From the NCBI RefSeq assembly GCF_030296015.1, contig NZ_AP027368.1:930001-994000 (forward strand): a DNA stretch of 64,000 bases, in the 5' to 3' direction. The position numbers were made by a program, and so were the translations under genes. This stretch comes from Ferrimonas sp. YFM. Its GTDB lineage: Bacteria; Pseudomonadota; Gammaproteobacteria; Enterobacterales; Shewanellaceae. The notes under the pieces were generated by a model. The model was given only the letters and a program-made list of their open reading frames with translations, did no database searches and was not told where the DNA came from. Shown piece after piece: positions 1 through 64,000 of the stretch. Each line of letters begins with the position of its first letter. The first letter of the stretch is position 1.

Positions 1-502
1 GGATGTAACCACCGGCCTTGAAGGGCACCTCTTCGCCTTCGGGCACCTTGAGGCGCAGCTCCTTGATGAAGGTGGCGGTGTTGTCGTTGGAGACAACCTC
101 ACACTCCCACTTCTTCACCCCGAAGATCTCCTCTTCGATCTCCAGTTCCATGTCGTCTTTCACCGCCACCTGGCAGGCGAGACGGCAGCCCTCTTTGGCC
201 TCTTTCTTGGTGATGTGGTCCCGTTCGGTGGGCAGGATCTCGCCACCGCCGGACTTCACATGCACCCGGCACTGGCCGCAGGTGCCACCGCCGCCACAGG
301 CGGAGGGGATAAAGATATCCTGGCCCGCCAGGGCGCCCAGGAGTTTGCCACCGGCTGGCGTGTTGACCGTTTTATCCGGGTCGCCATTGATGCCGATGGT
401 GACGTCGCCAGAGGCGACCAGTTTGCTTTTGGCGATAAGGATCACCGCGACCAGCAGACACACCACTATGGTGAACATGCTGATGCCGATTGCCATTTCC
501 AT
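1..502 (-). CDS. nqrF: Na+-translocating NADH:quinone reductase subunit F, partial (3' end outside window)
   Basis: NqrF takes electrons from NADH through FAD and a 2Fe-2S cluster into the Nqr complex of the inner membrane. Only the N-terminal ~167 residues are inside the window. They show one N-terminal membrane helix ([16 protein letters not shown]) followed by a plant-type ferredoxin domain with the cluster motif [12 protein letters not shown] and a fourth cysteine in CRLAC. The FAD/NADH reductase domain lies beyond the left edge. The start is the ATG ending at 502, with AAGAAGG seven bases upstream. It is the last gene of the six-gene nqrA-F operon and follows nqrE by 32 bases. Identity is secure from domain content and operon position. 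Confidence 0.95.
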
Positions 503-534
503 CGCGTTACCTTCTTAAATCGTCACAAATTGGG

Positions 535-1143
535 TTACAGGGCGATGCCCACGAAGGCCATAAAGCCCAGTGCCATCAGTCCGGTGGAGATAAAGGTGAT
601 GCCGATACCCTGCAGCCCCTCGGGGATGGCAGAGAACTTCATCCGCTCTCGCAGGCCGGCCAGCAGTACGATGGCCATGGCCCAACCGGAGCCGGAGCCC
701 AGTGCAAACACCACGGACTCGGTCATGTTGTAGTCGCGGTTGGCCATGAAGATCACCCCGGCGAAGATGGCGCAGTTCACCGTCAGCAGTGGCAGGAAGA
801 TCCCCAGGGTCTGGTAGAGCGCAGGAGCATACTTGTCCAGCACCATCTCCAGAATCTGTACCAGGGCGGCGATCACGCCGATGAAGGTGATCAGCTTCAG
901 GTAGCTGAGATCCAGGTTCGGCATTCCCGCCCAGGCCAGGGCGCCGGGCTTAAGGAAGTTCACGTAGATCAGCTGGTTGACCGGTACCGCCAGGGCCATT
1001 ACCACAATAACCGCGATTCCCAGGCCGAAGGAGGTGGAGACCTTCTTCGATACCGCCAGGAAGGTACACATCCCCATAAAGAAGGAGAGGGCCATGTTGT
1101 CGATAAAGGCAGCCTGAACGAACAGGTTGATATAGTGTTCCAT
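535..1143 (-). CDS. nqrE: Na+-translocating NADH:quinone reductase subunit E
   Basis: A 202-residue, very hydrophobic subunit of the Nqr sodium pump with about six predicted membrane helices. NqrE and NqrD are homologous inverted-topology subunits that line the electron/ion path and hold an intramembrane iron centre. The start [20 protein letters not shown] is typical of the family and has AGGAG just upstream. It lies nine bases after nqrD and before nqrF in an uninterrupted operon. Length matches the usual ~198-202 residues. Confidence 0.96.
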
Positions 1144-1152
1144 GTTCGCTCC

Positions 1153-1776
1153 TTAGCCTTTGCGCTTCTGAATCACGTGAAGGCCCCAGATCATCAGGCC
1201 GATAAGGAAGAAGGCGCTGGGAGCCATCTTGAACATCTCGTTGGCCAGGTAGAAACCGCCGTTCTCTGTGGTGGTGATCACCTCATGACCGAACAGGGTG
1301 CCTGCGCCCAAGAGTTCGCGGACGAAGCCCACCCCTACCAGGATGACGCCATAGCCCAGGGAGTTGCCCAGGGCGTCGATGACCGACATCAGCGGTCCGC
1401 TCTTCATGGCGTAGGCTTCCGCCCGTCCCATCACGATGCAGTTGGTGATGATCAGTCCCACAAACACCGACAGTTTCTGGGACAGCTCATAGGCCACGTC
1501 CTGCAGCACCATGTCCACCACGATCACCAGAGAGGCGATCACCGTCATCTGGGCGATGATGCGCACGCTGTTGGGGATGAAGTTGCGGATCAGCGAGATA
1601 AACAGGTTGGAGAACACCAGTACGAAGGTCACCGCCAGGGTCATGACCACCGCGGTTTCCATGGAGTTACTCACCGCCAGGGCGGAACAAACACCCAGAA
1701 CCTGCATGGCCACCGGGTTGTTGGCAAAGATGGGAGTGGTCAGCACCTGCTTGGCTGCATTACTGCGACTGCTCAT
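1153..1776 (-). CDS. nqrD: Na+-translocating NADH:quinone reductase subunit D
   Basis: A 207-residue integral membrane subunit of Nqr, homologous to NqrE and RnfE, with about six hydrophobic segments. Family sequence is visible in [18 protein letters not shown] near the N-terminus and [12 protein letters not shown] in the middle. It functions with NqrE around the membrane iron centre. The start codon lies one base beyond the nqrC stop, so translation is probably coupled. Length is normal. Confidence 0.96.
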
Positions 1777-1777
1777 C

Positions 1778-2542
1778 TCAGGCCTCCTTCTTAATGGTGT
1801 TCAGGAAGTTCTGGTAACCCTCTGGGCCGAACCAGAATTTCACCGCTTTCTGCAGACCCCGGCCGGTCTTGGTGGCGCCACTGACGCCATCGACGCCGTG
1901 AACGTCGCCTTTCTTGGCGCCGCCTTTGACCACCGCCAGCACAGGCTTGCCGCTGTCGTCGAAGATCTGCTTGTTGTGCCAGCCCGAGAGCCACTTGGTG
2001 TCTTTCAGGAAGTCGGTCAGGCCCGGGGTTTCTCCGTGCTCGGAGATCACCAGTCCTTCGATGGTGTTGAGGTCCGGTTGAATGGCTACATAGCCGTAGA
2101 CCACGGACCACAGGCCCTTACCATGGATGGGGAACACCACACTGGTCAGCTGGCCATTCTCATCGGTGACCTTGAACACCCGAGCCTGATTGGCGCGGCG
2201 TTTGATGCGGGCGGTGTCCTTCTTCGGCTTGATGGAGGTCTCCGGGTTGATGGCCGCCATGCGGTCGTCGAAATCCAGAATCTCGTTGGCGCTGAGATCT
2301 TCGGTGGTGCCGCTGTCTAGGTTGACCAGCATCGGGGTGACCCGGTTATCGAACAGGTCCTCGATGTCGTCGCCCTGAACATTGGCGGCAACCAGCACAT
2401 AGCGCTTGAGTTCACTGCGCTTCTTCGCCAGTTTGCGCTCTTTCAGGACCTCGGCAGTGCCGGTGATCATGAAGGAGCAGAGCAGGCAGAGAACCACGCT
2501 GAAGATCATGGTTCCCAGCACGGAATCCTTATTAAATGCCAT
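1778..2542 (-). CDS. nqrC: Na+-translocating NADH:quinone reductase subunit C (FMN subunit)
   Basis: A 254-residue subunit with one N-terminal membrane helix (about residues 8-28) and a periplasmic FMN-binding domain. The covalent flavin attachment motif is visible as [12 protein letters not shown], in which the Thr of SGAT carries FMN in known NqrC proteins. It accepts electrons from NqrD/E and passes them to NqrB. Its start overlaps the end of nqrB by 11 bases, implying translational coupling. Length matches the family. Confidence 0.96.
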
Positions 2543-3731
2543 TGCGTGCCAGCCTCCGCTTGATGTTGGTGCGTGCCACCAGGTAATCGAAAATCGGTGC
2601 CCACAGGTTGCTGAACAGAATCGCCAGCATCATCCCTTCGGCCATCTTGGGGTTGACCACACGAACCAGAACCACCATGAAACCGATGAGGATGCCGTAA
2701 GCCCAGCGCCCTTTACGGGTGTAGGTGCTGGTGACCGGATCCGTGGCCATAAACAGCATGCCGATGGCAAAGCCGCCGGTGACCAGGTGCCAGGTCCAGG
2801 GCATGGCAAACATTGGGTTGGAGTTGGAGCCGATCACATTGAACAGGGTGGCGGTGGCCACCATGCCAATGAACACACCGGCGACGATTCGCCAGGAGGA
2901 GAGGCTGGAGAGCATCAGCAGGCCGCCGCCAATCAGCAGGGCCAGGGTGCTGGTTTCGCCGATGGCGCCCGGGGTCAGGCCCAGGAAGGCATCCCACCAG
3001 GCAGAGTCGGTGAACGCTTGATACCAGGCGTAATCCGCAAAGTCGAGCTTGCCTTTGGCGGCCAGCGCCAGGTCAGTGGCACCGGTGTAGCCGTCTACGG
3101 CCACCAGCTGCTCAGGGGCAGCAAATACCGTGGGGTAGGCGAAGTAGAGGAACGCCAGACCCGCCAGTGCCGGGTTGAGGAAGTTACAACCCAGGCCACC
3201 GAACACCTCTTTGGCCATGACCACACCGAAGGTGACGCCCAGGGCCACCATCCACAGGGGGGTGGAGATCGGCAGGATCAGCGCAAACAGCATGGAGGTG
3301 ACCAGGAAGCCTTCATGCAGCTCCTGACCACGGGCACGGGCAAACACAATTTCCCAGAACAGGTTCACCGCCAGAGCGGTAACGTAGATGGGCAGGAACA
3401 GGCAGGCGCCATAGGCAAACTTGGCCAGGGCGCCACTGTCGGCGTTCAGCTCACCAAACAGGGCGGTGAACAGGCCATTGGCCGCTTCGGCGCCGCCGGT
3501 GATGGCGATCTGCGCCTGCAGGCCCTGGTTATACAGGCCAAACAGCATGGCGGGCACCAGACACCACATCACCACCCACATGGTGCGTTTTACATCGATG
3601 CCGTCGCGGATGTGCACCTTACCCGAAGTCGGACGGGCATGGGCGACAAACAGCGACCGCATGAATGCCTTCATGGAGTTGCCGTGGGCGTAATACGCCT
3701 CCTGGCGTTTTTTGGGATTGGAACCGCTCAT
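2532..3731 (-). CDS. nqrB: Na+-translocating NADH:quinone reductase subunit B
   Basis: The main membrane subunit of Nqr (399 residues, about ten hydrophobic segments), related to RnfD. It binds riboflavin and a covalent FMN and contains the sodium path. The FMN-threonine motif appears as DGYTGATDLA. The N-terminal soluble stretch includes HVRDGIDVKR-like family sequence (KVHIRDGIDVKRTMW). The nqrA stop and the nqrB start share one base (TGATG), indicating coupled translation. Length is typical of NqrB. Confidence 0.96.
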   Translation of the reverse strand: MSGSNPKKRQEAYYAHGNSMKAFMRSLFVAHARPTSGKVHIRDGIDVKRTMWVVMWCLVPAMLFGLYNQGLQAQIAITGGAEAANGLFTALFGELNADSGALAKFAYGACLFLPIYVTALAVNLFWEIVFARARGQELHEGFLVTSMLFALILPISTPLWMVALGVTFGVVMAKEVFGGLGCNFLNPALAGLAFLYFAYPTVFAAPEQLVAVDGYTGATDLALAAKGKLDFADYAWYQAFTDSAWWDAFLGLTPGAIGETSTLALLIGGGLLMLSSLSSWRIVAGVFIGMVATATLFNVIGSNSNPMFAMPWTWHLVTGGFAIGMLFMATDPVTSTYTRKGRWAYGILIGFMVVLVRVVNPKMAEGMMLAILFSNLWAPIFDYLVARTNIKRRLARNGI

Positions 3732-5086
3732 CAGCCTTCCTTCTCAATAATGTCCAGACAGGTGCGCAGCTCCTTGCCGAAGTCATACTTACTCGGGCAG
3801 ACAAAGGTGCACAGTGCCAAGTCCTCTTCATCCAGCTCCAATGCACCCAAAGCCTGGGCTTCATCGGTGTCCTGGCAGATGAGATCTCTCAGCAGCAGGG
3901 TAGGGAGGATATCCAGCGGCATCACCTTCTCAAACTGGCCAAAGGCCACGATGGCGCGCTTGGAGCCCCCGGTCTGGGTGGTCAGGTCGAACTTCTGCTT
4001 GCCGGCAAACAGGGAAACCAGACTGCGAGCGATGGAGAACGCTTTGCGTGATGGGCGTTCCCAGGGCAGCAGTTCGTGTTCGCTGTCTTCGGTGAGCACG
4101 GTCACCTGGTTGTGGAAGCGTCCCAGGAAGTCGTGAGGGCCGTCGGCGGTATGGCCGGACAGCACGGAGCCGGAGACCACTCGAGAGTGGCTGGGCTTGA
4201 GCTCGCCTCGCATCAGGCGGGTCAGCTCTGCGCCCAGGGGGATGCGTACCAAGCGGGGATCGACGATGTCCGGACCGGACAGGGCGATCACCCGGTCGGT
4301 GTACAGCTCACCTGTGGTGAACAGCTTGCCTACCGCAATAACATCCTGGTAGCCGATGTGCCATACCTGACGCTCCAGGCTGACCGGCAGGATGTGGTGG
4401 ATGTGGGTGCCCACCAGGCCGGCAGGGTGTACGCCGGTAAAGCGATGAGTTTCTACCTGAGGCAGTTCGGCTCCAGGCAGATCCTCACCTGCGTCGTGAC
4501 ACAGGTACAGCTTGCCGTCGGTCAGGGTGCTGAGCACCTTGAGGCCGTCGGCGAAGGACTGGGCCTCCTCGGCGATCACCACTCTGGGATCAGCCGCCAC
4601 CGGATTGGTGTCCATGGCGGTGATGAACAGGCCTGCGGGGACGCTGCCAGGCTTGGGGGCACGGGAGAAGGGACGGGTGCGCAGGGCGGTCCACAGGCCA
4701 CTGGCCAGCAGATTGCTTTGCACCTGTTCCCGGGTCAGGCCGTCGAGATCGTCGAAGCAGTCGAACAGTACCTGTTCGTCTCCCTCGATGTCGATCACCA
4801 CGGACTGCAGCACTCGGCGTTCGCCCCGATGGATGGCGCTGACCACCCCGGCGGCGGGGGCCGTGTACAGCACACCCTTCTGCTTCTTATCCTCAAACAG
4901 CGGCTGGCCCTTCTTAACCCTGTCCCCGGGCTCCACCAGCATGGTGGGCTTGAGGCCGGCGTACTCTTCGCCGAGCAGGGCTACATGGGAGGGACACAGG
5001 CGGCCGTCGATCTCTTGCCGGGGTTCACCGGCCAGGGGCACATCCAGCCCCCGCTTTACGGTCGTTACCTTAGTTGTCGTCGCCAT
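3731..5086 (-). CDS. nqrA: Na+-translocating NADH:quinone reductase subunit A
   Basis: A 451-residue soluble cytoplasmic subunit and the first gene of the nqr operon. NqrA binds ubiquinone and is unique to this complex. Family sequence includes VALLGEEYAGLKPTMLVEPGD near the start and VPLGAELTRLMRGEL later. The N-terminus is slightly longer than usual: seven extra residues precede TVKRGLDVPLAG. The annotated ATG has only a weak ribosome site (GAAGA), and a short upstream reading frame with a better site overlaps this start. Identity is secure, but the exact start is less certain. Confidence 0.95.
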   Translation of the reverse strand: MATTTKVTTVKRGLDVPLAGEPRQEIDGRLCPSHVALLGEEYAGLKPTMLVEPGDRVKKGQPLFEDKKQKGVLYTAPAAGVVSAIHRGERRVLQSVVIDIEGDEQVLFDCFDDLDGLTREQVQSNLLASGLWTALRTRPFSRAPKPGSVPAGLFITAMDTNPVAADPRVVIAEEAQSFADGLKVLSTLTDGKLYLCHDAGEDLPGAELPQVETHRFTGVHPAGLVGTHIHHILPVSLERQVWHIGYQDVIAVGKLFTTGELYTDRVIALSGPDIVDPRLVRIPLGAELTRLMRGELKPSHSRVVSGSVLSGHTADGPHDFLGRFHNQVTVLTEDSEHELLPWERPSRKAFSIARSLVSLFAGKQKFDLTTQTGGSKRAIVAFGQFEKVMPLDILPTLLLRDLICQDTDEAQALGALELDEEDLALCTFVCPSKYDFGKELRTCLDIIEKEG

Positions 5087-5132
5087 TGCAGTCTTCGATT
5101 ACAAAAAATTTGTGACAAGGATAGAACTTCAT
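5070..5132 (-). CDS. Possible 20-residue leader peptide overlapping nqrA start
   Basis: A short frame, ATG to TAA, encoding MKFYPCHKFFVIEDCNGDDN. Its ATG is preceded by AAAGGAAG at good spacing, stronger than the site in front of nqrA. Its stop lies 17 bases inside nqrA in another frame. This arrangement would allow translational coupling or a leader-peptide control of nqr. It is an inference from spacing only; no family is recognised and conservation is unknown. Confidence 0.3.
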   Translation of the reverse strand: MKFYPCHKFFVIEDCNGDDN

Positions 5133-5437
5133 CGCTTCAACTTCCTTTAGGGAGGTCACACTTTGTAGTAAAAGGTGAAGCAAATTCTAATAATAAAACG
5201 GAATAAAGTTACATTGCACGCATGCCTAAATATTGACCTCATTGCATTAAGGTGATGAATTTGATTGTTTTTTTGTTTGTGTGTCACGAGGCGCCAATTG
5301 TCGCGTTACAGGTCTAACCATTGTTGCTTGATCAACAAATGACTTTTTCTGTATGGAAATCCGCCACTTTCGTAGTGTTGTTCGTGATGTGTGCCGTGGG
5401 GAGGGTTTTACAGGTGAGAGCTGGATCGTTGGGAGGT
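5133..5437. other. nqr upstream regulatory region without genes
   Basis: About 300 bases between the nqr operon and the end of the TonB-receptor terminator. The region is AT-rich near 5170-5280. It must hold the nqr promoter reading leftwards, but I could not pick one convincing -35/-10 pair. No coding frame with a plausible ribosome site was seen apart from the short leader just downstream. Confidence 0.4.
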
Positions 5438-5468
5438 AAAAAAAGGCGCAGCCTGAGCTGCGCCTTTC
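5438..5468 (-). terminator. Intrinsic terminator of the TonB-dependent receptor gene
   Basis: On the minus strand AAAGGCGCAG pairs with CTGCGCCTTT across a six-base loop, followed by a run of T. It lies 18 bases beyond the receptor stop codon. Confidence 0.85.
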
Positions 5469-5485
5469 AAGTTTAGGCAGGGAGA

Positions 5486-8392
5486 TTACAGCCTAACGTT
5501 AACGCCTACGTAGTAGCGGCGGCCAACCAGATCGTAGATCGGGTTAACGGTGTAACCTGGAGGCAGTTTGTCAAACAGGTTACGGATACCGGCACGCAGC
5601 TGTACGGTGTCGTTGAAGTTGTAGGTACCACCCAGGTCGTGAGTGAAGATGCTAGGAACGTATCCTGGGCTCACGTCTTCTGGGGAACCACCGTTTGGAC
5701 CTGGGGTTACGTCATAGGTAACGGAGTTATCGATGAAGCGAGTCACCCAGTTCACAGTCATGTCATCCCAGCGGTAGTCGGCGCTGAAGCGGAACTGCCA
5801 CTCTGGATCACCAACCTCACCCTCTTCGTAGTTCACCTCGTCAGGACGATCCTGGAATACAAACTCTTTGTATTCAATCAGGTGGTTACCAACCAGGTTC
5901 AGGTCCAGGTCACCAGGGCCCACTTCCATGGAGTAGGTGGCCTGGAACTCGACGCCTGAAGTTTCCAGGGCAGAAGCGTTCAGGTAGCCGGAGCGAACCA
6001 GGGTGATGTCGAAGGTGTCTGGGTCACGGTCAACCTGACCACAGAAGTTGGCGTCTGGGCCACCGGTGGCGTCCACACAGTTGTTGGCAACATCCTGAGC
6101 TTCAACGAAGGTGATGGCGTCTTCAATCTCAATCTCGTAGTAGTCCACGGTCAGAGAGAAGTCTTCCAGGAAGTTGGGGCTCCACACCAAACCAACAGTC
6201 TTAGACTTGGAGGTCTCGGACTTCAGGTCAGAGTTACCACCGGAGAGCAGATCAACACTCACGTTATCGTTGGCTTCGAAGCCTGGAGGCATGCCCAGGG
6301 CAGCACAGTTGGCGGCGCGATCCGGATCGTCGTTGATGTTGTCCGCGTCACAAGGATCGGATACACGGGCAAAACCAGGGGACAGGGGATCGAAGGCTTC
6401 GGCAACGTTAGGCGCACGTACCGCTTCGCCGATGGTTCCGCGGAAGCTCAGGCCGTCGAACGGAGAGTAGAAGGCACCCACTTTCCAGGCGTCGGCGTTA
6501 CCAGCGTGAGAGTAGTCCGCGCCACGGAATGCACCGTCCAGGGTCAGCTCTTCGATACCGGTCATGCCTTCGATAAGAGGCAGACGTACTTCGATGAAGT
6601 ATTCGGTTACGTCGTACTCACCGTAGGAATCAGGTGTTGCGGCGTTGGTCAGGAAGCCAGCTTTGGTGAACTCGTCGGTGGTGGTTTCGGAAGTCTCTTC
6701 ACGATATTCCCAACCCACTACCACGTCTACCGGACCGCCAGGCAGTTCAAACAGCTCGGAAGAATCGGTGCCCAAGGTGGCGCCCATTACCTGCTGAGTG
6801 ATCTTGTCGTTACGGGTTACGTCGGCAGAGACGAAGTCGCGGGCAGCGTCAGATACCTGGCCGAAACCGAAGGGGTTGTAGGCCACACACTGGTCGCCGT
6901 TAACGGACGCTGGATCTTCGTAGTCGTCACCTTGGGCACTAGGCACCTGACTGCGACAGGCGGCTTCGCCTGTGGCTGGGTCAATTACCGAGTCAATGGC
7001 GGCAACTAGGTTGTCTGGGATCAGGTCGTTCAGAGTCTTACGCTCGTTGCGGGTTTCGCCCCAAACGTAGAACAGTTCCCAGTTGAAGTCGGTTTCACTC
7101 AGGGTGAAGTCGCCACGGAAGCCACCAACGAAGCGGAACAGGTCACGCTGGTTGTCGGCGGAGCGGTTACCCAGCTCGTCGAAGAACTTGGCCATGGAGA
7201 CGGTGGTTTGACCGGCATCCAGCAGAGTCTGACGCAGACCGTCATCCAGGAAGGCGTTGTCTTCTACGTCGATGCTGATGTTACCGAAGCGGAAGGAAGG
7301 CTGGAACTGCTGCTTGATGTCTGAGGATACGTATTTGAAGTCAGAGTAGAACTCAACGTTATCGGTCAGATCATAGTTAAAGGTAGAGCCAACGGTAATA
7401 CGCTCAACACCTGGGATGTAGTTTTCGTACTCTTCAGGGTTGAAACAGGTGTCACAGCCGTTGGGGAAGTTACCGAAGGCGAAGCTGTTGGACAGGTCGC
7501 GCTCGGTTTGCAGCATGGGGTTACCGTTCTGATCAAAGGTCCAACGGCCGGCAGCACCACCAAAGGGGTTGATGACGCCGGTGTCGTTGATCATTTCGGA
7601 GTACACCCGAGGTACACGCAGACGATCTGGAATGCCATCGTCTTCGCCAGTGTCATCAGGGTTGGCCACAGTGCCCCAACCATCCAGCTGGTTCAGCTGA
7701 GTAGACATTACCTCTTTGGTGCGGTCGTAGTTGGCGAAGAAGGTCACGTTACCGCGGCCATCTGCCAGGTCAGCACCACCCACCAGGCTGAATACGTGGC
7801 CTTCGTTGTCCACGCCTTCCATGGAGTTGCCATAACCCACATCAAACTCGAAGCCTTCGAAGTTGTCTTTGAGGATGATGTTTACAACACCGGATACCGC
7901 GTCGGAACCATAGATCGCGGACGCACCGCCGGTAATCACTTCCACGCGCTCAATCAGAGCGGCAGGAATGGTGGTCAAGTCAACCTGAGCGGAACCAGGG
8001 GCACCGGCTACGTGACGCTTGCCATTCACCAGTACCAGGGTACGGTTGGCACCCAGACGGCGAAGGTCAGCGGAGCTGATACCGGCCAGGGCGTTACTGT
8101 TGTTGTTACCAATGATGGTGTCGGTCGCACCCACTGCAGGCAGTTCGGCCAGGATAGAACCCAGGTCGACGTTACCGAACTTGGCAATTTCGTCGGAACC
8201 GATGCTTACGATGGGGGCTGGTTGGGTGAATTCAGGACGGGCGATACGAGAACCGGTAACGGTAATTTTCTCTACTTCGCTTCCCTCGTCATTGCCTTCC
8301 TCGGCGGCTACAGCAGGCTGAGCCAAAGTTGCGGCTGCGCCAAATACTACAGCCAGCCTTACGGACTTGGCCAAGCTAGACTTCACGAACAT
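5486..8392 (-). CDS. TonB-dependent outer membrane receptor
   Basis: A 968-residue outer-membrane transporter driven by TonB. A signal peptide (cleavage after AQPAVAA) is followed by a TonB box in EKITVTGSRI, a plug domain (LVLVNGKRHV, RVEVITGGASAIYGSDAVSGVVNIILK) and a long beta-barrel ending in YYVGVNVRL, rich in aromatic strands typical of the barrel. The class resembles the large receptors of Shewanella-like bacteria whose substrates (peptides, sugars, siderophores) are usually unknown; no substrate can be read from sequence. It is a single-gene unit with its own terminator. No Fur-type site was recognised upstream. Confidence 0.92.
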   Translation of the reverse strand: MFVKSSLAKSVRLAVVFGAAATLAQPAVAAEEGNDEGSEVEKITVTGSRIARPEFTQPAPIVSIGSDEIAKFGNVDLGSILAELPAVGATDTIIGNNNSNALAGISSADLRRLGANRTLVLVNGKRHVAGAPGSAQVDLTTIPAALIERVEVITGGASAIYGSDAVSGVVNIILKDNFEGFEFDVGYGNSMEGVDNEGHVFSLVGGADLADGRGNVTFFANYDRTKEVMSTQLNQLDGWGTVANPDDTGEDDGIPDRLRVPRVYSEMINDTGVINPFGGAAGRWTFDQNGNPMLQTERDLSNSFAFGNFPNGCDTCFNPEEYENYIPGVERITVGSTFNYDLTDNVEFYSDFKYVSSDIKQQFQPSFRFGNISIDVEDNAFLDDGLRQTLLDAGQTTVSMAKFFDELGNRSADNQRDLFRFVGGFRGDFTLSETDFNWELFYVWGETRNERKTLNDLIPDNLVAAIDSVIDPATGEAACRSQVPSAQGDDYEDPASVNGDQCVAYNPFGFGQVSDAARDFVSADVTRNDKITQQVMGATLGTDSSELFELPGGPVDVVVGWEYREETSETTTDEFTKAGFLTNAATPDSYGEYDVTEYFIEVRLPLIEGMTGIEELTLDGAFRGADYSHAGNADAWKVGAFYSPFDGLSFRGTIGEAVRAPNVAEAFDPLSPGFARVSDPCDADNINDDPDRAANCAALGMPPGFEANDNVSVDLLSGGNSDLKSETSKSKTVGLVWSPNFLEDFSLTVDYYEIEIEDAITFVEAQDVANNCVDATGGPDANFCGQVDRDPDTFDITLVRSGYLNASALETSGVEFQATYSMEVGPGDLDLNLVGNHLIEYKEFVFQDRPDEVNYEEGEVGDPEWQFRFSADYRWDDMTVNWVTRFIDNSVTYDVTPGPNGGSPEDVSPGYVPSIFTHDLGGTYNFNDTVQLRAGIRNLFDKLPPGYTVNPIYDLVGRRYYVGVNVRL

Positions 8393-8930
8393 GCTGTTCT
8401 CCCTAAAGTCGATTTATTATTGGATTGCAGCCCCCAGGCAGAGATAAGAGCAAGTGAACCTTGTTTAGGGGCTGTTAATACATGTTGCTCCTGACATTCT
8501 GGATGTTAACTCGTTGTTGATTTCATATCTAGAGTTGTGATGGAAAATTGACGTTAATTGAAGGAGTTTACTCTCGCTTTAGGTTCAAGGCCCCATGCTG
8601 TGGGCGTTGTAAGCTGGGGTTATGTTAACAATGAAGATTTTTCGTGGTTGAAAAGCGACCACGAACCAAGTGGTGAAAATGTGGGCAGGATCACGTGGTA
8701 TTTGCGGAAGATAGCGGTGAGAAATGGTGATTTTGCGGCTTATGAGCGTGGGTTGGTATGACTTTGGAGGGGGAATAGGACTGGCCCAGTTTCCGGACAG
8801 TTTGTGCTGCTCGGCGACTGGAGCAACAAAGGGAAAAAAATTGACGCATCAATTGAGCTGAATCACTAACTTAGCTGGCTGCGCCATTCCTCATTGACCT
8901 ATACCTAAGGGGATGGGAGGGCTGGCAGCG
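8393..8930. other. Divergent intergenic region between receptor and P-type ATPase
   Basis: About 540 bases that must contain both divergent promoters. An inverted repeat CGTGGT/ACCACG is seen near 8647-8665. A possible TTGACG box lies at 8841, but no strong partner -10 was found. A TTG-started frame at 8558-8761 has no family resemblance and was not accepted as a gene. Confidence 0.4.
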
Positions 8931-11660
8931 ATGAACGTAAACCGAGTCAGAGAGGGCAGGTGCCCCCCAGGCCTTGAACCGGGAAGCCCCTGGGCAGAGC
9001 AGAGCCAGGGTCTGCTAGACCGGTTCGGCAGCTCCCCATCCGGGCTGAGTGCCGAAGAGGCCGGCCAGAGGCTGAAGCTTTTTGGCCCCAACCGTCTTCC
9101 TAAGCCTCCCACCCTTGGGGTGTTTGAGATCTTCCTACGGCAGTTCAGAAGTCCCCTTATCTACATTCTTATGCTGGCGGCTGTGCTGTCATTGGTGACC
9201 CATGAGGTTACCGATGCCCTGTTCATCGGCGCCATCCTGCTGATTAACGCCATCATCGGGACCATTCAGGAGTTTTCTGCCCAGAGGGCGACCGAAGCCC
9301 TGCAGCGGGTCGTGGGTACCCGGGCCAGAGTGCTTAGAGATGGTGAACCCTATGACCTGGACGCCGATCAATTGGTGCCGGGGGATATGGTGCTGCTGGA
9401 GTCCGGAGACAAGATTCCTGCAGACTTGAGGTTGGTGAGCTGTCACGACACAGCCATCGATGAATCCCTGCTGACCGGTGAGTCCCTGCCGGTGACCAAG
9501 TGTCACGACACTGCACTTCCCGTCGATACCCCGTTGGGCGACCGCAGCAATATGGCGTTTGCCGGCACCCTGATGGGAAGAGGGCGGGCCACAGGAGTGG
9601 TGGTGGCAACCGGCATGGCGACCCAACTGGGCGGCATTGCCGCTCAGGTGATGAGGGATCCCGAGGCCAAGGTGCCGCTGCTGGTACGCATGGATACCTT
9701 CGTTCGACGGGTGGCCTTAATGGTGGGGGGGGCGGTGACCCTGATGGCGCTGGTAGCCCTTTACCGCGGTGCCGGCTTAATGGAGATTATGCTCCTGGCT
9801 GTGGCCTTGGCGGTATCGGTGATACCCGAAGGCTTGCCTGTGGCGCTGACCGTGGCCCTGGCCATCGGCCAGGGGAGGATGGCGAAGCGTCAGGTGATCG
9901 TTCGCCGACTGATCTCTGTGGAAGCCCTGGGTTCCTGTACCTGCATCGCCTCCGACAAGACCGGCACTTTGACGGTCAATCGTCTGACGGTCAAAAGGGT
10001 GGTGCTGCCCGGAGACAAGATACTGACGGTCAGCGGTGAGGGGCTGGAGCCAGCGGGCAGGGTCGAAGGTGAAGACCCCATAACCGATAACCAACAGCAG
10101 AGGTTGCAGCGTCTGGCATGGGCGGCGCTCCTGTGTAATCCCGCGCATCTGCTCCATCACAATGGCAGTTGGCAGGGGCAGGGGGATGCCGTGGATGTGG
10201 CGCTGTTGGTGATGGGTAAGAAGCTGGGGCAGGTGAAAGAAGCGCTGCTTGGGCAATGCCCTGAGGTGGCCAGCCTGCCATTTGAGTCTGAACGGATGTT
10301 CTGTGCCAGTGCCAACCGCTGCGGTGACCGGGTTCAGGTGTCAGTGAAGGGGGCGCCAGAGCGGATATTGCCTATGTGCACCACTATGGCGACCTCGGCA
10401 GGGGATGTGCCCCTGGAAGAGGAAGAGCTTCGGAGGGTGGCGGAATCGCTGGCCTCGGAGAGTTTTCGCATGCTGGCGGTGGCGGAGGGAACCGCGCCGT
10501 CGCAGCTGCACAGCGATGGTGAACTGGAGCATGCCAGCCTGAAACAGCTGACCTTGCTGGGCCTGGTTGGGATGGTGGATCCTCTCAGGCCGGAGTCTGC
10601 TCAGGCGGTGGCCGACTGCAAGAGGGCAGGGATCCGGGTGGTGATGGTCACAGGGGATCACCCCATTACCGCCCTGGCGGTGGCGAGAAACCTGGAGCTG
10701 GCCGAACGGGCCGATGAGATCGTGACCGGCGAGTCACTCAGGCAAGCAGGCGGGGCGCAGGCCGTGGACGCCATTGTCGACCAGGGACGGGTATTTGCCC
10801 GGGTGGAACCGGTACAGAAGCTGGACATTGTCCACTCCCTCCAGCGCCTGGGTCACTTCGTAGCAGTCAGTGGCGACGGGGCCAACGATTCTCCGGCACT
10901 CAAGGCGGCACAGGTGGGTGTGGCCATGGGGAGCACTGGCACCGAGGTGGCCAAGGAAACCAGCGACCTGATCATTACGGATGACAACTTCAGCTCCATA
11001 TTGGCCGGCGTTGAAGAGGGCCGGGTCGCCTACGCCAACGTGCGAAAAGTGGTGTTCCTGCTGATCTCCACCGCTGCCGCTGAGCTGGTGCTCTTTACCC
11101 TGGCGCTGTTCACTGGCCTGCCTCTTCCCCTGACGGCGGTGCAACTTCTGTGGCTGAACCTGGTGACCAATGGCATTCAGGACATCGCCCTGGCGTTTGA
11201 ACCTGCAGAGGGCAGCGAACTGAAGCGGCCGCCCCGAGATCCGAAAGAGGCGATTTTCAACCGGTTGATGCTGGAGCGGGTAATATTATCGGCTCTCACC
11301 ATAGGGCCCTTGGCTTTCCTGCTGTTCCAGTGGCAGTTGGCCCAAGGGGCCAGTCTGGATGAGGCGCGCAACCTGACCCTGCTGATGATGGTGCTATTCG
11401 AGAATGTTCAGGTGTTCAACAGCCGCTCTGAAACCTTATCTCTGTTCCGTCACCCCATACTGGGTAACCCTCTGCTGGTGTTTGGCACCCTGGCCGCGCA
11501 ATTGGTGCACCTATGGGCCATGCACACTCCCTGGCTAGCCGGGATTCTGCAGGCGGCACCGGTTACCCTGGAGCAGTGGACATCCCTGCTGCTGGCGGCG
11601 CTGCTGTTGATGGTGGTGATGGAGCTGCATAAGGGGTGGTTACTCTGGCGGCAGAGATAG
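8931..11660 (+). CDS. Cation-transporting P-type ATPase (P2-like)
   Basis: A ~909-residue inner-membrane pump using ATP to move a cation. Domains in order: N-terminal cation-ATPase domain, actuator with TGES (about residue 185), M4 motif IPEGLP, phosphorylation motif SDKTGTLT (about residue 342), nucleotide domain, hinge GDGANDSPALKAA (about residue 650), and C-terminal membrane helices. PEGLP and overall order are P2-type (Ca2+/Na+/K+-like), but M6 reads NLVTNGIQDIALAFEP rather than the Ca2+-pump NLVTD pattern, so the ion is not assignable. ATG at 8931 is preferred (GGGAGG about ten bases upstream); an in-frame ATG at 8913 sits directly on an AAGGGG and is poorly spaced. Its downstream terminator was split off by an insertion sequence. 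Confidence 0.88.
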   Translation: MNVNRVREGRCPPGLEPGSPWAEQSQGLLDRFGSSPSGLSAEEAGQRLKLFGPNRLPKPPTLGVFEIFLRQFRSPLIYILMLAAVLSLVTHEVTDALFIGAILLINAIIGTIQEFSAQRATEALQRVVGTRARVLRDGEPYDLDADQLVPGDMVLLESGDKIPADLRLVSCHDTAIDESLLTGESLPVTKCHDTALPVDTPLGDRSNMAFAGTLMGRGRATGVVVATGMATQLGGIAAQVMRDPEAKVPLLVRMDTFVRRVALMVGGAVTLMALVALYRGAGLMEIMLLAVALAVSVIPEGLPVALTVALAIGQGRMAKRQVIVRRLISVEALGSCTCIASDKTGTLTVNRLTVKRVVLPGDKILTVSGEGLEPAGRVEGEDPITDNQQQRLQRLAWAALLCNPAHLLHHNGSWQGQGDAVDVALLVMGKKLGQVKEALLGQCPEVASLPFESERMFCASANRCGDRVQVSVKGAPERILPMCTTMATSAGDVPLEEEELRRVAESLASESFRMLAVAEGTAPSQLHSDGELEHASLKQLTLLGLVGMVDPLRPESAQAVADCKRAGIRVVMVTGDHPITALAVARNLELAERADEIVTGESLRQAGGAQAVDAIVDQGRVFARVEPVQKLDIVHSLQRLGHFVAVSGDGANDSPALKAAQVGVAMGSTGTEVAKETSDLIITDDNFSSILAGVEEGRVAYANVRKVVFLLISTAAAELVLFTLALFTGLPLPLTAVQLLWLNLVTNGIQDIALAFEPAEGSELKRPPRDPKEAIFNRLMLERVILSALTIGPLAFLLFQWQLAQGASLDEARNLTLLMMVLFENVQVFNSRSETLSLFRHPILGNPLLVFGTLAAQLVHLWAMHTPWLAGILQAAPVTLEQWTSLLLAALLLMVVMELHKGWLLWRQR

Positions 11661-11682
11661 GACGACGCACTATCGACCAGGC

Positions 11683-11690
11683 ACAAAAAA
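11683..11690. repeat. Left copy of the 8-bp target duplication of the ISL3-family element
   Basis: ACAAAAAA directly precedes the left inverted repeat and recurs at 12983-12990 immediately after the right one. Eight bases is the usual duplication for this family. Confidence 0.93.
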
Positions 11691-12982
11691 GGTTCTTCGC
11701 ACATTAGCGGGAACTAGATACGAAAACGGCTGGAAAGGTTATTGTTTAGTCGCCAAACACAAACAATCACCACCAGCCGTTCTCGATGCAAAAGCTTACC
11801 TTGCCTATCTCACCGTGGGAAGGGTTTTCCCCCACTCATACTGAGCTCCACCACGATACTCTTACCATCCATTTAACCCCCTCGGGCCCCGGTCAATGTC
11901 GCTGTGGCCAAGCTGTCAGTCGGGTTCACGATGTCACTATCCGCACTATTCAGGAGCGTGATGTTTTTGGCTACCAGACTTTGCTGTCTGTACCACTGCG
12001 CCGACTACGCTGCCCTGACTGTGGTGTGGTCACTGAGTGCCTTTCCTGGCTGGAGCCCCATGCTCGCCAGACCAACCGACTTATCCTGTACGTCGAACAA
12101 CTGCTAAAGCGGATGCCCATTAAGCACGTTAATGAGATGACCGGTTTGCACTGGCACACCCTCAAGCGGCTGGACATACAGCGTCTGACTCGGGAGGTCA
12201 CCGAGCCGGACTGGAGCAAGGTACGACGTCTGGTCATGGACGAGTTTGCCCTGTTCAAGGGCCACCGCTACGCCACTGTCATCGCCGATGCCGACACTCA
12301 CCAGGTGCTGTGGGTTGGCGAGGGCCGTAGTCGAGAGGCGATACGACCGTTCTTCCTGACGTTGGGAGAGCACTGCCAGCATATCGAAGCGGTAGCCATG
12401 GACATGAATACCGCCTTCGACCTAGAAGTGGCGATGCATTGCCCCAATGCCGCAGTGGTCTACGACCTTTTCCATGTGGTGGCCAAATATGGCCGGGAAG
12501 TGGTGGATCGGGTGCGAGTGGACCGAGCCAACGAGCTGAGGCAGGACAAACCGGCCAGAAGAAGAGTAAAGCGAGGTCGGTGGGTGCTGCTGAAGAACCG
12601 GAAGAACATGACCGACAAGCAGCACGCCTACTTGGAGGAACTGTTAGCTGAGAACCGGTCGCTGATGGTGGTGTACCTGATGCGGGAACAACTGAAGGAG
12701 CTGTGGTATGCCGACAGTCCCGATGCTGCTCTGAGCCAGTGGCGTTTATGGTGGCAACAGGTCACCGAGAGCGGCATCGAACCGCTTATCCGCTTCGCTA
12801 AGAAGCTCAAACCCTACCTCAATGGCATCATCGCCTCGGCTACCTTCCGGCTGCACACCTGCAAGCTTGAGGGAATGAACAACAAGATAAAGGTTATCAA
12901 GCGCATGGCCTACGGATACCGGGACAGCGACTACTTCTTCCTGAAGATACGAGCCGCTTTTCCCGGTAATGCGCGATGAACC
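11691..12982 (+). mobile_element. Complete ISL3-family insertion sequence (1292 bp)
   Basis: The ends are inverted repeats of about 23 bases with roughly three mismatches: the left begins GGTTCTTCGCACATTAG and the reverse complement of the right begins GGTTCATCGCGCATTAC. An 8-bp ACAAAAAA duplication flanks it. It contains one intact transposase gene filling nearly the whole element. It is inserted in the A/T tract of the terminator that originally separated the convergent P-type ATPase and ssrA. Intact gene, ends and duplication suggest a recent, possibly active copy. Confidence 0.95.
11786..12979 (+). CDS. ISL3-family transposase
   Basis: A 397-residue DDE transposase. The N-terminal zinc-binding region has paired cysteines (QCRCG at 37-41 and RCPDCG at 75-80), followed by a helix-turn-helix-like segment (about residues 105-130). 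Catalytic residues are read as D152 (LVMDEFALFKGHRYATVIAD), D206 (VAMDMNTAF) and E362 (CKLEGMNNKIK); these fit the ISL3 pattern in which a MDEF block opens the catalytic core. Full length, no frameshift. The stop lies three bases before the right end of the element. Confidence 0.95.
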   Translation: MQKLTLPISPWEGFSPTHTELHHDTLTIHLTPSGPGQCRCGQAVSRVHDVTIRTIQERDVFGYQTLLSVPLRRLRCPDCGVVTECLSWLEPHARQTNRLILYVEQLLKRMPIKHVNEMTGLHWHTLKRLDIQRLTREVTEPDWSKVRRLVMDEFALFKGHRYATVIADADTHQVLWVGEGRSREAIRPFFLTLGEHCQHIEAVAMDMNTAFDLEVAMHCPNAAVVYDLFHVVAKYGREVVDRVRVDRANELRQDKPARRRVKRGRWVLLKNRKNMTDKQHAYLEELLAENRSLMVVYLMREQLKELWYADSPDAALSQWRLWWQQVTESGIEPLIRFAKKLKPYLNGIIASATFRLHTCKLEGMNNKIKVIKRMAYGYRDSDYFFLKIRAAFPGNAR

Positions 12983-12990
12983 ACAAAAAA
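12983..12990. repeat. Right copy of the 8-bp target duplication of the ISL3-family element
   Basis: ACAAAAAA, identical to 11683-11690, immediately outside the right inverted repeat. Confidence 0.93.
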
Positions 12991-13012
12991 GCCCACCTTG
13001 CGGTGGGCTTTT
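12985..13012. terminator. Ancestral bidirectional terminator between ATPase gene and ssrA
   Basis: GCCCACC TTGC GGTGGGC with A-rich sequence on the left and TTTT on the right, able to work in both directions. Read on the minus strand it directly follows the duplicated ssrA 3' end at 13005-13044, so it is probably the original ssrA terminator, now displaced 8 kb from the functional ssrA. Confidence 0.8.
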
Positions 13013-13044
13013 AATGATGTTTGGTGGAGTCGGGGGGAGTTGAA
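13005..13044. repeat. Distal att repeat (remnant ssrA 3' end)
   Basis: A 40-bp sequence identical to 21103-21142. It includes the tmRNA T-arm/acceptor end on the minus strand (starts TGGTGGAGTCGGGGGGAGTT at 13022) but diverges immediately after GTTGAA, so it is a tail fragment and not a gene. Confidence 0.93.
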
Positions 13045-13096
13045 AACCGTCGTTCACCATCGCTGCGCCGCGGTGTCACGTACTGTGTCTATCAAG

Positions 13097-13116
13097 TGAA
13101 CTACCAATCGAACTAC
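13097..13116 (+). repeat. Paired GAACTAC repeats near distal att, possible integrase arm sites
   Basis: GAACTAC occurs at 13098-13104 and 13110-13116, and its reverse complement GTAGTTC at 20917-20923 just upstream of the integrase gene. Spacing of 12 bases and placement inside both ends of the element resemble arm-type binding sites of tyrosine integrases. This is suggestive only. Confidence 0.3.
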
Positions 13117-13138
13117 TAAAATAAAACATCGCTAGAAA

Positions 13139-13164
13139 CAAAAAGGCACCCGATGTGGGTGCCT
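13139..13164 (-). terminator. Intrinsic terminator after the 59-residue gene
   Basis: On the minus strand AGGCACCC pairs with GGGTGCCT across a short loop, followed by TTTTTG. It lies about 25 bases beyond the stop of the small gene at 13187 and is the only clear terminator at that end of the island. Confidence 0.75.
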
Positions 13165-13186
13165 GTTCCGCATAGAGTGCTCGATA

Positions 13187-13366
13187 TCAGCAGCAAGCTA
13201 CCTTTGGGTGTTGCTTGCGAGAGCCTAGAGCAACTTTTTGGTTTAGCTCAAGGGAAGGAGAGGTCCATGCGGCTTTTGTTTGGATAAGGAATTGAACAGC
13301 CTTGGTGCTACGCTCGCTAACGGCTGTAACGCTCATCTTGTCCGTGGTTACACGTTTCCGACTCAT
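13187..13366 (-). CDS. Small island protein of unknown function (59 aa)
   Basis: An ATG at 13366 preceded by AGGAG with a six-base spacer, followed by 59 codons and a terminator, which together argue for a real small gene. The product begins MSRKRVTTDKMSVTAVSE and is basic and hydrophilic, with two C-terminal cysteines (VACC). I recognise no family. It is the last gene of the island before the distal att repeat, a usual position for cargo. Confidence 0.5.
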   Translation of the reverse strand: MSRKRVTTDKMSVTAVSERSTKAVQFLIQTKAAWTSPSLELNQKVALGSRKQHPKVACC

Positions 13367-13563
13367 AGGTGTCTCCTGTCTAACTGCGAACATTTCCATT
13401 TGCTCAACAAAACCACCATGTCACAAAAGGTTACGGATGTAAATCTTGCTGTTGCCAGTGCAAATGTTACTAATGGTAAATCAAGTAGTAACTCACTCTA
13501 GGCAACCATTCATGGCTGAGCGACGAAGTATACACTTGCTTATATTGTAGTCAAGGTTCTGGA

Positions 13564-14154
13564 TTAAGTTTGTGATTCTAGCCGCATAACGGTATTGACT
13601 CTGTCTTCCAAGGCCTGCACTGATACAGACATGCTGAGAATGATTGCACCATCTTCGTTGGGAAGCCAAGAGAATCCGAATTTCTCGTAGTGTGCTACGA
13701 GCTTTGGCTCATTTGGATCTACATCATGGAGACGTATAACTTGGGCTCCAGCTGCTTGAGTGATGAGGTAGGCTCCCATAAACGTAACGTTACACACACG
13801 TTTATAGAAGGGACTGGTGCTGTCACAGAAGGATTCCAACATTCGGAGCTCTATGGTTTCATCTTCTGGGATGAAACGACCTAAGCAGGCGGCTTGCAGC
13901 GAACCGTCTATCAGCAGTTTGAATGTTAGATCGAATGCACCATCTTGATTGTATGTTGTGCAGAGCTCATGATCCCAGTTCAAGTCACTGTAGTCACTTG
14001 CCAGAGTGGAGTATATGTCTTCATCAATGCCCCCAATCTCCAACTGGTGATCGGGAAATATCTCATCGCAAACATACTGGAAGTCTGCGTAGAATCGGGC
14101 TTTAATTTGCTGAAAATCCAACTCGCTGCCTCTCCACATAAAGGAAGCGTACAT
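13564..14154 (-). CDS. Hypothetical protein with GNAT-like C-terminus
   Basis: A 196-residue soluble acidic protein. Residues about 152-161 (LVAHYEKFGF) followed by a beta-type stretch resemble the last motif of GNAT acetyltransferases (YEKLGF), and TFMGAYLITQAAGAQVIRLH could be the preceding helix and strand. The acetyl-CoA pyrophosphate loop is not evident, so this may be a degenerate or atypical member. It lies 220 bases downstream of the KAP NTPase gene, same strand, in the cargo half of the island. The start has only a weak ribosome site. Function is not established. Confidence 0.6.
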   Translation of the reverse strand: MYASFMWRGSELDFQQIKARFYADFQYVCDEIFPDHQLEIGGIDEDIYSTLASDYSDLNWDHELCTTYNQDGAFDLTFKLLIDGSLQAACLGRFIPEDETIELRMLESFCDSTSPFYKRVCNVTFMGAYLITQAAGAQVIRLHDVDPNEPKLVAHYEKFGFSWLPNEDGAIILSMSVSVQALEDRVNTVMRLESQT

Positions 14155-14374
14155 TTTAATGTCACTTTCAAGGGTTTAGCAATTGTGATGAAGGATTTTT
14201 TGTTGTACCCAAGTTGGTTGTGCGTTCTGGCTTTGATAATGATTCGTAATCACCTTAAGGTGTGAACCTTTGAAAGCAGTGTGTCTAGTTTTGGGGGAGG
14301 TGTTAAGTTTGTGTTGAGCATAGAGTGCTCCACCAGAGTCTCGATGGAGCCATTTGAGTTGCTTACCCTGAGCT

Positions 14375-15955
14375 TCATACACCTTCTAGGGCGTTCCCCA
14401 CATCTACCAGTTTGAAGTAGTCTCTGATCACCACTCTCTTTATAGAAGCTTCATCTAAATTGCTCATTTCTACAATGAATGGGCTTAAGAAAGGATTAGC
14501 TTGGGACTCGTTGTTGTCACCTATCTGTTCATTCCGCTCAATAGTCGCTTCTGCAACAAGATGGTCGATGCTAGTTGTGCTCATAAGCCCATTAGGCCCG
14601 TATCTTTCGATGTGGTTGTCTAATCGCTGAGCCTTTGGCCCATGACTGATGTAAGGCAAAAAGCCTTCGATTTTCGAGAAGACACTACTATCTTGATCAG
14701 TGGACAGGGAGAGGCGTCCGATTTTCAGGGATTCGTATAGGTCTGCGTGACTAACGCTTAAGCAAAGTAAAAATATTAGTGTTGGCCCATGAATTAGCCC
14801 TGGATTCTGTTCCATGATGAACTCCAGCCGCAGAGCTACCTGGTGTATATCTCTAAGCTCTAAGCCGGTATAGCCCCCGATAACTGAAGCAAAGCTGACT
14901 AATTTCTCATCTCGTGGCCATATCCGACCTCTGCCAAAGTGAGGGTTTTTAGACCAGTCAACTCGGGAGTTTAAAAACGCTGTTGTGCTAGGTTTGGGCA
15001 GCATGAATCTACTGTTGAAGAATCTACCGAGATACCTTCCTCCATCAAAGCTTTCTCCGTAGACACCGCTTATTGCGTGTCGGAGCTGAGAAGAGTCTGT
15101 GGCGACGACAAATGCTGCCTCAGGGATATAGAACATGTGCTTGATTAGCTCAAGCAGCTCGATAGCATACGAAGGGCGGCAACGATCGAGTTCGTCTATG
15201 AAGATAAATACCTTCTGGGAGCCGCAGTATGGGGACTTTTCCTCCTCCATGATCATCTGCATCAGTTGTGAAAGTGATGTTCGAAACGACTGGATATGGG
15301 CTTTATCTTTTTCAAATCGATCAATGAGGCCTTTGGTTGCAAGCATAGCCATGTGCTCAATTAGTTTTGTATCTGATTCTTCGCGGTTGTTATCCAGATC
15401 TCTTTTTGGAGGAGCTTCAGATAGCTTTTGCGATAGAGCCTCCTCGTCTTCATTTGAGTGGATAGCCGCTTCCCAGTCGAATCCAATAGCTTTCCTTACC
15501 GCTGCTCGGACCATTTCTGGAGCGGCCTTTTTCATGAAAGAGCCTGTCGCTTCGAGCCAGCTTCTGGACTTCTGGTCGAATCCCTCTATGTGGGGCTTTA
15601 GCTGAGTACTGATCTGTGCAACGCAGGCCAGTAGTGGGTCGTCTGCAAAATCAGTCTCCCAAGCATCAATGTATATTGCCAAAATGGGCTGGCTTCCCTG
15701 TATCCAGTCCGGAACTGAAAGCGAATTCTGCCAGCACTTTAAGAAGAATGTTTTTCCTGCTCCCCACGGTGCATTTATGTTGAGCGCGTACCCATTGGGT
15801 TGAGACAATAAGTGCTTAGTCAGACTTAGTGCATACGCTTCTCTCCCCCCCAAAAGATCATCGTTCCAAGTTGGATTTGCGGAGTTTGCGTCGAGAATGG
15901 TCATCATACTGATTGGTCTCGGATTGGGATTTTTCGATGTTAGGTATGAAACCAT
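14375..15955 (-). CDS. KAP-family P-loop NTPase
   Basis: A 526-residue NTPase. Walker A is NAPWGAGKTFF (about 61-71) and Walker B is KVFIFIDELDRCRPSYAIEL (about 248-267), the signature of KAP P-loop proteins, followed by the typical VVATDSSQLRHAI sensor region. No membrane segments are evident, unlike many KAP proteins, so it is probably cytoplasmic. Known members include PifA of plasmid F, which excludes phage T7, and KAP-type ATPases occur in several defence loci; a defence role here is inference. No ribosome site is obvious at the first ATG or at the Met-Met 16-17 codons later, so the start is uncertain. It sits among AT-rich island cargo. Confidence 0.85.
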   Translation of the reverse strand: MVSYLTSKNPNPRPISMMTILDANSANPTWNDDLLGGREAYALSLTKHLLSQPNGYALNINAPWGAGKTFFLKCWQNSLSVPDWIQGSQPILAIYIDAWETDFADDPLLACVAQISTQLKPHIEGFDQKSRSWLEATGSFMKKAAPEMVRAAVRKAIGFDWEAAIHSNEDEEALSQKLSEAPPKRDLDNNREESDTKLIEHMAMLATKGLIDRFEKDKAHIQSFRTSLSQLMQMIMEEEKSPYCGSQKVFIFIDELDRCRPSYAIELLELIKHMFYIPEAAFVVATDSSQLRHAISGVYGESFDGGRYLGRFFNSRFMLPKPSTTAFLNSRVDWSKNPHFGRGRIWPRDEKLVSFASVIGGYTGLELRDIHQVALRLEFIMEQNPGLIHGPTLIFLLCLSVSHADLYESLKIGRLSLSTDQDSSVFSKIEGFLPYISHGPKAQRLDNHIERYGPNGLMSTTSIDHLVAEATIERNEQIGDNNESQANPFLSPFIVEMSNLDEASIKRVVIRDYFKLVDVGNALEGV

Positions 15956-16494
15956 ACAAGAGTTAGTGGATTTTGATGTGGATCATCCGGTTTCTCTAAA
16001 ATCCACAGTATTTCAGGTGATTATAGAACTGAAAGAGCTTTGGGGTGCAACTTGAAGGTGCATCTGCTGCACTTCCATGAAATGAAAACTGGGCACAAAA
16101 ATCTGAGTAACAACCTTATTGTGTTTGAAAATTGCTCACATTTTGTTGACGGTTTTTTAATAGGGGGGTACCCCCTCTTCAGTTGCACCCTCCCCCTCCC
16201 CCTCTTTGAAATCGATCAGAGTTCTTAAGAGAACAGCCTAATGGTGAAGCTATTAGTCGTGTAGATGTTCCGGGGAGTACTTCTAGGGTGGCCATTTGGG
16301 AGGGGCGTAACTGATGAGTTGGTGATAATGATGAGATTTTTATAGTTATTCCTATGCAGAGAACAAGTGATGTATACATGAGCGAATGTTGATGGCTTTA
16401 CTGTTTAAGGGGATGAGGGTTGTATGGATGATGAGGAAACTGTTGCGTTGCAACCGCGGTCTAGTGAGGAGGTGCAACGCAACACAGGGTCGCT
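15956..16494. other. Symmetry-rich intergenic region of the island (possible origin or control region)
   Basis: A 540-base gap with no convincing gene. It contains several symmetric elements: GGGTGCAACT at 16043-16052 and its exact inverse at 16181-16190, the palindrome GGGGGTACCCCC at 16164-16175 next to a C-rich tract, GTTCTTAAGAGAAC at 16221-16234, and an 11-base inverted repeat at 16442-16483 that again contains TGCAAC. The repeated GGTGCAAC/GTTGCACC motif beside a helicase gene would suit a replication origin or operator; this is inference. Confidence 0.4.
16442..16483. repeat. 11-bp perfect inverted repeat downstream of helicase gene
   Basis: GTTGCGTTGCA at 16442-16452 and TGCAACGCAAC at 16473-16483 with a 20-base loop. 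It lies 12 bases beyond the helicase stop. There is no T-run on the minus strand, so it is not a normal terminator. Confidence 0.6.
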
Positions 16495-18009
16495 TTAGCT
16501 TATTTGGTTTAGTGAGAGGTAGTTGTCTTTAACGACTATCCCGTCCTCTTTGCCTACCGCATTGAACAAGCGACTTGTTCGGCTTCTCAGGGTGCCGTCT
16601 TTGATGTTGGGTTCAGAGCGACGAACCATGTCTTTAAACTCGTCCTTAGCGTAGGGAACTGAGATGGGTTCTGAACAGCCTCTTAGGTATCGAACGAGCC
16701 AATCTTTGTCACTCTGAGAGGTCACCCTCTGGCCATCTTGCGCCTGTTCCCAGGCATCCCCTGAGTGTTGAATGACTCCAACATCAATGCTGGTGTTATT
16801 GGCCAGTTTGACCTTTAAACTGGCAATAGGAGCGGCTGACGGAGCTCGGAGAGGAATGTCTTTTAGCTTTGACGGCCAGACAAATGGGATTGTGCTCTCA
16901 TCATTGCCCTCCGCTGACTGGGCCTTTGCCATGACTACACCTAGAACGACCTCAGCTCCTGCTTTTAGATTCCCTGAGCCCCGCAAGATCATGTCCGCAT
17001 CACACCCTGGCTTAATGGGGTTTTCATCACTTCCCTTTCGACTGTGGTGAATGCACAACACAGTGGCACCGGATAGGTCCCTTAACTGACGCATCCAGGC
17101 TATCGCGAGTTCGGTATCGCTACTGTCGTTCTCTCTCGAAGCACCGCTGTATGCTCTGAAGGTGTCGAAAAGGATCAGACGACACTTCTCCCCAGTAACC
17201 TCGGACTGTTTTCTCACAGCATCAGCTATAAGCTCTGGCGGCGTCGTTTTAAAACTGATGCATGTATTGCACTGCCACACCCTTTGCTCCCAGATAGCCT
17301 TATCAACCTCATGATATTGTCGGTAGGCTTCGAGACGCTTTCCGATGCCTTGAGTTCCCTCGACTGTGAAGTAGGCTGCGGCTCCGGCTTCTCCTATAAT
17401 TTCGCCAACACCACAAAACGGAATACCAGTGGCAATGGCTCCGATCATGTCGATGGCCACGAAAGTCTTACCATTGGCTGATGGTCCAGAGATAAAACCA
17501 ATAGCTTTACCAGGGACCCAGCTGTGTATAAGCCATTCGTATGGCTGTTCCCATTCACCAGAACCCATGCTCCAGCTCAATGCAGAGGTATATTGATGTT
17601 CTCCCCGTTGGATACGGAGCAAAGCGTCTGTGTCTCCGTTGAGTGCTTTTTGTAGGTCCTGGTTAAGGTTACGTTTCTTTGCATAGTCTTCGATTACTCG
17701 AGCGTACTGATCAACGTTTGAAATTCCTGGCGTGTTTCTGGAAAGATCTGACGCATAGGCGAGAAGGCCTGTAGTACGAATTCCATGCCGATTTATCTCT
17801 TCGTTGAGAGTTACTAGGTCAGGAGCAATACCCTTAGCTGACAGCTTCAGAATTAAGCTAACCAGTTTCTTGTGTTCAGCCTTATGGAACGGCTCCATTC
17901 CAAGGCGCTGGATATGAGGAAGGGCGTGAGCCCTCCCTCCTTCCAAAAACGCCGCCCCGATTAGACTTTGTTCTGCCAACTCGGAGTATTCTGACGTTTT
18001 ATTGCCCAT
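16495..18009 (-). CDS. Replicative helicase: DnaB N-terminal-like domain plus RepA-type ATPase
   Basis: A 504-residue protein. The N-terminus (about residues 8-125) resembles the DnaB N-terminal domain (ELAEQSLIGAAFL, DLVTLNEEINRHG). The centre is a RecA-like ATPase of the RSF1010-RepA/AAA_25 kind: Walker A ISGPSANGKTF (about 173-183), Walker B CRLILFDTFRAYSG (about 276-289) and VLCIHHSRKG (about 317-326). The C-terminal ~100 residues look like a winged-helix DNA-binding region. It probably unwinds or loads replication machinery at an element origin. Its ATG follows the upstream gene stop by one base, so it belongs to an alpA-led operon. Confidence 0.82.
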   Translation of the reverse strand: MGNKTSEYSELAEQSLIGAAFLEGGRAHALPHIQRLGMEPFHKAEHKKLVSLILKLSAKGIAPDLVTLNEEINRHGIRTTGLLAYASDLSRNTPGISNVDQYARVIEDYAKKRNLNQDLQKALNGDTDALLRIQRGEHQYTSALSWSMGSGEWEQPYEWLIHSWVPGKAIGFISGPSANGKTFVAIDMIGAIATGIPFCGVGEIIGEAGAAAYFTVEGTQGIGKRLEAYRQYHEVDKAIWEQRVWQCNTCISFKTTPPELIADAVRKQSEVTGEKCRLILFDTFRAYSGASRENDSSDTELAIAWMRQLRDLSGATVLCIHHSRKGSDENPIKPGCDADMILRGSGNLKAGAEVVLGVVMAKAQSAEGNDESTIPFVWPSKLKDIPLRAPSAAPIASLKVKLANNTSIDVGVIQHSGDAWEQAQDGQRVTSQSDKDWLVRYLRGCSEPISVPYAKDEFKDMVRRSEPNIKDGTLRSRTSRLFNAVGKEDGIVVKDNYLSLNQIS

Positions 18010-18010
18010 G

Positions 18011-18355
18011 TTAATCCTGGTAGCTGTTGACGTAATCTAGGATGAGCTTTTGCTTGACCTCAATGGGGAGAGGGCAGGCGAAGCGCTGAGCTCTGAGTTG
18101 GTCAAGGTGCTGCAGACACTTGATAAAATCGAGTAGGCTGATCGGCTTATATTCTCGGCCTCGGGTAAGGGTGACTCCAATGTCACGAGCTCGTTGTCGA
18201 TAATATCCGGGGCTGGTGGTTTTCAGGCGACCAACAATTTGCCACCGAGATACCCCTTCACTGTCACAGGTGACAAGCATCTCGAAAAAGCGCTCAGTCT
18301 TCGTTTGGCGGTCGTTATGGTTGCCGATAAAGTCGAGAATTAGTGCTGTTTTCAT
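18011..18355 (-). CDS. Small island protein of unknown function (114 aa) between alpA and helicase
   Basis: The ATG at 18355 has AAGGGGG at good spacing, ten bases after the alpA stop; an in-frame upstream extension overlaps alpA and is rejected. The 114-residue product starts MKTALILDFIGNHNDRQTK and is soluble and basic. The middle (GVSRWQIVGRLKTTSPGYYR) could be a winged-helix or helix-turn-helix, so a DNA-binding accessory for replication or regulation is possible. No family is recognised with certainty. Confidence 0.65.
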   Translation of the reverse strand: MKTALILDFIGNHNDRQTKTERFFEMLVTCDSEGVSRWQIVGRLKTTSPGYYRQRARDIGVTLTRGREYKPISLLDFIKCLQHLDQLRAQRFACPLPIEVKQKLILDYVNSYQD

Positions 18356-18365
18356 AGTTGCCCCC

Positions 18366-18554
18366 TTAGGCCTTGTTGTTGGAGAGTTCGGATAGCCATT
18401 TCTGGATAGATGATTCTTTCCAGTAGTTGCGCCCTCCGATTCGAACTGGTTCGGGAAACTCACCTTTGCGACGCATAAGATAGATGCGGGTTCTAGAGAA
18501 GGGGACAACTCCGAGAAGTTGTGGGCCACTGATTAGGCGGTCTCTGTCTGTCAT
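18366..18554 (-). CDS. alpA: AlpA-family transcriptional regulator/excisionase
   Basis: A 62-residue DNA-binding protein with the MerR-like helix-turn-helix of the AlpA family: LISGPQLLGVVPFSRTRIYL, then RRKGEFPEPVRIGGRNYWKESSI. AlpA proteins of P4-like and other integrative elements activate integrase expression or promote excision. AAAGGAAAG lies upstream of the ATG. It is the first gene of the operon alpA-orf114-helicase and lies just below a pair of overlapping inverted repeats that could be its operator. Confidence 0.9.
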   Translation of the reverse strand: MTDRDRLISGPQLLGVVPFSRTRIYLMRRKGEFPEPVRIGGRNYWKESSIQKWLSELSNNKA

Positions 18555-18582
18555 AGGCTTTCCTTTGGGTAAAGGTGTCTCA

Positions 18583-18613
18583 GGGTGATTTAGTTATCAC
18601 CCATCAACGTGGG
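18583..18613. promoter_or_regulatory. Overlapping inverted repeats upstream of alpA, candidate operator
   Basis: GGGTGAT at 18583-18589 and ATCACCC at 18596-18602 form a perfect 7-bp dyad with a six-base centre. A second dyad, ACCCA/TGGGT, overlaps it (about 18599-18614). They lie 29-60 bases upstream of the alpA start codon, where a repressor of the alpA-helicase operon would bind. Inference from position and symmetry. Confidence 0.45.
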
Positions 18614-18699
18614 TTGGTATCTATGAACAGATTTTGTCGTGAATTAGCGAGTGCAGCAGTAGAACTGTCGAGGCAGGAAAATACGGGAAAATCTTGAAT

Positions 18700-19626
18700 C
18701 TAAAATTCTACAGATTTTGTTGTAATGTCGTGGCTGAGGCGCAGGATCGTTCCGTCAGTAGCCAAAGAGTTGATAAAGGGCAGTATGGTCTGCCGCACTC
18801 TTTCGGCACTAGCCCATGGGTCATTGTCCGAGAATGCTGCCCTGTTTAGCACCTCACTGCTGACTTTGAACTTTTTAAAGGTTGCCCAGCTAAGAATGTC
18901 CATTATCAGAAACACGTTATAACGATGGATTTTGTCGAAGATGGCCGGGCCGTGGTTTTTAAAGCCCGATGGTGGCCATTGATCCCGGCTTTCCTCTGGA
19001 CACTCGTACTCTTGTCGCAACTTAGGCAGCTGCTGCTTTAAGTCGGCCAAAATGGCCACATCAGAGCATTCATCAAGATTGAGGCATATTGGGACCCGTG
19101 TTGCCAACGGGTCAGCTTCAGCAAATTTGGAAACCGACACCATCGAGCAGTCATTTTCGAGATCTTCATTAAATTGAAGATCAATGCCATTACGCCCAAG
19201 ATCCATCATATTGACCTCCGGATCTGGGATGTATAGCTTACCGTTATGAAATTTCATGTAACCTAGGGCAATAGCGTCGTTAGCTAGGCTGCACAGTTCA
19301 GCGAGATTTAACGAGATAGCGCAGGTCTCATTGTCCTCTTCTCCGTTCTCGTCGATGGCGGCCAGCATATCCTGCGTTGATAGTACTGGCGAGCCGGACC
19401 AGATCTTCTCGAGGTTTCGCATGTGCAGAGACTGGCCACTGCCACCTTCACTGCCGAGTACAGGCATTCTCTGGCTATCCACGAACTCGCGAATGTCGAG
19501 CCGCCTGGTAAGTTCCTGAAGCAGGTGTTCAGGTGCCATGCCCTCAAAAACGCGGTAAACAGAGCGGTTTGCCCATAAGGGGAGGTCAGATTTGGTGCGG
19601 ATCTGTATTTTAATCTTGGAGCTCAT
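18700..19626 (-). CDS. Integrase-coupled hypothetical protein (DUF6387-like)
   Basis: A 308-residue soluble protein beginning MSSKIKIQIRTKSDLPLWAN; the KSDLPLWA opening and overall size resemble the DUF6387 proteins often found beside integrases, but I could not confirm this by alignment. It starts inside the integrase stop (ATGA overlap, 19623-19626), so it is translated with the integrase. No catalytic motif is seen. Tight coupling suggests a role in integration, excision or control of the element. Confidence 0.6.
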   Translation of the reverse strand: MSSKIKIQIRTKSDLPLWANRSVYRVFEGMAPEHLLQELTRRLDIREFVDSQRMPVLGSEGGSGQSLHMRNLEKIWSGSPVLSTQDMLAAIDENGEEDNETCAISLNLAELCSLANDAIALGYMKFHNGKLYIPDPEVNMMDLGRNGIDLQFNEDLENDCSMVSVSKFAEADPLATRVPICLNLDECSDVAILADLKQQLPKLRQEYECPEESRDQWPPSGFKNHGPAIFDKIHRYNVFLIMDILSWATFKKFKVSSEVLNRAAFSDNDPWASAERVRQTILPFINSLATDGTILRLSHDITTKSVEF

Positions 19627-20900
19627 GCTGTCTCGGCACCTTCATGGTTTTGTTCATCGCCTGGAATAACGCTGATAGTGGTGCAATTGGTGGCTGGCTT
19701 TTGGCCCAGCGAGGCTTGAGCAATCTGGTTGCTCCACCACTCCATCATGGGGCGTCGTCGTTCGACATACTGTGCCCTGTTGTATGCTGCTCGTACTTCG
19801 TTGCGGTCGGCATGGGCAAGAGCTGACTCGATGAGGTCTGGCGGAAAACCGGCTTCGTTGAGCGTGGTAGATGCGAGAGCACGGAGCCCGTGTGAAACCA
19901 GCTTTCCACTGAATCCTGCGCGTTTAAGGGCGGCATTAGCGGTCTGGGAGCAAGCAGGACGAGAGGGCACACGGTCTCCAGGGAAAAGGTGTTCTCGTTC
20001 CCCGGAAATACCCTTGAGCTCTTCAAGTAAGCTGAGTGCGTGGGAGGAAAGAGCTACCCAATGCTCCTTCTTTCGTTTCATTCGCGATGCTGGAATGCGC
20101 CAGGTACGACTCTCCATGTCTATCTCTTTCCAATGCGCCCCCGCAGCTTCACTGGGGCGGACCATGGTATGGAGTTGCCATTCGATTAGCAGGCGAGTAG
20201 TGGGTCGAGTATTCATCCGCTGCAGGCGCTTCATGAGCATGGGTAACTCATCGGGGCGCAAGGTCGGAAGGTTGTCTTTGGTCGGTGCCTTAAAGGCTGC
20301 GCGGATACCAGACATAGGGTTGGCATGAACAACGCCGGTGTTGACCGCATGCCTCATGATTTCGTTCAGTCTTTGAATGACGCGTTTTACCTGTTCTAAG
20401 GAGCCTTTTGCTTCCAGTGGACGCAGGCATTCAATTGCCATTGGAGCGGTCAGTTGTTTGATTGGTATTGTTCCCAGCTTGGGGAACAGGTGCATCTCTA
20501 ATGAGCGGCGGATGTCCTCCGCGTAGTCAGCAGAGACCTTGGATTGTTTTACAAGCATCCAGTCTTTTGCGACTGCCTCAAGAGTTGTCATTACATCCAC
20601 ATTTTTCTGCAGTTGCTGCTGCTCTCTGTGGGCTTTCGGGTCAACGCCTTTCGCCAGCAATGCCTTTGCAGCTCTTTTGGCTTCTCGGGCGTCGGCCAGA
20701 CCAACCTCTGGAAAGGCTCCGAGCCCTAAGCTGGTGCGTTTTTTATCCGTTGGTCTGTAGTAGTCCAGAAACCAGTGCTTACTGCCATTAGGTTTGACTT
20801 TGAGCTGAAGGCCATTGCCATCATTGAGGCGGTACATGGCCGCTTTGGGCTTGGCTCCCCGTACCTGGGTATCTGTAAGCGGCTTTACGATACGTGGCAT
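19623..20900 (-). CDS. int: Tyrosine integrase, P4/DUF4102 type
   Basis: A 425-residue site-specific recombinase. The N-terminal arm-binding domain (PLTDTQVRGAKPKAAMYRL, GLQLKVKPNGSKHW, SLGLGAFPEVGLADAR) is of the DUF4102 kind. The catalytic core gives R248 (MVRPSEAAGAHW), H337-x-x-R340 (SHGLRALAST), H363 (LAHAD) and nucleophile Y373 (AAYNRAQYVERRRP). AGGAGG precedes the ATG. The gene lies about 200 bases from the proximal att repeat at the ssrA 3' end, the usual place for an integrase using tmRNA as its attachment site. It appears intact. Confidence 0.95.
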   Translation of the reverse strand: MPRIVKPLTDTQVRGAKPKAAMYRLNDGNGLQLKVKPNGSKHWFLDYYRPTDKKRTSLGLGAFPEVGLADAREAKRAAKALLAKGVDPKAHREQQQLQKNVDVMTTLEAVAKDWMLVKQSKVSADYAEDIRRSLEMHLFPKLGTIPIKQLTAPMAIECLRPLEAKGSLEQVKRVIQRLNEIMRHAVNTGVVHANPMSGIRAAFKAPTKDNLPTLRPDELPMLMKRLQRMNTRPTTRLLIEWQLHTMVRPSEAAGAHWKEIDMESRTWRIPASRMKRKKEHWVALSSHALSLLEELKGISGEREHLFPGDRVPSRPACSQTANAALKRAGFSGKLVSHGLRALASTTLNEAGFPPDLIESALAHADRNEVRAAYNRAQYVERRRPMMEWWSNQIAQASLGQKPATNCTTISVIPGDEQNHEGAETA

Positions 20901-21084
20901 GATTCCCTCCTGCGTAGTAGTTCAACAATGGGGTTGCTGCAGCTGCTGACTACTATCTGTACTACTACGAAGGGTGAACAGGCAAGAACAAAATAAAACG
21001 CCCTTGAACTGGATCATGAAAATATTTGTTCAAAAACAGTGGTTTGGGGTACTCTGTGAAGTCGGTCAAACGGAATTTGGACAT

Positions 21085-21106
21085 AAAAAAACCCGCAAAA
21101 GCGGGC
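21085..21106 (-). terminator. Current ssrA terminator, supplied at the island end
   Basis: On the minus strand GCCCGC TTTT GCGGG followed by seven T, starting about 14 bases past the tmRNA 3' end. It differs from the ancestral terminator at 12985-13012 in stem and loop, so part of it was brought by the island. Confidence 0.85.
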
Positions 21107-21142
21107 TTTTAATGATGTTTGGTGGAGTCGGGGGGAGTTGAA
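21103..21142. repeat. Proximal att repeat inside the ssrA 3' end
   Basis: A 40-bp copy identical to 13005-13044. Bases 21120-21142 are the last 23 bases of tmRNA including CCA, so integration leaves an intact tmRNA gene. Confidence 0.93.
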
Positions 21143-21482
21143 CCCCCGTCCGAAAAACCTACATCCTCGGTCCTACATGCTTAGCCGGCTCTTTTAGTTA
21201 ACCCATAGTGGCGCCGAGCGGCAGGCTTCACCTGGGCGATCCAGATTGAGTTTAACGCTTTGTCTACTGGAGAAGACGCCGCGCGATCCTATATGGCTTG
21301 ACTACCTTGATCCTCTCCCAATAGGCGGGGGATTGGAGGTAGGCGATCTTACCGCTTATTAGGCGGCGATTGCGTAAGTTTCGTCGTTTGCGACTATTAA
21401 AATGCGGCTTTTTTACGAGGCCAACCGCACCTCGGCATGCACCTTGGGTTTCGAGAATCCCGTCGAATCCAAAATCGACCCC
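21120..21482 (-). ncRNA. ssrA: Transfer-messenger RNA (tmRNA)
   Basis: A 363-nt tmRNA that rescues stalled ribosomes together with SmpB. The 5' end (GGGGTCGATTTTGGATTCGA) and 3' end (GACTCCACCA) form the tRNA-like domain with a T-arm GGGGGTTCAACTCCCCC. The tag reading frame is at 21362-21391 on the minus strand followed by TAATAA; with the charged alanine it gives AANDETYAIAA. The 3' end is the attachment site of the adjacent island. Transcribed towards the island, with smpB just upstream on the same strand. Confidence 0.98.
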
Positions 21483-21492
21483 AGGTAGAGCT

Positions 21493-21522
21493 ACTATACC
21501 ACTTATCCACAGAGGACGCCAA
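21493..21522 (-). promoter_or_regulatory. ssrA promoter
   Basis: On the minus strand TTGGCG (21517-21522), an 18-base spacer and TATAGT (21493-21498), ending about ten bases before the mature tmRNA 5' end. Confidence 0.65.
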
Positions 21523-21537
21523 GGCCAGTGTGGATAA
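21503..21537. promoter_or_regulatory. Two inverted DnaA-box sequences in the ssrA promoter region
   Basis: TTATCCACA at 21503-21511 and its exact inverse TGTGGATAA at 21529-21537. Both match the DnaA box consensus TTATNCACA and flank the -35 element of ssrA, between ssrA and smpB. Functional binding is not shown; the dyad could serve another regulator. Confidence 0.45.
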
Positions 21538-21548
21538 GCATTAAGCGA

Positions 21549-22037
21549 TCAGCGCTTGGAACCCTTCATGACCCGGGCTTTTTCACGGTCCCAGTCACGC
21601 TGTTTGGCATCATCGCGCTTGTCGTGTTGTTTCTTACCCTTACCCAGACCGAACTCCAGCTTCACCCAGGCCTTCTTCCAATAGAGGGCGGTGGGGATCA
21701 TGCTGTAGCCCTGACGCTCCACCTGACCAATGAGGCGGTCCAACTCCCGGCGCTTAAGCAGCAGTTTGCGCAGACGCAGGGGATCGGCCACCACGTGGGT
21801 GGAGGCGGTGTTAAGGGGAGTAATGGTGACGCCGTGAAGGTAGGCTTCGCCATCTTTAATTTGAATAAAGCCTTCGGTGAGGTTTACCTTGCCTTCGCGA
21901 AGGGATTTCACTTCCCATCCCATCAGGGACAGACCTGCCTCAATCTTCTCCTCGATGTGATACTCGTGGCGCGCCTTCTTATTGAGGGCGATGGTCGAGG
22001 AGGTGGGCTTGGATTTTTTAGAACTTTTCTTAGCCAT
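21549..22037 (-). CDS. smpB: tmRNA-binding protein SmpB
   Basis: A 162-residue OB-fold protein that binds the tRNA-like part of tmRNA and places it in the ribosomal A site. Family sequence is clear: [34 protein letters not shown] and the basic C-terminal tail ending [15 protein letters not shown]. It lies directly upstream of ssrA on the same strand, the common arrangement. The lysine-rich N-terminus ([10 protein letters not shown]) is normal. Confidence 0.98.
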
Positions 22038-22131
22038 AGCGGCGTATTATACCCGTCTGCCGTAGATTTGGTATGACCTTGGGCAAGGGATTGTTACAAT
22101 GCCCGGGAATTGTAGTTGGGAGAGTGAACCG

Positions 22132-22566
22132 ATGCCGCAGATAAACCGCAGCGCCCTGGTCCGTTTCAGTGCGCAGCAGATGTATGACCTAGTCAATGAC
22201 GTGGCGTCATATCCACAGTTTCTGCCTGGTTGCGTTGGCGGAGAGATTCATAGCCATACCGATGATGAGATGGTGGCCACTGTCTCGGTGAAGAAGGCAG
22301 GCATTGCCCAGAGTTTTACCACGGTAAACAGTCTGCAGGCACCAGACGCGATCACCATGAGTTTGAAAGAGGGGCCCTTCCAGGCATTGAAAGGAACCTG
22401 GAGCTTTAAGGCGCTCACCGAAGCGGCCTGTAAGGTGGAGCTCAGCTTGGATTTTGAATTCAATAACCCGGTGACCCAGAAAGCCTTTGGCAAAATTTTC
22501 AATGACCTGGCCCAGAATATGGTTATGGCGTTCTCCGAGCGTGCCAAGGAGGTTTATCGTGGGTAA
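22132..22566 (+). CDS. ratA: Ribosome association toxin RatA / START-domain protein (coenzyme Q-binding type)
   Basis: A 144-residue START/polyketide-cyclase-like protein (YfjG, related to COQ10). Family sequence: PQINRSALVRFSAQQMYDLV and FLPGCVGGEIHS. In E. coli it was reported to block 70S assembly, while relatives bind ubiquinone. ATG at 22132 is chosen because GGGAGAG precedes it and the protein then starts like other members; an in-frame ATG at 22099 gives an unlikely extension. It is divergent from smpB and overlaps the next gene by eight bases, the usual ratA-rnfH pair. Confidence 0.94.
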   Translation: MPQINRSALVRFSAQQMYDLVNDVASYPQFLPGCVGGEIHSHTDDEMVATVSVKKAGIAQSFTTVNSLQAPDAITMSLKEGPFQALKGTWSFKALTEAACKVELSLDFEFNNPVTQKAFGKIFNDLAQNMVMAFSERAKEVYRG

Positions 22567-22855
22567 GAGCTTTCAGGTTGAGGTGGTGTACGCCCTGCCG
22601 CAAGGGGCGACTGTGGTTAAGGTCGCCGCCGAACCTGGCAACAGTGCCGAGGCGCTGATTCAGGCCAGTGGCATTCTCTCCAGGCACCCGGACATTGATC
22701 TTGCCAAGAATAAGATTGGGGTGTTCAGCCGTCAGGTAAAGCTGGACTATGAGGTGAAGCCCGGTGAGCGAATCGAGATCTATCGCCCCCTGATTGCCGA
22801 TCCCAAAGAGGTGCGTAAGCGCCGGGCCGAACAGGCAAAGGCCAAGGCTGAATAG
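22559..22855 (+). CDS. rnfH: RnfH-family ubiquitin-fold protein
   Basis: A 98-residue beta-grasp protein (also called RatB/YfjF) of unclear role. A GTG start at 22559 is supported by AGGAGG six bases upstream inside ratA and by a protein that then begins VGKSFQVEVVYALP as expected. Later family sequence is GVFSRQVKLDYEVKPGERIEIYRPL. Overlap with ratA implies coupled translation. Confidence 0.93.
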   Translation: MGKSFQVEVVYALPQGATVVKVAAEPGNSAEALIQASGILSRHPDIDLAKNKIGVFSRQVKLDYEVKPGERIEIYRPLIADPKEVRKRRAEQAKAKAE

Positions 22856-22871
22856 GCCATCAGATATAACG

Positions 22872-22898
22872 AAACGGGCTCCTGATGGAGCCCGTTTT
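22872..22898. terminator. Bidirectional terminator between rnfH and the epimerase-like gene
   Basis: ACGGGCTCC TGAT GGAGCCCGT with TTTT on the plus side, between two convergent genes. It abuts the epimerase stop. Confidence 0.8.
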
Positions 22899-23720
22899 CT
22901 ATTCGGCTTCCAGGGCCAGCAAAGGATCCGGGTAGCGGAAACGGTAGCCCAACTGCTTCTTGAGCTTGTCGCAATTCACCAGGCGATAGGGTTTGGGCTC
23001 ATCGGAAAACAGTGGCAGAGGCAGTCCGGCCAATTGGCAGGAGCGGGTGTAGATCTGTCGTCTGCTTGGGTGCTGACAGGCGCTGGCGTTAAAGACCTCT
23101 CCCCAGGCGCCCTGGTCGATGATCGCCATGATAGCCCCGATGCAATCCTCCCGGTGAATCATGTTGACCGGGTCATCGGCCCCTCCCAGGGGGCGGCCGG
23201 AGAAGTAACGTCCTGGCTGATACTCTCCGCCGATAAGACCAGAAAATCGCACAACGGTTGCTGTATAGCTGCGTCCCTGAGTAAAGCAGGCCTCAATATC
23301 CAGCCAGGGGGTATCGGTAAAGGGCGACTCGATGCGTCGGGCATCCTCTTCGGTGACTTCGCGGTTTTCCTGGGGGTAGACAGAGGTAGCGCTGATGAAG
23401 AGCACACGCTGGAACTGGTGCGCTGCCAGTTCACTGGCCAGGTTGGTCATCTGCCTGAGGTAGTAGCCGGGCTTACCGTCCCCTTTTGTCGGAGGCAGGG
23501 TAATGATGGCAATCTCTCCCTCGCTCAGAGGGGAGTCACTCAACCGGGTTTCTGGGGAGAGCGTCAGCAGGTGGGCATCGATCTCCGCCTGGCGAAGCTG
23601 CGGCAATTTGGTTTCGGTGGTGGTGCTCCCTCGTACGCCGTATCCGGCCTCGACCAGGCGTTTGCCGAGGGGGAGCCCCAGCCAGCCACATCCGAACAGA
23701 CTGATGCGGGGCAAAGTCAT
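22899..23720 (-). CDS. NAD-dependent epimerase/dehydratase-like protein (YeeZ-type)
   Basis: A ~273-residue extended SDR-fold protein. The nucleotide motif is ISLFGCGWLGLPLG near the N-terminus; ISATSVYP and a downstream FSGLIGGEYQPGR support the family, while the YxxxK catalytic pair is not clear, as in YeeZ-like members. Start choice is open: the ATG at 23720 directly abuts AAGGAG, while a TTG two codons later has ideal six-base spacing. A longer frame to 23789 runs into the bamE terminator and is rejected. Substrate unknown. Confidence 0.8.
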   Translation of the reverse strand: MTLPRISLFGCGWLGLPLGKRLVEAGYGVRGSTTTETKLPQLRQAEIDAHLLTLSPETRLSDSPLSEGEIAIITLPPTKGDGKPGYYLRQMTNLASELAAHQFQRVLFISATSVYPQENREVTEEDARRIESPFTDTPWLDIEACFTQGRSYTATVVRFSGLIGGEYQPGRYFSGRPLGGADDPVNMIHREDCIGAIMAIIDQGAWGEVFNASACQHPSRRQIYTRSCQLAGLPLPLFSDEPKPYRLVNCDKLKKQLGYRFRYPDPLLALEAE

Positions 23721-23786
23721 CTCCTTGAGTTGTTGATACTGACAATCATTCTCAATGACTTTGGGTGCAGATGCCAGGGGAGGGAT

Positions 23787-23814
23787 CAAAAAAGCCGGCG
23801 ATGCCGGCTTTTTT
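23787..23814 (-). terminator. Terminator downstream of bamE
   Basis: AAGCCGGC GAT GCCGGCTT flanked by A-run and T-run, so it can act in both directions. It lies two bases beyond the bamE stop. Confidence 0.85.
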
Positions 23815-23815
23815 C

Positions 23816-24190
23816 TTACTGAGGACCTGAGACGCTCAAGGGCGTATCGAACTGATCTGAGAGGGTGTAATCACCACTCACCGAGGCGACCTTATCCTGT
23901 TCGAACTTGATGATCAGCTCCTTGCGAGTGATCTCGTTGGTGCGGCCACTCTTGAACTGATAGACGTAGTACCAGGTGTTGTCGGCGAAGGAGTCGCGCA
24001 ATACTGGACGGCCCAGAATGAACTCCACCTGCTCACGGGTCATGGCAACTCTCAGTTTCTCTACCTGAGATTGCTCGATGAAGTTGCCCTGAGGAATGTC
24101 GATCTTGTACACCAGGCTGTCAAACACCGAACACCCGCTGAGGGTTGCTGCGGTCAGGGCCGCGGCCAACCAAATCTTACACTGCTTCAT
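23816..24190 (-). CDS. bamE: Outer membrane protein assembly factor BamE (lipoprotein)
   Basis: A 124-residue lipoprotein of the BAM beta-barrel assembly complex. Lipobox LSGC follows a short signal peptide; family sequence includes NFIEQSQVEKLRVAMTREQV and FILGRPVLRDSFADNTWYYV. In E. coli bamE directly follows recN; here an alcohol dehydrogenase gene separates them. Own terminator. Confidence 0.96.
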   Translation of the reverse strand: MKQCKIWLAAALTAATLSGCSVFDSLVYKIDIPQGNFIEQSQVEKLRVAMTREQVEFILGRPVLRDSFADNTWYYVYQFKSGRTNEITRKELIIKFEQDKVASVSGDYTLSDQFDTPLSVSGPQ

Positions 24191-24316
24191 GCTGTTAATC
24201 GTTATCCCCTGTAAGTGAAACGCGATAATACCCTAGCCCGGGGGAGAAAGGGAAATTCAATACCACTAGGACTGTCCGCCTCGCAGGAGGTTCCCGGCAT
24301 CAGGGTCAACATAGGA

Positions 24317-24343
24317 ATAAAAAAGGCCGGCTAAGCCGGCCTT
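24317..24343 (-). terminator. Terminator of the iron-dependent alcohol dehydrogenase gene
   Basis: On the minus strand GGCCGGC TTA GCCGGCC followed by TTTTTT, about 28 bases beyond the stop codon. Confidence 0.88.
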
Positions 24344-24370
24344 GATTTGCACACTAAGCGGACAACCTGA

Positions 24371-25522
24371 TTACAGGGCGCCACGGAAGATGGCGCTGAT
24401 CTCCTCGTGAGTTGCCTGCTTGGGGTTGGTCAGGCCACAGGCATCGTTCAATGCGTTGGTGGCCAGAGTAGGAATGTCTTCCTCTTTAACACCCAGCTCG
24501 GTCAGGTTGGCAGGGATGCCAATGTCCTTGGACAGCTCGCGGATGGCGTTCAGGGCGGCTTCGGCACCGTCAGCAGCAGTCATGCCGGTGGTGTCGATAC
24601 CCATGCAACGGGCCACGTCGGCCAGGCGCTCTGGAACAACCTGGGCGTTGTAAGCCTGTACGTGAGGCAGCAGGATGGCGTTACAGACACCGTGTGGCAG
24701 GTCGTAGAAACCGCCCAGCTGGTGAGCCATGGCGTGTACGTAACCCAGGCTGGCGTTGTTGAAGGCCATACCAGCAAGGAACTGAGCGTAGGCCATCTGG
24801 TCACGGGCTTCGATGTTGGTGCCATCTTCAACGGCGTTGCGCAGGTTATCGGCAATCAGGGTGATCGCTTTCTCTGCACAGGCATCGGTGATGGGGTTGG
24901 CTGCGATAGACACGTAGGCCTCAACGGCGTGGGTCAGAGCGTCCATACCGGTGGCTGCGGTCAGAGACTTAGGCTTGCCAACCATCAGCTGAGGATCGTT
25001 AACAGACAGGATGGGAGTGGTGTTCTTGTCCACAATGGCCATCTTGATGTGACGATCTTCGTCGGTGATGATGCAGAAGCGAGTCATCTCAGACGCGGTG
25101 CCTGCGGTGGTGTTGATGGCAACCAGTGGCATTTGAGGCTTGGCAGACTTGTCCACGCCTTCGTAGTCACGGATGTCGCCACCGTTGGCGGCTACCAGGG
25201 CAATACCCTTGGCACAGTCGTGAGGTGAACCACCGCCCAGGGAGATAACGAAGTCACAGTCGTTCTCTTTCAGCAGAGCCAGACCGTCATTTACGTTACC
25301 TACAGTTGGGTTGGGCTGGGTTCCGTCGAATACAACGGTCTCCAGGCCACGGGTGGCCAGCTTGTCTACCACTTGAGCAACCAGGCCTACCTCGACCAGC
25401 ACCTTATCGGTGACGATCAGGGCACGCTTGAAGCCCAACTGGAGAATATCGTCTGCGGCTGCATCCACGGCGCCGGTGCCCAGAGTGTTCACGGAAGGAA
25501 TAAAAAACTTCGCTACGGACAT
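24371..25522 (-). CDS. Iron-containing (type III) alcohol dehydrogenase
   Basis: A 383-residue NAD(P)-dependent alcohol dehydrogenase of the Fe-ADH family, same length as Zymomonas AdhB and E. coli YiaY. Motifs: cofactor region [27 protein letters not shown], and metal ligands in [14 protein letters not shown] (D, H) and [19 protein letters not shown] (two H). It interconverts a small primary alcohol and aldehyde; the substrate is not fixed by sequence. GGAG precedes the ATG. It is a single-gene unit with a strong terminator, inserted between recN and bamE. Confidence 0.93.
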
Positions 25523-25824
25523 GGGCTGTCTCCTTTAAGTTTGAAATTAAAATTCTATCTGGGACCAAAATAACCCGTCCATCACCCCGGTTTTGTGACG
25601 TTTCGCAGACTTTTTTCTGAAAGTTTGCGAGATATGACAGAAACATTACCTGCGTTAAAAAAGCCGGAGATTCGTCGGCTGGATCCGCAAAACTCAGATT
25701 ATTAGATGAAGATCTTGCGAACCTGATTAAAAAACTCGCAAGCGGATTTGGCGGGGATCACACCTGGTGGGAAAGTGGGATCGAGGTGCCGGATGGGCCG
25801 GCACCTGTTGATTTCTGGGGGGGA
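25523..25824. other. Intergenic region between recN and the alcohol dehydrogenase gene
   Basis: About 300 bases holding the recN terminator (25656-25680: AGCCG/CGGCT with six T on the minus strand) and presumably the adh promoter. A GGTGCCGG/CCGGCACC hairpin lies at about 25784-25805, just after the recN stop, without a T-run. No gene seen. Confidence 0.5.
25656..25680 (-). terminator. Probable recN terminator
   Basis: Minus strand AGCCGACGAATCTCCGGCT followed by TTTTTT. Short five-base stem, about 145 bases beyond the recN stop. Confidence 0.6.
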
Positions 25825-27489
25825 TCACTCTTCGACCAATAGCTCTCTGGCATTGGCCAGGGTGGCATCGGTAATGCTGTCCCCTCCCAGCAGCCTGGCC
25901 AATTCACCCAGGCGCTGCTCCTGAGCCAGGGGAATCATCAGGGTCTCGGTGGCTTTTCCCTTGGTGGACTTGCTGACGAACATATGGTTATGGCCATTGC
26001 CGGCCACCTGAGGCAGGTGGGTAACGCAGAAGACCTGGGTCGACTCACCCAGAGTACGCAGCATCCTTCCCACCACTGCTGCGGTGGGGCCGGAGATCCC
26101 CACATCCACTTCGTCGAAGATCAGGGTCGGGGTGGCCACCTTGCGAGCGGTGATCACCTGGATCGCCAAACTGATGCGAGACAACTCGCCCCCTGAGGCT
26201 ACCTTGCCCAGGGGCTGCAAAGGTTGTCCCGGGTTGGTGGAGACCAGGAACTGCAACCGGTCGCTGCCGCTGGGGGAGAGCGATTGTGGTTCGAAGTTCA
26301 CCTCTATATGGAACTTGGCATGAGGCAGGGCCAGCTCTCTGAGGTTGGCGGTGATCTGCTTATTCAGCTCTTTGGCATAACGCTGGCGGCTCTTGCTGAG
26401 TCGCTGGGCGGACTGGCCACAGGCCTCTCTGGCCTGGTCACGTTCCAGTTCCAGTTGCTCGAGGCGCTCCTCTCCGGCACCGATGGCGGAGAGCTCCTGG
26501 GCCAGCTGGGTGTGGAAGTCGGCCAGATCGGCGGCTTTAACCTGGTGCTTGCGCGCCAGGGTCATGGCTTTGGAGAGACGCTCCTCCAATTCGTGGAACC
26601 GCTCCGGATCCATCTCCAGGCTCTGATGGTAGCGATCCAGCTCGGCGGCGCCCTCCTGCAGTTGAATCAGCCCCTCATGAAGAAGCTCGACAGTGGGCGC
26701 CAGGGCGGCATCGTCACCGGCAAGGGTTTCCACCTCACCTATCGCCTGTTGAAGCAGAGACAGGGCGTTTACCTCTTCCCCTTCACTGAGCAGGTAGCAA
26801 GCACGCTGGCTCTGCTCCATGAGGGTGGTGCAGTTGGCCAGCCGTTTGTGTTCAGCTTCAATGTTCTGAAACTCCCCCGGCTCCAGGCCAAATTCATCCA
26901 ACTCCTGAACCTGGTACTCCAGCAGCTGCCGACGGGCCTGACGTTGTTCCTGCTCGTCGCGCAGACGCACCAACTCATTGTCCAGGTGCTTCCAGCGCCG
27001 GTAAGCGTTGGCACAAGCCTCCAGCAAACCATGATGGGCGGCATAGTTGTCCAGCAGGCTTTGCTGGGTCTGACTCTGCAGCAGCCCCTGATGGGCATGC
27101 TGGCCGTGGATGGTGAGCAGCATCTGGCCCAGGGCCTTGAGCTGGGCCAGAGGCACCGGCTGGCCATTGATCCAGGCTTTGGAGCGTCCTTCACCGCTGA
27201 TGCTGCGCCTGAGAATGCACTGGTCCTCGTCGTCCAGCTCATTCTCCTTTAGCCAGTGGACGGCGTCGGGAATGGCACTGATGTCGAAGCAGGCAGACAG
27301 TTCAGCCCGGGGGGCGCCGGGGCGCACCATGGCGGCTTCCCCCCGGCCACCAAGGCAAAGCCCCAGGGCATCAATGGCGATGGACTTACCGGCACCGGTT
27401 TCCCCGGTGATGGTGGTCATTCCGGAGTGAAACTCCAGCTCGAGGAATTTTACAATGGCAAAGTTGGAGACCGTCAGTTGGCTCAGCAT
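25825..27489 (-). CDS. recN: DNA repair protein RecN
   Basis: A 554-residue SMC-like ATPase involved in double-strand-break repair. Walker A GETGAGKS is at residues 29-36, a long central coiled coil (rich in E, Q, L, about 150-370) follows, and the C-terminal half has the ABC signature ASGGELSRISLAIQ and Walker B TLIFDEVDVGISG. Length matches the family (553 in E. coli). A LexA-type box lies 27 bases upstream, so it is SOS-controlled. Confidence 0.97.
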   Translation of the reverse strand: MLSQLTVSNFAIVKFLELEFHSGMTTITGETGAGKSIAIDALGLCLGGRGEAAMVRPGAPRAELSACFDISAIPDAVHWLKENELDDEDQCILRRSISGEGRSKAWINGQPVPLAQLKALGQMLLTIHGQHAHQGLLQSQTQQSLLDNYAAHHGLLEACANAYRRWKHLDNELVRLRDEQEQRQARRQLLEYQVQELDEFGLEPGEFQNIEAEHKRLANCTTLMEQSQRACYLLSEGEEVNALSLLQQAIGEVETLAGDDAALAPTVELLHEGLIQLQEGAAELDRYHQSLEMDPERFHELEERLSKAMTLARKHQVKAADLADFHTQLAQELSAIGAGEERLEQLELERDQAREACGQSAQRLSKSRQRYAKELNKQITANLRELALPHAKFHIEVNFEPQSLSPSGSDRLQFLVSTNPGQPLQPLGKVASGGELSRISLAIQVITARKVATPTLIFDEVDVGISGPTAAVVGRMLRTLGESTQVFCVTHLPQVAGNGHNHMFVSKSTKGKATETLMIPLAQEQRLGELARLLGGDSITDATLANARELLVEE

Positions 27490-27515
27490 CTCAGTTTCCT
27501 GTATGAATCGACATA

Positions 27516-27531
27516 CTGTATGGAAAGACAG
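27516..27531. promoter_or_regulatory. LexA (SOS) box upstream of recN
   Basis: CTGTATGGAAAGACAG fits CTGT-N8-ACAG exactly. A further copy of the half-site GACAGTATAG follows at 27538-27549, recalling the multiple LexA sites of E. coli recN. Confidence 0.88.
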
Positions 27532-27646
27532 TATAGAAAGACAGTATAGGGCTTTTTTCTGCTCAGTAAAGCAACAGAGACAAAAAGTTGTACAGCGGGT
27601 AACCGCCTTCTATGGTTCATTGAGGGTGGTTTTCGGAGGCGTCTGC

Positions 27647-28339
27647 ATGATAGCAGTGGTGACCGGCAGCAACAGAGGACTGGGGTGGCATGTGGCTCAT
27701 CAATTGGCTGAGAGGGGGTACCATGTGGTGACCTGCGCCCGAAGCCATGAAGCCGCCACCCGGGTGGCGGAGTCCATTCGGGAGAGGGGGGGAGAAGCCA
27801 GCCCCTTTATGCTGGATGTGTGTGATGCCGAGCAGGTTCACGCCCTGGGAGCCTGGCTGGGTCAGTTGTTCGGCGGGGTTGAGGTGCTGGTGAACAATGC
27901 CGGGATCTTTGTCGATCAGGGGCAGTCCCTGTCGGACATCACTCTGGAGCAGTGGCAGCAAACTCTGACGACCAACGTCACCGGGGCGATGCTGATGTGC
28001 AAGATGATTCTGCCTCTGATGCGTCCCAGGGGCTATGGGCGCATCGTCAATGTTTCCTCCGGCTATGGCTCTCTGGCCGAGATGGGAGAGTTGCAGGTGG
28101 CCTACCGGGTGTCCAAGGCGGCCCTGAATGCGCTGACCCGGGTGGTGGCTTCTGAGGTGTCCGATGAGGGGATTAAGGTCAATTCCGTCTGCCCTGGCTG
28201 GGCCAGAACCGACATGGGCGGGCCTCAGGCCAGCCGGGATCCGGCCGAGTCGGCCAACTGGATCACCTGGGCAGCGACCCTGGATCCCCAGGGCCCCAAT
28301 GGCGCCTTCTTGCGAGACGGCAAATCGATTCCCTGGTAG
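27647..28339 (+). CDS. Short-chain dehydrogenase/reductase
   Basis: A 230-residue classical SDR with TGSNRGLG (6-13), NNAG (83-86), catalytic Ser near 137, Y153 and K157 (YRVSK), and a C-terminal PGWARTDMGG that is common in plant/animal carbonyl-reductase-like SDRs. Cofactor is probably NADP(H); the substrate is unknown. ATG at 27647 is chosen for the CGGAGG upstream; a longer frame from 27455 would overlap the recN regulatory region. It lies between recN and nadK, both of opposite strand. Confidence 0.9.
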   Translation: MIAVVTGSNRGLGWHVAHQLAERGYHVVTCARSHEAATRVAESIRERGGEASPFMLDVCDAEQVHALGAWLGQLFGGVEVLVNNAGIFVDQGQSLSDITLEQWQQTLTTNVTGAMLMCKMILPLMRPRGYGRIVNVSSGYGSLAEMGELQVAYRVSKAALNALTRVVASEVSDEGIKVNSVCPGWARTDMGGPQASRDPAESANWITWAATLDPQGPNGAFLRDGKSIPW

Positions 28340-28375
28340 ACAGGGTCTGCGGATGTGAACTACAGCGAAGGCAAA

Positions 28376-29260
28376 TCAGAACAGTTTGTTGCCCCAATCC
28401 AGCTTACTGCGCAGCACTTCGAAATAGTTGTAGCCCTTGGGGTGGATCAGGCGCAGGCAGGCATCCGCCTTGCGAATGCGAATTTCGTCACCAGGCTGGC
28501 AGGGCAGGGTTACCTGGCTGTCGCAGCTGATGGCCAGTTCCGATGACGGGCTGTTGCAGGAGGCTTTCAGGGTGATCTCACTGTCGCCGTTGACCACGAT
28601 GGGACGGCACGACAGGGTGTGAGGAAACATCGGCACCAGAATATTGGCGTTGAGTTTGGGGGTGAGGATGGCACCGCCTGCGCTCAATGAGTAGGCCGTC
28701 GACCCTGTGGGGGTGGCCACAATCATGCCGTCGGCACGCTGGCTGTACATGAAGTGGCCATCGATATAGACCTCGAAATCGATCATATGAGCCACTTTAC
28801 CGGCGTGCAGAACCGCTTCGTTTACGGCCACGTTGTGGGCCTTCTGCTCTCCATGGCGATGTACTTCGGTACGAAGCAGGAATCGTCTCTCGGTGTCAAA
28901 CTCGCCGGCCAGCACCTTGGTCAGCGTGGGTTTGAACTGGTCCGGGTCCACATCGGTGAGGAAGCCCAGGTTGCCCCGGTTCACCCCCAGTACGGCGATG
29001 TCGTAGCGGGACAATACCCGGGCCGCACCCAGCATGTTGCCGTCGCCACCCACCACTATGGCCAGATCGCAGCGCTCACCAATTTCGTTGATCTCTACCG
29101 CTTCTGCCTTGGTGCATCCCAGTTCCCGGGCGATGTTCGACTCAATAAGTACTTCATATCCTTGCTTATCCAGCCAATAAAACAGCTGCGCCAGAGTCTG
29201 GTTTGCGCCTTCGTGGCGAGGCTTGCCGATAAGGCCAATGGATTTGAAGTGTGTCTGCAT
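28376..29260 (-). CDS. nadK: NAD kinase
   Basis: A 294-residue enzyme that phosphorylates NAD to NADP. Motif [16 protein letters not shown] (69-84) carries the catalytic [26 protein letters not shown] and [10 protein letters not shown] are family signatures. Length normal (292 in E. coli). It is divergent from grpE, the conserved order in gammaproteobacteria. Confidence 0.97.
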
Positions 29261-29307
29261 CTTCTGCTCATCTGTAGGGCGGACGGGAATCTTGTGGCTC
29301 TGTGGCC

Positions 29308-29335
29308 CTTGAAGTCCGTAAATCAGTCCCCATAA
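29308..29335 (+). promoter_or_regulatory. Sigma-32-type heat-shock promoter of grpE
   Basis: CTTGAAG, a 13-base spacer and CCCCATAA match the sigma-32 consensus (CTTGAAA, 11-16 bases, CCCCATNT). It lies 45 bases upstream of the grpE start. Confidence 0.85.
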
Positions 29336-29380
29336 TAGGCTCAGAGCCTTTGGGAATAAAGTTTTTTAGCCGGAGTTGAA

Positions 29381-29971
29381 ATGAGCGACGAGCAGCAAAA
29401 AGTGGAGCAGCCAGAAGAGGTTGAGATGGAGCAACAGCAGGCTGATGCCGAGCAGGATCCACAAGCCGCCCGCATAGAGGAATTGGAGAACGCCCTGGCA
29501 GCCGCTCAGGCAAAGGTGGAGGAGCAGAAGGACAGCGTTGTCCGCGCTCACGCCGAGATGGAAAATGTCCGTCGCCGCAGCGCCCAGGATGTGGAGAAGG
29601 CCCGTAAGTTTGCCCTGGAGAAGTTTGCCGGCGAACTGCTGCCTGTTATTGATAACCTGGAGCGGGCCCTGGCCACCGGGGATGCCGACAACGAAGCGGT
29701 GAAACCTCTGCTTGAGGGTGTGGAGCTGACCTACAAGGGCTTCCTCGCCGGTGTCGATAAGTTTGGCATCAAGGAGATTGATCCTATGGGTCAGCCCTTT
29801 AACCCTGACCAGCACCAGGCGATGGCGATGCAGCCCAGCGAGGAGTTTCCTGCCAATACCGTTATGGCTGTGATGCAGAAGGGTTATGAGCTGAATGGCC
29901 GCCTGTTGCGCCCAGCCATGGTGATGATCTCCAAGGGCAGCGATCAGCCCTCAGTGGACACTACCGCCTGA
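29381..29971 (+). CDS. grpE: Nucleotide exchange factor GrpE
   Basis: A 196-residue co-chaperone that releases ADP from DnaK. The acidic, Q/E-rich N-terminus and long coiled coil (about 30-90) are followed by [20 protein letters not shown] and the C-terminal beta domain ([23 protein letters not shown]). A sigma-32-type promoter precedes it. Its 3' end overlaps the convergent L,D-transpeptidase gene by 11 bases. Confidence 0.97.
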
Positions 29972-30665
29972 TTGGGGTGAACACTGACGCAGAAGCAGCC
30001 TCCGGGCTGCTTTTTTTGTGCCCCAGGCTGGCCAGCGTGTCCCGAATGCGCCGGTATTTGTGCTCGGTCCACACCGGGCTGGAGGGCCAGGGGCGCAGTT
30101 TGGTGGTGCGGGGATCGACCGGGGAGATCACTACCTGGGTGTCGCCCAGGCCCACCTGCTCCACCAGATGGTAGATCTCTTCGATGGCGGTGTTGCCCAT
30201 GGCCAGGCAGCCGCTGGAGGCCTTGTCACCGTGGATAAAGATATCTCCGCCGGGACGGGTGCGGCCCTCCGCCCGGGCGTAGTGTTTGTCCAGACCATTG
30301 GGGTAATTGAGTTTCACCGAGAGGTGGTATTTGCTGTTGGGGTTCAGGGCCACCGGGCGGTAGACCCCCTCCGGTACCTGAAGGTCGCCCTCCATCAGCT
30401 TGGGGCCTGGGCCACCACTGAACCCCATGATGGGGTAGGTGCGCAGTGGGTACCAGTTCCCCAGAACATCGGCGCCCCACACTTCCATACGATAGTCAGA
30501 CTTGATCGCCACCAGGGTCAGTTGAACCGGCAGGGTGCCGCCAGGCATCCGCGCCAGGGCACTCTCCAGCCGCTTGGCGGCCTTCCCTTGAGCCAGAGTA
30601 GAGGATACGGGTGCCAGGCATAAAGCTGTGATAACTGTTGTTAAAAGTGCCCATCTGGCTGCCAT
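29961..30665 (-). CDS. L,D-transpeptidase (YkuD/YafK-type), periplasmic
   Basis: A 234-residue exported protein with a signal peptide (cleavage after STLAQ). The catalytic YkuD motif is [15 protein letters not shown] with H145 and nucleophile C153. Such enzymes make or modify peptidoglycan crosslinks or attach lipoproteins; YafK-like members cleave the lipoprotein-peptidoglycan bond in E. coli. Specific role here is not known. The end of the gene overlaps grpE and contains the grpE terminator. Confidence 0.9.
29992..30018 (+). terminator. grpE terminator inside the convergent L,D-transpeptidase gene
   Basis: AGCAGCC TCCG GGCTGCT followed by TTTTTTT, lying within codons of the opposite-strand transpeptidase C-terminus. 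Confidence 0.88.
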
Positions 30666-30831
30666 TATCTCTCTCCGAATGCAATCTGGTTGCCGGGGAG
30701 CATAGCATTTTTGCGCTAGGGGATCATAAAGGCTGAGGGGTGTTCGTGATCTTGGTGGGGCAGATAAAGGCAGAGGCTCTCCCCTGAGAGCAGACGAAAT
30801 TTGGGGGGAGAGCCTCTTAACTGGCGTGAGA

Positions 30832-31560
30832 TCAGGCGGGCTGACGGGTAGTGGTCAGGACAATCTCACGAATATGAACGTTTTGCGGCTGGCGGTAGGC
30901 GTACTCAATGGCGTTGGCCACATCCTGAGATGACAGAACGCCACCCATGCTCTCTTTCCACTCGCCATAGCCCTCTTTAATGGCATCGCTGGTGGTGTGA
31001 CTCAGCAGTTCGGTCTCAACGGCGCCCGGAGCGATGGTGATCACCCGGACATCGTCACCGCACACCTCTTCGCGCAGGGTTTCCGACAGGCCGTGTACCG
31101 CGAACTTGGTGCCGCAGTAGGCCACATGGTTGGGGAAGGTCTTGCGACCGGCGACAGAGCTGATGTTGATGATGGTGCCGCACTTGCGCTCACGCATCTT
31201 GCCCAACACCAGATGGATGCCGTTCAGCAGCCCCATCACGTTGACATCCAGCATCTTCTGCCACTCGGCGGGATTCTGGGTATGGGCATCGCCCAGCAGC
31301 ATCACACCGGCGTTGTTGATCAGGCAGTCCGCGGGACCGAACTGGGCTTCCGCTTCCTCAATGGCATTGGCGAAGTCTGAGCTGGTCATGTCAGTCACGT
31401 CCACCTTGCGACACAGGGTGTTGGGCAGGTTCAGGGACTCCAGTTTTTCCAGGCGACGGGCCAGCAGCAGCAGTGGGTGGCCAGCGGCGGACAGGGTGCG
31501 TGCGGTGGCTTCGCCGATGCCAGAACTGGCGCCGGTGATGATTACCAGGGGCTTGGTCAT
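30832..31560 (-). CDS. Short-chain dehydrogenase/reductase (YdfG-like)
   Basis: A 242-residue classical SDR: TGASSGIG (9-16), NNAG (82-85), Ser near 134, Y148 and K152 (YCGTK), then PGAVETELLSH. The sequence is similar in layout to NADP-dependent 3-hydroxy acid dehydrogenases such as YdfG. Substrate not assigned. It is divergent from the LysR-type regulator gene, 117 bases apart, so that regulator may control it. Confidence 0.92.
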   Translation of the reverse strand: MTKPLVIITGASSGIGEATARTLSAAGHPLLLLARRLEKLESLNLPNTLCRKVDVTDMTSSDFANAIEEAEAQFGPADCLINNAGVMLLGDAHTQNPAEWQKMLDVNVMGLLNGIHLVLGKMRERKCGTIINISSVAGRKTFPNHVAYCGTKFAVHGLSETLREEVCGDDVRVITIAPGAVETELLSHTTSDAIKEGYGEWKESMGGVLSSQDVANAIEYAYRQPQNVHIREIVLTTTRQPA

Positions 31561-31677
31561 AACAATCTCTCCAAAGGGGGTGATGCAGGGCGATGGCCCT
31601 GGCGATGGCGCTCACTATAGTGCTAGGCTTCATAGCCTTAAAATATTAATTTTCTCTGTTAGAGATAGGTGTTTCCT

Positions 31678-32526
31678 ATGGATGTAAGATTGTTGCGCTG
31701 CTTCGTGGCGGTGTTCGAGGAGCGGGCCATCACCGCTGCCGCCCAGCGGGTGTTTGTCTCTCAGCCCTCGTTGTCGGCGGCAATCAAGCAGTTGGAGTCC
31801 GAAATGGGGGTCACTTTGTTCCGCCGCCACAAGCGCGGAGTGGACCTTACCGATGAGGCCCATCAGCTCTACCCTCTGGCATTGCAGGCTCTGGGACAGA
31901 TGGAGAAAATGAGCCGGTTGTTTGATGACGCCAGCGCCCGCCTGCCTTTGGCGCTGGGGAATTTTCACGACATCAGCCCCAGCCACTACGCCCGATTCCT
32001 GGGGCACTGCACCGCAGCGGCGCCTCAGCTCAGCCTGGAACTGCTGGACCATGAGGATGAGCAGGCCCAGGCCAGGGTGACACTGGATGTGTTTAAGCGG
32101 GAGGACGAACTGTTTCTGCCCTTGTGGGAGGAGGACTATGTGCTCTGTGTTCCCAAAGAACATCCGTTGGCAGACCGGGAACGGGTATCCATTGCCGATC
32201 TCAATGATTTCAATTTCATTGAGTGCGTGGCCTGCGAGGCCCATCAGCAGACCCTGAGCCTGCTGGCCAGCGAGGGGTTTTCGGTCAATCTGGTGGCCAA
32301 GGCTCAGCATAAGACCCAGGTGAGACACCTGGTCAGTGCCGGGGTGGGGATCTCGTTCCTGCCCTGGGGGGTATTGGAAACCGCCGATGACTTGGTTCAG
32401 GTGGCCCTGGATGCGCCAAGGATGTTTCGCCGCATTGGCCTGACCCTGCACGCCAGTGACAGTGGCAAACCGGCTCAGGCGGCGCTGCTGGGCGCCGCCG
32501 AAGCCTGGGGATCACACAGAGCCTGA
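31678..32526 (+). CDS. LysR-family transcriptional regulator
   Basis: A 282-residue regulator with an N-terminal winged helix-turn-helix (DVRLLRCFVAVFEERAITAAA, then SQPSLSAAIKQLESEMGVTLF) and a C-terminal effector domain. ATG at 31678 is chosen; a GTG three codons upstream is possible. It is divergent from an SDR gene, the usual LysR-target layout, so the SDR is the likely target. Its 3' end overlaps the convergent exporter gene by 15 bases. Confidence 0.92.
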   Translation: MDVRLLRCFVAVFEERAITAAAQRVFVSQPSLSAAIKQLESEMGVTLFRRHKRGVDLTDEAHQLYPLALQALGQMEKMSRLFDDASARLPLALGNFHDISPSHYARFLGHCTAAAPQLSLELLDHEDEQAQARVTLDVFKREDELFLPLWEEDYVLCVPKEHPLADRERVSIADLNDFNFIECVACEAHQQTLSLLASEGFSVNLVAKAQHKTQVRHLVSAGVGISFLPWGVLETADDLVQVALDAPRMFRRIGLTLHASDSGKPAQAALLGAAEAWGSHRA

Positions 32527-33438
32527 GTCGGCCACCTTGGTGCGTCGCAATGGCCTGAGCCTGGGACCCAGTTGCTGGCTCACCAGAGCCAGGACGATCA
32601 GCGCCAGGCCGGTGAAGGTGGCCGGGGCGATGGTCTCGCCCACCAGGGTGGAGATAAAGAACAGCGACAGGAAGGGGGCCAGGAACACCATATTGGTAAT
32701 GGGGGCGGTACGCTCCGCGCTCTTCAGGGCCTTAAGCCAGAGCACGAAGGTAAAACCCATCTCGAACAGTCCTATGTAGGTGGCGCCTGCCAGCCCCTCC
32801 AGGCTGGGCAGGGTCAGTCCATCTCTGTACCAGCTGGCGGCGAAGATAAACGGCAGGCCAATCAGGAAACTCAGCAGCAGGCTGACCACAGGATCGCCCT
32901 TGTCCCGGGCGTTGACTATCCAGTAGAGCGACCAAAGCAGGGTACACAGCAAACCCAGTCCATACCCCACTGGGGATTCCATCTCGAAATCCAGCAATTG
33001 ACCGCCGGTGGCGATCACCACCACGCCGCCATAGGCAACTGCCGCCGCCACCAGATCCCAGGCCTTGAGTTTCTGCCCCAACAGGGGGACCGACAACAGG
33101 CTGAACAGGATGGCCCAGGTGTAGGTCAGCGGCTGGGCCTGCTGGGCCGGCAGCAGGTCGTAACAGCCAAAGAGCACCAGATAATAGAGGAAAGGGTTAA
33201 GCAGGCCGCTTTGCAGGTAGCGCATGGGCGTGGCTTTGAGCTGGCGGCGAATCAGCGCCACTTTGCCTTGGGCTACCACCATGGCGGCCAGTGCCACGGT
33301 TGACACCAGGGCGGCATAGAGCAGCAACTGACTGGGAGACAGGTGCTGCAGGGAGAGCTTAAAGGCGGAGGCGACGGTGGACCAGGCCAGCACCGCTCCG
33401 CCACCGTACATCAGGGCACGACGTTGATTCTTAACCAT
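32512..33438 (-). CDS. EamA/DMT-family transporter
   Basis: A 308-residue inner-membrane protein with about ten hydrophobic segments in two EamA repeats (first repeat about 10-140, second about 155-290). Characteristic sequence: GGGAVLAWSTVASAFKLSL and, near the end, AERTAPITNMVFLAPFLSLFF. Family members export metabolites or drugs; no substrate can be predicted. It lies convergent to the LysR gene and divergent from dnaK. Confidence 0.9.
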   Translation of the reverse strand: MVKNQRRALMYGGGAVLAWSTVASAFKLSLQHLSPSQLLLYAALVSTVALAAMVVAQGKVALIRRQLKATPMRYLQSGLLNPFLYYLVLFGCYDLLPAQQAQPLTYTWAILFSLLSVPLLGQKLKAWDLVAAAVAYGGVVVIATGGQLLDFEMESPVGYGLGLLCTLLWSLYWIVNARDKGDPVVSLLLSFLIGLPFIFAASWYRDGLTLPSLEGLAGATYIGLFEMGFTFVLWLKALKSAERTAPITNMVFLAPFLSLFFISTLVGETIAPATFTGLALIVLALVSQQLGPRLRPLRRTKVADSGSV

Positions 33439-33534
33439 TGGAAAACTTCACAGGGACCAAACAACAGGCGGGCTCATTATATTGTATACAATCCTGCTTG
33501 AGCACGGATTTTGATCAAATTTTTGTGTCGCCCC

Positions 33535-33562
33535 CTTGGTTTTTTCTCTGCAGGCCCCATAT
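33535..33562 (+). promoter_or_regulatory. Upstream sigma-32-type promoter of dnaK
   Basis: CTTGGTT, 13-base spacer, CCCCATAT: an exact -10 and a near -35 match to the heat-shock consensus. Confidence 0.75.
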
Positions 33563-33598
33563 CCCTGCCATCCACAGGGAAAAATTTTTAATTGCCCC

Positions 33599-33627
33599 CT
33601 TGAAAGGGCAGGGCGCTAACCCCAGAT
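33599..33627 (+). promoter_or_regulatory. Downstream sigma-32-type promoter of dnaK
   Basis: CTTGAAA, 14-base spacer, CCCCAGAT; exact -35, one mismatch in the -10. Together with the site at 33535 it forms a tandem heat-shock promoter, 65 bases before dnaK. Confidence 0.82.
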
Positions 33628-33691
33628 AGGGGTTAACGAAAGAATTAGCTTAGTTAGCTTTAGATATAAACGTATTTTTTGGAGGCTTTCG

Positions 33692-35608
33692 ATGGGCAAG
33701 ATCATCGGCATCGACCTGGGTACCACCAACAGCTGTCTGGCTATCCTGGATGGCGACAAGCCTAAGGTTATTGAGAACGCGGAAGGGGATCGTACTACTC
33801 CTTCTATCATCGCCTACACCGATGACGAGATTCTCGTCGGTCAGCCTGCCAAGCGCCAGGCGGTTACCAACCCTCACAACACTCTGTTCGCCATCAAGCG
33901 TCTGATTGGTCGTCGCTTCAAAGATGAAGTGGTACAGCGTGACATCGACATCATGCCTTTCAAGATTGTTGAGGCTGACAACGGTGACGCCTGGGTTGAG
34001 GCCCAGGGTAAGAAGATGGCTGCGCCTCAGGTATCTGCAGAAGTTCTGAAGAAGATGAAGAAGACTGCGGAAGACTACCTGGGTGAAGAGGTGACTGAAG
34101 CGGTAATTACCGTTCCTGCCTACTTCAACGACTCCCAGCGTCAGGCCACCAAAGATGCCGGTCGTATCGCGGGTCTGGATGTGAAGCGCATCATCAACGA
34201 GCCTACCGCTGCTGCCCTGGCCTATGGCCTGGACAAGAAGACCGGTGACAACATCATCGCCGTCTACGACCTGGGTGGTGGTACCTTCGATATCTCCATC
34301 ATCGAGATCGACGAAGTTGAAGGTGAGAAGACCTTCGAAGTACTGGCCACCAACGGTGACACCCACCTGGGTGGTGAAGACTTCGATAACCGTCTGATCA
34401 ACTACCTGGTAGAAGAGTTCAAGAAAGAGCAGGGCATTGACCTGAAGAACGATCCCCTGGCGATGCAGCGTCTGAAAGAAGCTGCCGAGAAAGCCAAGAT
34501 CGAACTCTCCTCTGCTCAGCAGACCGAAGTGAACCTGCCTTACGTGACTGCAGATGCCACCGGTCCTAAGCACATGAACATCAAGGTAACCCGCGCCAAG
34601 CTGGAAGCCCTGGTTGAAGATCTGATCACCCGCTCTCTGGAGCCTCTGAAAGTGGCCCTGCGTGACGCCGACCTGTCCGTTTCCGACGTTCAGGACGTGA
34701 TTCTGGTTGGTGGTCAGACTCGTATGCCTAAGGTACAGGCTGCGGTAGCCGATTTCTTCGGCAAAGATCCTCGTAAGGATGTGAACCCTGACGAAGCTGT
34801 GGCCATGGGTGCTGCGGTTCAGGGTGGCGTACTGGCCGGTGACGTGAAAGACGTACTGCTGCTGGACGTAACCCCTCTGTCTCTGGGTATCGAGACCATG
34901 GGTGGCGTGATGACCTCTCTGATTGAGAAGAACACCACCATCCCTACCAAGAAGTCTCAGGTGTTCTCCACCGCCGAGGACAACCAGTCTGCCGTGACCA
35001 TTCACGTGCTGCAGGGTGAGCGTAAGCAAGCCGGCGCCAACAAGTCTCTGGGTAACTTCAACCTGGAAGGCATCCAGGCGGCTCCTCGTGGTCTGCCTCA
35101 GATTGAAGTGACCTTCGACATTGATGCCGACGGTATCCTGCACGTGTCCGCCAAGGACAAGGGCACCGGTAAAGAGCAGAAGATCACCATTCAGGCCTCT
35201 TCCGGTCTGTCTGAGGACGAGATCAGCAAGATGGTGAACGAAGCCGAAGCCCACGCTGAAGAGGACAAGAAGTTCGAAGAGCTGGTTCAGGCCCGTAACC
35301 AGGCTGATGGTCTGGCTCACGCCACCCGTAAGCAGATCGAGGAAGCGGGTGAAGAGCTGCCTGCGGACGAGAAAGAGAAGATTGAAGCGGCCATCAAAGA
35401 GGTTGAAGAGGCGACTAAGGGTTCCGATAAGGAAGCCATTGAAGCCAAGACCCAGGAGCTGATCCAGGCTTCCCAGAAGCTGATGGAGATTGCTCAGGCC
35501 AAGGCTCAGGCCGCTCAGGGTGGTGCCGAAGGCGCCCAACAGACTGAGCAGCCTCAGGACGACGTGGTAGACGCCGAGTTCGAAGAAGTGAAAGACGACA
35601 AGAAGTAA
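33692..35608 (+). CDS. dnaK: Chaperone protein DnaK (Hsp70)
   Basis: A 638-residue Hsp70, same length as in E. coli. ATPase domain motifs: [17 protein letters not shown] at the start, [16 protein letters not shown], and [13 protein letters not shown]; substrate-binding domain begins after [14 protein letters not shown], with a flexible acidic C-terminus ending in [21 protein letters not shown] precedes the ATG. It is followed by dnaJ after a hairpin terminator or attenuator. Confidence 0.99.
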
Positions 35609-35637
35609 TTCTTAACGTCCTTTGACCTGACAACACA

Positions 35638-35670
35638 ACGGGCGTTCGGTACCACCGACCGCCCGTTTTT
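35638..35670 (+). terminator. Terminator/attenuator between dnaK and dnaJ
   Basis: CGGGCG-TTCGGT pairs with ACCGA-CGCCCG, followed by TTTTT. No separate strong dnaJ promoter was found, so partial read-through probably supplies dnaJ. Confidence 0.8.
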
Positions 35671-35694
35671 GCGAGACTACTGACGGCTAGAGAT

Positions 35695-36828
35695 ATGTCC
35701 AAACGCGATTTCTACGAAGTGCTCGGGGTGGCGAGAGATGCCAGCGAGCGAGATATTAAAAAGGCCTACAAGCGCCTGGCGATGAAGTTCCACCCGGACC
35801 GCAATCCGGGAGATGCCAAGGCGGAGGAGAGCTTTAAGGAGGTCAAGGAAGCCTACGAGATCCTTACCGATTCCGAAAAGCGGGCTGCCTATGATCAATT
35901 TGGCCACGCTGGTGTGGACCCCAACCGTGGCGGTGGCTTCGGTGGTGGTGCCGGTGGCGATTTCGGTGACATCTTCGGTGACGTGTTTGGCGATATCTTT
36001 GGCGGCGGCCGCCGGGGCGGTCGTGCCGGTCCTGCCCGTGGCAACGACCTGCGCTACAACATGGAGCTGACCCTGGAGGAAGCGGTTAAGGGGATCACCA
36101 AGGAGATCCGCATTCCCGTTCTGGCCACTTGTGACAGCTGCAACGGCAGCGGTGCCAAGTCCGGTTCCAGCGCTCAGACCTGTGGTACCTGCCATGGCCA
36201 GGGCCAGGTTCAGATGCGCCAGGGCTTCTTCGCGGTGAACCAGACCTGTCCTACCTGTCGTGGTAAGGGCAAGGTGATCAAGGACCCCTGTGGCAAGTGT
36301 CATGGCCAGGGCCGTGTCGAGAAGACCAAGACCCTGTCTGTGAAGATCCCCGCCGGCGTGGATACCGGTGACCGCATTCGTCTCTCCGGTGAAGGGGAAG
36401 CGGGTGAAGTGGGCGCACCAGCGGGTGACCTGTATGTACAGGTGCACGTCAAAGACCACCCCATCTTCGAGCGCGATGGCAACAACCTTTACTGCGAAGT
36501 GCCCATCAGCTTTGCCACCGCCGCAGTGGGCGGCGACATCGAGGTGCCGACCCTGGACGGTCGCGTCAGCCTCAAGGTGGCTGCGGAGACTCAGACCGGT
36601 CGCATGTTCCGCCTGCGCGGTAAGGGCGTGAAGTCAGTACGCAGTCATGCGGTGGGCGATCTGATCTGCAAGGTGATCATCGAAACCCCGGTGAATCTGA
36701 CCGAGCGTCAGAAGGAGCTGTTGCGTGAGCTGGAGCAGACCATGTCCGGTTCCTCCAAGAAGCACAGCCCCAAGGCGGAAGGTTTCTTCGATGGTGTGAA
36801 GAAGTTTTTCGACGACCTGACCAGTTAA
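35695..36828 (+). CDS. dnaJ: Chaperone protein DnaJ (Hsp40)
   Basis: A 377-residue type I Hsp40. J-domain with HPD (KFHPDRN, about 31-37), a Gly/Phe-rich linker ([18 protein letters not shown]), four zinc-binding CxxCxGxG repeats ([32 protein letters not shown]) and C-terminal substrate domain. It stimulates DnaK ATPase and delivers unfolded proteins. Confidence 0.99.
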
Positions 36829-36847
36829 CCGACTGAATCCCATTTAT

Positions 36848-36879
36848 AAAAGAGCCGCTTTTAACAGCGGCTCTTTTTC
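36848..36879 (+). terminator. dnaJ terminator
   Basis: AGAGCCGC, eight-base loop, GCGGCTCT and TTTT, 20 bases after the dnaJ stop. Confidence 0.88.
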
Positions 36880-36930
36880 TTTAACATGCGGAAACCTATA
36901 AGAATCACCCATGTAACAAGGAGCGTTTCC

Positions 36931-38877
36931 GTGACCCGACTTCTTTCCTTGCTGGCCATTGTGCTGGCCCTGCCCGCCTGGGCTGCCGAGCCGCCGGTGG
37001 AGCATTTTGCCAAGGCCAGCCAGGCCTATTCAGTAAAAATCTCCCCTGAAGGGGATCACCTGGCGATGCTGACCAAGGCCGATGGCAAGCAGATAATCCT
37101 GATCCTGGACACCGACACCCTGAAGATGCGTCACGCCATCCGTTATAGGGGTAATGGCCAGGTCGGCGCCTACTACTGGGCCAGTAACGATCGCCTGGTG
37201 ACCACCAAGGAGTACCTCAAGGGCTGGATTGCCCAGCCTCAGGACTATGGTGAGCTGATGGCCGTGGATTTCAATGGCAAAAAGCCCCTCTATCTGTTTG
37301 GTTACAACTCAGGGAAATTCAGTACGGGCACTCGCCTGGCCAAGGGCTCTGATCCCATTCAGGCCTGGGGCCATATGATCGATCCTCTGCCTGAGGATGA
37401 GGACTATGTGCTGATCAAGTCCACCCCCATGAGCTCCAAGGGGGATCGCAATGCCACCGTATTCAAGGTGAACATCCACAATGGCAAACGCAAGAAGGTG
37501 GCTTACGCCCCGGTGGCTTACTCAGGTTTCCTGACAGACCATGATGGTGAGGTGCGCTTCGTTGCCGGCACCAACAACGACGGCTTCTACAAGATGTACT
37601 ACCGGGAAGGTAAGGGGGACGACTGGACCCTGTTCTACGATGAGGAGAGTAACGACGGAGACATCTATCCCCTTTCCTTTGCCTCCAAGGATGAGGTCTA
37701 TGTGCTGGATGACAACGACCACAGCCTGCAGGCACTGAAGAAGGTCAACCTGAAGACGGGTAAGAGCAAGGTAGTGTACCGCGACGATGTGGTGAACCCC
37801 TCTGGCTGGAAGTTCTCTGCCGATGGTAAAAACCTCTACGCGCTGGAGGTGGAACCCGGGTATCCCAGTTATGTGTTTGTTGACGGTAAGAGCCGTGATG
37901 CCCAGACCCTGAAGGGACTGTTGCAGGCCTTCCCTGGCCATCAGGTGGCCATCACCAGCCAAACCCTGGATGGCAATCTGGCCGTCGTACTTGCCTACAG
38001 TGACACCAACCCCGGCACCTATTATCTGTACGACCGCAAAAAGAACAATGTCCGTCCCCTGCTGGCCAGTCGCGGTTGGGTGGACAGCAAGACAGCGGCC
38101 ACGGTTGAGCCCTTCAGCTTCAAGGCCCGCGATGGCATGACCATCCATGGTTATCTTACTGTTCCTGCCGGCAAGGAGGTCAAGAACCTGCCCTTGGTGG
38201 TCAATCCTCATGGTGGCCCTCACGGCCCCAGGGATCACTGGACGTACAACGAAGAGACTCAGATGCTGGCCAGCCGGGGTATGGCGGTGCTGCAGGTGAA
38301 CTTCCGCGGCTCCGGCGGTTATGGCCGCAACTATGAGGTGGCCGGTTACCGAAACTGGGGCAGCAAGATCCAGTACGACATCATCGATGCCACCCGGCAT
38401 ATGATTGAGCAGGGCAAGGTAGATAAAGACAACATCTGCATCTACGGCGGCTCCTTCGGCGGTTACTCTGCTCTGCAGGCACCCATTCTGGCACCGGATC
38501 TGTTTCAGTGTGCCATCGGCTTTGCCGGGGTCTACGACCTGGAGCTGATGTATGAGGTGGGGGATATCCCAACCCGCAAGTCCGGCGTGCGTTACCTCAA
38601 GGACGTGGTGGGTGAGGATGACAGTAACATGAAGGCTTTCTCCCCGGTTCACAATGTGGACAAGCTGAAGATTCCGCTGCTGATCATCCATGGCGGCGAG
38701 GATGAGCGAGTGCCTATCGAGCATGCCGAGGCACTGCGCAAGGCCCTGGATCAACACAAGCTCTCCTATAAGTGGGTGGAGCTGGATAAAGAGGGGCATG
38801 GCGTCTTTGATGAAAAGACCCGAATCGAAGTCTATGGCGAGATCCTCAGTTTCCTGGACGACAATCTGAAGCTGTAG
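36931..38877 (+). CDS. S9-family prolyl oligopeptidase-like peptidase, exported
   Basis: A ~648-residue serine peptidase of the S9 family (acyl-aminoacyl/DPP-like). A signal peptide (LLSLLAIVLALPAWA) suggests the periplasm. The N-terminal ~390 residues form a beta-propeller-like region; the alpha/beta-hydrolase domain follows with nucleophile in YGGSFGGYSAL (about S508), Asp in GGEDERVP (about D591) and His in KEGHGVFD (about H623). A GTG start at 36931 is preferred because AGGAG lies seven bases upstream and gives a clean signal peptide; an ATG at 36886 lies directly on the dnaJ terminator. Confidence 0.9.
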   Translation: MTRLLSLLAIVLALPAWAAEPPVEHFAKASQAYSVKISPEGDHLAMLTKADGKQIILILDTDTLKMRHAIRYRGNGQVGAYYWASNDRLVTTKEYLKGWIAQPQDYGELMAVDFNGKKPLYLFGYNSGKFSTGTRLAKGSDPIQAWGHMIDPLPEDEDYVLIKSTPMSSKGDRNATVFKVNIHNGKRKKVAYAPVAYSGFLTDHDGEVRFVAGTNNDGFYKMYYREGKGDDWTLFYDEESNDGDIYPLSFASKDEVYVLDDNDHSLQALKKVNLKTGKSKVVYRDDVVNPSGWKFSADGKNLYALEVEPGYPSYVFVDGKSRDAQTLKGLLQAFPGHQVAITSQTLDGNLAVVLAYSDTNPGTYYLYDRKKNNVRPLLASRGWVDSKTAATVEPFSFKARDGMTIHGYLTVPAGKEVKNLPLVVNPHGGPHGPRDHWTYNEETQMLASRGMAVLQVNFRGSGGYGRNYEVAGYRNWGSKIQYDIIDATRHMIEQGKVDKDNICIYGGSFGGYSALQAPILAPDLFQCAIGFAGVYDLELMYEVGDIPTRKSGVRYLKDVVGEDDSNMKAFSPVHNVDKLKIPLLIIHGGEDERVPIEHAEALRKALDQHKLSYKWVELDKEGHGVFDEKTRIEVYGEILSFLDDNLKL

Positions 38878-38904
38878 TTTCACAGCCGATTTCGGTTAAC
38901 CTAG

Positions 38905-38933
38905 AGGGGCGCGCAAGCGCCCCTCAGTTTTTT
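38905..38933 (+). terminator. Terminator of the S9 peptidase gene
   Basis: AGGGGCGC GCAA GCGCCCCT followed after three bases by TTTTTT. Confidence 0.85.
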
Positions 38934-38945
38934 ATGGAGAACGAT

Positions 38946-39737
38946 ATGCGATTGATTGCCACCCTCTCACTCCTGGGCCTGCTGACCTCCTGTGCGACCC
39001 ATCAGTCGCCCACCGGCCGGGATCAGATGTTGCTGTTCTCTCCCCAGGAGATGGCGCAGATGGGGGATCAGTCCTTTGCCCAGATTAAGGAGAAGGAGAC
39101 CCTCTCCACCGACAAGGCCACCAACGCCTATGTCCAGTGTGTCGCCGATGGCATCATCACCGCCCTGGGTGATGACCCCAAGGCCTGGGAAGTGGTGGTG
39201 TTCGACTCGGAGCAGGTGAACGCCTTCGCTCTGCCCGGCAAACATATCGGTGTTTACACCGGCTTGCTGGAGGTGGCCAAAAACCAGGATCAGCTGGCGG
39301 CGGTGATGGGCCATGAGGTGGCTCACGTGCTGGCCAGGCACAGCAATGAGCGGGTCTCCCGCTCCCAGCTCAGCAACGCCGGCCTGCAGATTGCCGACAT
39401 CTTCCTCAAGGGCAACGCCAATAAGGATGTGTATATGGCGGGCCTGGGGCTTGGGGTTCAGGTGGGGATCACCCTGCCTTATGGCCGCACCCAGGAGAGC
39501 GAAGCGGATGTGATGGGCGCCGAGCTGATGGCCAGGGCAGGATTCGACCCTGGGCAGGCGGTGGATCTCTGGCACAACATGGCTGAGGCCAGTGGTGGCG
39601 ATGCGCCACCTGAGCTGCTCTCTACCCACCCCTCCCACAGTACCCGAATTGGTGATTTGAAGTCGTTGCAGCCCCAGGTTCAGCCGCTGTTTCAGCAGGC
39701 GCAGGGGCAGGGGGTAACACCCCGGTGTAAGCGCTGA
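38946..39737 (+). CDS. M48-family metallopeptidase lipoprotein
   Basis: A 263-residue zinc peptidase. Lipobox LLTSC (Cys16) predicts a lipoprotein; the zinc site is HEVAH (123-127) with the third ligand in ESEAD. It resembles the LoiP/YcaL/BepA group of periplasmic quality-control proteases in layout, but lacks a TPR region, so it is closer to LoiP/YcaL. GGAGA precedes the ATG at 38946. Its position among chaperone and proteostasis genes fits envelope quality control. Confidence 0.9.
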   Translation: MRLIATLSLLGLLTSCATHQSPTGRDQMLLFSPQEMAQMGDQSFAQIKEKETLSTDKATNAYVQCVADGIITALGDDPKAWEVVVFDSEQVNAFALPGKHIGVYTGLLEVAKNQDQLAAVMGHEVAHVLARHSNERVSRSQLSNAGLQIADIFLKGNANKDVYMAGLGLGVQVGITLPYGRTQESEADVMGAELMARAGFDPGQAVDLWHNMAEASGGDAPPELLSTHPSHSTRIGDLKSLQPQVQPLFQQAQGQGVTPRCKR

Positions 39738-39759
39738 CTAACCTTCATTGATTGAACCG

Positions 39760-39793
39760 AAAGAGCCCGCCGGTTTGAATCGGGCTCTTTTCC
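39760..39793 (+). terminator. Terminator of the M48 peptidase gene
   Basis: AAGAGCCCG pairs with CGGGCTCTT across an eleven-base loop, followed by T-rich sequence. Confidence 0.75.
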
Positions 39794-39866
39794 TCTCCCT
39801 CCTGTGTTCACGCCTTTCCCAAGGTGATACACTCCGCAACAGTTTTTCCCGACCGGAACCAATACC

Positions 39867-40478
39867 ATGAAGTTCGAATCAGTAGAACAGAAGGCCAGCT
39901 ACGGCGTAGGCCGTCAGCTGGGTGAGCAACTGGCCGCCAACAGCTTTGAAGGCGTAGAGATCTCTGCCGTTCAGCAGGGCCTGGCCGATGCTTTCGAAGG
40001 CAAAGACAGCCTGGTAGAGATGGCTGAGCTGCAGCAGGCTTTTGCTGTTATCTCTCAGCGTCTGGCGGAAGCCCGCGAAGCCAAGGCTAAAGAAGCCGCT
40101 TCTGAAGGCGAAGCCTTCCTGGTGGAGAACGCCAAGCGTGACGGCGTAATCACCACTGAGTCCGGCCTGCAGTACGAGATCATCAGTGAAGGTGAGGGCG
40201 ACAAGCCTGGCCTGAACAGCACTGTTGCCTGTCACTACCACGGTACCTTTATCGATGGCAACGTGTTCGACAGCTCCGTAGAGCGTGGCGAGCCCGTAGA
40301 GTTCCCTGTTAGCGGCGTTATCGCTGGCTGGACCGAAGCCCTGCAGATGATGAGCAAGGGTGCCAAGTGGAAGCTGTACATCCCTCACCAGCTGGCCTAC
40401 GGCGAGCGCGGTGCCGGTGGTGCCATCCCTCCCTTCTCCGCTCTGGTCTTCGAAGTGGAGCTGCTGGAGATTAAGTAA
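39867..40478 (+). CDS. fklB: FKBP-type peptidyl-prolyl cis-trans isomerase FklB
   Basis: A 203-residue dimeric FKBP22-like isomerase. The N-terminal dimerisation region (SYGVGRQLGEQL) and long helix rich in Ala/Glu are followed by the FKBP domain: TVACHYHGTFIDGNVFDSS, VIAGWTEALQMM and a C-terminal AYGERGAGGAIPPFSALVF. No signal peptide is seen, so it is probably cytoplasmic. It assists proline isomerisation during folding. Confidence 0.95.
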   Translation: MKFESVEQKASYGVGRQLGEQLAANSFEGVEISAVQQGLADAFEGKDSLVEMAELQQAFAVISQRLAEAREAKAKEAASEGEAFLVENAKRDGVITTESGLQYEIISEGEGDKPGLNSTVACHYHGTFIDGNVFDSSVERGEPVEFPVSGVIAGWTEALQMMSKGAKWKLYIPHQLAYGERGAGGAIPPFSALVFEVELLEIK

Positions 40479-40486
40479 GGGACATA

Positions 40487-40517
40487 AGGGGGAAGCCAAG
40501 GCTTCCCCCTTTTTTTA
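40487..40517 (+). terminator. fklB terminator
   Basis: AAGGGGGAAGCC pairs with GGCTTCCCCCTT followed by TTTTTT. Confidence 0.9.
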
Positions 40518-40620
40518 TGGACTCTCTTGGTGCCGGTTATGGGAGAGTGAGACCCCCTTTAAGTCCCCTGTCATTAGGCATATGATGGATCGGATAGTTA
40601 AAGAGAGTAGGGAGCTGTAA

Positions 40621-41433
<813 letters not shown>

Positions 41434-41434
41434 G

Positions 41435-41459
41435 AAAGGGGCTTTTTAGCCCTTTTTTT
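41435..41459 (+). terminator. dapB terminator
   Basis: AAAGGGGCT with AGCCCTTT and a seven-base T-run, directly after the stop codon. Confidence 0.85.
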
Positions 41460-41508
41460 CTACTTGCCTATATACAAATGAGACTTTGGTCGCTATAATT
41501 TCCGGAAT

Positions 41509-41539
41509 TTGCCAAAAATACAGTTTTTGCCCTTGGCAA
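41509..41539. promoter_or_regulatory. Inverted repeat in the carA leader
   Basis: TTGCCAA at 41509-41515 and TTGGCAA at 41533-41539 form a perfect dyad with 17-base spacing, 68 bases before carA and just after a TATAAT at 41493-41499. It may be an operator or a leader hairpin; it does not look like an ArgR box. Confidence 0.4.
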
Positions 41540-41606
41540 GTTGGAGGTTTACGTTCTGTACCAACGTAAAAACAATAACTTATAAATAATCTGGTGGGAG
41601 GTCAAG

Positions 41607-42746
41607 TTGAACAAAACTGCCCTATTAGTGCTCCAGGACGGCACTGTTTTCCATGGTACTTCTATAGGTGCCGATGGAAATGCTGTCGGAGAAGTCGTTT
41701 TTAACACTTCTATGACTGGTTATCAAGAAATCCTGACCGATCCTTCCTATTCACGTCAAATTGTTACTCTTACTTACCCTCACATAGGTAACACCGGAAC
41801 CAATTCCGAAGACGTCGAATCCTCAGCCATTCATGCTACCGCCCTCATCATCCGTGACCTGCCAGCCCTGGCATCCAATTTCAGAAACGAACAAACCCTT
41901 TCCGATTACCTTAAGCAGCACAATGTTGTTGGCATCGCCGATATCGATACCCGCAAGCTGACCCGGGTTCTTCGGGAGAAGGGCGCCCAGGCCGGCTGCA
42001 TCATCACCGGAGAAGCCGAGGTGGCCAAGGCTCAGGAGCTGGCTCAGGCCTTCCCCGGCCTCAAGGGGATGGACCTGGCCAAAGAGGTGACCGTCAGCGA
42101 ACCCTACAGCTGGCGTAAAGGTTCCTGGAAGCTGATGGGCGGTCTGCCCAGTGACACGCCGTCCGAGGAGCTCAAGTTCAAGGTGGTGGCCTACGACTAT
42201 GGCGTAAAGCAGAACATCCTGCGGATGCTGGTAGACCGTGGCTGTGACGTCACCGTGGTGCCGGCCCAGACACCGGCCGCCGACGTGCTGGCGATGAACC
42301 CGGACGGCATCTTCCTCTCCAATGGCCCCGGCGACCCGGAGCCCTGCGACTACGCCATCGAAGCGATTCGCCACATCCTGGAGACCGAGGTTCCTGTGTT
42401 TGGCATCTGCCTGGGGCATCAGCTGCTGGCCCTGGCCTCCGGCGCCAACACGCTGAAGATGAAGTTCGGTCACCACGGTGGTAACCACCCGGTGAAGGAC
42501 CTCGAAGGTGGCCAGGTGATGATCACCGCTCAGAACCACGGTTTTGCCGTAGACGAAGCCAGCCTGCCCGCCAACCTCAAGGCCACCCATAAGAGCCTGT
42601 TCGACGGCACCCTGCAGGGGATTCACCGCACCGACAAGCCCGCCTTCTCCTTCCAGGGTCACCCTGAAGCGAGCCCCGGGCCTCACGATGCCGCCCCGCT
42701 GTTCGATCACTTTATCGAACTGATGCAAGCCAGAGCCGCCCAGTAG
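41607..42746 (+). CDS. carA: Carbamoyl-phosphate synthase small subunit
   Basis: A 379-residue glutamine amidotransferase subunit that releases ammonia from glutamine for CarB, feeding arginine and pyrimidine synthesis. The N-terminal CarA domain ([17 protein letters not shown]) is followed by a class I amidotransferase domain with nucleophile Cys in [15 protein letters not shown] and His/Glu near [12 protein letters not shown]. The start is TTG, supported by GGGAGG five bases upstream and by family alignment; E. coli carA also uses TTG. Confidence 0.97.
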
Positions 42747-42768
42747 TCCGGAGTGAAGAGATAGAACA

Positions 42769-45700
42769 ATGCCAAAACGTACCGACATTCAAAGCATTCT
42801 GATTCTGGGCGCCGGCCCCATTGTGATTGGCCAGGCCTGTGAGTTTGATTACTCCGGCGCCCAGGCCTGTAAGGCCCTGAGGGAAGAGGGTTACCGGGTG
42901 ATTCTGGTGAACTCCAACCCGGCCACCATCATGACCGACCCTGAGATGGCCGACGCCACCTACATCGAGCCCATCCACTGGGAGGTGGTGCGCAAGATCA
43001 TCGAGAAGGAGCGTCCCTGCGCCGTACTGCCCACCATGGGCGGCCAGACTGCGCTGAACTGCGCCCTGGAACTGGAGAAGCACGGCGTCCTCGAGGAGTT
43101 CGGTGTGCAGATGATCGGCGCCACCGCCGACGCCATCGACAAGGCGGAAGACCGGGCCCGTTTCGACAAGGCGATGAAGTCCATCGGCCTGGAGACTCCG
43201 CGCTCCGGCATCGCTCACACCATGGAGGAGGCCAACGCGGTCCTGGATCAGGTGGGCTTCCCCTGCATCATCCGTCCCTCCTTTACCATGGGCGGTTCCG
43301 GCGGCGGCATCGCCTACAACCGGGAGGAGTTTGAGACCATCTGTACCAATGGTTTGGATCTCTCCCCCACCAATGAACTGCTGATCGATGAGAGCCTCAT
43401 CGGTTGGAAGGAGTACGAGATGGAGGTGGTGCGGGACCGCGCCGACAACTGCATCATCGTCTGTTCCATCGAAAACTTCGACCCCATGGGGGTGCACACC
43501 GGAGACTCCATCACTGTCGCCCCAGCCCAGACGCTGACCGACAAGGAGTATCAGCTGATGCGCACCGCCTCCATGAACGTGCTGCGGGAGATCGGCGTCG
43601 AGACCGGTGGCTCCAACGTACAGTGGGCGGTGAACCCCAAAGATGGTCGCCTGGTGATCATCGAGATGAACCCCCGGGTGTCCCGCTCCTCCGCCCTGGC
43701 TTCCAAGGCCACCGGTTTCCCCATCGCCAAGGTGGCGGCCAAACTGGCTGTGGGGTACACCCTGGATGAGCTGCAGAACGACATCACAGGTGGCGCCACC
43801 CCGGCCTCCTTTGAGCCCTCCATTGACTACGTGGTTACCAAGGTGCCGCGCTTCAACTTCGAGAAGTTCTCCGGTGCCAACGACCGTCTGACCACCCAGA
43901 TGAAGTCTGTGGGTGAGGTGATGGCCATCGGCCGTACCTTCCAGGAGTCCCTGCAGAAAGCCCTGCGCGGCCTGGAGACCGGCATGAACGGTCTGGACTC
44001 CGTGGTCAACCTGGAGGAGAACGACTCTCTGTCCAAGATTCGCTACGAGCTGCAGGAGCCGGGTTGTGAGCGCATCTGGTTTGTGGGCGACGCCTTCCGC
44101 GCCGGCCTGTCCATGGAAGCGATTCACAAGCTGACCCACATCGACCGCTGGTTCCTGGTGCAGCTGGAAGAGCTGGTGAATCTGGAGGAGCAGGTGAAGG
44201 AGCGCGGTTTTGCCGGTCTGGATGCCGACTTCATGCGCAAGCTGAAGCGCAAAGGCTTCTCCGATGCTCGCCTGGGCCAGCTGCTGGCTCATTCCGAGTC
44301 TGAAATTCGTAAGTTGCGTCAGCGCCAGCAGGTGCTGCCTGTGTACAAGCGGGTGGACACCTGTGCCGCCGAGTTTGCCACCAACACCGCCTACATGTAC
44401 TCCACCTACGAGGAGGAGTGTGAGGCTCAGCCCTCCGACAAAGACAAGATCATGGTGATCGGCGGTGGTCCTAACCGTATCGGTCAGGGTATCGAGTTCG
44501 ATTACTGCTGTGTCCATGCCGCCCTGGCGATGCGTGAGGATGGCTATGAGACCATCATGGTCAACTGCAACCCGGAAACCGTGTCCACAGACTACGACAC
44601 CTCCGACCGCCTCTACTTCGAGCCGGTGACTCTGGAGGATGTGCTGGAGATTGCCCGCGTTGAGCAGCCTAAGGGCGTAATTGTTCAGTACGGCGGTCAG
44701 ACTCCGCTGAAACTGGCTCGTGCCCTGGAAGCGGCCGGTGTGCCCATCATCGGCACCAGCCCGGACGCCATCGACCGCGCCGAAGACCGGGAGCGTTTCC
44801 AGCAGGCGGTCGAGCGCCTGGGCCTGAAGCAGCCGGAGAACAGCACGGTGACCACTCTGGAGCAGGCGGTTCTGGATGCCGAGCGCATCGGCTACCCCCT
44901 GGTGGTGCGCCCCTCCTATGTACTGGGTGGCCGCGCCATGGAGATCGTCTACGACGAGCAGGACCTGCGCCGTTACTTCAACGAGGCGGTCAGCGTGTCC
45001 AACGAATCTCCGGTACTGCTGGACCGCTTCCTGGACGACGCCACTGAGGTGGACGTGGACGCTGTCTGCGACGGTGTGGATGTGGTTATCGGCGGCATCA
45101 TGGAGCACATTGAGCAGGCGGGTGTTCACTCCGGTGACTCCGGCTGTTCCCTGCCTCCCTACACCCTGAGCCAGGATGTTCAGGACAGGATGCGGGATCA
45201 GGTGCGCAAGCTGGCCCTGGAACTGGGCGTGGTGGGTCTGATGAACGTGCAGTTCGCGGTGAAGGACGACGCCATCTATCTCATCGAGGTGAACCCCCGT
45301 GCCGCCCGTACCGTGCCTTTCGTGTCCAAGGCCACCGGTGTGCCCCTGGCCAAGATCGCCGCCCGGGTGATGGCAGGTACCAGCCTGAAGGCGCAGGACT
45401 TCACCCAGGAGGTGATTCCGCCTTACTACTCCGTCAAGGAGGTGGTGCTGCCGTTCAACAAGTTCCCTGGCGTGGATCCCCTGCTGGGTCCAGAGATGCG
45501 TTCTACCGGTGAGGTGATGGGCGTAGGCGATACCTTCGCCGAGGCTTATGCCAAGGCGCAGCTGGGCGCCATCAAGGATGTGCCCAAGTCCGGCCGGGCT
45601 TTGCTCTCCGTTCGTCAGGGTGATAAGGCCCGGGTGGCGGATCTGGCCAGCCAGCTCATCGAGCTTGGCTACCAGCTGGATGCCACCCATGGTACCGCCG

Positions 45701-45990
45701 TGGCACTGGGGGAAGCGGGCATCAACCCCCGTCTGGTGAATAAGATCCATGAGGGACGCCCCCACATTCTGGATCGCATCAAGAACGATGAGTACACCTA
45801 CATCGTTAACACCACCGAGGGTCGTCAGGCGATTGAGGACTCCAAGCATCTGCGTCGCGGTGCCCTGCAGCACAAGGTGAACTACACCACTACCATGAAC
45901 GCGGCTTTCGCCACCTGTCTGGCTCATGCGGCCGATGACCGTGGCAAGGTCAGTTCTGTGCAGGAGCTGCATCAGCGCAGTTTGAAGTAA
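42769..45990 (+). CDS. carB: Carbamoyl-phosphate synthase large subunit
   Basis: A 1073-residue enzyme with two homologous ATP-grasp halves that make carboxyphosphate and carbamoyl phosphate, an oligomerisation domain between them and a C-terminal MGS-like allosteric domain. Visible: [19 protein letters not shown] at the start, [13 protein letters not shown] in the first half, [19 protein letters not shown] opening the second half. Length equals the E. coli enzyme. Follows carA by 22 bases as one operon. Confidence 0.99.
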
Positions 45991-46013
45991 GCTGGGTTTT
46001 TTAGCCTAACTGA

Positions 46014-46045
46014 GACGCCGGCAGGGGTGACCCGCCGGCGTTTTC
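46014..46045 (+). terminator. carAB terminator
   Basis: CGCCGGC pairs with GCCGGCG across an eleven-base loop, followed by TTTTC. Confidence 0.85.
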
Positions 46046-46156
46046 TTATTACAATCGATGCTCCTAGCGAGAATAAACTCCCCGGATTCACCCCTATGGG
46101 GTCAGGAATTGTCCTGGCCGGGAGAGCTTTTGTCCGAACTGAATTGGAAGCAGATT

Positions 46157-46633
46157 ATGACCCAGGTTCCTATGACCGTTGTGGGTGCTCAGCAGCTGCG
46201 TGAAGAGCTGGAGCATCTGAAACATACCAAGCGCCCCGCGATCTCCCAGGCCATCGCCGAGGCCCGTGAGCTGGGTGATCTGAAAGAGAACGCCGAGTAT
46301 CACGCCGCCCGTGAAGAGCAGGGTCTGTGCGAAGCCCGTATCCGCGACATTGAGAGCAAGCTGTCTACGGCTCAGGTCATCGATGTCACCAAGATCCCCA
46401 ACAATGGCCGGGTGATCTTCGGTGCCACAGTGACCATATTGAATGTGGAAACCGATGAAGAGGTGACCTACCGCATCGTGGGTGACGACGAGGCGGACCT
46501 GAAGCAGCGGATGATCTCCGTGAACTCCCCCATTGCCCGTTCTCTGGTCGGCAAAGAGCTGGATGACGTGGTGGTGGTGAAAGCCCCGGGCGGCGAGGTT
46601 GAGTACGAAATTATCGAGGTGGAGTACAAGTAA
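46157..46633 (+). CDS. greA: Transcription elongation factor GreA
   Basis: A 158-residue factor that stimulates transcript cleavage in backtracked RNA polymerase. The N-terminal coiled coil carries the acidic tip ([20 protein letters not shown]) and the C-terminal FKBP-like domain has VDGDEAD-type sequence ([12 protein letters not shown]) and [15 protein letters not shown]. Start at 46157 ([10 protein letters not shown]) aligns with other GreA proteins and equals the E. coli length; a longer frame from 46058 lacks support. Confidence 0.97.
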
Positions 46634-46650
46634 TACCTTGTACTCTGGTA

Positions 46651-46680
46651 CAAAAAAGCCGCATCGTGTGCGGCTTTTTT
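46651..46680. terminator. Bidirectional terminator between greA and yhbY
   Basis: AAAAAAGCCGCA TCG TGTGCGGCTTTTTT, nearly symmetric and lying between two convergent genes. Confidence 0.88.
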
Positions 46681-46681
46681 G

Positions 46682-46984
46682 TTATCGGCCCTTGGGCAGT
46701 TCGATCTTCTGTTTTTCAGAAGGGCGATACAGCACCAGGATGTGACCGATAACCTGCACCTCGGCGGCGCCGGATTCACGGACGATGGCATCGATGATGG
46801 CTCGCTTGTTGTCGCGGTCTTCGCTGGCAACCTTCACCTTGATCAGCTCATGGTGAGCCAGGGACAGTTCGATTTCAGCCATGACCCCTTCGGTCAGGCC
46901 GTTGCCACCGAGCAGAACCACGGGCTTCAGGCTGTGGGCCAACCCCTTGAGGTACTGCTTCTGCTTGGTTGTTAATTGACTCAT
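46682..46984 (-). CDS. yhbY: CRM-domain ribosome assembly RNA-binding protein YhbY
   Basis: A 100-residue single CRM domain protein associated with the 50S precursor. Family sequence: KQKQYLKGLAHSLKPVVLLG, GLTEGVMAEI and IGHILVLYRPS. ATG at 46984 is chosen by alignment to known YhbY (97 residues in E. coli); in-frame upstream ATG codons exist at 46996 and 47035 but lack ribosome sites. It is divergent from rlmE, the conserved arrangement. Confidence 0.95.
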   Translation of the reverse strand: MSQLTTKQKQYLKGLAHSLKPVVLLGGNGLTEGVMAEIELSLAHHELIKVKVASEDRDNKRAIIDAIVRESGAAEVQVIGHILVLYRPSEKQKIELPKGR

Positions 46985-47008
46985 TAGGCCACTCATTTCG
47001 TTTGGGGA

Positions 47009-47037
47009 CTTGAAAAGCGCGTATTCTAACGCCATCT
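47009..47037 (+). promoter_or_regulatory. Sigma-32-type promoter of rlmE-ftsH
   Basis: CTTGAAA, 14-base spacer, CGCCATCT: exact -35, one mismatch to CCCCATNT. rlmE-ftsH is a heat-shock operon in E. coli, which supports the call. It overlaps the 5' region of the divergent yhbY. Confidence 0.75.
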
Positions 47038-47112
47038 ATAGCGTAATACTAATTCTTACCGTAGTGTTCCACTCCCGGTAAGATCATTGGCACATCGACG
47101 GTCTGGAGAGTT

Positions 47113-47751
47113 ATGGCCGCTAATCCGAAAAAGAAACGCAGCGCCAGTTCCACGCGCTGGATGAAAGAACACTTCGATGACCGCTTCGTGAAGGAGGCCC
47201 AGAAGAAAGGGCTGCGCTCGCGGGCGGTCTTTAAGCTGGAGGAGATCCAGGGCAAGGACAAACTGCTTAAGCCCGGGATGACCGTAGTGGATCTGGGGGC
47301 GGCCCCGGGTGGCTGGTCTCAGTACGCGGTGCAGGAGATCGGCCTGGAGGGCCAGGTGATCGCTTGCGACATTTTATCGATGGACCCAATCGCCGGCGTC
47401 GATTTCCTCCAGGGGGATTTTCGTGAGGAAGCGGTACTGGGCGCCCTGCTGAAAAAGGTGGGGGACGATAAGGTGGACGTGGTGTTGTCGGACATGGCCC
47501 CCAACTTCTCGGGTAACGCCTCGGTGGACCAACCCTCTGCCATGTACCTGGTGGAGCTGGCTTTGGACATGTGTTACCAGGTGCTGGCCCCCAACGGCAG
47601 TTTCATCGTGAAGGTGTTCCAGGGTGAAGGATTTGATCAATACCTGGCTGACATACGTAAAGCCTTCAAAGTTGTAAAAATTCGTAAACCGGATTCCTCC
47701 CGTGCTCGGTCCCGAGAGGTCTACATTGTGGCAAGCGGCTACAAGTTGTAA
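47113..47751 (+). CDS. rlmE: 23S rRNA 2'-O-methyltransferase RlmE (FtsJ/RrmJ)
   Basis: A 212-residue SAM-dependent methyltransferase that modifies U2552 in the ribosomal A-loop. SAM motif [15 protein letters not shown] and the catalytic region [12 protein letters not shown], then [10 protein letters not shown], are clear. Length close to the E. coli 209. First gene of the rlmE-ftsH operon. Confidence 0.98.
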
Positions 47752-47793
47752 GCTTGCTAAGAATAAACAAAGGAATTTGCGAGGTTCTCTACC

Positions 47794-49734
47794 TTGAGTG
47801 ACATGGCGAAAAATCTGATTTTATGGCTGGTTATCGCTGTCGTGCTGATGTCGGTGTTTAAGGGATACAACCCTGCCAGCAGCACCGGTAATGCCATCAG
47901 CTATACCGCTTTCATTGAAGCCTACAGCAATGGCCAGGTGCCATCCGTAGAGTTCCAGGAGGATGGAATTACCATCACGGGCAAGACCCGCAACGGCGAT
48001 CAGTTCATTACCTACATGCCGGCTATGGACGTGAAGCTGGTTGATGACCTGATCAAGAACAAAGTCGACATCAGTCGCCTGCCACCGGAACAGCCCAGTG
48101 TCTTGGCCCAGATCTTCATCTCCTGGTTCCCGATGCTGTTGCTGGTGGGCGTGTGGATCTTCTTTATGCGTCAGATGCAGGGGGGCGGTGGCAAAGGCGC
48201 CATGTCCTTCGGTAAGAGCAAGGCGCGCCTGATGGGCGAAGACCAGATCAAGACCACCTTCGCCGACGTCGCCGGTTGCGACGAAGCCAAGGAGGAGGTA
48301 GCGGAGCTGGTGGATTACCTGCGTGACCCCACCAAGTTCCAGAAGCTGGGCGGTAAGATCCCCACCGGCGTGCTGATGGTCGGTCCTCCGGGTACAGGTA
48401 AAACCCTGCTGGCGAAAGCCATTGCCGGTGAAGCCAAGGTGCCGTTTTTCACCATCTCCGGTTCCGATTTCGTCGAGATGTTCGTGGGTGTGGGTGCCTC
48501 CCGGGTTCGCGACATGTTCGACCAGGCCAAAAAGTCTGCCCCTTGCATCATCTTCATCGATGAAATTGATGCGGTGGGTCGTCAGCGTGGCGCCGGTCTG
48601 GGTGGTGGTCACGATGAGCGTGAGCAGACCCTGAACCAGATGCTGGTTGAGATGGATGGCTTCGAAGGTAACGAAGGTATCATCGTTATCGCTGCAACCA
48701 ACCGTCCCGACGTGCTGGACCCTGCGCTGCTGCGTCCTGGTCGTTTTGACCGTCAGGTAACCGTAGGTCTGCCCGATGTTCGCGGTCGTGAGCAGATCCT
48801 CAAGGTGCATATGCGCAAGGTGCCTCTGGCAGAAGACGTGAAAGCGGATCTCATTGCCCGTGGTACCCCCGGCTTCTCCGGTGCCGACCTGGCCAACCTG
48901 GTGAACGAAGCGGCCCTGTTTGCCGCCCGTGGTAACCGTCGCCTGGTCTCCATGGAGGAGTTTGAGAAAGCAAAGGACAAGATCATGATGGGGGCGGAGC
49001 GTCGCTCCATGGTGATGACCGAGGAGGAGAAGAAGATGACCGCCTATCACGAGGCCGGTCACGCCATTGTCGGCCGCATGGTGCCTGAGCACGATCCGGT
49101 CTATAAGGTCTCCATCATTCCTCGTGGCCGTGCCCTGGGTGTCACCATGTACCTGCCTGAGCAGGATCGCTGGAGCCACTCCAAGCAGCACCTGGAGTCG
49201 ATGATCTCCAGCCTCTATGGTGGCCGTATCGCCGAAGAGATCATCTATGGTGCCGACAAGGTGACCACGGGTGCCAGTAATGATATCGAGCGGGCCACCG
49301 AGATCGCCCGTAAGATGGTGACCCAGTGGGGTCTCTCCTCTCGCATGGGTCCGATGAACTATGCGGAAGAGGACGGTGAGGTGTTCCTGGGCCGCTCCAT
49401 GGCCAAGGCCAGCCACATGTCCGATGAGACCGCTAAGATGATCGACGAAGAGATCAAGGACATCATCGACCGTAACTATCAGCGCTCCCTGAGCATCCTG
49501 GAGGACAACATGGATATCCTCCACACCATGACCGAAGCGCTGATGAAGTACGAAACCATTGATGCCAAGCAGATCGATGACTTGATGGCCCGTCGAGACG
49601 TGCGTGAGCCTGCGGACTGGACCAGCGGCGACTCCGATGACAAGCCTACTGGTGGCAGTAAGGTGGAGTCTGAGCCCAAGGCCCCTGAGAGCAAAGACAC
49701 CGACATTGACGGTGCCGGTGCCCCCGCCAAGTAA
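47794..49734 (+). CDS. ftsH: ATP-dependent zinc metalloprotease FtsH
   Basis: A 646-residue inner-membrane AAA+ protease for membrane quality control and regulated degradation (sigma-32, LpxC in E. coli). Two membrane helices (about 8-25 and 105-125) are followed by Walker A GPPGTGKT, Walker [12 protein letters not shown], second region of homology, and the zinc site HEAGH. The start is TTG at 47794 (GAGG nine bases upstream), giving MSDMAKN; an ATG three codons later is the alternative. Follows rlmE. Confidence 0.98.
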
Positions 49735-49753
49735 CAGAATCTGATACACTACG

Positions 49754-49780
49754 AAGTCCCGCCATCGGCGGGACTTTTTT
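49754..49780 (+). terminator. ftsH terminator
   Basis: GTCCCGCC ATC GGCGGGAC followed by TTTTTT. Confidence 0.88.
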
Positions 49781-49796
49781 ATGGAGAGAGGAAACG

Positions 49797-50633
49797 ATGA
49801 GACTCGATTGCGCCGGCCGAGTGCTGGACCTGACCCGGCCCCAGGTGATGGGGATCATCAACGTGACTCCGGACTCCTTCTCCGACGGCGGTCGCTTCAA
49901 CCGCCTGGATACCGCCCTGGAGCAGGCCAGACAGATGGTCAACGACGGGGCCACCATCCTGGATGTGGGCGGCGAGTCCACCCGCCCAGGTGCGCCGGAT
50001 GTGGCGCTGCAGGAGGAGCTCAACCGGGTGGTGCCTGTGGTGGAAGCCATCAGCTCCGAACTGGACGTGGTAATCTCCGTGGATACCAGCAAGGCCCAGG
50101 TGATGCGTGAAGCGGTGGCCTCCGGCGCCGGATTGATCAACGATGTTAGGGCCCTGCAGGAACCCGGCGCCCTGGCGGCGGCGGCGGATCTGCAGGTGCC
50201 GGTGTGTCTGATGCACATGCAGGGCCAGCCCAGGACCATGCAGCAGTCCCCGGTGTACGGCGAGCTGATGACCGATATCCGTGGCTTTTTCGAGGCGCGC
50301 ATCGAGGCCTGTGTCGCGGCGGGGATACCCAGGGAGCTATTGCTGCTGGATCCCGGTTTTGGTTTTGGCAAGACTCTGGACCACAACTATCAGCTGCTGG
50401 CCAGAATGAGAGAGTTTCTCGATATGGGTCTGCCTCTGCTGACCGGCCTGAGCCGAAAGAGCATGTTTGGCAACTTGCTGGAACGTCAGGTGGATCAGCG
50501 CCTTGCGGCCAGCCTCGCCGGAGCCCTGCTCTGTGCCCAGGAGGGCGCGTCGGTGCTGCGTGTGCACGATGTCCGTGAGACGGTCGACGTTCTTAAGGTG
50601 CTGGCAGAGACACAGAAGTGGCAAGACGGATAA
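49797..50633 (+). CDS. folP: Dihydropteroate synthase
   Basis: A 278-residue folate-pathway enzyme joining p-aminobenzoate to the pterin, and the sulfonamide target. TIM-barrel motifs: MGIINVTPDSFSDGGRF, ILDVGGESTRPGA and LLLDPGFGFGKTLDHNY. GGAGAGG precedes the ATG. In relatives glmM follows directly; here the next gene is tpiA. Confidence 0.97.
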   Translation: MRLDCAGRVLDLTRPQVMGIINVTPDSFSDGGRFNRLDTALEQARQMVNDGATILDVGGESTRPGAPDVALQEELNRVVPVVEAISSELDVVISVDTSKAQVMREAVASGAGLINDVRALQEPGALAAAADLQVPVCLMHMQGQPRTMQQSPVYGELMTDIRGFFEARIEACVAAGIPRELLLLDPGFGFGKTLDHNYQLLARMREFLDMGLPLLTGLSRKSMFGNLLERQVDQRLAASLAGALLCAQEGASVLRVHDVRETVDVLKVLAETQKWQDG

Positions 50634-50680
50634 AATAGAAGCAGTTAAGCCGCTTAAGACGGTTTTTAACGGGTGAGGAC

Positions 50681-50709
50681 TTGTAACTTAAAAAGGGGTT
50701 CGTTATTAT
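50681..50709 (+). promoter_or_regulatory. tpiA promoter
   Basis: TTGTAA, 17-base spacer, TATTAT, ending 26 bases before the tpiA ATG. It replaces the read-through that would come from a folP-glmM operon. Confidence 0.7.
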
Positions 50710-50735
50710 CTCGCCCGCTTTCACAGGAGAGAAGT

Positions 50736-51518
50736 ATGGCACTAAGACGCCCTATGGTCGCCGGCAACTGGAAGATGAACGGCTCCCGTCAGTTAGCTGA
50801 TGAGCTGGTCAAGAAGTTTGCCAAGCTTAAGGATGATTCCGCCGAAGTGCTGATTTGTCCGCCGACTGTATTCCTGGAGAGTGCCAGCCGCTTGCTGGAA
50901 GAGAGCAAGCAAAGCCTGGACGGCCGACTGGTTCGCCTCGGAGCGCAGAACGTCAGCCACCACGAATATGGCGCATACACAGGTGAGGTTTCCGCCTCCA
51001 TGTTGCGCGAGTTCGGATGTAAATACGTGATCATTGGTCACTCCGAGCGCCGTCGTATGTACGGTGAGACCAGTGACATCGTGGCAGATAAATTCGCCAC
51101 AGCGCAGAAGATGGGACTGACTCCCATTCTGTGTGTTGGGGAGTCCCTGGCGGCCCGCGAAGCGAGCCGAACTTTTGAAGTTATCTCCGGTGAACTGGAT
51201 GCGGTAATTGAAAAAGTCGGGACCTTGGCCTTCGATAATGCCATTATTGCTTACGAGCCCCTCTGGGCGGTAGGTACTGGCAAGAGCGCCACCCCAGAGC
51301 AGGCCCAAGAGGTGCATGCTTTTATCAGACAGAGACTGTCTGACGTTTCGCCCTTTATCGGCGAGAAGATTCGAATCCTGTATGGTGGCAGTGTTAAGCC
51401 CAGCAATGCAGCGGATCTCTTCTCTCAGCCCGATGTGGACGGTGGATTAATTGGCGGTGTGAGCCTCAATGCCAGCGAGTTCCTGGCAGTGTGCAGCATC
51501 GCAATGAACGCGGAATAA
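50736..51518 (+). CDS. tpiA: Triose-phosphate isomerase
   Basis: A 260-residue glycolytic TIM barrel interconverting dihydroxyacetone phosphate and glyceraldehyde 3-phosphate. N-terminal VAGNWKMNGS holds the catalytic Asn and Lys, GHSERR the His, and AYEPLWAVGTGKSAT the catalytic Glu and loop 6. ATG at 50736 has GGAGA upstream. Followed five bases later by secG. Confidence 0.98.
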   Translation: MALRRPMVAGNWKMNGSRQLADELVKKFAKLKDDSAEVLICPPTVFLESASRLLEESKQSLDGRLVRLGAQNVSHHEYGAYTGEVSASMLREFGCKYVIIGHSERRRMYGETSDIVADKFATAQKMGLTPILCVGESLAAREASRTFEVISGELDAVIEKVGTLAFDNAIIAYEPLWAVGTGKSATPEQAQEVHAFIRQRLSDVSPFIGEKIRILYGGSVKPSNAADLFSQPDVDGGLIGGVSLNASEFLAVCSIAMNAE

Positions 51519-51523
51519 GCGAT

Positions 51524-51826
51524 ATGCTTTTTACGGTTTTGATGGTAGCTTACCTGCTGGTCGCCGCGGCCATTATCGGCCTGGTGCTGATTCAGCAAGG
51601 TAAAGGTGCAGACATGGGTGCCTCCTTTGGCGCCGGTGCCAGCGGTACCCTGTTCGGGTCCACAGGTTCAGGTAACTTCCTGACCCGAGCCACCGCAATC
51701 TGCGCCGTACTGTTCTTTGTACTGAGCCTGGTTCTGGGTAACATGTCCTCTCATAAGGGCAAGGTGACCAGCGACTTCGAAACCATCGAAGTGGAGCAGC
51801 CTGTACAGGACAACCTGCCGCAGTAA
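51524..51826 (+). CDS. secG: Protein translocase subunit SecG
   Basis: A 100-residue SecYEG accessory subunit with two membrane helices (about 4-24 and 52-72) and the conserved loop QQGKGADMGASFGAG. ATG at 51524 is chosen for family-like MLFTVLMVAYLLVAAAIIGL. The charged C-terminal tail is typical. It lies immediately before tRNA-Leu. Confidence 0.96.
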   Translation: MLFTVLMVAYLLVAAAIIGLVLIQQGKGADMGASFGAGASGTLFGSTGSGNFLTRATAICAVLFFVLSLVLGNMSSHKGKVTSDFETIEVEQPVQDNLPQ

Positions 51827-51834
51827 CAGAATAC

Positions 51835-51920
51835 GCCGAGGTGGTGGAATTGGTAGACACGCTATCTTGAGGGGGTAGTGTCCTATGGACGTGCGGGTTC
51901 AAGTCCCGCTCTCGGCACCA
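51835..51920 (+). tRNA. leuU: tRNA-Leu (anticodon GAG)
   Basis: An 86-nt class II tRNA with encoded CCA. The acceptor GCCGAGG pairs with the 3' CTCTCGGC, the anticodon loop contains TTGAGGG (GAG), a long variable arm follows, and the T-arm is GCGGGTTCAAGTCCCGC. A tRNA-Leu(GAG) after secG is conserved in gammaproteobacteria. Confidence 0.96.
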
Positions 51921-51925
51921 TACCG

Positions 51926-51957
51926 AAAAAGGTCGATTGAAAAATCGGCCTTTTTTC
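51926..51957 (+). terminator. secG/tRNA-Leu terminator
   Basis: AAGGTCGATT GAAA AATCGGCCTT followed by TTTTC. Confidence 0.85.
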
Positions 51958-51980
51958 TTTTTTGTGGCTTGGTGATGCCC

Positions 51981-52009
51981 TTGCGTGGTCAAGGCTGCAT
52001 CAGTATAAT
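51981..52009 (+). promoter_or_regulatory. Strong sigma-70 promoter for an unassigned RNA
   Basis: TTGCGT, 17-base spacer, perfect TATAAT. No coding frame follows before a strong terminator 220 bases on. Confidence 0.82.
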
Positions 52010-52015
52010 CTAGGC

Positions 52016-52255
52016 CGCTGGTTTGACCCCCCTCCCGAGGGGCAGCGATGGACTAAACTGTTGAGGGTAATCTCGCGGTTGTTGTCCGGTGCTGAGGGCA
52101 GACCGCAGATCTCCGTAATCACCGCAAGGTGATGTTGTACTACCGAGAAGGCCGCGACGGAGGCGGTGAGCTGTTCCCCTGGAATGGTTCGATGACCCAA
52201 GTCATCCTAAACAGGGTCCAGCGCACTTTAAGCCCCGTTTTGCTCGGGGCTTTTT
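52016..52255 (+). ncRNA. Unassigned structured RNA, about 240 nt, between tRNA-Leu and rimP
   Basis: Bounded by a strong promoter and a strong terminator (GCCCCG...CGGGGC then TTTTT at 52231-52255), with no credible protein. The 5' end CGCTGG (52016-52021) is complementary to CCAGCG (52218-52223) just before the terminator. Inside are a CCCCT/AGGGG hairpin (about 52029-52042), an ATCACC-GCAA-GGTGAT tetraloop hairpin (52118-52133) within CTCCGT/ACGGAG and ACCGC/GCGGT pairs, and a CTGTT/AACAG pairing that competes with the outer stem. In E. coli the initiator tRNA metY lies upstream of rimP; no tRNA is present here. It does not match what I know of 6S, SRP, RNase P or CsrB RNAs. Confidence 0.65.
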
Positions 52256-52261
52256 GTTATC

Positions 52262-52394
52262 TGAACCACTGTGATGGAGACGATAGCGCAATCACATGGG
52301 GCTGTAGAGAACAGGCCATCTGATTGTGTTTATCGTAATTGTCACTTTGATAACAGGGCTTTAGGCCCTTTTTTCGTTTGTAGGGGGAGGCGCA
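52262..52394 (+). promoter_or_regulatory. rimP leader with attenuator-like hairpin
   Basis: TGTGAT/ATCACA (about 52270-52297) can pair, and GATGG within it can alternatively pair with CCATC at 52316-52320. The leader ends with AGGGC TTTAG GCCCT and TTTTTT (52355-52374), 20 bases before the rimP start. This looks like a terminator/antiterminator switch; a rimP-leader motif is known from enterobacteria, but I could not align it. Confidence 0.5.
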
Positions 52395-52850
52395 ATGGCT
52401 ACGTTAGAGCAACGCTTAACCGATATGTTGCAAGAACCGGTGGTGGCCCTGGGCTACGAGCTGGTTGGTATTCAGTATGTTCGTGCCGGTTCGCACTCCA
52501 CTCTTAGGGTGTTTATCGACCACGAAAACGGCATCACAGTGGATGACTGTGCCGAGGTGAGCCGCCAGGTAGGCGCGGTGCTGGATGTGGAAGACCCCAT
52601 CAGCACCGAGTACAACCTGGAGGTTTCTTCTCCCGGCATCGAGCGTCCTCTGTTTACGCCGGCCCATTATCAACGCTTCATCGGCGAGGAGGTGAATGTC
52701 CTGCTCAACATGCCGATGGAGGGTAAACGCAAGCTGAAGGGCGAGATCAAGTCTGTAGAAGGCGAAATGATCACCCTGTCAGTGCAAGGTAAGGATCAGG
52801 AAGTGGCTTTAGCTAACGTGCGGCAAGCCCACCTGGTAGCTAAATTCTGA
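52395..52850 (+). CDS. rimP: Ribosome maturation factor RimP
   Basis: A 151-residue 30S assembly factor. Family sequence: [35 protein letters not shown] and [23 protein letters not shown] precedes the ATG. First gene of the rimP-nusA-infB operon. Confidence 0.97.
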
Positions 52851-52878
52851 GAGTTTCAGGGTGAAACGAGGCTGACCC

Positions 52879-54381
52879 ATGAGCAAAGAGATTTTATTAG
52901 TCGCCGAAGCGGTATCTAACGAAAAAGCACTGCCGCGTGAGAAGATTTTCGAGGCCCTGGAAACGGCCCTGGCGACTGCCACTAAGAAAAAGTATGAGAT
53001 TGAGATCGAGGTTCGCGTCGAGATCGATCAGAAAACCGGTGAGTTCGACACCTTCCGCCGCTGGCTGGTAGTGGAAGACGACGCGGAGATGGAGGAGCCT
53101 ACCAAGGAGATCTCCCTGTCCGCGGCGCGCGCCATGTACGAAGATGAGAGCATCGAAGCCGGTGACTACGTGGAAGAACAGATCGAGTCTGTGAAGTTCG
53201 ACCGCATCACCACCCAGACCGCCAAGCAGGTAATCGTGCAGAAGGTACGCGAAGCCGAGCGTGGCCTGATCATCGAGCAGTTCCGCGATAAAGAGGGACA
53301 GCTGGTGACCGGCGTGGTGAAGAAGGTGAACCGCGACTCCGTCATCCTGGACCTGGGCAACAACGCCGACGCGATCCTGTATCGCGAAGAGATGCTGCCC
53401 CGCGAAAACTTCCGCCCCGGCGACCGCGTTCGTGCTCTGCTGTTCTCTGTGCGCCCCGAGTCCCGTGGTGCCCAGCTGTTCCTGAGCCGCACCAAGCCAG
53501 AGATGCTGATCGAACTGTTCCGCATCGAGGTGCCGGAGATTGGCGAGGAGATGATTGAGATTATGGGCGCCGCCCGTGATCCAGGCTCCCGAGCCAAGAT
53601 CGCCGTGAAGAGCAACGATAAGCGTATCGACCCCGTCGGTGCCTGTGTGGGCATGCGTGGTGCCCGAGTTCAGGCGGTATCCGGTGAGCTGGGTGGTGAA
53701 CGTATCGACATCGTCCTGTGGGACGACAACGTGGCTCAGTACGTGATCAAGGCGATGGCGCCTGCGGATGTCGGCTCCATTGTGGTGGACGAAGACGCTC
53801 ACTCCATGGACGTTGCCGTAGAGCCTGACAGCCTGGCCCAGGCCATTGGTCGTAACGGTCAGAACGTACGTCTGGCGTCTCAGTTGACCGAGTGGGAACT
53901 GAACGTGATGACCACCGATGACATGGCCACCAAGCACCAGGAAGAGTCTGATCGTCTGATCACCCTGTTTGTAGACGGCCTGGACATCGACGACGAGTTC
54001 GCCGAAGTCCTGGTTGATGAGGGCTTCACCAGCCTGGAAGAGATCGCCTACGTGCCAATTCAGGAGCTGCTGGAGATCGAAGGCCTGGAGGAGGAGATGG
54101 TTGAGGAGCTGCGAGAGCGCGCCAAAGCCGCCCTGACCACCAAGGCCCTGGCCAGCGAAGAAGCCCTGGACGGTGCCGAGCCTGCTGAAGACCTGCTGGG
54201 TCTGGAGGGCCTGGATCGTCACCTGGCCTACGTGCTGGCTTCCAAGGGTGTTATTACCCTGGAAGATCTGGCCGAGCAAGGCATCGATGACCTGAGTGAA
54301 ATTGAAGAGCTGACCGAAGAAAAGGCCGGCGAACTGATTATGGCCGCCCGCAACATTTGCTGGTTCAGTGACGAGGCCTGA
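52879..54381 (+). CDS. nusA: Transcription termination/antitermination protein NusA
   Basis: A 500-residue RNA polymerase-binding factor: N-terminal domain, S1 domain ([20 protein letters not shown]), two KH domains ([34 protein letters not shown]), and two C-terminal acidic repeats (starting about 365 and 440) that bind alphaCTD and NusG/N in E. coli. Length near the E. coli 495. Lies 28 bases after rimP. Confidence 0.98.
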
Positions 54382-54407
54382 GTCGATCAACGGAGGATTC
54401 AAGAAAT

Positions 54408-57050
54408 ATGGCAGATTTGACAGTAGAACAACTCGCCAAAGAAGTAGGTAAGCCGGTTGATCGTTTGGTTGCCCAGTTTGCCGAAGCCGGCATTAAGAAA
54501 GGTGCTAGCGACAGCGTTACTCAACAGGAGAAAGAGACCCTGCTGAGCCACCTGTCCGGCCAGCACGGGGGCGGCACGGAGCCTACCCGCATGACTCTGC
54601 AACGCAAGAAGCGCTCTACTCTGAGCGTGAACGCCGGCGGAGGCAAATCAAAGGACGTACAGGTTGAGGTGCGCAAGAAGCGCACCTATGTGAAGCGCAG
54701 CGCGATTGAAGAGCAGCAACGTCAGGAAGAGGAAGCCCGTAAGGCCGCAGAAGAAGCGGCGCGCCGAGAGGCGGAGGAGCGGGCCAAACGTGAAGCCGAA
54801 GAGATAGCCAAGCGCGAAGCACAAGAGAAAGCCAAACGTGACGCCGAGGATAAGGCCAAGCGACAGGCAGCAGAGAAAGCCAAGCGCGAGGAGCAAGAGA
54901 AGTTGATGGCGAAAGATAAGGCCCAAGATGATACCGCCCGTCAGGAAGCGGAGAAACTGAAGGCAGCCCAGGAAGCCGAAGCCGCTCGTAAGGCGGAAGA
55001 GGAAGCCAAAGCCAAGGCCGAAGAGGCCAAGCGTCTGGCGGAAGAGAACGCCAAGCGCTGGGAACAGGAAGAGAAGGAGCGTAAGGCCCGCGAGCAAGCG
55101 GATTACCACGTGACCACCTCTACCGCTGCCCGTGCAGCAGAAGACGCTTCCGACGCCCAGGCCGAGCGCGGCCGTCGTCGCAAGAAGAAAAAGCCTGCCG
55201 ACGACCGTGTCGCTCGCGGTCCTCAGCGTGGTCGCGGCCGTGGCCGTGGCAAGCCTGCTGCCAACCAGCACGGCTTCCAGAAGCCTGTTGAAAAGGTAAC
55301 TCGCGACGTTGAAGTGGGTGAAACCATCACCGTAGGTGAACTGGCCAACAAGATGGCCGTGAAGGCCACCGAAGTGATCAAGGTGATGATGAAGATGGGC
55401 GCCATGGCGACCATCAACCAGGTGATCGATCAGGAAACCGCCGTTCTGGTGTGTGAAGAGATGGGTCACAAGGTGATTCTGCGTAACGAAAACGAGCTGG
55501 AAGATTCCGTACTGTCCGATCGCGACACCGGTGCTGAGTCTGTGCCACGTGCACCCGTTGTAACCATCATGGGCCACGTTGACCACGGTAAGACCTCTCT
55601 GCTGGATTACATCCGTCGCGCCAAGGTGGCCGATGGTGAGGCCGGTGGTATTACCCAGCACATCGGTGCCTACCACGTAGAAACCGGCAACGGCATGATC
55701 ACCTTCCTGGATACTCCTGGCCACGCAGCCTTTACCTCCATGCGTGCCCGTGGTGCCCAGGCGACCGACCTGGTAGTTCTGGTGGTAGCAGCCGACGACG
55801 GCGTGATGCCTCAGACCATCGAAGCGATTCAGCACTCCAAGGCGGCCGGTGTGCCCCTGGTGATTGCCGTGAACAAGATGGATAAAGAGTCCGCCGATCC
55901 GGATCGCGTTAAGAACGAGCTGTCTCAGCACGACGTGATCCCTGAGGACTGGGGTGGTGAGCACATGTTTGTTCACGTCTCCGCCAAGTCCGGCATGGGC
56001 ATCGACGAGCTGCTGGAAGGCATCCTGCTGCAGTCCGAAGTACTGGAACTGACCGCACGCAAAGAGGGCATGGCTCGCGGCGTGGTGATCGAGTCCCGCC
56101 TGGATAAGGGCCGCGGTCCTATCGCCTCCGTTTTGGTACAGGAAGGTACTCTGAACCAGGGCGACATCGTTCTCTGTGGTCTGGAGTATGGCCGTGTTCG
56201 TGCCATGCGCGATGAGAACGGTAAAGAGATCAAGTCTGCCGGTCCTTCCATCCCTGTAGAGATCCTGGGTCTGTCCGGGGTTCCTGCTGCCGGTGATGAA
56301 GCCACCGTAGTTCGTGACGAGAAGAAAGCCCGTGAAGTGGCCCTGCACCGTCAGGGTAAGTTCCGCGAGGTGAAACTGGCCCGTCAGCAGAAGGCGAAAC
56401 TGGAGAACATGTTTGCCAACATGCAGGAAGGGGATGTGTCCGAACTGAACGTGGTCCTGAAGGCCGACGTACAGGGCTCCCTGGAAGCCATTGCCGACTC
56501 CCTGATGAAGCTGTCCACCGACGAGGTGAAGGTGAACATCATCGGTCGTGGCGTGGGTGGTATCACCGAGACCGACGCCTCTCTGGCGGCGGCGTCCAAC
56601 GCCATCATGGTGGGCTTCAACGTCCGTGCCGATGCCGTTGCCCGTCGCACCGTCGAGAACGAGAACCTGGATCTGCGCTACTACAGCGTGATCTACGACC
56701 TCATCGATGAGGTGAAGGCGGCCATGAGCGGTATGCTGGCCCCTGAGTTCAAGCAGGAGATCATCGGTCTGGCTGAAGTGCGTGACGTGTTCAAGTCGCC
56801 CAAGATTGGTGCGGTTGCCGGCTGTATGGTTACCGAGGGTATCGTTAAGCGCTCCGCCCCCATCCGTGTACTTCGTGAAAACGTGGTTATCTACGAAGGC
56901 GAGCTGGAGTCCCTGCGTCGCTTCAAGGACGACGTTGCCGAAGTGCGTAACGGCATGGAGTGTGGTATCGGCGTGAAGAACTACAATGACGTGAGAGTCG
57001 GCGACCAGATCGAAGTCTTCGAAACCGTCGAAGTGAAGCGTACCCTGTAA
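54408..57050 (+). CDS. infB: Translation initiation factor IF-2
   Basis: An 880-residue GTPase that brings initiator tRNA to the 30S subunit. The N-terminal domain is followed by a long charged Lys/Glu/Ala-rich helix (about 90-240) and a basic GRGRGRGK patch; G-domain motifs are [20 protein letters not shown] and NKMD, followed by domains II-IV. Internal in-frame starts for shorter isoforms are possible as in E. coli but not marked. GGAGG precedes the ATG. Confidence 0.98.
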
Positions 57051-57061
57051 GCAATTGAGTA

Positions 57062-57081
57062 GGGGAGGGGAAACCCTCCCC
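57062..57081 (+). other. Stable hairpin between infB and rbfA
   Basis: GGGGAGGG GAAA CCCTCCCC: eight G-C-rich pairs closed by a GAAA tetraloop, with no T-run. It probably acts as an mRNA stabiliser or processing site rather than a terminator. Confidence 0.65.
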
Positions 57082-57094
57082 GGATTTAGGTGTT

Positions 57095-57505
57095 ATGGCG
57101 AGAGAATTCAGTCGAACCCGGCGTGTCAATGAGCAGATCCAGCGTGAGCTGGCGATGATTCTGATGCGCGAGATCCGGGATCCCCGCCTGGGGATGACCA
57201 CCATCAACGACGTTGAGGTGTCCCGGGATCTCAACTATGCCAAGGTGTTTGTGACCTTTCTGGACGACGAGCCAGAGCAGGTTAAGAGCCAGATGGACGC
57301 GCTGCTTGAGCTGGCGCCCTACATCCGCTCACTGCTGGCCTCCAGCCTGCGCAATATGCGCGCCATTCCCGAACTGCGCTTCACCTACGACAAGTCGTTG
57401 GTGGAGGGGATCCGCATGACCAATGCGGTGAACAAGGCGGTTGCCGAGGATGAGGCTAAGGCCGAAAAGCACGGCACTCAAGAGTCAGATGAGGATCAGA
57501 AGTAA
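57095..57505 (+). CDS. rbfA: 30S ribosome-binding factor RbfA
   Basis: A 136-residue KH-fold protein needed for 16S rRNA 5' processing and cold growth. Family sequence: [39 protein letters not shown] and [15 protein letters not shown]. The stop TAA shares a base with the truB ATG, so translation is coupled. Confidence 0.97.
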
Positions 57506-58449
57506 TGGCCAGACGTCGTTTTCGCGGCCGATTGGTTGACGGCATTGTCCTGCTGGACAAGCCGGCGGGCATCACCTCTAACGATGCCCTGCAGAGGGTA
57601 AAACGCATCTACAACGCCGCCAAGGCGGGGCACACCGGTGCCCTGGACCCTTTGGCGACCGGGATGCTGCCTCTGTGCTTTGGTGAAGCCACCAAGTTTT
57701 CCCAGTACCTGCTGGAGGCGGATAAGCGCTATCGCGTTGTTGCCAAGCTGGGTGTCCGCACCACCACCTCGGACGCCGATGGTGAAGTGGTTGAGGAGCG
57801 CCCGGTGAACATCAGCCTGGGAGAGATCAACAAGGCCATTGACCACTTCCGTGGTGAGTCGATGCAGATCCCCAGCATGTACTCCGCCCTGAAGTATCAG
57901 GGTGAGCCCCTGTACAAGTATGCCCGCCAGGGCATCGAGGTGCCCCGTGAGGCCCGCCCCATCAACGTCTACGAAGCGGAGCTGATCCGATTCGAAGGCG
58001 ATGAAGTGGAGATGGAACTGCACGTGTCCAAGGGCACTTACATCCGCACCATTGTCGACGACATGGGCGAGCTGCTGGGCTGCGGAGCGCACGTTACCGT
58101 GCTGCGTCGTACCCAGGTGGCCGGTTACCCCTATGAGCGCATGGTCAACCTGGAACAGCTGGAAAACCTGCTGCAACAGGCCCTGGACCAGGGCCGTAAG
58201 CCCAAAGAGCTGCTGGATCCCCTGCTGCTGCCGATGGACACTGCGGTGATGACTCTGCCTGAGGTGAACATGAACGAGGTGGTGGCCAGCTACATCATGC
58301 AGGGCCAGCCTGTTCAGGTTCCCAAGGCGCCCAAAGAGGGTGCGGTACGCCTGACCGTGGGCAGCCAGCGGGTGTTTGTCGGTGTCGGTGAAATCGACGC
58401 AGACGGCCTGGTGGCACCAAAGAGGCTGATTAACGTCAGCCAGGGTTGA
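57505..58449 (+). CDS. truB: tRNA pseudouridine(55) synthase TruB
   Basis: A 314-residue enzyme making pseudouridine 55 in the tRNA T-loop. Catalytic block [20 protein letters not shown] carries the active Asp; [16 protein letters not shown] and the C-terminal PUA-like region ([14 protein letters not shown]) are typical. The stop overlaps the rpsO -35 element. Confidence 0.98.
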
Positions 58450-58474
58450 GTCCAGGGGACACAGCCGCTAGAAT
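58446..58474 (+). promoter_or_regulatory. rpsO promoter
   Basis: TTGAGT, 17-base spacer, TAGAAT, starting within the truB stop region and ending 63 bases before rpsO. Confidence 0.75.
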
Positions 58475-58537
58475 ACCCCGTCCTGCTGGAGCTGAATTAG
58501 TGATCGGCCCAGCCTATTTGTAAATTCGGAGATTATT

Positions 58538-58807
58538 ATGTCACTAAGCACTGAAGCGAAAGCAAAGATTCTGGCTGAGTTTGGCCGCGGCGAGAACGAT
58601 TCCGGTTCTCCTGAGGTTCAGGTAGCTCTGCTGACCCACCAGATCAACCATCTGCAAGGTCACTTCAAGAAGCACATCCACGATCACCACAGCCGTCGTG
58701 GTCTGCTGCGCATGGTTTCCCAGCGTCGTAAGCTGCTGGACTACCTGAAGCGTAAGAACCACACCTCCTACGCTGAGCTGATCGCCAAGCTGGGCCTGCG
58801 TCGCTAA
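58538..58807 (+). CDS. rpsO: 30S ribosomal protein S15
   Basis: An 89-residue 16S rRNA-binding protein: [31 protein letters not shown]-like [20 protein letters not shown] and LDYLKR. In E. coli S15 represses its own mRNA at the leader. The 63-base leader here is too short for me to draw its pseudoknot. Strong terminator follows. Confidence 0.98.
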
Positions 58808-58825
58808 TAGATGCATTCCGAAAGA

Positions 58826-58853
58826 GAGGGGACCCTTTGGGGTCCCCTTTTTT
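58826..58853 (+). terminator. rpsO terminator
   Basis: AGGGGACCC pairs with GGGTCCCCT and is followed by TTTTT. Confidence 0.9.
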
Positions 58854-59163
58854 GTATTTGGTTACTGGGCCTCTTTCAAGTGGGTACAACAACGAGTCAG
58901 TGGCAGTGAGACGTTCCCTCCGGGCTGATTTTGGCGGGCTTTATGCTGTGTTACGCAATCTTACTTTAGAGCCACTAGAGCTTCGTTTGCCTGCCTTGCC
59001 TAAAGCCCGTTAAATTTCAGCTGAATGGCCAGATATTTAGTGCAATTGGTATAGGTGAGCGATTTTTCCACCTTTTCCCCCTTGACGCCTGTCATTCCCC
59101 CAGCATTGCAGTATACTAATCCGCGAAATTTAAGGTTAAAAATACTGCTAAGGAACACATAAC
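58854..59163 (+). promoter_or_regulatory. pnp upstream region
   Basis: About 310 bases without a gene. A possible promoter is CTGTCA, 17-base spacer, TATACT (about 59089-59117). In E. coli the pnp leader has an RNase III-cut hairpin used for autocontrol; I see no equally strong long hairpin between this promoter and the pnp start, although weaker pairings exist upstream. Confidence 0.45.
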
Positions 59164-61263
59164 GTGAATCCCGTCATTAAGAGTTTTGAGTATGGCCGTC
59201 ACACGGTCACTCTGGAGACCGGTGTCATCGCTCGTCAGGCTGACGCCGCCGTACTGGCAAGCATGGGTGATACCACCGTGCTGGTTACCGTTGTTGGTAA
59301 AAAGCAGGCCGATCCCGGTCGCGACTTCTTCCCTCTGACGGTGAACTACCAGGAGAAAACTTACGCAGCGGGCAAGATTCCAGGCGGTTTCTTCAAGCGT
59401 GAAGGTCGTCCTTCCGAAGGTGAGACTCTGACTGCTCGCCTGATCGACCGTCCTATTCGTCCTCTGTTCCCCAAAGGGTTCAAGAACGAGGTTCAGGTTG
59501 TTGCCACCGTAGTGTCTGTTGATCCTGAGATCCAGCCTGACGTGGTTGCCATGATTGGTGCATCCGCCGCCCTGGCCCTGTCCGGTATCCCCTTCGCCGG
59601 CCCCATCGGTTGTGCCCGCGTAGGTTACAAAGATGGCGACTACCTGCTGAACCCCTCCATCACCGAGCTGGAAGAGAGCGATCTGGACCTGGTGGTTGCC
59701 GGTACTGCCGACGCGGTACTGATGGTAGAGTCCGAAGCGGCTATGCTGTCCGAGTCCGTGATGCTGGGTGCCGTGGTATTCGGTCACCAGGAGCAGCAGA
59801 AAGTGATCGCTGCCATCAACGAACTGAAGGCCGAAGCTGGCAAGCCTACCTGGGACTGGACTGCCCCTGAGAAGAACGAAGCCCTGATCGCCAAGGTGGC
59901 CGAGCTGGCCGAGGCCGACATGGGCGATGCCTACCGCATCACCGACAAGATGGAGCGTAAGGACGCCGTCGACGCCGTTAAAGCCAAAGCCAAAGAAGCG
60001 CTGCTGGCCGAAAACGAAGAGCTGGATGGTCAGGAGATCTCCGACGTTCTGGGTAGCCTGGAAAAGACCGTGGTTCGTGGCCGCGTTCTGGCCGGCGAGC
60101 CACGTATCGATGGTCGTAACACCAAGATGATCCGCGCCCTGTCCGTGGCTCCAGGTGTTCTGCCCCGTACTCACGGTTCTGCCCTGTTCACCCGTGGTGA
60201 GACTCAGGCCCTGGTTGCCGCTACCCTGGGTACCGAGCGTGACGCTCAGATGATCGATGAGCTGACCGGTGTTCGCACCGATCGCTTCATGCTGCACTAC
60301 AACTTCCCTCCCTACTGTGTGGGCGAAACCGGCATGATCGGTTCTCCCAAGCGCCGCGAAATCGGCCACGGTAAGCTGGCCAAGCGCGGTGTGATGGCGG
60401 TTATGCCCTCTGCTGAAGAGTTCCCATACTCCATCCGTGTGGTAAGTGAGATCACCGAGTCCAACGGTTCCTCCTCAATGGCTTCCGTATGTGGTACCTC
60501 TCTGGCCCTGATGGACGCCGGTGTGCCAATTAAGGCCTCCGTAGCCGGTATCGCCATGGGTCTGGTGAAGGAAGGCGACAACTACGTGGTTCTGTCTGAC
60601 ATCCTGGGTGACGAAGACCACCTGGGTGACATGGACTTCAAGGTTGCCGGTAGCCGTGACGGTATTACCGCCCTGCAGATGGACATCAAGATCGCCGGTA
60701 TTACCCAGGAGATCATGCAGGTTGCCCTGAAGCAGGCCTACGAGGCCCGTATTCACATCCTGAACGTGATGGATGAGAGCCTGCCTTCCGCCCGTGAAGA
60801 GCTGTCCGAGCATGCACCTCGCATCACCACCATCAAGATCCACCCTGACAAGATCCGCGACGTGATCGGTAAGGGCGGCGTGAACATCCGTGCTCTGACC
60901 GAAGAGACCGGTACCACCATCGAGATCGAAGACGACGGTACCGTGAAGATCGCCTCCAGCGATGGCGCGGCTTCTGCCGAAGCGGTTCGTCGCATCGAAG
61001 CGATCACCGCCGACGTGGAAGAGGGTCGCATCTACGAAGGTAAGGTTGTTCGCATCGTAGACTTCGGTGCCTTCGTGAACATCCTGCCTGGCAAAGATGG
61101 TCTGGTTCACATCTCCCAGATCACCGCCGAGCGCGTAAACAACGTGGCTGACCACCTGTCCATTGGCCAGGAAGTGAAAGTGAAAGTTGTGGAAGTGGAC
61201 CGTCAGGGCCGCATCCGTCTTTCCATCAAAGACGCCATCGAAGGTGAAGCCAAGGGCGAATAA
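59164..61263 (+). CDS. pnp: Polyribonucleotide nucleotidyltransferase (PNPase)
   Basis: A 699-residue phosphorolytic 3'-5' exoribonuclease and degradosome partner. Two RNase PH domains (first 1-215, second about 310-540) flank an all-helical domain; KH ([20 protein letters not shown]) and S1 ([21 protein letters not shown]) domains end the protein. The S1 end is short, without the E. coli C-terminal tail. GTG start with AAGGA upstream. Confidence 0.98.
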
Positions 61264-61282
61264 GTCCGGTTTTCATCCTTAG

Positions 61283-61313
61283 CAAAAGGGAGCCTTGGGG
61301 CTCCCTTTTCTTT
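61283..61313 (+). terminator. pnp terminator
   Basis: AAAAGGGAGCC pairs with GGCTCCCTTTT, followed by CTTTTT. Confidence 0.88.
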
Positions 61314-61487
61314 TTCCGGTGCGGTGAAATTCCGATGGATACTTGGGGAACCCCGGGGACTATTGCGCCTCTAACTCCTTAGTTTTTTGACGTTGTACAA
61401 ATAGTTAATGCGTTTGCCATGGTCCCCCTCTACAATGAGAGCATACATGGCACGCCGCTGCTTTAGCGGCGGCAAAAGGATGGTTCT

Positions 61488-62396
61488 ATGAGATTAAGAC
61501 AATACTGGCTGGCCCTGGGGGTCCTCTGCCTCGGTTTGACCGGTTGCGCCGCAACCCCAGAGGCACCCAAGGAGCAGGGCGGTGGCCAGATGATGCTGGT
61601 GACGCCGTTGCAGCCAGATGCCAACCTGGAGCTGGCTCTGGCCAAGATCAGCGAAGTGCTGATCACCGCCGAGCTGTCCGAGGAGCAGCGTGCCCGGTTC
61701 CTCTATGACCGTGGTGTGCTGTATGACAGTGTTGGCCTGCGCACCCTGGCACGCATCGATTTCTCCCGCGCCCTGAAGCTGCGCCCGGACCTGCCCGATG
61801 CCTACAACTTCATGGGGATCTACCTGACCCAGGCAATGGAGTTTGATCAGGCTTATGAAGCCTTCGACGCGGTGCTGGAGCTCGACCCCGAGTATGATTT
61901 TGCCTTTCTCAATCGCGGTATTGCCCTCTACTACGGCAGCCGGCCGCAGCTGGCGATGTCTGATCTGGAGGAGTTCTACAACCGGGACACCGGCGACGCC
62001 TACCGTGCCCTGTGGCTCTATCTGGCTGAGCGCCAGGGCAACTCTGAGCAGGCACTGGTAGGCCTAAAGGCCCGCAGTCAGGGCATTCAGGATGGCTGGG
62101 GCGCTGCCCTGGTTGCCTACTACCTGGGTGAACTGGACGAAGGTCAGCTTCTGGCTGCGGCCAGGCAGGACCTGAGCCATCAGAAGCAACTGGCAGAGCG
62201 TCTGTGTGAAGCTTACTTCTATATGGGCAAGCAGGCCAGGATGGACGGTCAGCCAAGGCGGGCTCTGAACCTGTTCAAGCTGTCACTGGCCACCAACGTC
62301 TATGAGTTCGTCGAGCATCGCTACTCCATCATGGAGATGCGTCAGATTGCTGAGCAATTGATGGAAGAGGCGGAGCAGGAGACACAGGCCAACTAG
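61488..62396 (+). CDS. nlpI: Lipoprotein NlpI
   Basis: A 302-residue TPR lipoprotein that, in E. coli, acts as adaptor for Prc and peptidoglycan hydrolases. Lipobox LTGC (after MRLRQYWLALGVLCLG); TPR-like repeats around residues 60-150 (YDRGVLYDSVGLRTLARIDF, AYNFMGIYLTQAMEFDQAYE, AFLNRGIALYYGSRPQLA). Follows pnp as in E. coli. Confidence 0.95.
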   Translation: MRLRQYWLALGVLCLGLTGCAATPEAPKEQGGGQMMLVTPLQPDANLELALAKISEVLITAELSEEQRARFLYDRGVLYDSVGLRTLARIDFSRALKLRPDLPDAYNFMGIYLTQAMEFDQAYEAFDAVLELDPEYDFAFLNRGIALYYGSRPQLAMSDLEEFYNRDTGDAYRALWLYLAERQGNSEQALVGLKARSQGIQDGWGAALVAYYLGELDEGQLLAAARQDLSHQKQLAERLCEAYFYMGKQARMDGQPRRALNLFKLSLATNVYEFVEHRYSIMEMRQIAEQLMEEAEQETQAN

Positions 62397-62417
62397 GCCC
62401 TGGTGCAACAGACTGAG

Positions 62418-62448
62418 TAAGGGGGCCGATTGGCCCCCTTCTTTTTTG
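62418..62448. terminator. Bidirectional terminator after nlpI
   Basis: AAGGGGGCC GATT GGCCCCCTT then CTTTTTT, between the convergent nlpI and the alkylsulfatase-type gene. Confidence 0.85.
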
Positions 62449-62452
62449 TGTC

Positions 62453-64000
62453 CTACATGCCGCTGCTGCTGCCGGAGGGGGGCTGAGCCAGCGTCACCTT
62501 GCCAGTGTCTGCGGGCTTGCGGGCGGTGCCGGGCATCAGTTCGAAGGCAGGATTGAAGTTGACCAACATCGACTGCAGGCTGCGAAAGTGGTCCAGGTTG
62601 CCCTGATGCTTCACTTTGCCTGCGGTTACCTGGTCGTCGAAAGAGGCTGTGCCCATCATGACCGGCTCCAGATCGCTGCGGTTGATGGTCAGTGTCAGGT
62701 CCGGATTGTTGGCCTGAACCCCTTTGATGTTGGTCAGGGTGGCGTTACTCAATTCCACCACAAACTCCTCGTTGATGTCGGGCAGCACCAGGTTGATGAC
62801 AAACTCCTGCTCGCCGGCCTTGGCGCTGTCCAGGCGAATACCAAGAAAGTCCAGCCATAGCTCGGTGGCCATCGCCTTGATGGTATCCGCTCCGCCGGTC
62901 TTCGGTGAGTTGCCCTCAGGAATGCCGGAGCGCAGCTCATAGGCGGCAGCCAGGAAGCTGTTTCGCACACTGGGGCTCTCCTGCTGGTAACCGATCTGCT
63001 CAAACACGTCGGCGAGCAGGTCTTTGGCCTGTTGATTGTCTGGCTCCGCATAGACCAGTTTGTTGAGGATCTCCTGGGCCAGCTTGTATTTACCTTTGGT
63101 GAACAGTGCCTGGCCTTTGGCAAGAATCTTGTCAGAGCCGCCCATCATCTCCACGAAAAGAGGCGCGGATTCTTTGGGGGAGAGGGGGATCAGGGTGGCC
63201 GGGTTACCATCCCAATAACCCAGATAGCGATTGAGTACCGCGCGGCTGTTGTGGGCTTCGGAGCCGTGATAACTGTGGGCGGCCCACTGGTCTCTCAGGT
63301 TCTTCGGTGGCCGGTATTCGTTGTGAACTTCGTTGATGGTCACCCCGGAGTTGGCCAGGTGCAGCACTTCATTGTTGAGGTTGGCGTAGATGTCCCGCTG
63401 CGCCCGCATCACCTCCTGGATGCGTTCGTTGCCCCAGCGAGGCCAACTGTGAGAGGCGAACATCACATCCGCCTTCATCCCATAGCGGTAGAGAGCGATG
63501 TTGATCTGTTTCGACCACTCCAGCGCGTCGCGAACCAGGGCGCCACGTAGGGTGTAGATGTTGTGTACCGTACCTGTGATGTTTTCTGCTGCCCAGAATG
63601 CTTTGAGATCCGGGAAGTAGGTGTTCATCTCCGCCGGCGCCTCGGTGCCTGGCGTATTTTGAAACTCCATGGTGATGCCATCGATGGTCAGGGTTTCAAA
63701 ATCCTTGGTAATGATGGTGTTGGGTGCGATCAGCCCCAGATTACCCGCGGCGGTGTTTTTGCCGATGGACTGGTCCACGTGACCAAAGGGACTGCGGGGA
63801 AGCAGCACGCCATACTGGAAGAACAGCCTGCGGTTCATGGCGTTGCCGGCGTAAACGTTCTCAGAGACGGCGTTTTCCATAAAGCCGACCGGGGCAATGA
63901 GCTTGACCTTACCACTGAGCACATCCTGCTCATCGACAACGCCACGAACACCACCGAAGTGGTCGGCGTGTGAGTGGGAGAAGATCACCGCTTTGACCGG
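62453..64000 (-). CDS. Alkylsulfatase-type metallo-beta-lactamase fold hydrolase, partial (5' end outside window)
   Basis: The last 515 residues of a secreted or periplasmic SdsA1/YjcS-like alkyl sulfatase. The zinc motif FSHSHADHFGG begins near the window edge, followed by the dimerisation region (SHSWPRWGNERIQEV) and a C-terminal SCP2-like domain (LTINRSDLEPVMMG) expected in this family. These enzymes hydrolyse primary alkyl sulfates. The N-terminus and any signal peptide lie beyond 64000. Convergent with nlpI. Confidence 0.88.
   Translation of the reverse strand, partial: PVKAVIFSHSHADHFGGVRGVVDEQDVLSGKVKLIAPVGFMENAVSENVYAGNAMNRRLFFQYGVLLPRSPFGHVDQSIGKNTAAGNLGLIAPNTIITKDFETLTIDGITMEFQNTPGTEAPAEMNTYFPDLKAFWAAENITGTVHNIYTLRGALVRDALEWSKQINIALYRYGMKADVMFASHSWPRWGNERIQEVMRAQRDIYANLNNEVLHLANSGVTINEVHNEYRPPKNLRDQWAAHSYHGSEAHNSRAVLNRYLGYWDGNPATLIPLSPKESAPLFVEMMGGSDKILAKGQALFTKGKYKLAQEILNKLVYAEPDNQQAKDLLADVFEQIGYQQESPSVRNSFLAAAYELRSGIPEGNSPKTGGADTIKAMATELWLDFLGIRLDSAKAGEQEFVINLVLPDINEEFVVELSNATLTNIKGVQANNPDLTLTINRSDLEPVMMGTASFDDQVTAGKVKHQGNLDHFRSLQSMLVNFNPAFELMPGTARKPADTGKVTLAQPPSGSSSGM

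What the first reader, a model, noticed from the sequence alone, without database searches (positions are those of the whole stretch)
13564..15955. Island cargo pair: soluble KAP-type NTPase plus GNAT-like protein, candidate undescribed defence module
The KAP NTPase has complete Walker A and B motifs but no membrane segments. It is followed on the same strand by a protein with an acetyltransferase-like C-terminus, in the AT-rich cargo half of a small ssrA island. KAP NTPases include the T7-exclusion protein PifA and ATPases in other anti-phage loci; the pairing with a GNAT-like protein is not one I recognise.
Basis: inference. Interest (0 to 1): 0.65.

Follow-up and report, generated by a model that had tools for sequence, protein, structure and literature searches.

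The report
Satellite island with two separate cargos
A small phage-satellite-like island carries a lone ATPase gene of a suspected anti-phage family and, next to it, what is probably an unrelated two-gene prophage cargo unit (an acetyltransferase-shaped protein plus a tiny protein), so the proposed ATPase-acetyltransferase pair is probably not a real module.

Summary
In detail: window 13564-15955 carries a soluble KAP NTPase and a 196-aa protein with a confidently predicted GNAT fold (Z 13.7), in an 8.1-kb ssrA island bounded by perfect 40-bp repeats. The proposed pairing does not hold: 0 of 87 KAP-homologue loci hold the 196-aa family and 0 of 85 the reverse, with distant homologues only. Two separate cargo units fit better. 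(1) KAP matches PADLOC candidate PDC-S20; at 21 of 87 loci its homologues lie between cI and int, a position reported as a defence hotspot in Vibrionaceae P2-related phages. (2) The 196-aa protein belongs to phrog_4350, which has a same-strand small gene (phrog_2741 where tested) downstream at 84 of 85 loci. This unit sits at prophage cargo sites, including the P2 gpA-gpQ hotspot; in E. coli the small gene can instead follow a Panacea-type pair. The canonical acetyl-CoA motif is present in 0 of 19 members. Island layout resembles PICMI satellites. Function untested.

The parts
13005..13044 (.). distal attachment repeat, perfect copy of the 40 bp at the ssrA 3' end
   Evidence: direct repeat D1, 100% over 40 nt
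13144..13164 (-). terminator-like hairpin after the small ORF
   Evidence: 4 such sites found in the region, 3.5 expected by chance
13187..13366 (-). 59-aa small protein, probable divergent relative of phrog_2741; candidate partner of the GNAT-fold gene
   Evidence: top score of 705 window ORFs, 23-27 of 20,000 shuffles reach it; same slot and strand as in 84 of 85 relatives; no direct PHROGs or Pfam match
13527..13554 (-). promoter-like TTGACT-16-TATACT between the GNAT-fold gene and the small gene
   Evidence: 4 promoter-like sites found, 5.0 expected; 27 of 300 shuffles reach 10/12, so weak
13564..14154 (-). GNAT-fold protein, 196 aa, phrog_4350 family, without canonical acetyl-CoA motif
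14375..15955 (-). soluble KAP P-loop NTPase, 526 aa, PADLOC PDC-S20 / phrog_8614
   Evidence: start codon not certain (weak upstream ribosome site)
16495..18009 (-). DnaB N-terminal + AAA_25 replicative helicase of the island
18366..18554 (-). AlpA-type regulator/excisionase
   Evidence: PF05930 7.9e-07
18700..19626 (-). DUF6387 protein overlapping int by 4 nt (ATGA), in the position of PICMI iolg
19623..20900 (-). tyrosine integrase
21103..21142 (.). attachment repeat overlapping the ssrA 3' end

Best explanation
The two genes are separate cargo units of a small satellite-like island and do not form one system. Unit 1 is a stand-alone KAP NTPase of the PDC-S20 family. By analogy with its nearest solved fold, RdrA, it probably assembles into an ATP-driven oligomer that stops infection by other phages; sensing and effect are inferred. 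Unit 2 is a two-gene prophage cargo unit: a GNAT-fold protein (13564-14154) plus a roughly 57-aa protein encoded just downstream (13187-13366). Shown in relatives: linkage, purifying selection on the small gene, and recurrent placement at phage cargo sites. Inferred: that the window small ORF is a true member; that the GNAT-fold protein is the effector, acting on a host or phage component with an atypical or lost acyl-CoA site; and that the small protein, which in relatives ends in a ClpXP-type tail, is its short-lived controller, so that infection releases the effector.
For: No co-occurrence: 0 of 87 KAP loci hold the 196-aa family and 0 of 85 the reverse; also 0 KAP in 80 phrog_2741 loci and 0 phrog_2741 in 87 KAP loci. 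Small gene downstream on the same strand at 84 of 85 loci, 17 of 18 clusters at 90% identity. Small-gene dN/dS 0.04-0.14 in 14 of 15 pairs of six related lambdoid copies. Distance matrices of the two proteins correlate, r 0.94, 0 of 5000 permutations as high. Window small ORF best of 705 ORFs, 23-27 of 20,000 shuffles as high. Sites: P2 portal downstream at 9 and gpA upstream at 8 of 85, Q antiterminator upstream at 11 of 85; PMC9122126 places the P2 hotspot between gpA and gpQ. KAP between cI and int at 21 of 87 loci, with no room for another gene at 16 (Pfam check of four loci); PMC9122126 reports a cI-int hotspot in Vibrionaceae P2-related phages. RdrA Z 18.1, rmsd 5.3, 321 aligned. QatA, another KAP NTPase, was reported heptameric or octameric (PMC13279940, passages). 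ClpXP C-motifs: PMC9775585.
Against: All homologues are distant (window GNAT-fold protein about 31% at most; KAP local matches up to 43% over 105 residues), so a pairing peculiar to close relatives cannot be excluded. Flanks were short at many loci: both sides at least 3 kb at 50 of 87 and 29 of 85. The window small ORF was missed by the first profile, was not significant with the second, has no direct PHROGs or Pfam match and ends ACC, not AA as in the 17 relatives compared. In E. coli the small gene also occurs without the GNAT-fold gene, so a dedicated-controller role is not the only reading. 39 KAP loci do have a same-strand neighbour within 40 nt. For QatA, mutation or deletion did not cause full susceptibility (PMC13279940), so a KAP protein need not be the essential part. 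No activity was measured.
Confidence: 0.65

Rival explanations
1. One reading: KAP NTPase and GNAT-fold protein are sensor and effector of one undescribed defence module.
For: Adjacent, same strand, same cargo region; both families lie in mobile cargo.
Against: No co-occurrence in 87 + 85 loci; 220-nt gap; each family has its own arrangement.
Confidence: 0.1
2. The GNAT-fold gene plus small gene is a toxin-antitoxin pair: a GNAT-fold toxin held by a labile antitoxin of about 57 aa.
For: Tight linkage; the GNAT toxins TacT3 and KacT are among the fold matches; tails of the 17 relatives compared resemble ClpXP C-motifs; in E. coli and viral contigs the alternative occupant of the slot is a Panacea-type pair.
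Against: Acetyl-CoA motif Q/RxxGxG/A present in 0 of 19 members. The small gene is downstream, 76-285 nt behind counted from the first possible start codon (L020: -25), and has no Pfam domain. It also accompanies Panacea, which is itself an antitoxin domain (PMC8832971, passages). No ribbon-helix-helix ORF upstream in the window or in four relatives tested.
Confidence: 0.35
3. The GNAT-fold unit is a lysogenic-conversion or lysis/late-stage modulator of the phage, not defence.
For: At 11 of 85 loci a Q antiterminator lies upstream, and a holin of one family lies downstream at 10.
Against: It also sits at the P2 gpA-gpQ site, at a prophage end, and in an island in which no lysis gene was seen among the proteins scanned.
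Confidence: 0.25

Closest known systems
PADLOC PDC-S20 / phrog_8614 KAP NTPases
   Same: Core match 4.6e-81 over residues 24-418 and 5.1e-63 over 29-430; prophage cargo
   Different: C-terminal ~100 residues not covered by the models; candidate family, and no paper in the library holds the name PDC-S20
RdrA of RADAR
   Same: Best fold match, Z 18.1, 321 aligned, rmsd 5.3
   Different: 13% identity; no deaminase among the island proteins scanned
QatA and PifA
   Same: KAP core matches at 7.8e-16 (QatA) and 9.3e-16 (PifA)
   Different: QatA score 57.9 against cut-off 600; only part of either profile covered; no qat partner among the four island proteins scanned with PADLOC
phrog_4350 + phrog_2741 prophage gene pair (e.g. 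mEp460_023/024)
   Same: Same family, gene order and strand; start of the small gene 198 nt behind the GNAT-fold gene in the window and 197 in mEp460
   Different: Window proteins are divergent: about 31% at most for the GNAT-fold protein; small protein 16-31% in a multiple alignment and 2-33% in pairwise ones
PICMI satellites (PMC10803314, passages)
   Same: int, 4-nt ATGA-overlapping gene, alpA, replication gene, cargo next to the distal site
   Different: DnaB/AAA_25 helicase in place of the DUF3987/DUF5906 primase; ssrA in place of fis; 8.1 kb against 6.1 kb for PICMI115

Membership tests
KAP NTPase (PF07693) | KAP P-loop domain with Walker A and B | tested here: met
   8.3e-33, 114 bits against cut-off 20; motif residues invariant in 64 aligned sequences
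QatA | NCBIfam NF041923 cut-off 600 bits | tested here: not met
   57.9 bits
RADAR | RdrA plus RdrB adenosine deaminase | tested here: not met
   no deaminase among the island proteins scanned
PADLOC PDC-S20 | match to the PDC-S20 models | tested here: met
   4 models hit, best 4.6e-81; PADLOC's own cut-offs not shown
PADLOC PDC-S20 | anti-phage activity | not testable with these tools
   needs plaque assays; no paper in the library holds the name
GNAT superfamily | GNAT fold | tested here: met
   VIA Z 13.7, rmsd 3.1, 163 aligned to PA3270
GNAT superfamily | acetyl-CoA motif Q/RxxGxG/A | tested here: not met
   present in 0 of 19 aligned members; the motif is recalled, not from a call
phrog_4350 | profile match | tested here: met
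   1.2e-20 over 13-163
phrog_2741 (window small ORF) | profile match | tested here: inconclusive
   no PHROGs match; no hit at E 10 with a first custom profile; rank 14 of 2706 with a second; score 5.2 with a third, 23-27 of 20,000 shuffles as high
GNAT toxin-antitoxin (TacAT type) | ribbon-helix-helix antitoxin upstream (recalled) | tested here: not met
   no Pfam match in the 68-aa ORF 14176-14382 upstream, nor such a domain in six ORFs upstream of four relatives; downstream partner candidate has no Pfam domain
PICMI | integrase and AlpA | tested here: met
   PF00589 and PF05930
PICMI | primase PF13148/PF19263 | tested here: not met
   PF00772 and PF13481 instead; model as given in PMC10803314
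PICMI | insertion beside fis | tested here: not met
   inserted at ssrA
PICMI | packaging by a helper phage | not testable with these tools
   needs induction and transduction

The most novel reading that the evidence does not exclude
phrog_4350 (GNAT fold without the acetyl-CoA motif) plus phrog_2741 (about 57 aa, degron-like tail) is an undescribed mobile anti-phage unit whose small protein is an interchangeable part that can work with either a GNAT-fold effector or a Panacea-type pair; the window carries a far-diverged copy in a PICMI-like satellite.
Probability: 0.3. Interest if true: 0.7.

Novelty: new variant of a known kind. Interest (0 to 1): 0.45.

Why it matters
It replaces a tempting but unsupported pairing with a testable one. 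The two-gene unit is common: DNA matches to the mEp460 copy occur in 559 of 5426 E. coli genomes, 358 of them covering at least 80% of the two-gene query, and in the 25 rows listed the genes are annotated as hypothetical proteins. A small protein shared by two unrelated upstream partners in the same prophage slot would make modular assembly of prophage-encoded immunity or toxin units directly testable. The solitary placement of KAP homologues at 16 of 87 loci predicts that it works as a single gene.

Tried and rejected
KAP-GNAT module: rejected on co-occurrence.

Close homologues: P196 (the 196-aa protein) alone gave none in viral contigs. In genome contigs it gave one hit, L029, rejected because it falls in a 704-aa ORF that I read as a TonB-dependent receptor (the label is my reading, untested). 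KAP alone gave none in viral contigs. Order-level search: 5 of 295 genomes including the window's own hold P196, the weakest at E 1e-3; class-level search: 1 of 369, the own genome only. Annotated records: P196 in 3 phage and 5 plasmid records, KAP in 31 plasmid and 5 phage records. The island helicase matched 1 of 152 family genomes and 2 of 394 order genomes, own included, and no viral contig, so cargo exchange on the same backbone could not be shown.

RNA element between the GNAT-fold gene and the small gene: window z 0.21, L018 -0.43, L097 -0.77, L002 -2.44, L081 -3.29; not consistent, dropped. Rfam finds only tmRNA in 12900-21600. A promoter-like site follows the stop codon in the window, but in 10 of 13 relatives the best site is reached by at least 73 of 300 shuffles. 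A 13-nt repeat after KAP and after the small ORF (D14) is within chance for this length by my estimate. The 128-aa partner of Panacea and the small protein have no convincing solved relative, nor does KAP by sequence. By sequence the P196 profile has only weak GNAT hits (E 0.1; 0.48). A LuxI-like resemblance was considered from memory and not pursued.

Literature: no paper in the library holds PDC-S20 or the six family and protein identifiers searched; this does not show that the pair is unpublished under other names.

Dropped before counts: L162 in the KAP neighbour count, because its KAP ORF was lost in ORF selection.

Full report
OBSERVATION. The two ORFs are as described. They lie in an island bounded by perfect 40-bp direct repeats, 13005-13044 and 21103-21142; the second overlaps the 3' end of ssrA, 21120-21482. 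The ISL3 transposase at 11786-12979 lies outside. The DUF6387 gene starts inside the end of the integrase gene with a 4-nt ATGA overlap. The host was not identified.

KAP PROTEIN. Pfam KAP_NTPase 8.3e-33; PADLOC PDC-S20 4.6e-81, PifA 9.3e-16 and QatA 5.1e-14; phrog_8614 5.1e-63. NCBIfam QatA scores 57.9 against a cut-off of 600. Highest Kyte-Doolittle 19-mer is 1.48; 16 of 87 homologues reach 1.6, so lack of a hydrophobic segment is common but not universal. The AlphaFold2 model has mean pLDDT 75, with blocks of the core above 90 and residues 417-458 below 50. Nearest solved fold is RdrA of RADAR, best chain Z 18.1, rmsd 5.3, 321 aligned; the first matches outside RdrA are ORC2 (Z 14.2) and BrxC (Z 13.9). 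QatA, a KAP NTPase, was reported to form heptamers or octamers and to bind DNA, yet its loss did not cause full susceptibility (PMC13279940, passages read).

KAP NEIGHBOURS. 87 homologue loci were compared: the best 80 of 318 confirmed viral-contig matches plus 7 genome loci. 21 of 87 have cI upstream and int downstream; at 16 of these the gaps (cI at most 46 nt, int at most 123 nt) leave no room for another gene. cI and int were confirmed by Pfam in the four loci tested, L127, L166, L177 and L183. In the neighbour count 86 of 87 loci could be read (L162 was lost): 172 neighbours, of which an integrase family accounts for 22, an opposite-strand family of about 421 aa for 21 and cI for 16. Two members of the opposite-strand family were tested: L157 matches the gpD tail hub (3.3e-09), L116 has no Pfam match. 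Small upstream families of 70 aa and 53 aa occur at 6 and 5 loci and a 161-aa one at 3; the one 161-aa member tested, L127, has a BRCT domain. 39 loci have a same-strand neighbour within 40 nt. No constant partner emerged. PMC9122126 (passages read) reports a defence hotspot between cI and the integrase of P2-related phages in Vibrionaceae; the hosts of my 21 loci were not identified.

GNAT-FOLD PROTEIN. No Pfam match, phrog_4350 1.2e-20. The model from 19 sequences has pLDDT 85 and pTM 0.79. Foldseek finds 220 chains at E <= 0.001; the 50 shown are mainly acetyltransferases, with several isocitrate lyase 2 chains and an uncharacterised protein at the top. VIA-align gives Z 13.7 to PA3270, rmsd 3.1, 163 aligned. 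The viral library also lists mainly acetyltransferase-like proteins at weak TM-scores. The acetyl-CoA motif is present in 0 of 19; most relatives have HPLxGRM-like loops where the window has SPFYKRV.

ITS PARTNER. 85 loci of this family (80 viral contigs, mEp460, four genome loci) fall into 18 clusters at 90% identity; 36 loci belong to one cluster. A profile built from five downstream small ORFs finds a same-strand small ORF just downstream at 84 of 85 loci, 17 of 18 clusters; only L021, the lowest-scoring member, lacks it. The Morganella plasmid homologue L003 also lacks a match. Small proteins from five loci were scanned against PHROGs and all five match phrog_2741. dN/dS is 0.04-0.14 in 14 of 15 pairs of six related copies, some with saturated dS. 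The two proteins' distance matrices correlate at 0.94, 0 of 5000 permutations as high; shared descent alone gives such a correlation, so this shows joint inheritance, not contact. The 17 relatives compared all end in AA; PMC9775585 (one table passage read) lists xAA endings and MuA RRKKAI among ClpXP C-terminal motifs.

WINDOW SMALL ORF. It starts 198 nt behind the GNAT-fold gene; the same measure in mEp460 is 197. With the first profile it was not found at E 10. With a redundancy-heavy second profile it ranked 14 of 2706 targets including 2000 shuffles. With a third profile, from eight diverse relatives, it is the top of 705 window ORFs (next best 3.2 against 4.8-5.2 bits), and 27, 23 and 27 of 20,000 shuffles reach its score under three alignments. 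Pairwise identity to 17 relatives is 2-33%, at most 4% for seven of them. I therefore call it a probable, not a proven, homologue. It ends ACC.

LOCATIONS. Of 85 loci, 9 have the P2 portal and terminase downstream and 8 of these gpA upstream; 11 have a Q antiterminator upstream; 10 have a holin of one family downstream; 3 a tape measure gene downstream. In the E. coli example H44 the pair lies directly behind a truncated tRNA-dihydrouridine synthase gene at the prophage end, and in H69 between a replication endonuclease and a portal gene. PMC9122126 places the P2 hotspot between gpA and gpQ. In E. coli, 559 of 5426 genomes match the mEp460 pair and 358 cover at least 80%; the P2-type copy is in 11 of 5426. 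Both partial-match records opened carry, before the same small gene, a Panacea-domain protein and a 128-aa protein; Pfam PF13274 1.8e-18 in the one tested. Among the 80 best of 116 viral-contig matches to the small protein, 51 have the GNAT-fold gene, 28 the 128-aa protein (14 with Panacea visible) and 1 neither. The antitoxin role of Panacea is from PMC8832971 (passages read).

CO-OCCURRENCE. KAP profile in 85 GNAT-family loci: 0. GNAT-family profile in 87 KAP loci: 0 at E 10. KAP in 80 phrog_2741 loci: 0; phrog_2741 in 87 KAP loci: 0; KAP in 8 further loci: 0. Limits: distant homologues only, and both flanks at least 3 kb at 50 of 87 and 29 of 85.

ISLAND. The layout int - ATGA-overlapping gene - alpA - replication gene - cargo - distal site matches PICMI satellites (PMC10803314, passages read), whose UP2 cargo between prim and fis confers immunity to some phages. 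The primase signature and the fis site are not met, so I do not file it as a PICMI; it may work like one.

MECHANISM. Shown: anatomy, predicted folds, linkage, placement. Inferred: KAP as an ATP-driven single-gene exclusion protein; GNAT-fold protein as effector, small protein as unstable controller. I put anti-phage function at about 0.55 for KAP and 0.45 for the second unit, and a strict toxin-antitoxin mechanism at 0.35; these are judgements, not computed.

Noticed in passing
13005-21142: Whole island has PICMI-like gene order, including a DUF6387 gene overlapping int by ATGA; a DnaB-N/AAA_25 helicase replaces the PICMI primase and ssrA replaces fis.
   Followed up: partly
L194 2983-4184 and L195 2986-4187: Panacea protein, 128-aa protein and phrog_2741 small gene occupy the prophage slot that in other E. 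coli holds the GNAT-fold gene and the small gene.
   Followed up: partly
L127 4121-4606: A BRCT-domain protein lies immediately upstream of KAP between cI and int; L147 and L169 have a relative of it in the same place (only L127 tested with Pfam).
   Followed up: no
11786-12979: ISL3-family transposase on the plus strand ends about 25 nt from the distal attachment repeat, outside the island.
   Followed up: no
L003 1-466: A 3-kb Morganella plasmid carries an unannotated 131-aa ORF related to the GNAT-fold protein, near the start of the circular record (it may run across it), without a recognisable small partner.
   Followed up: no
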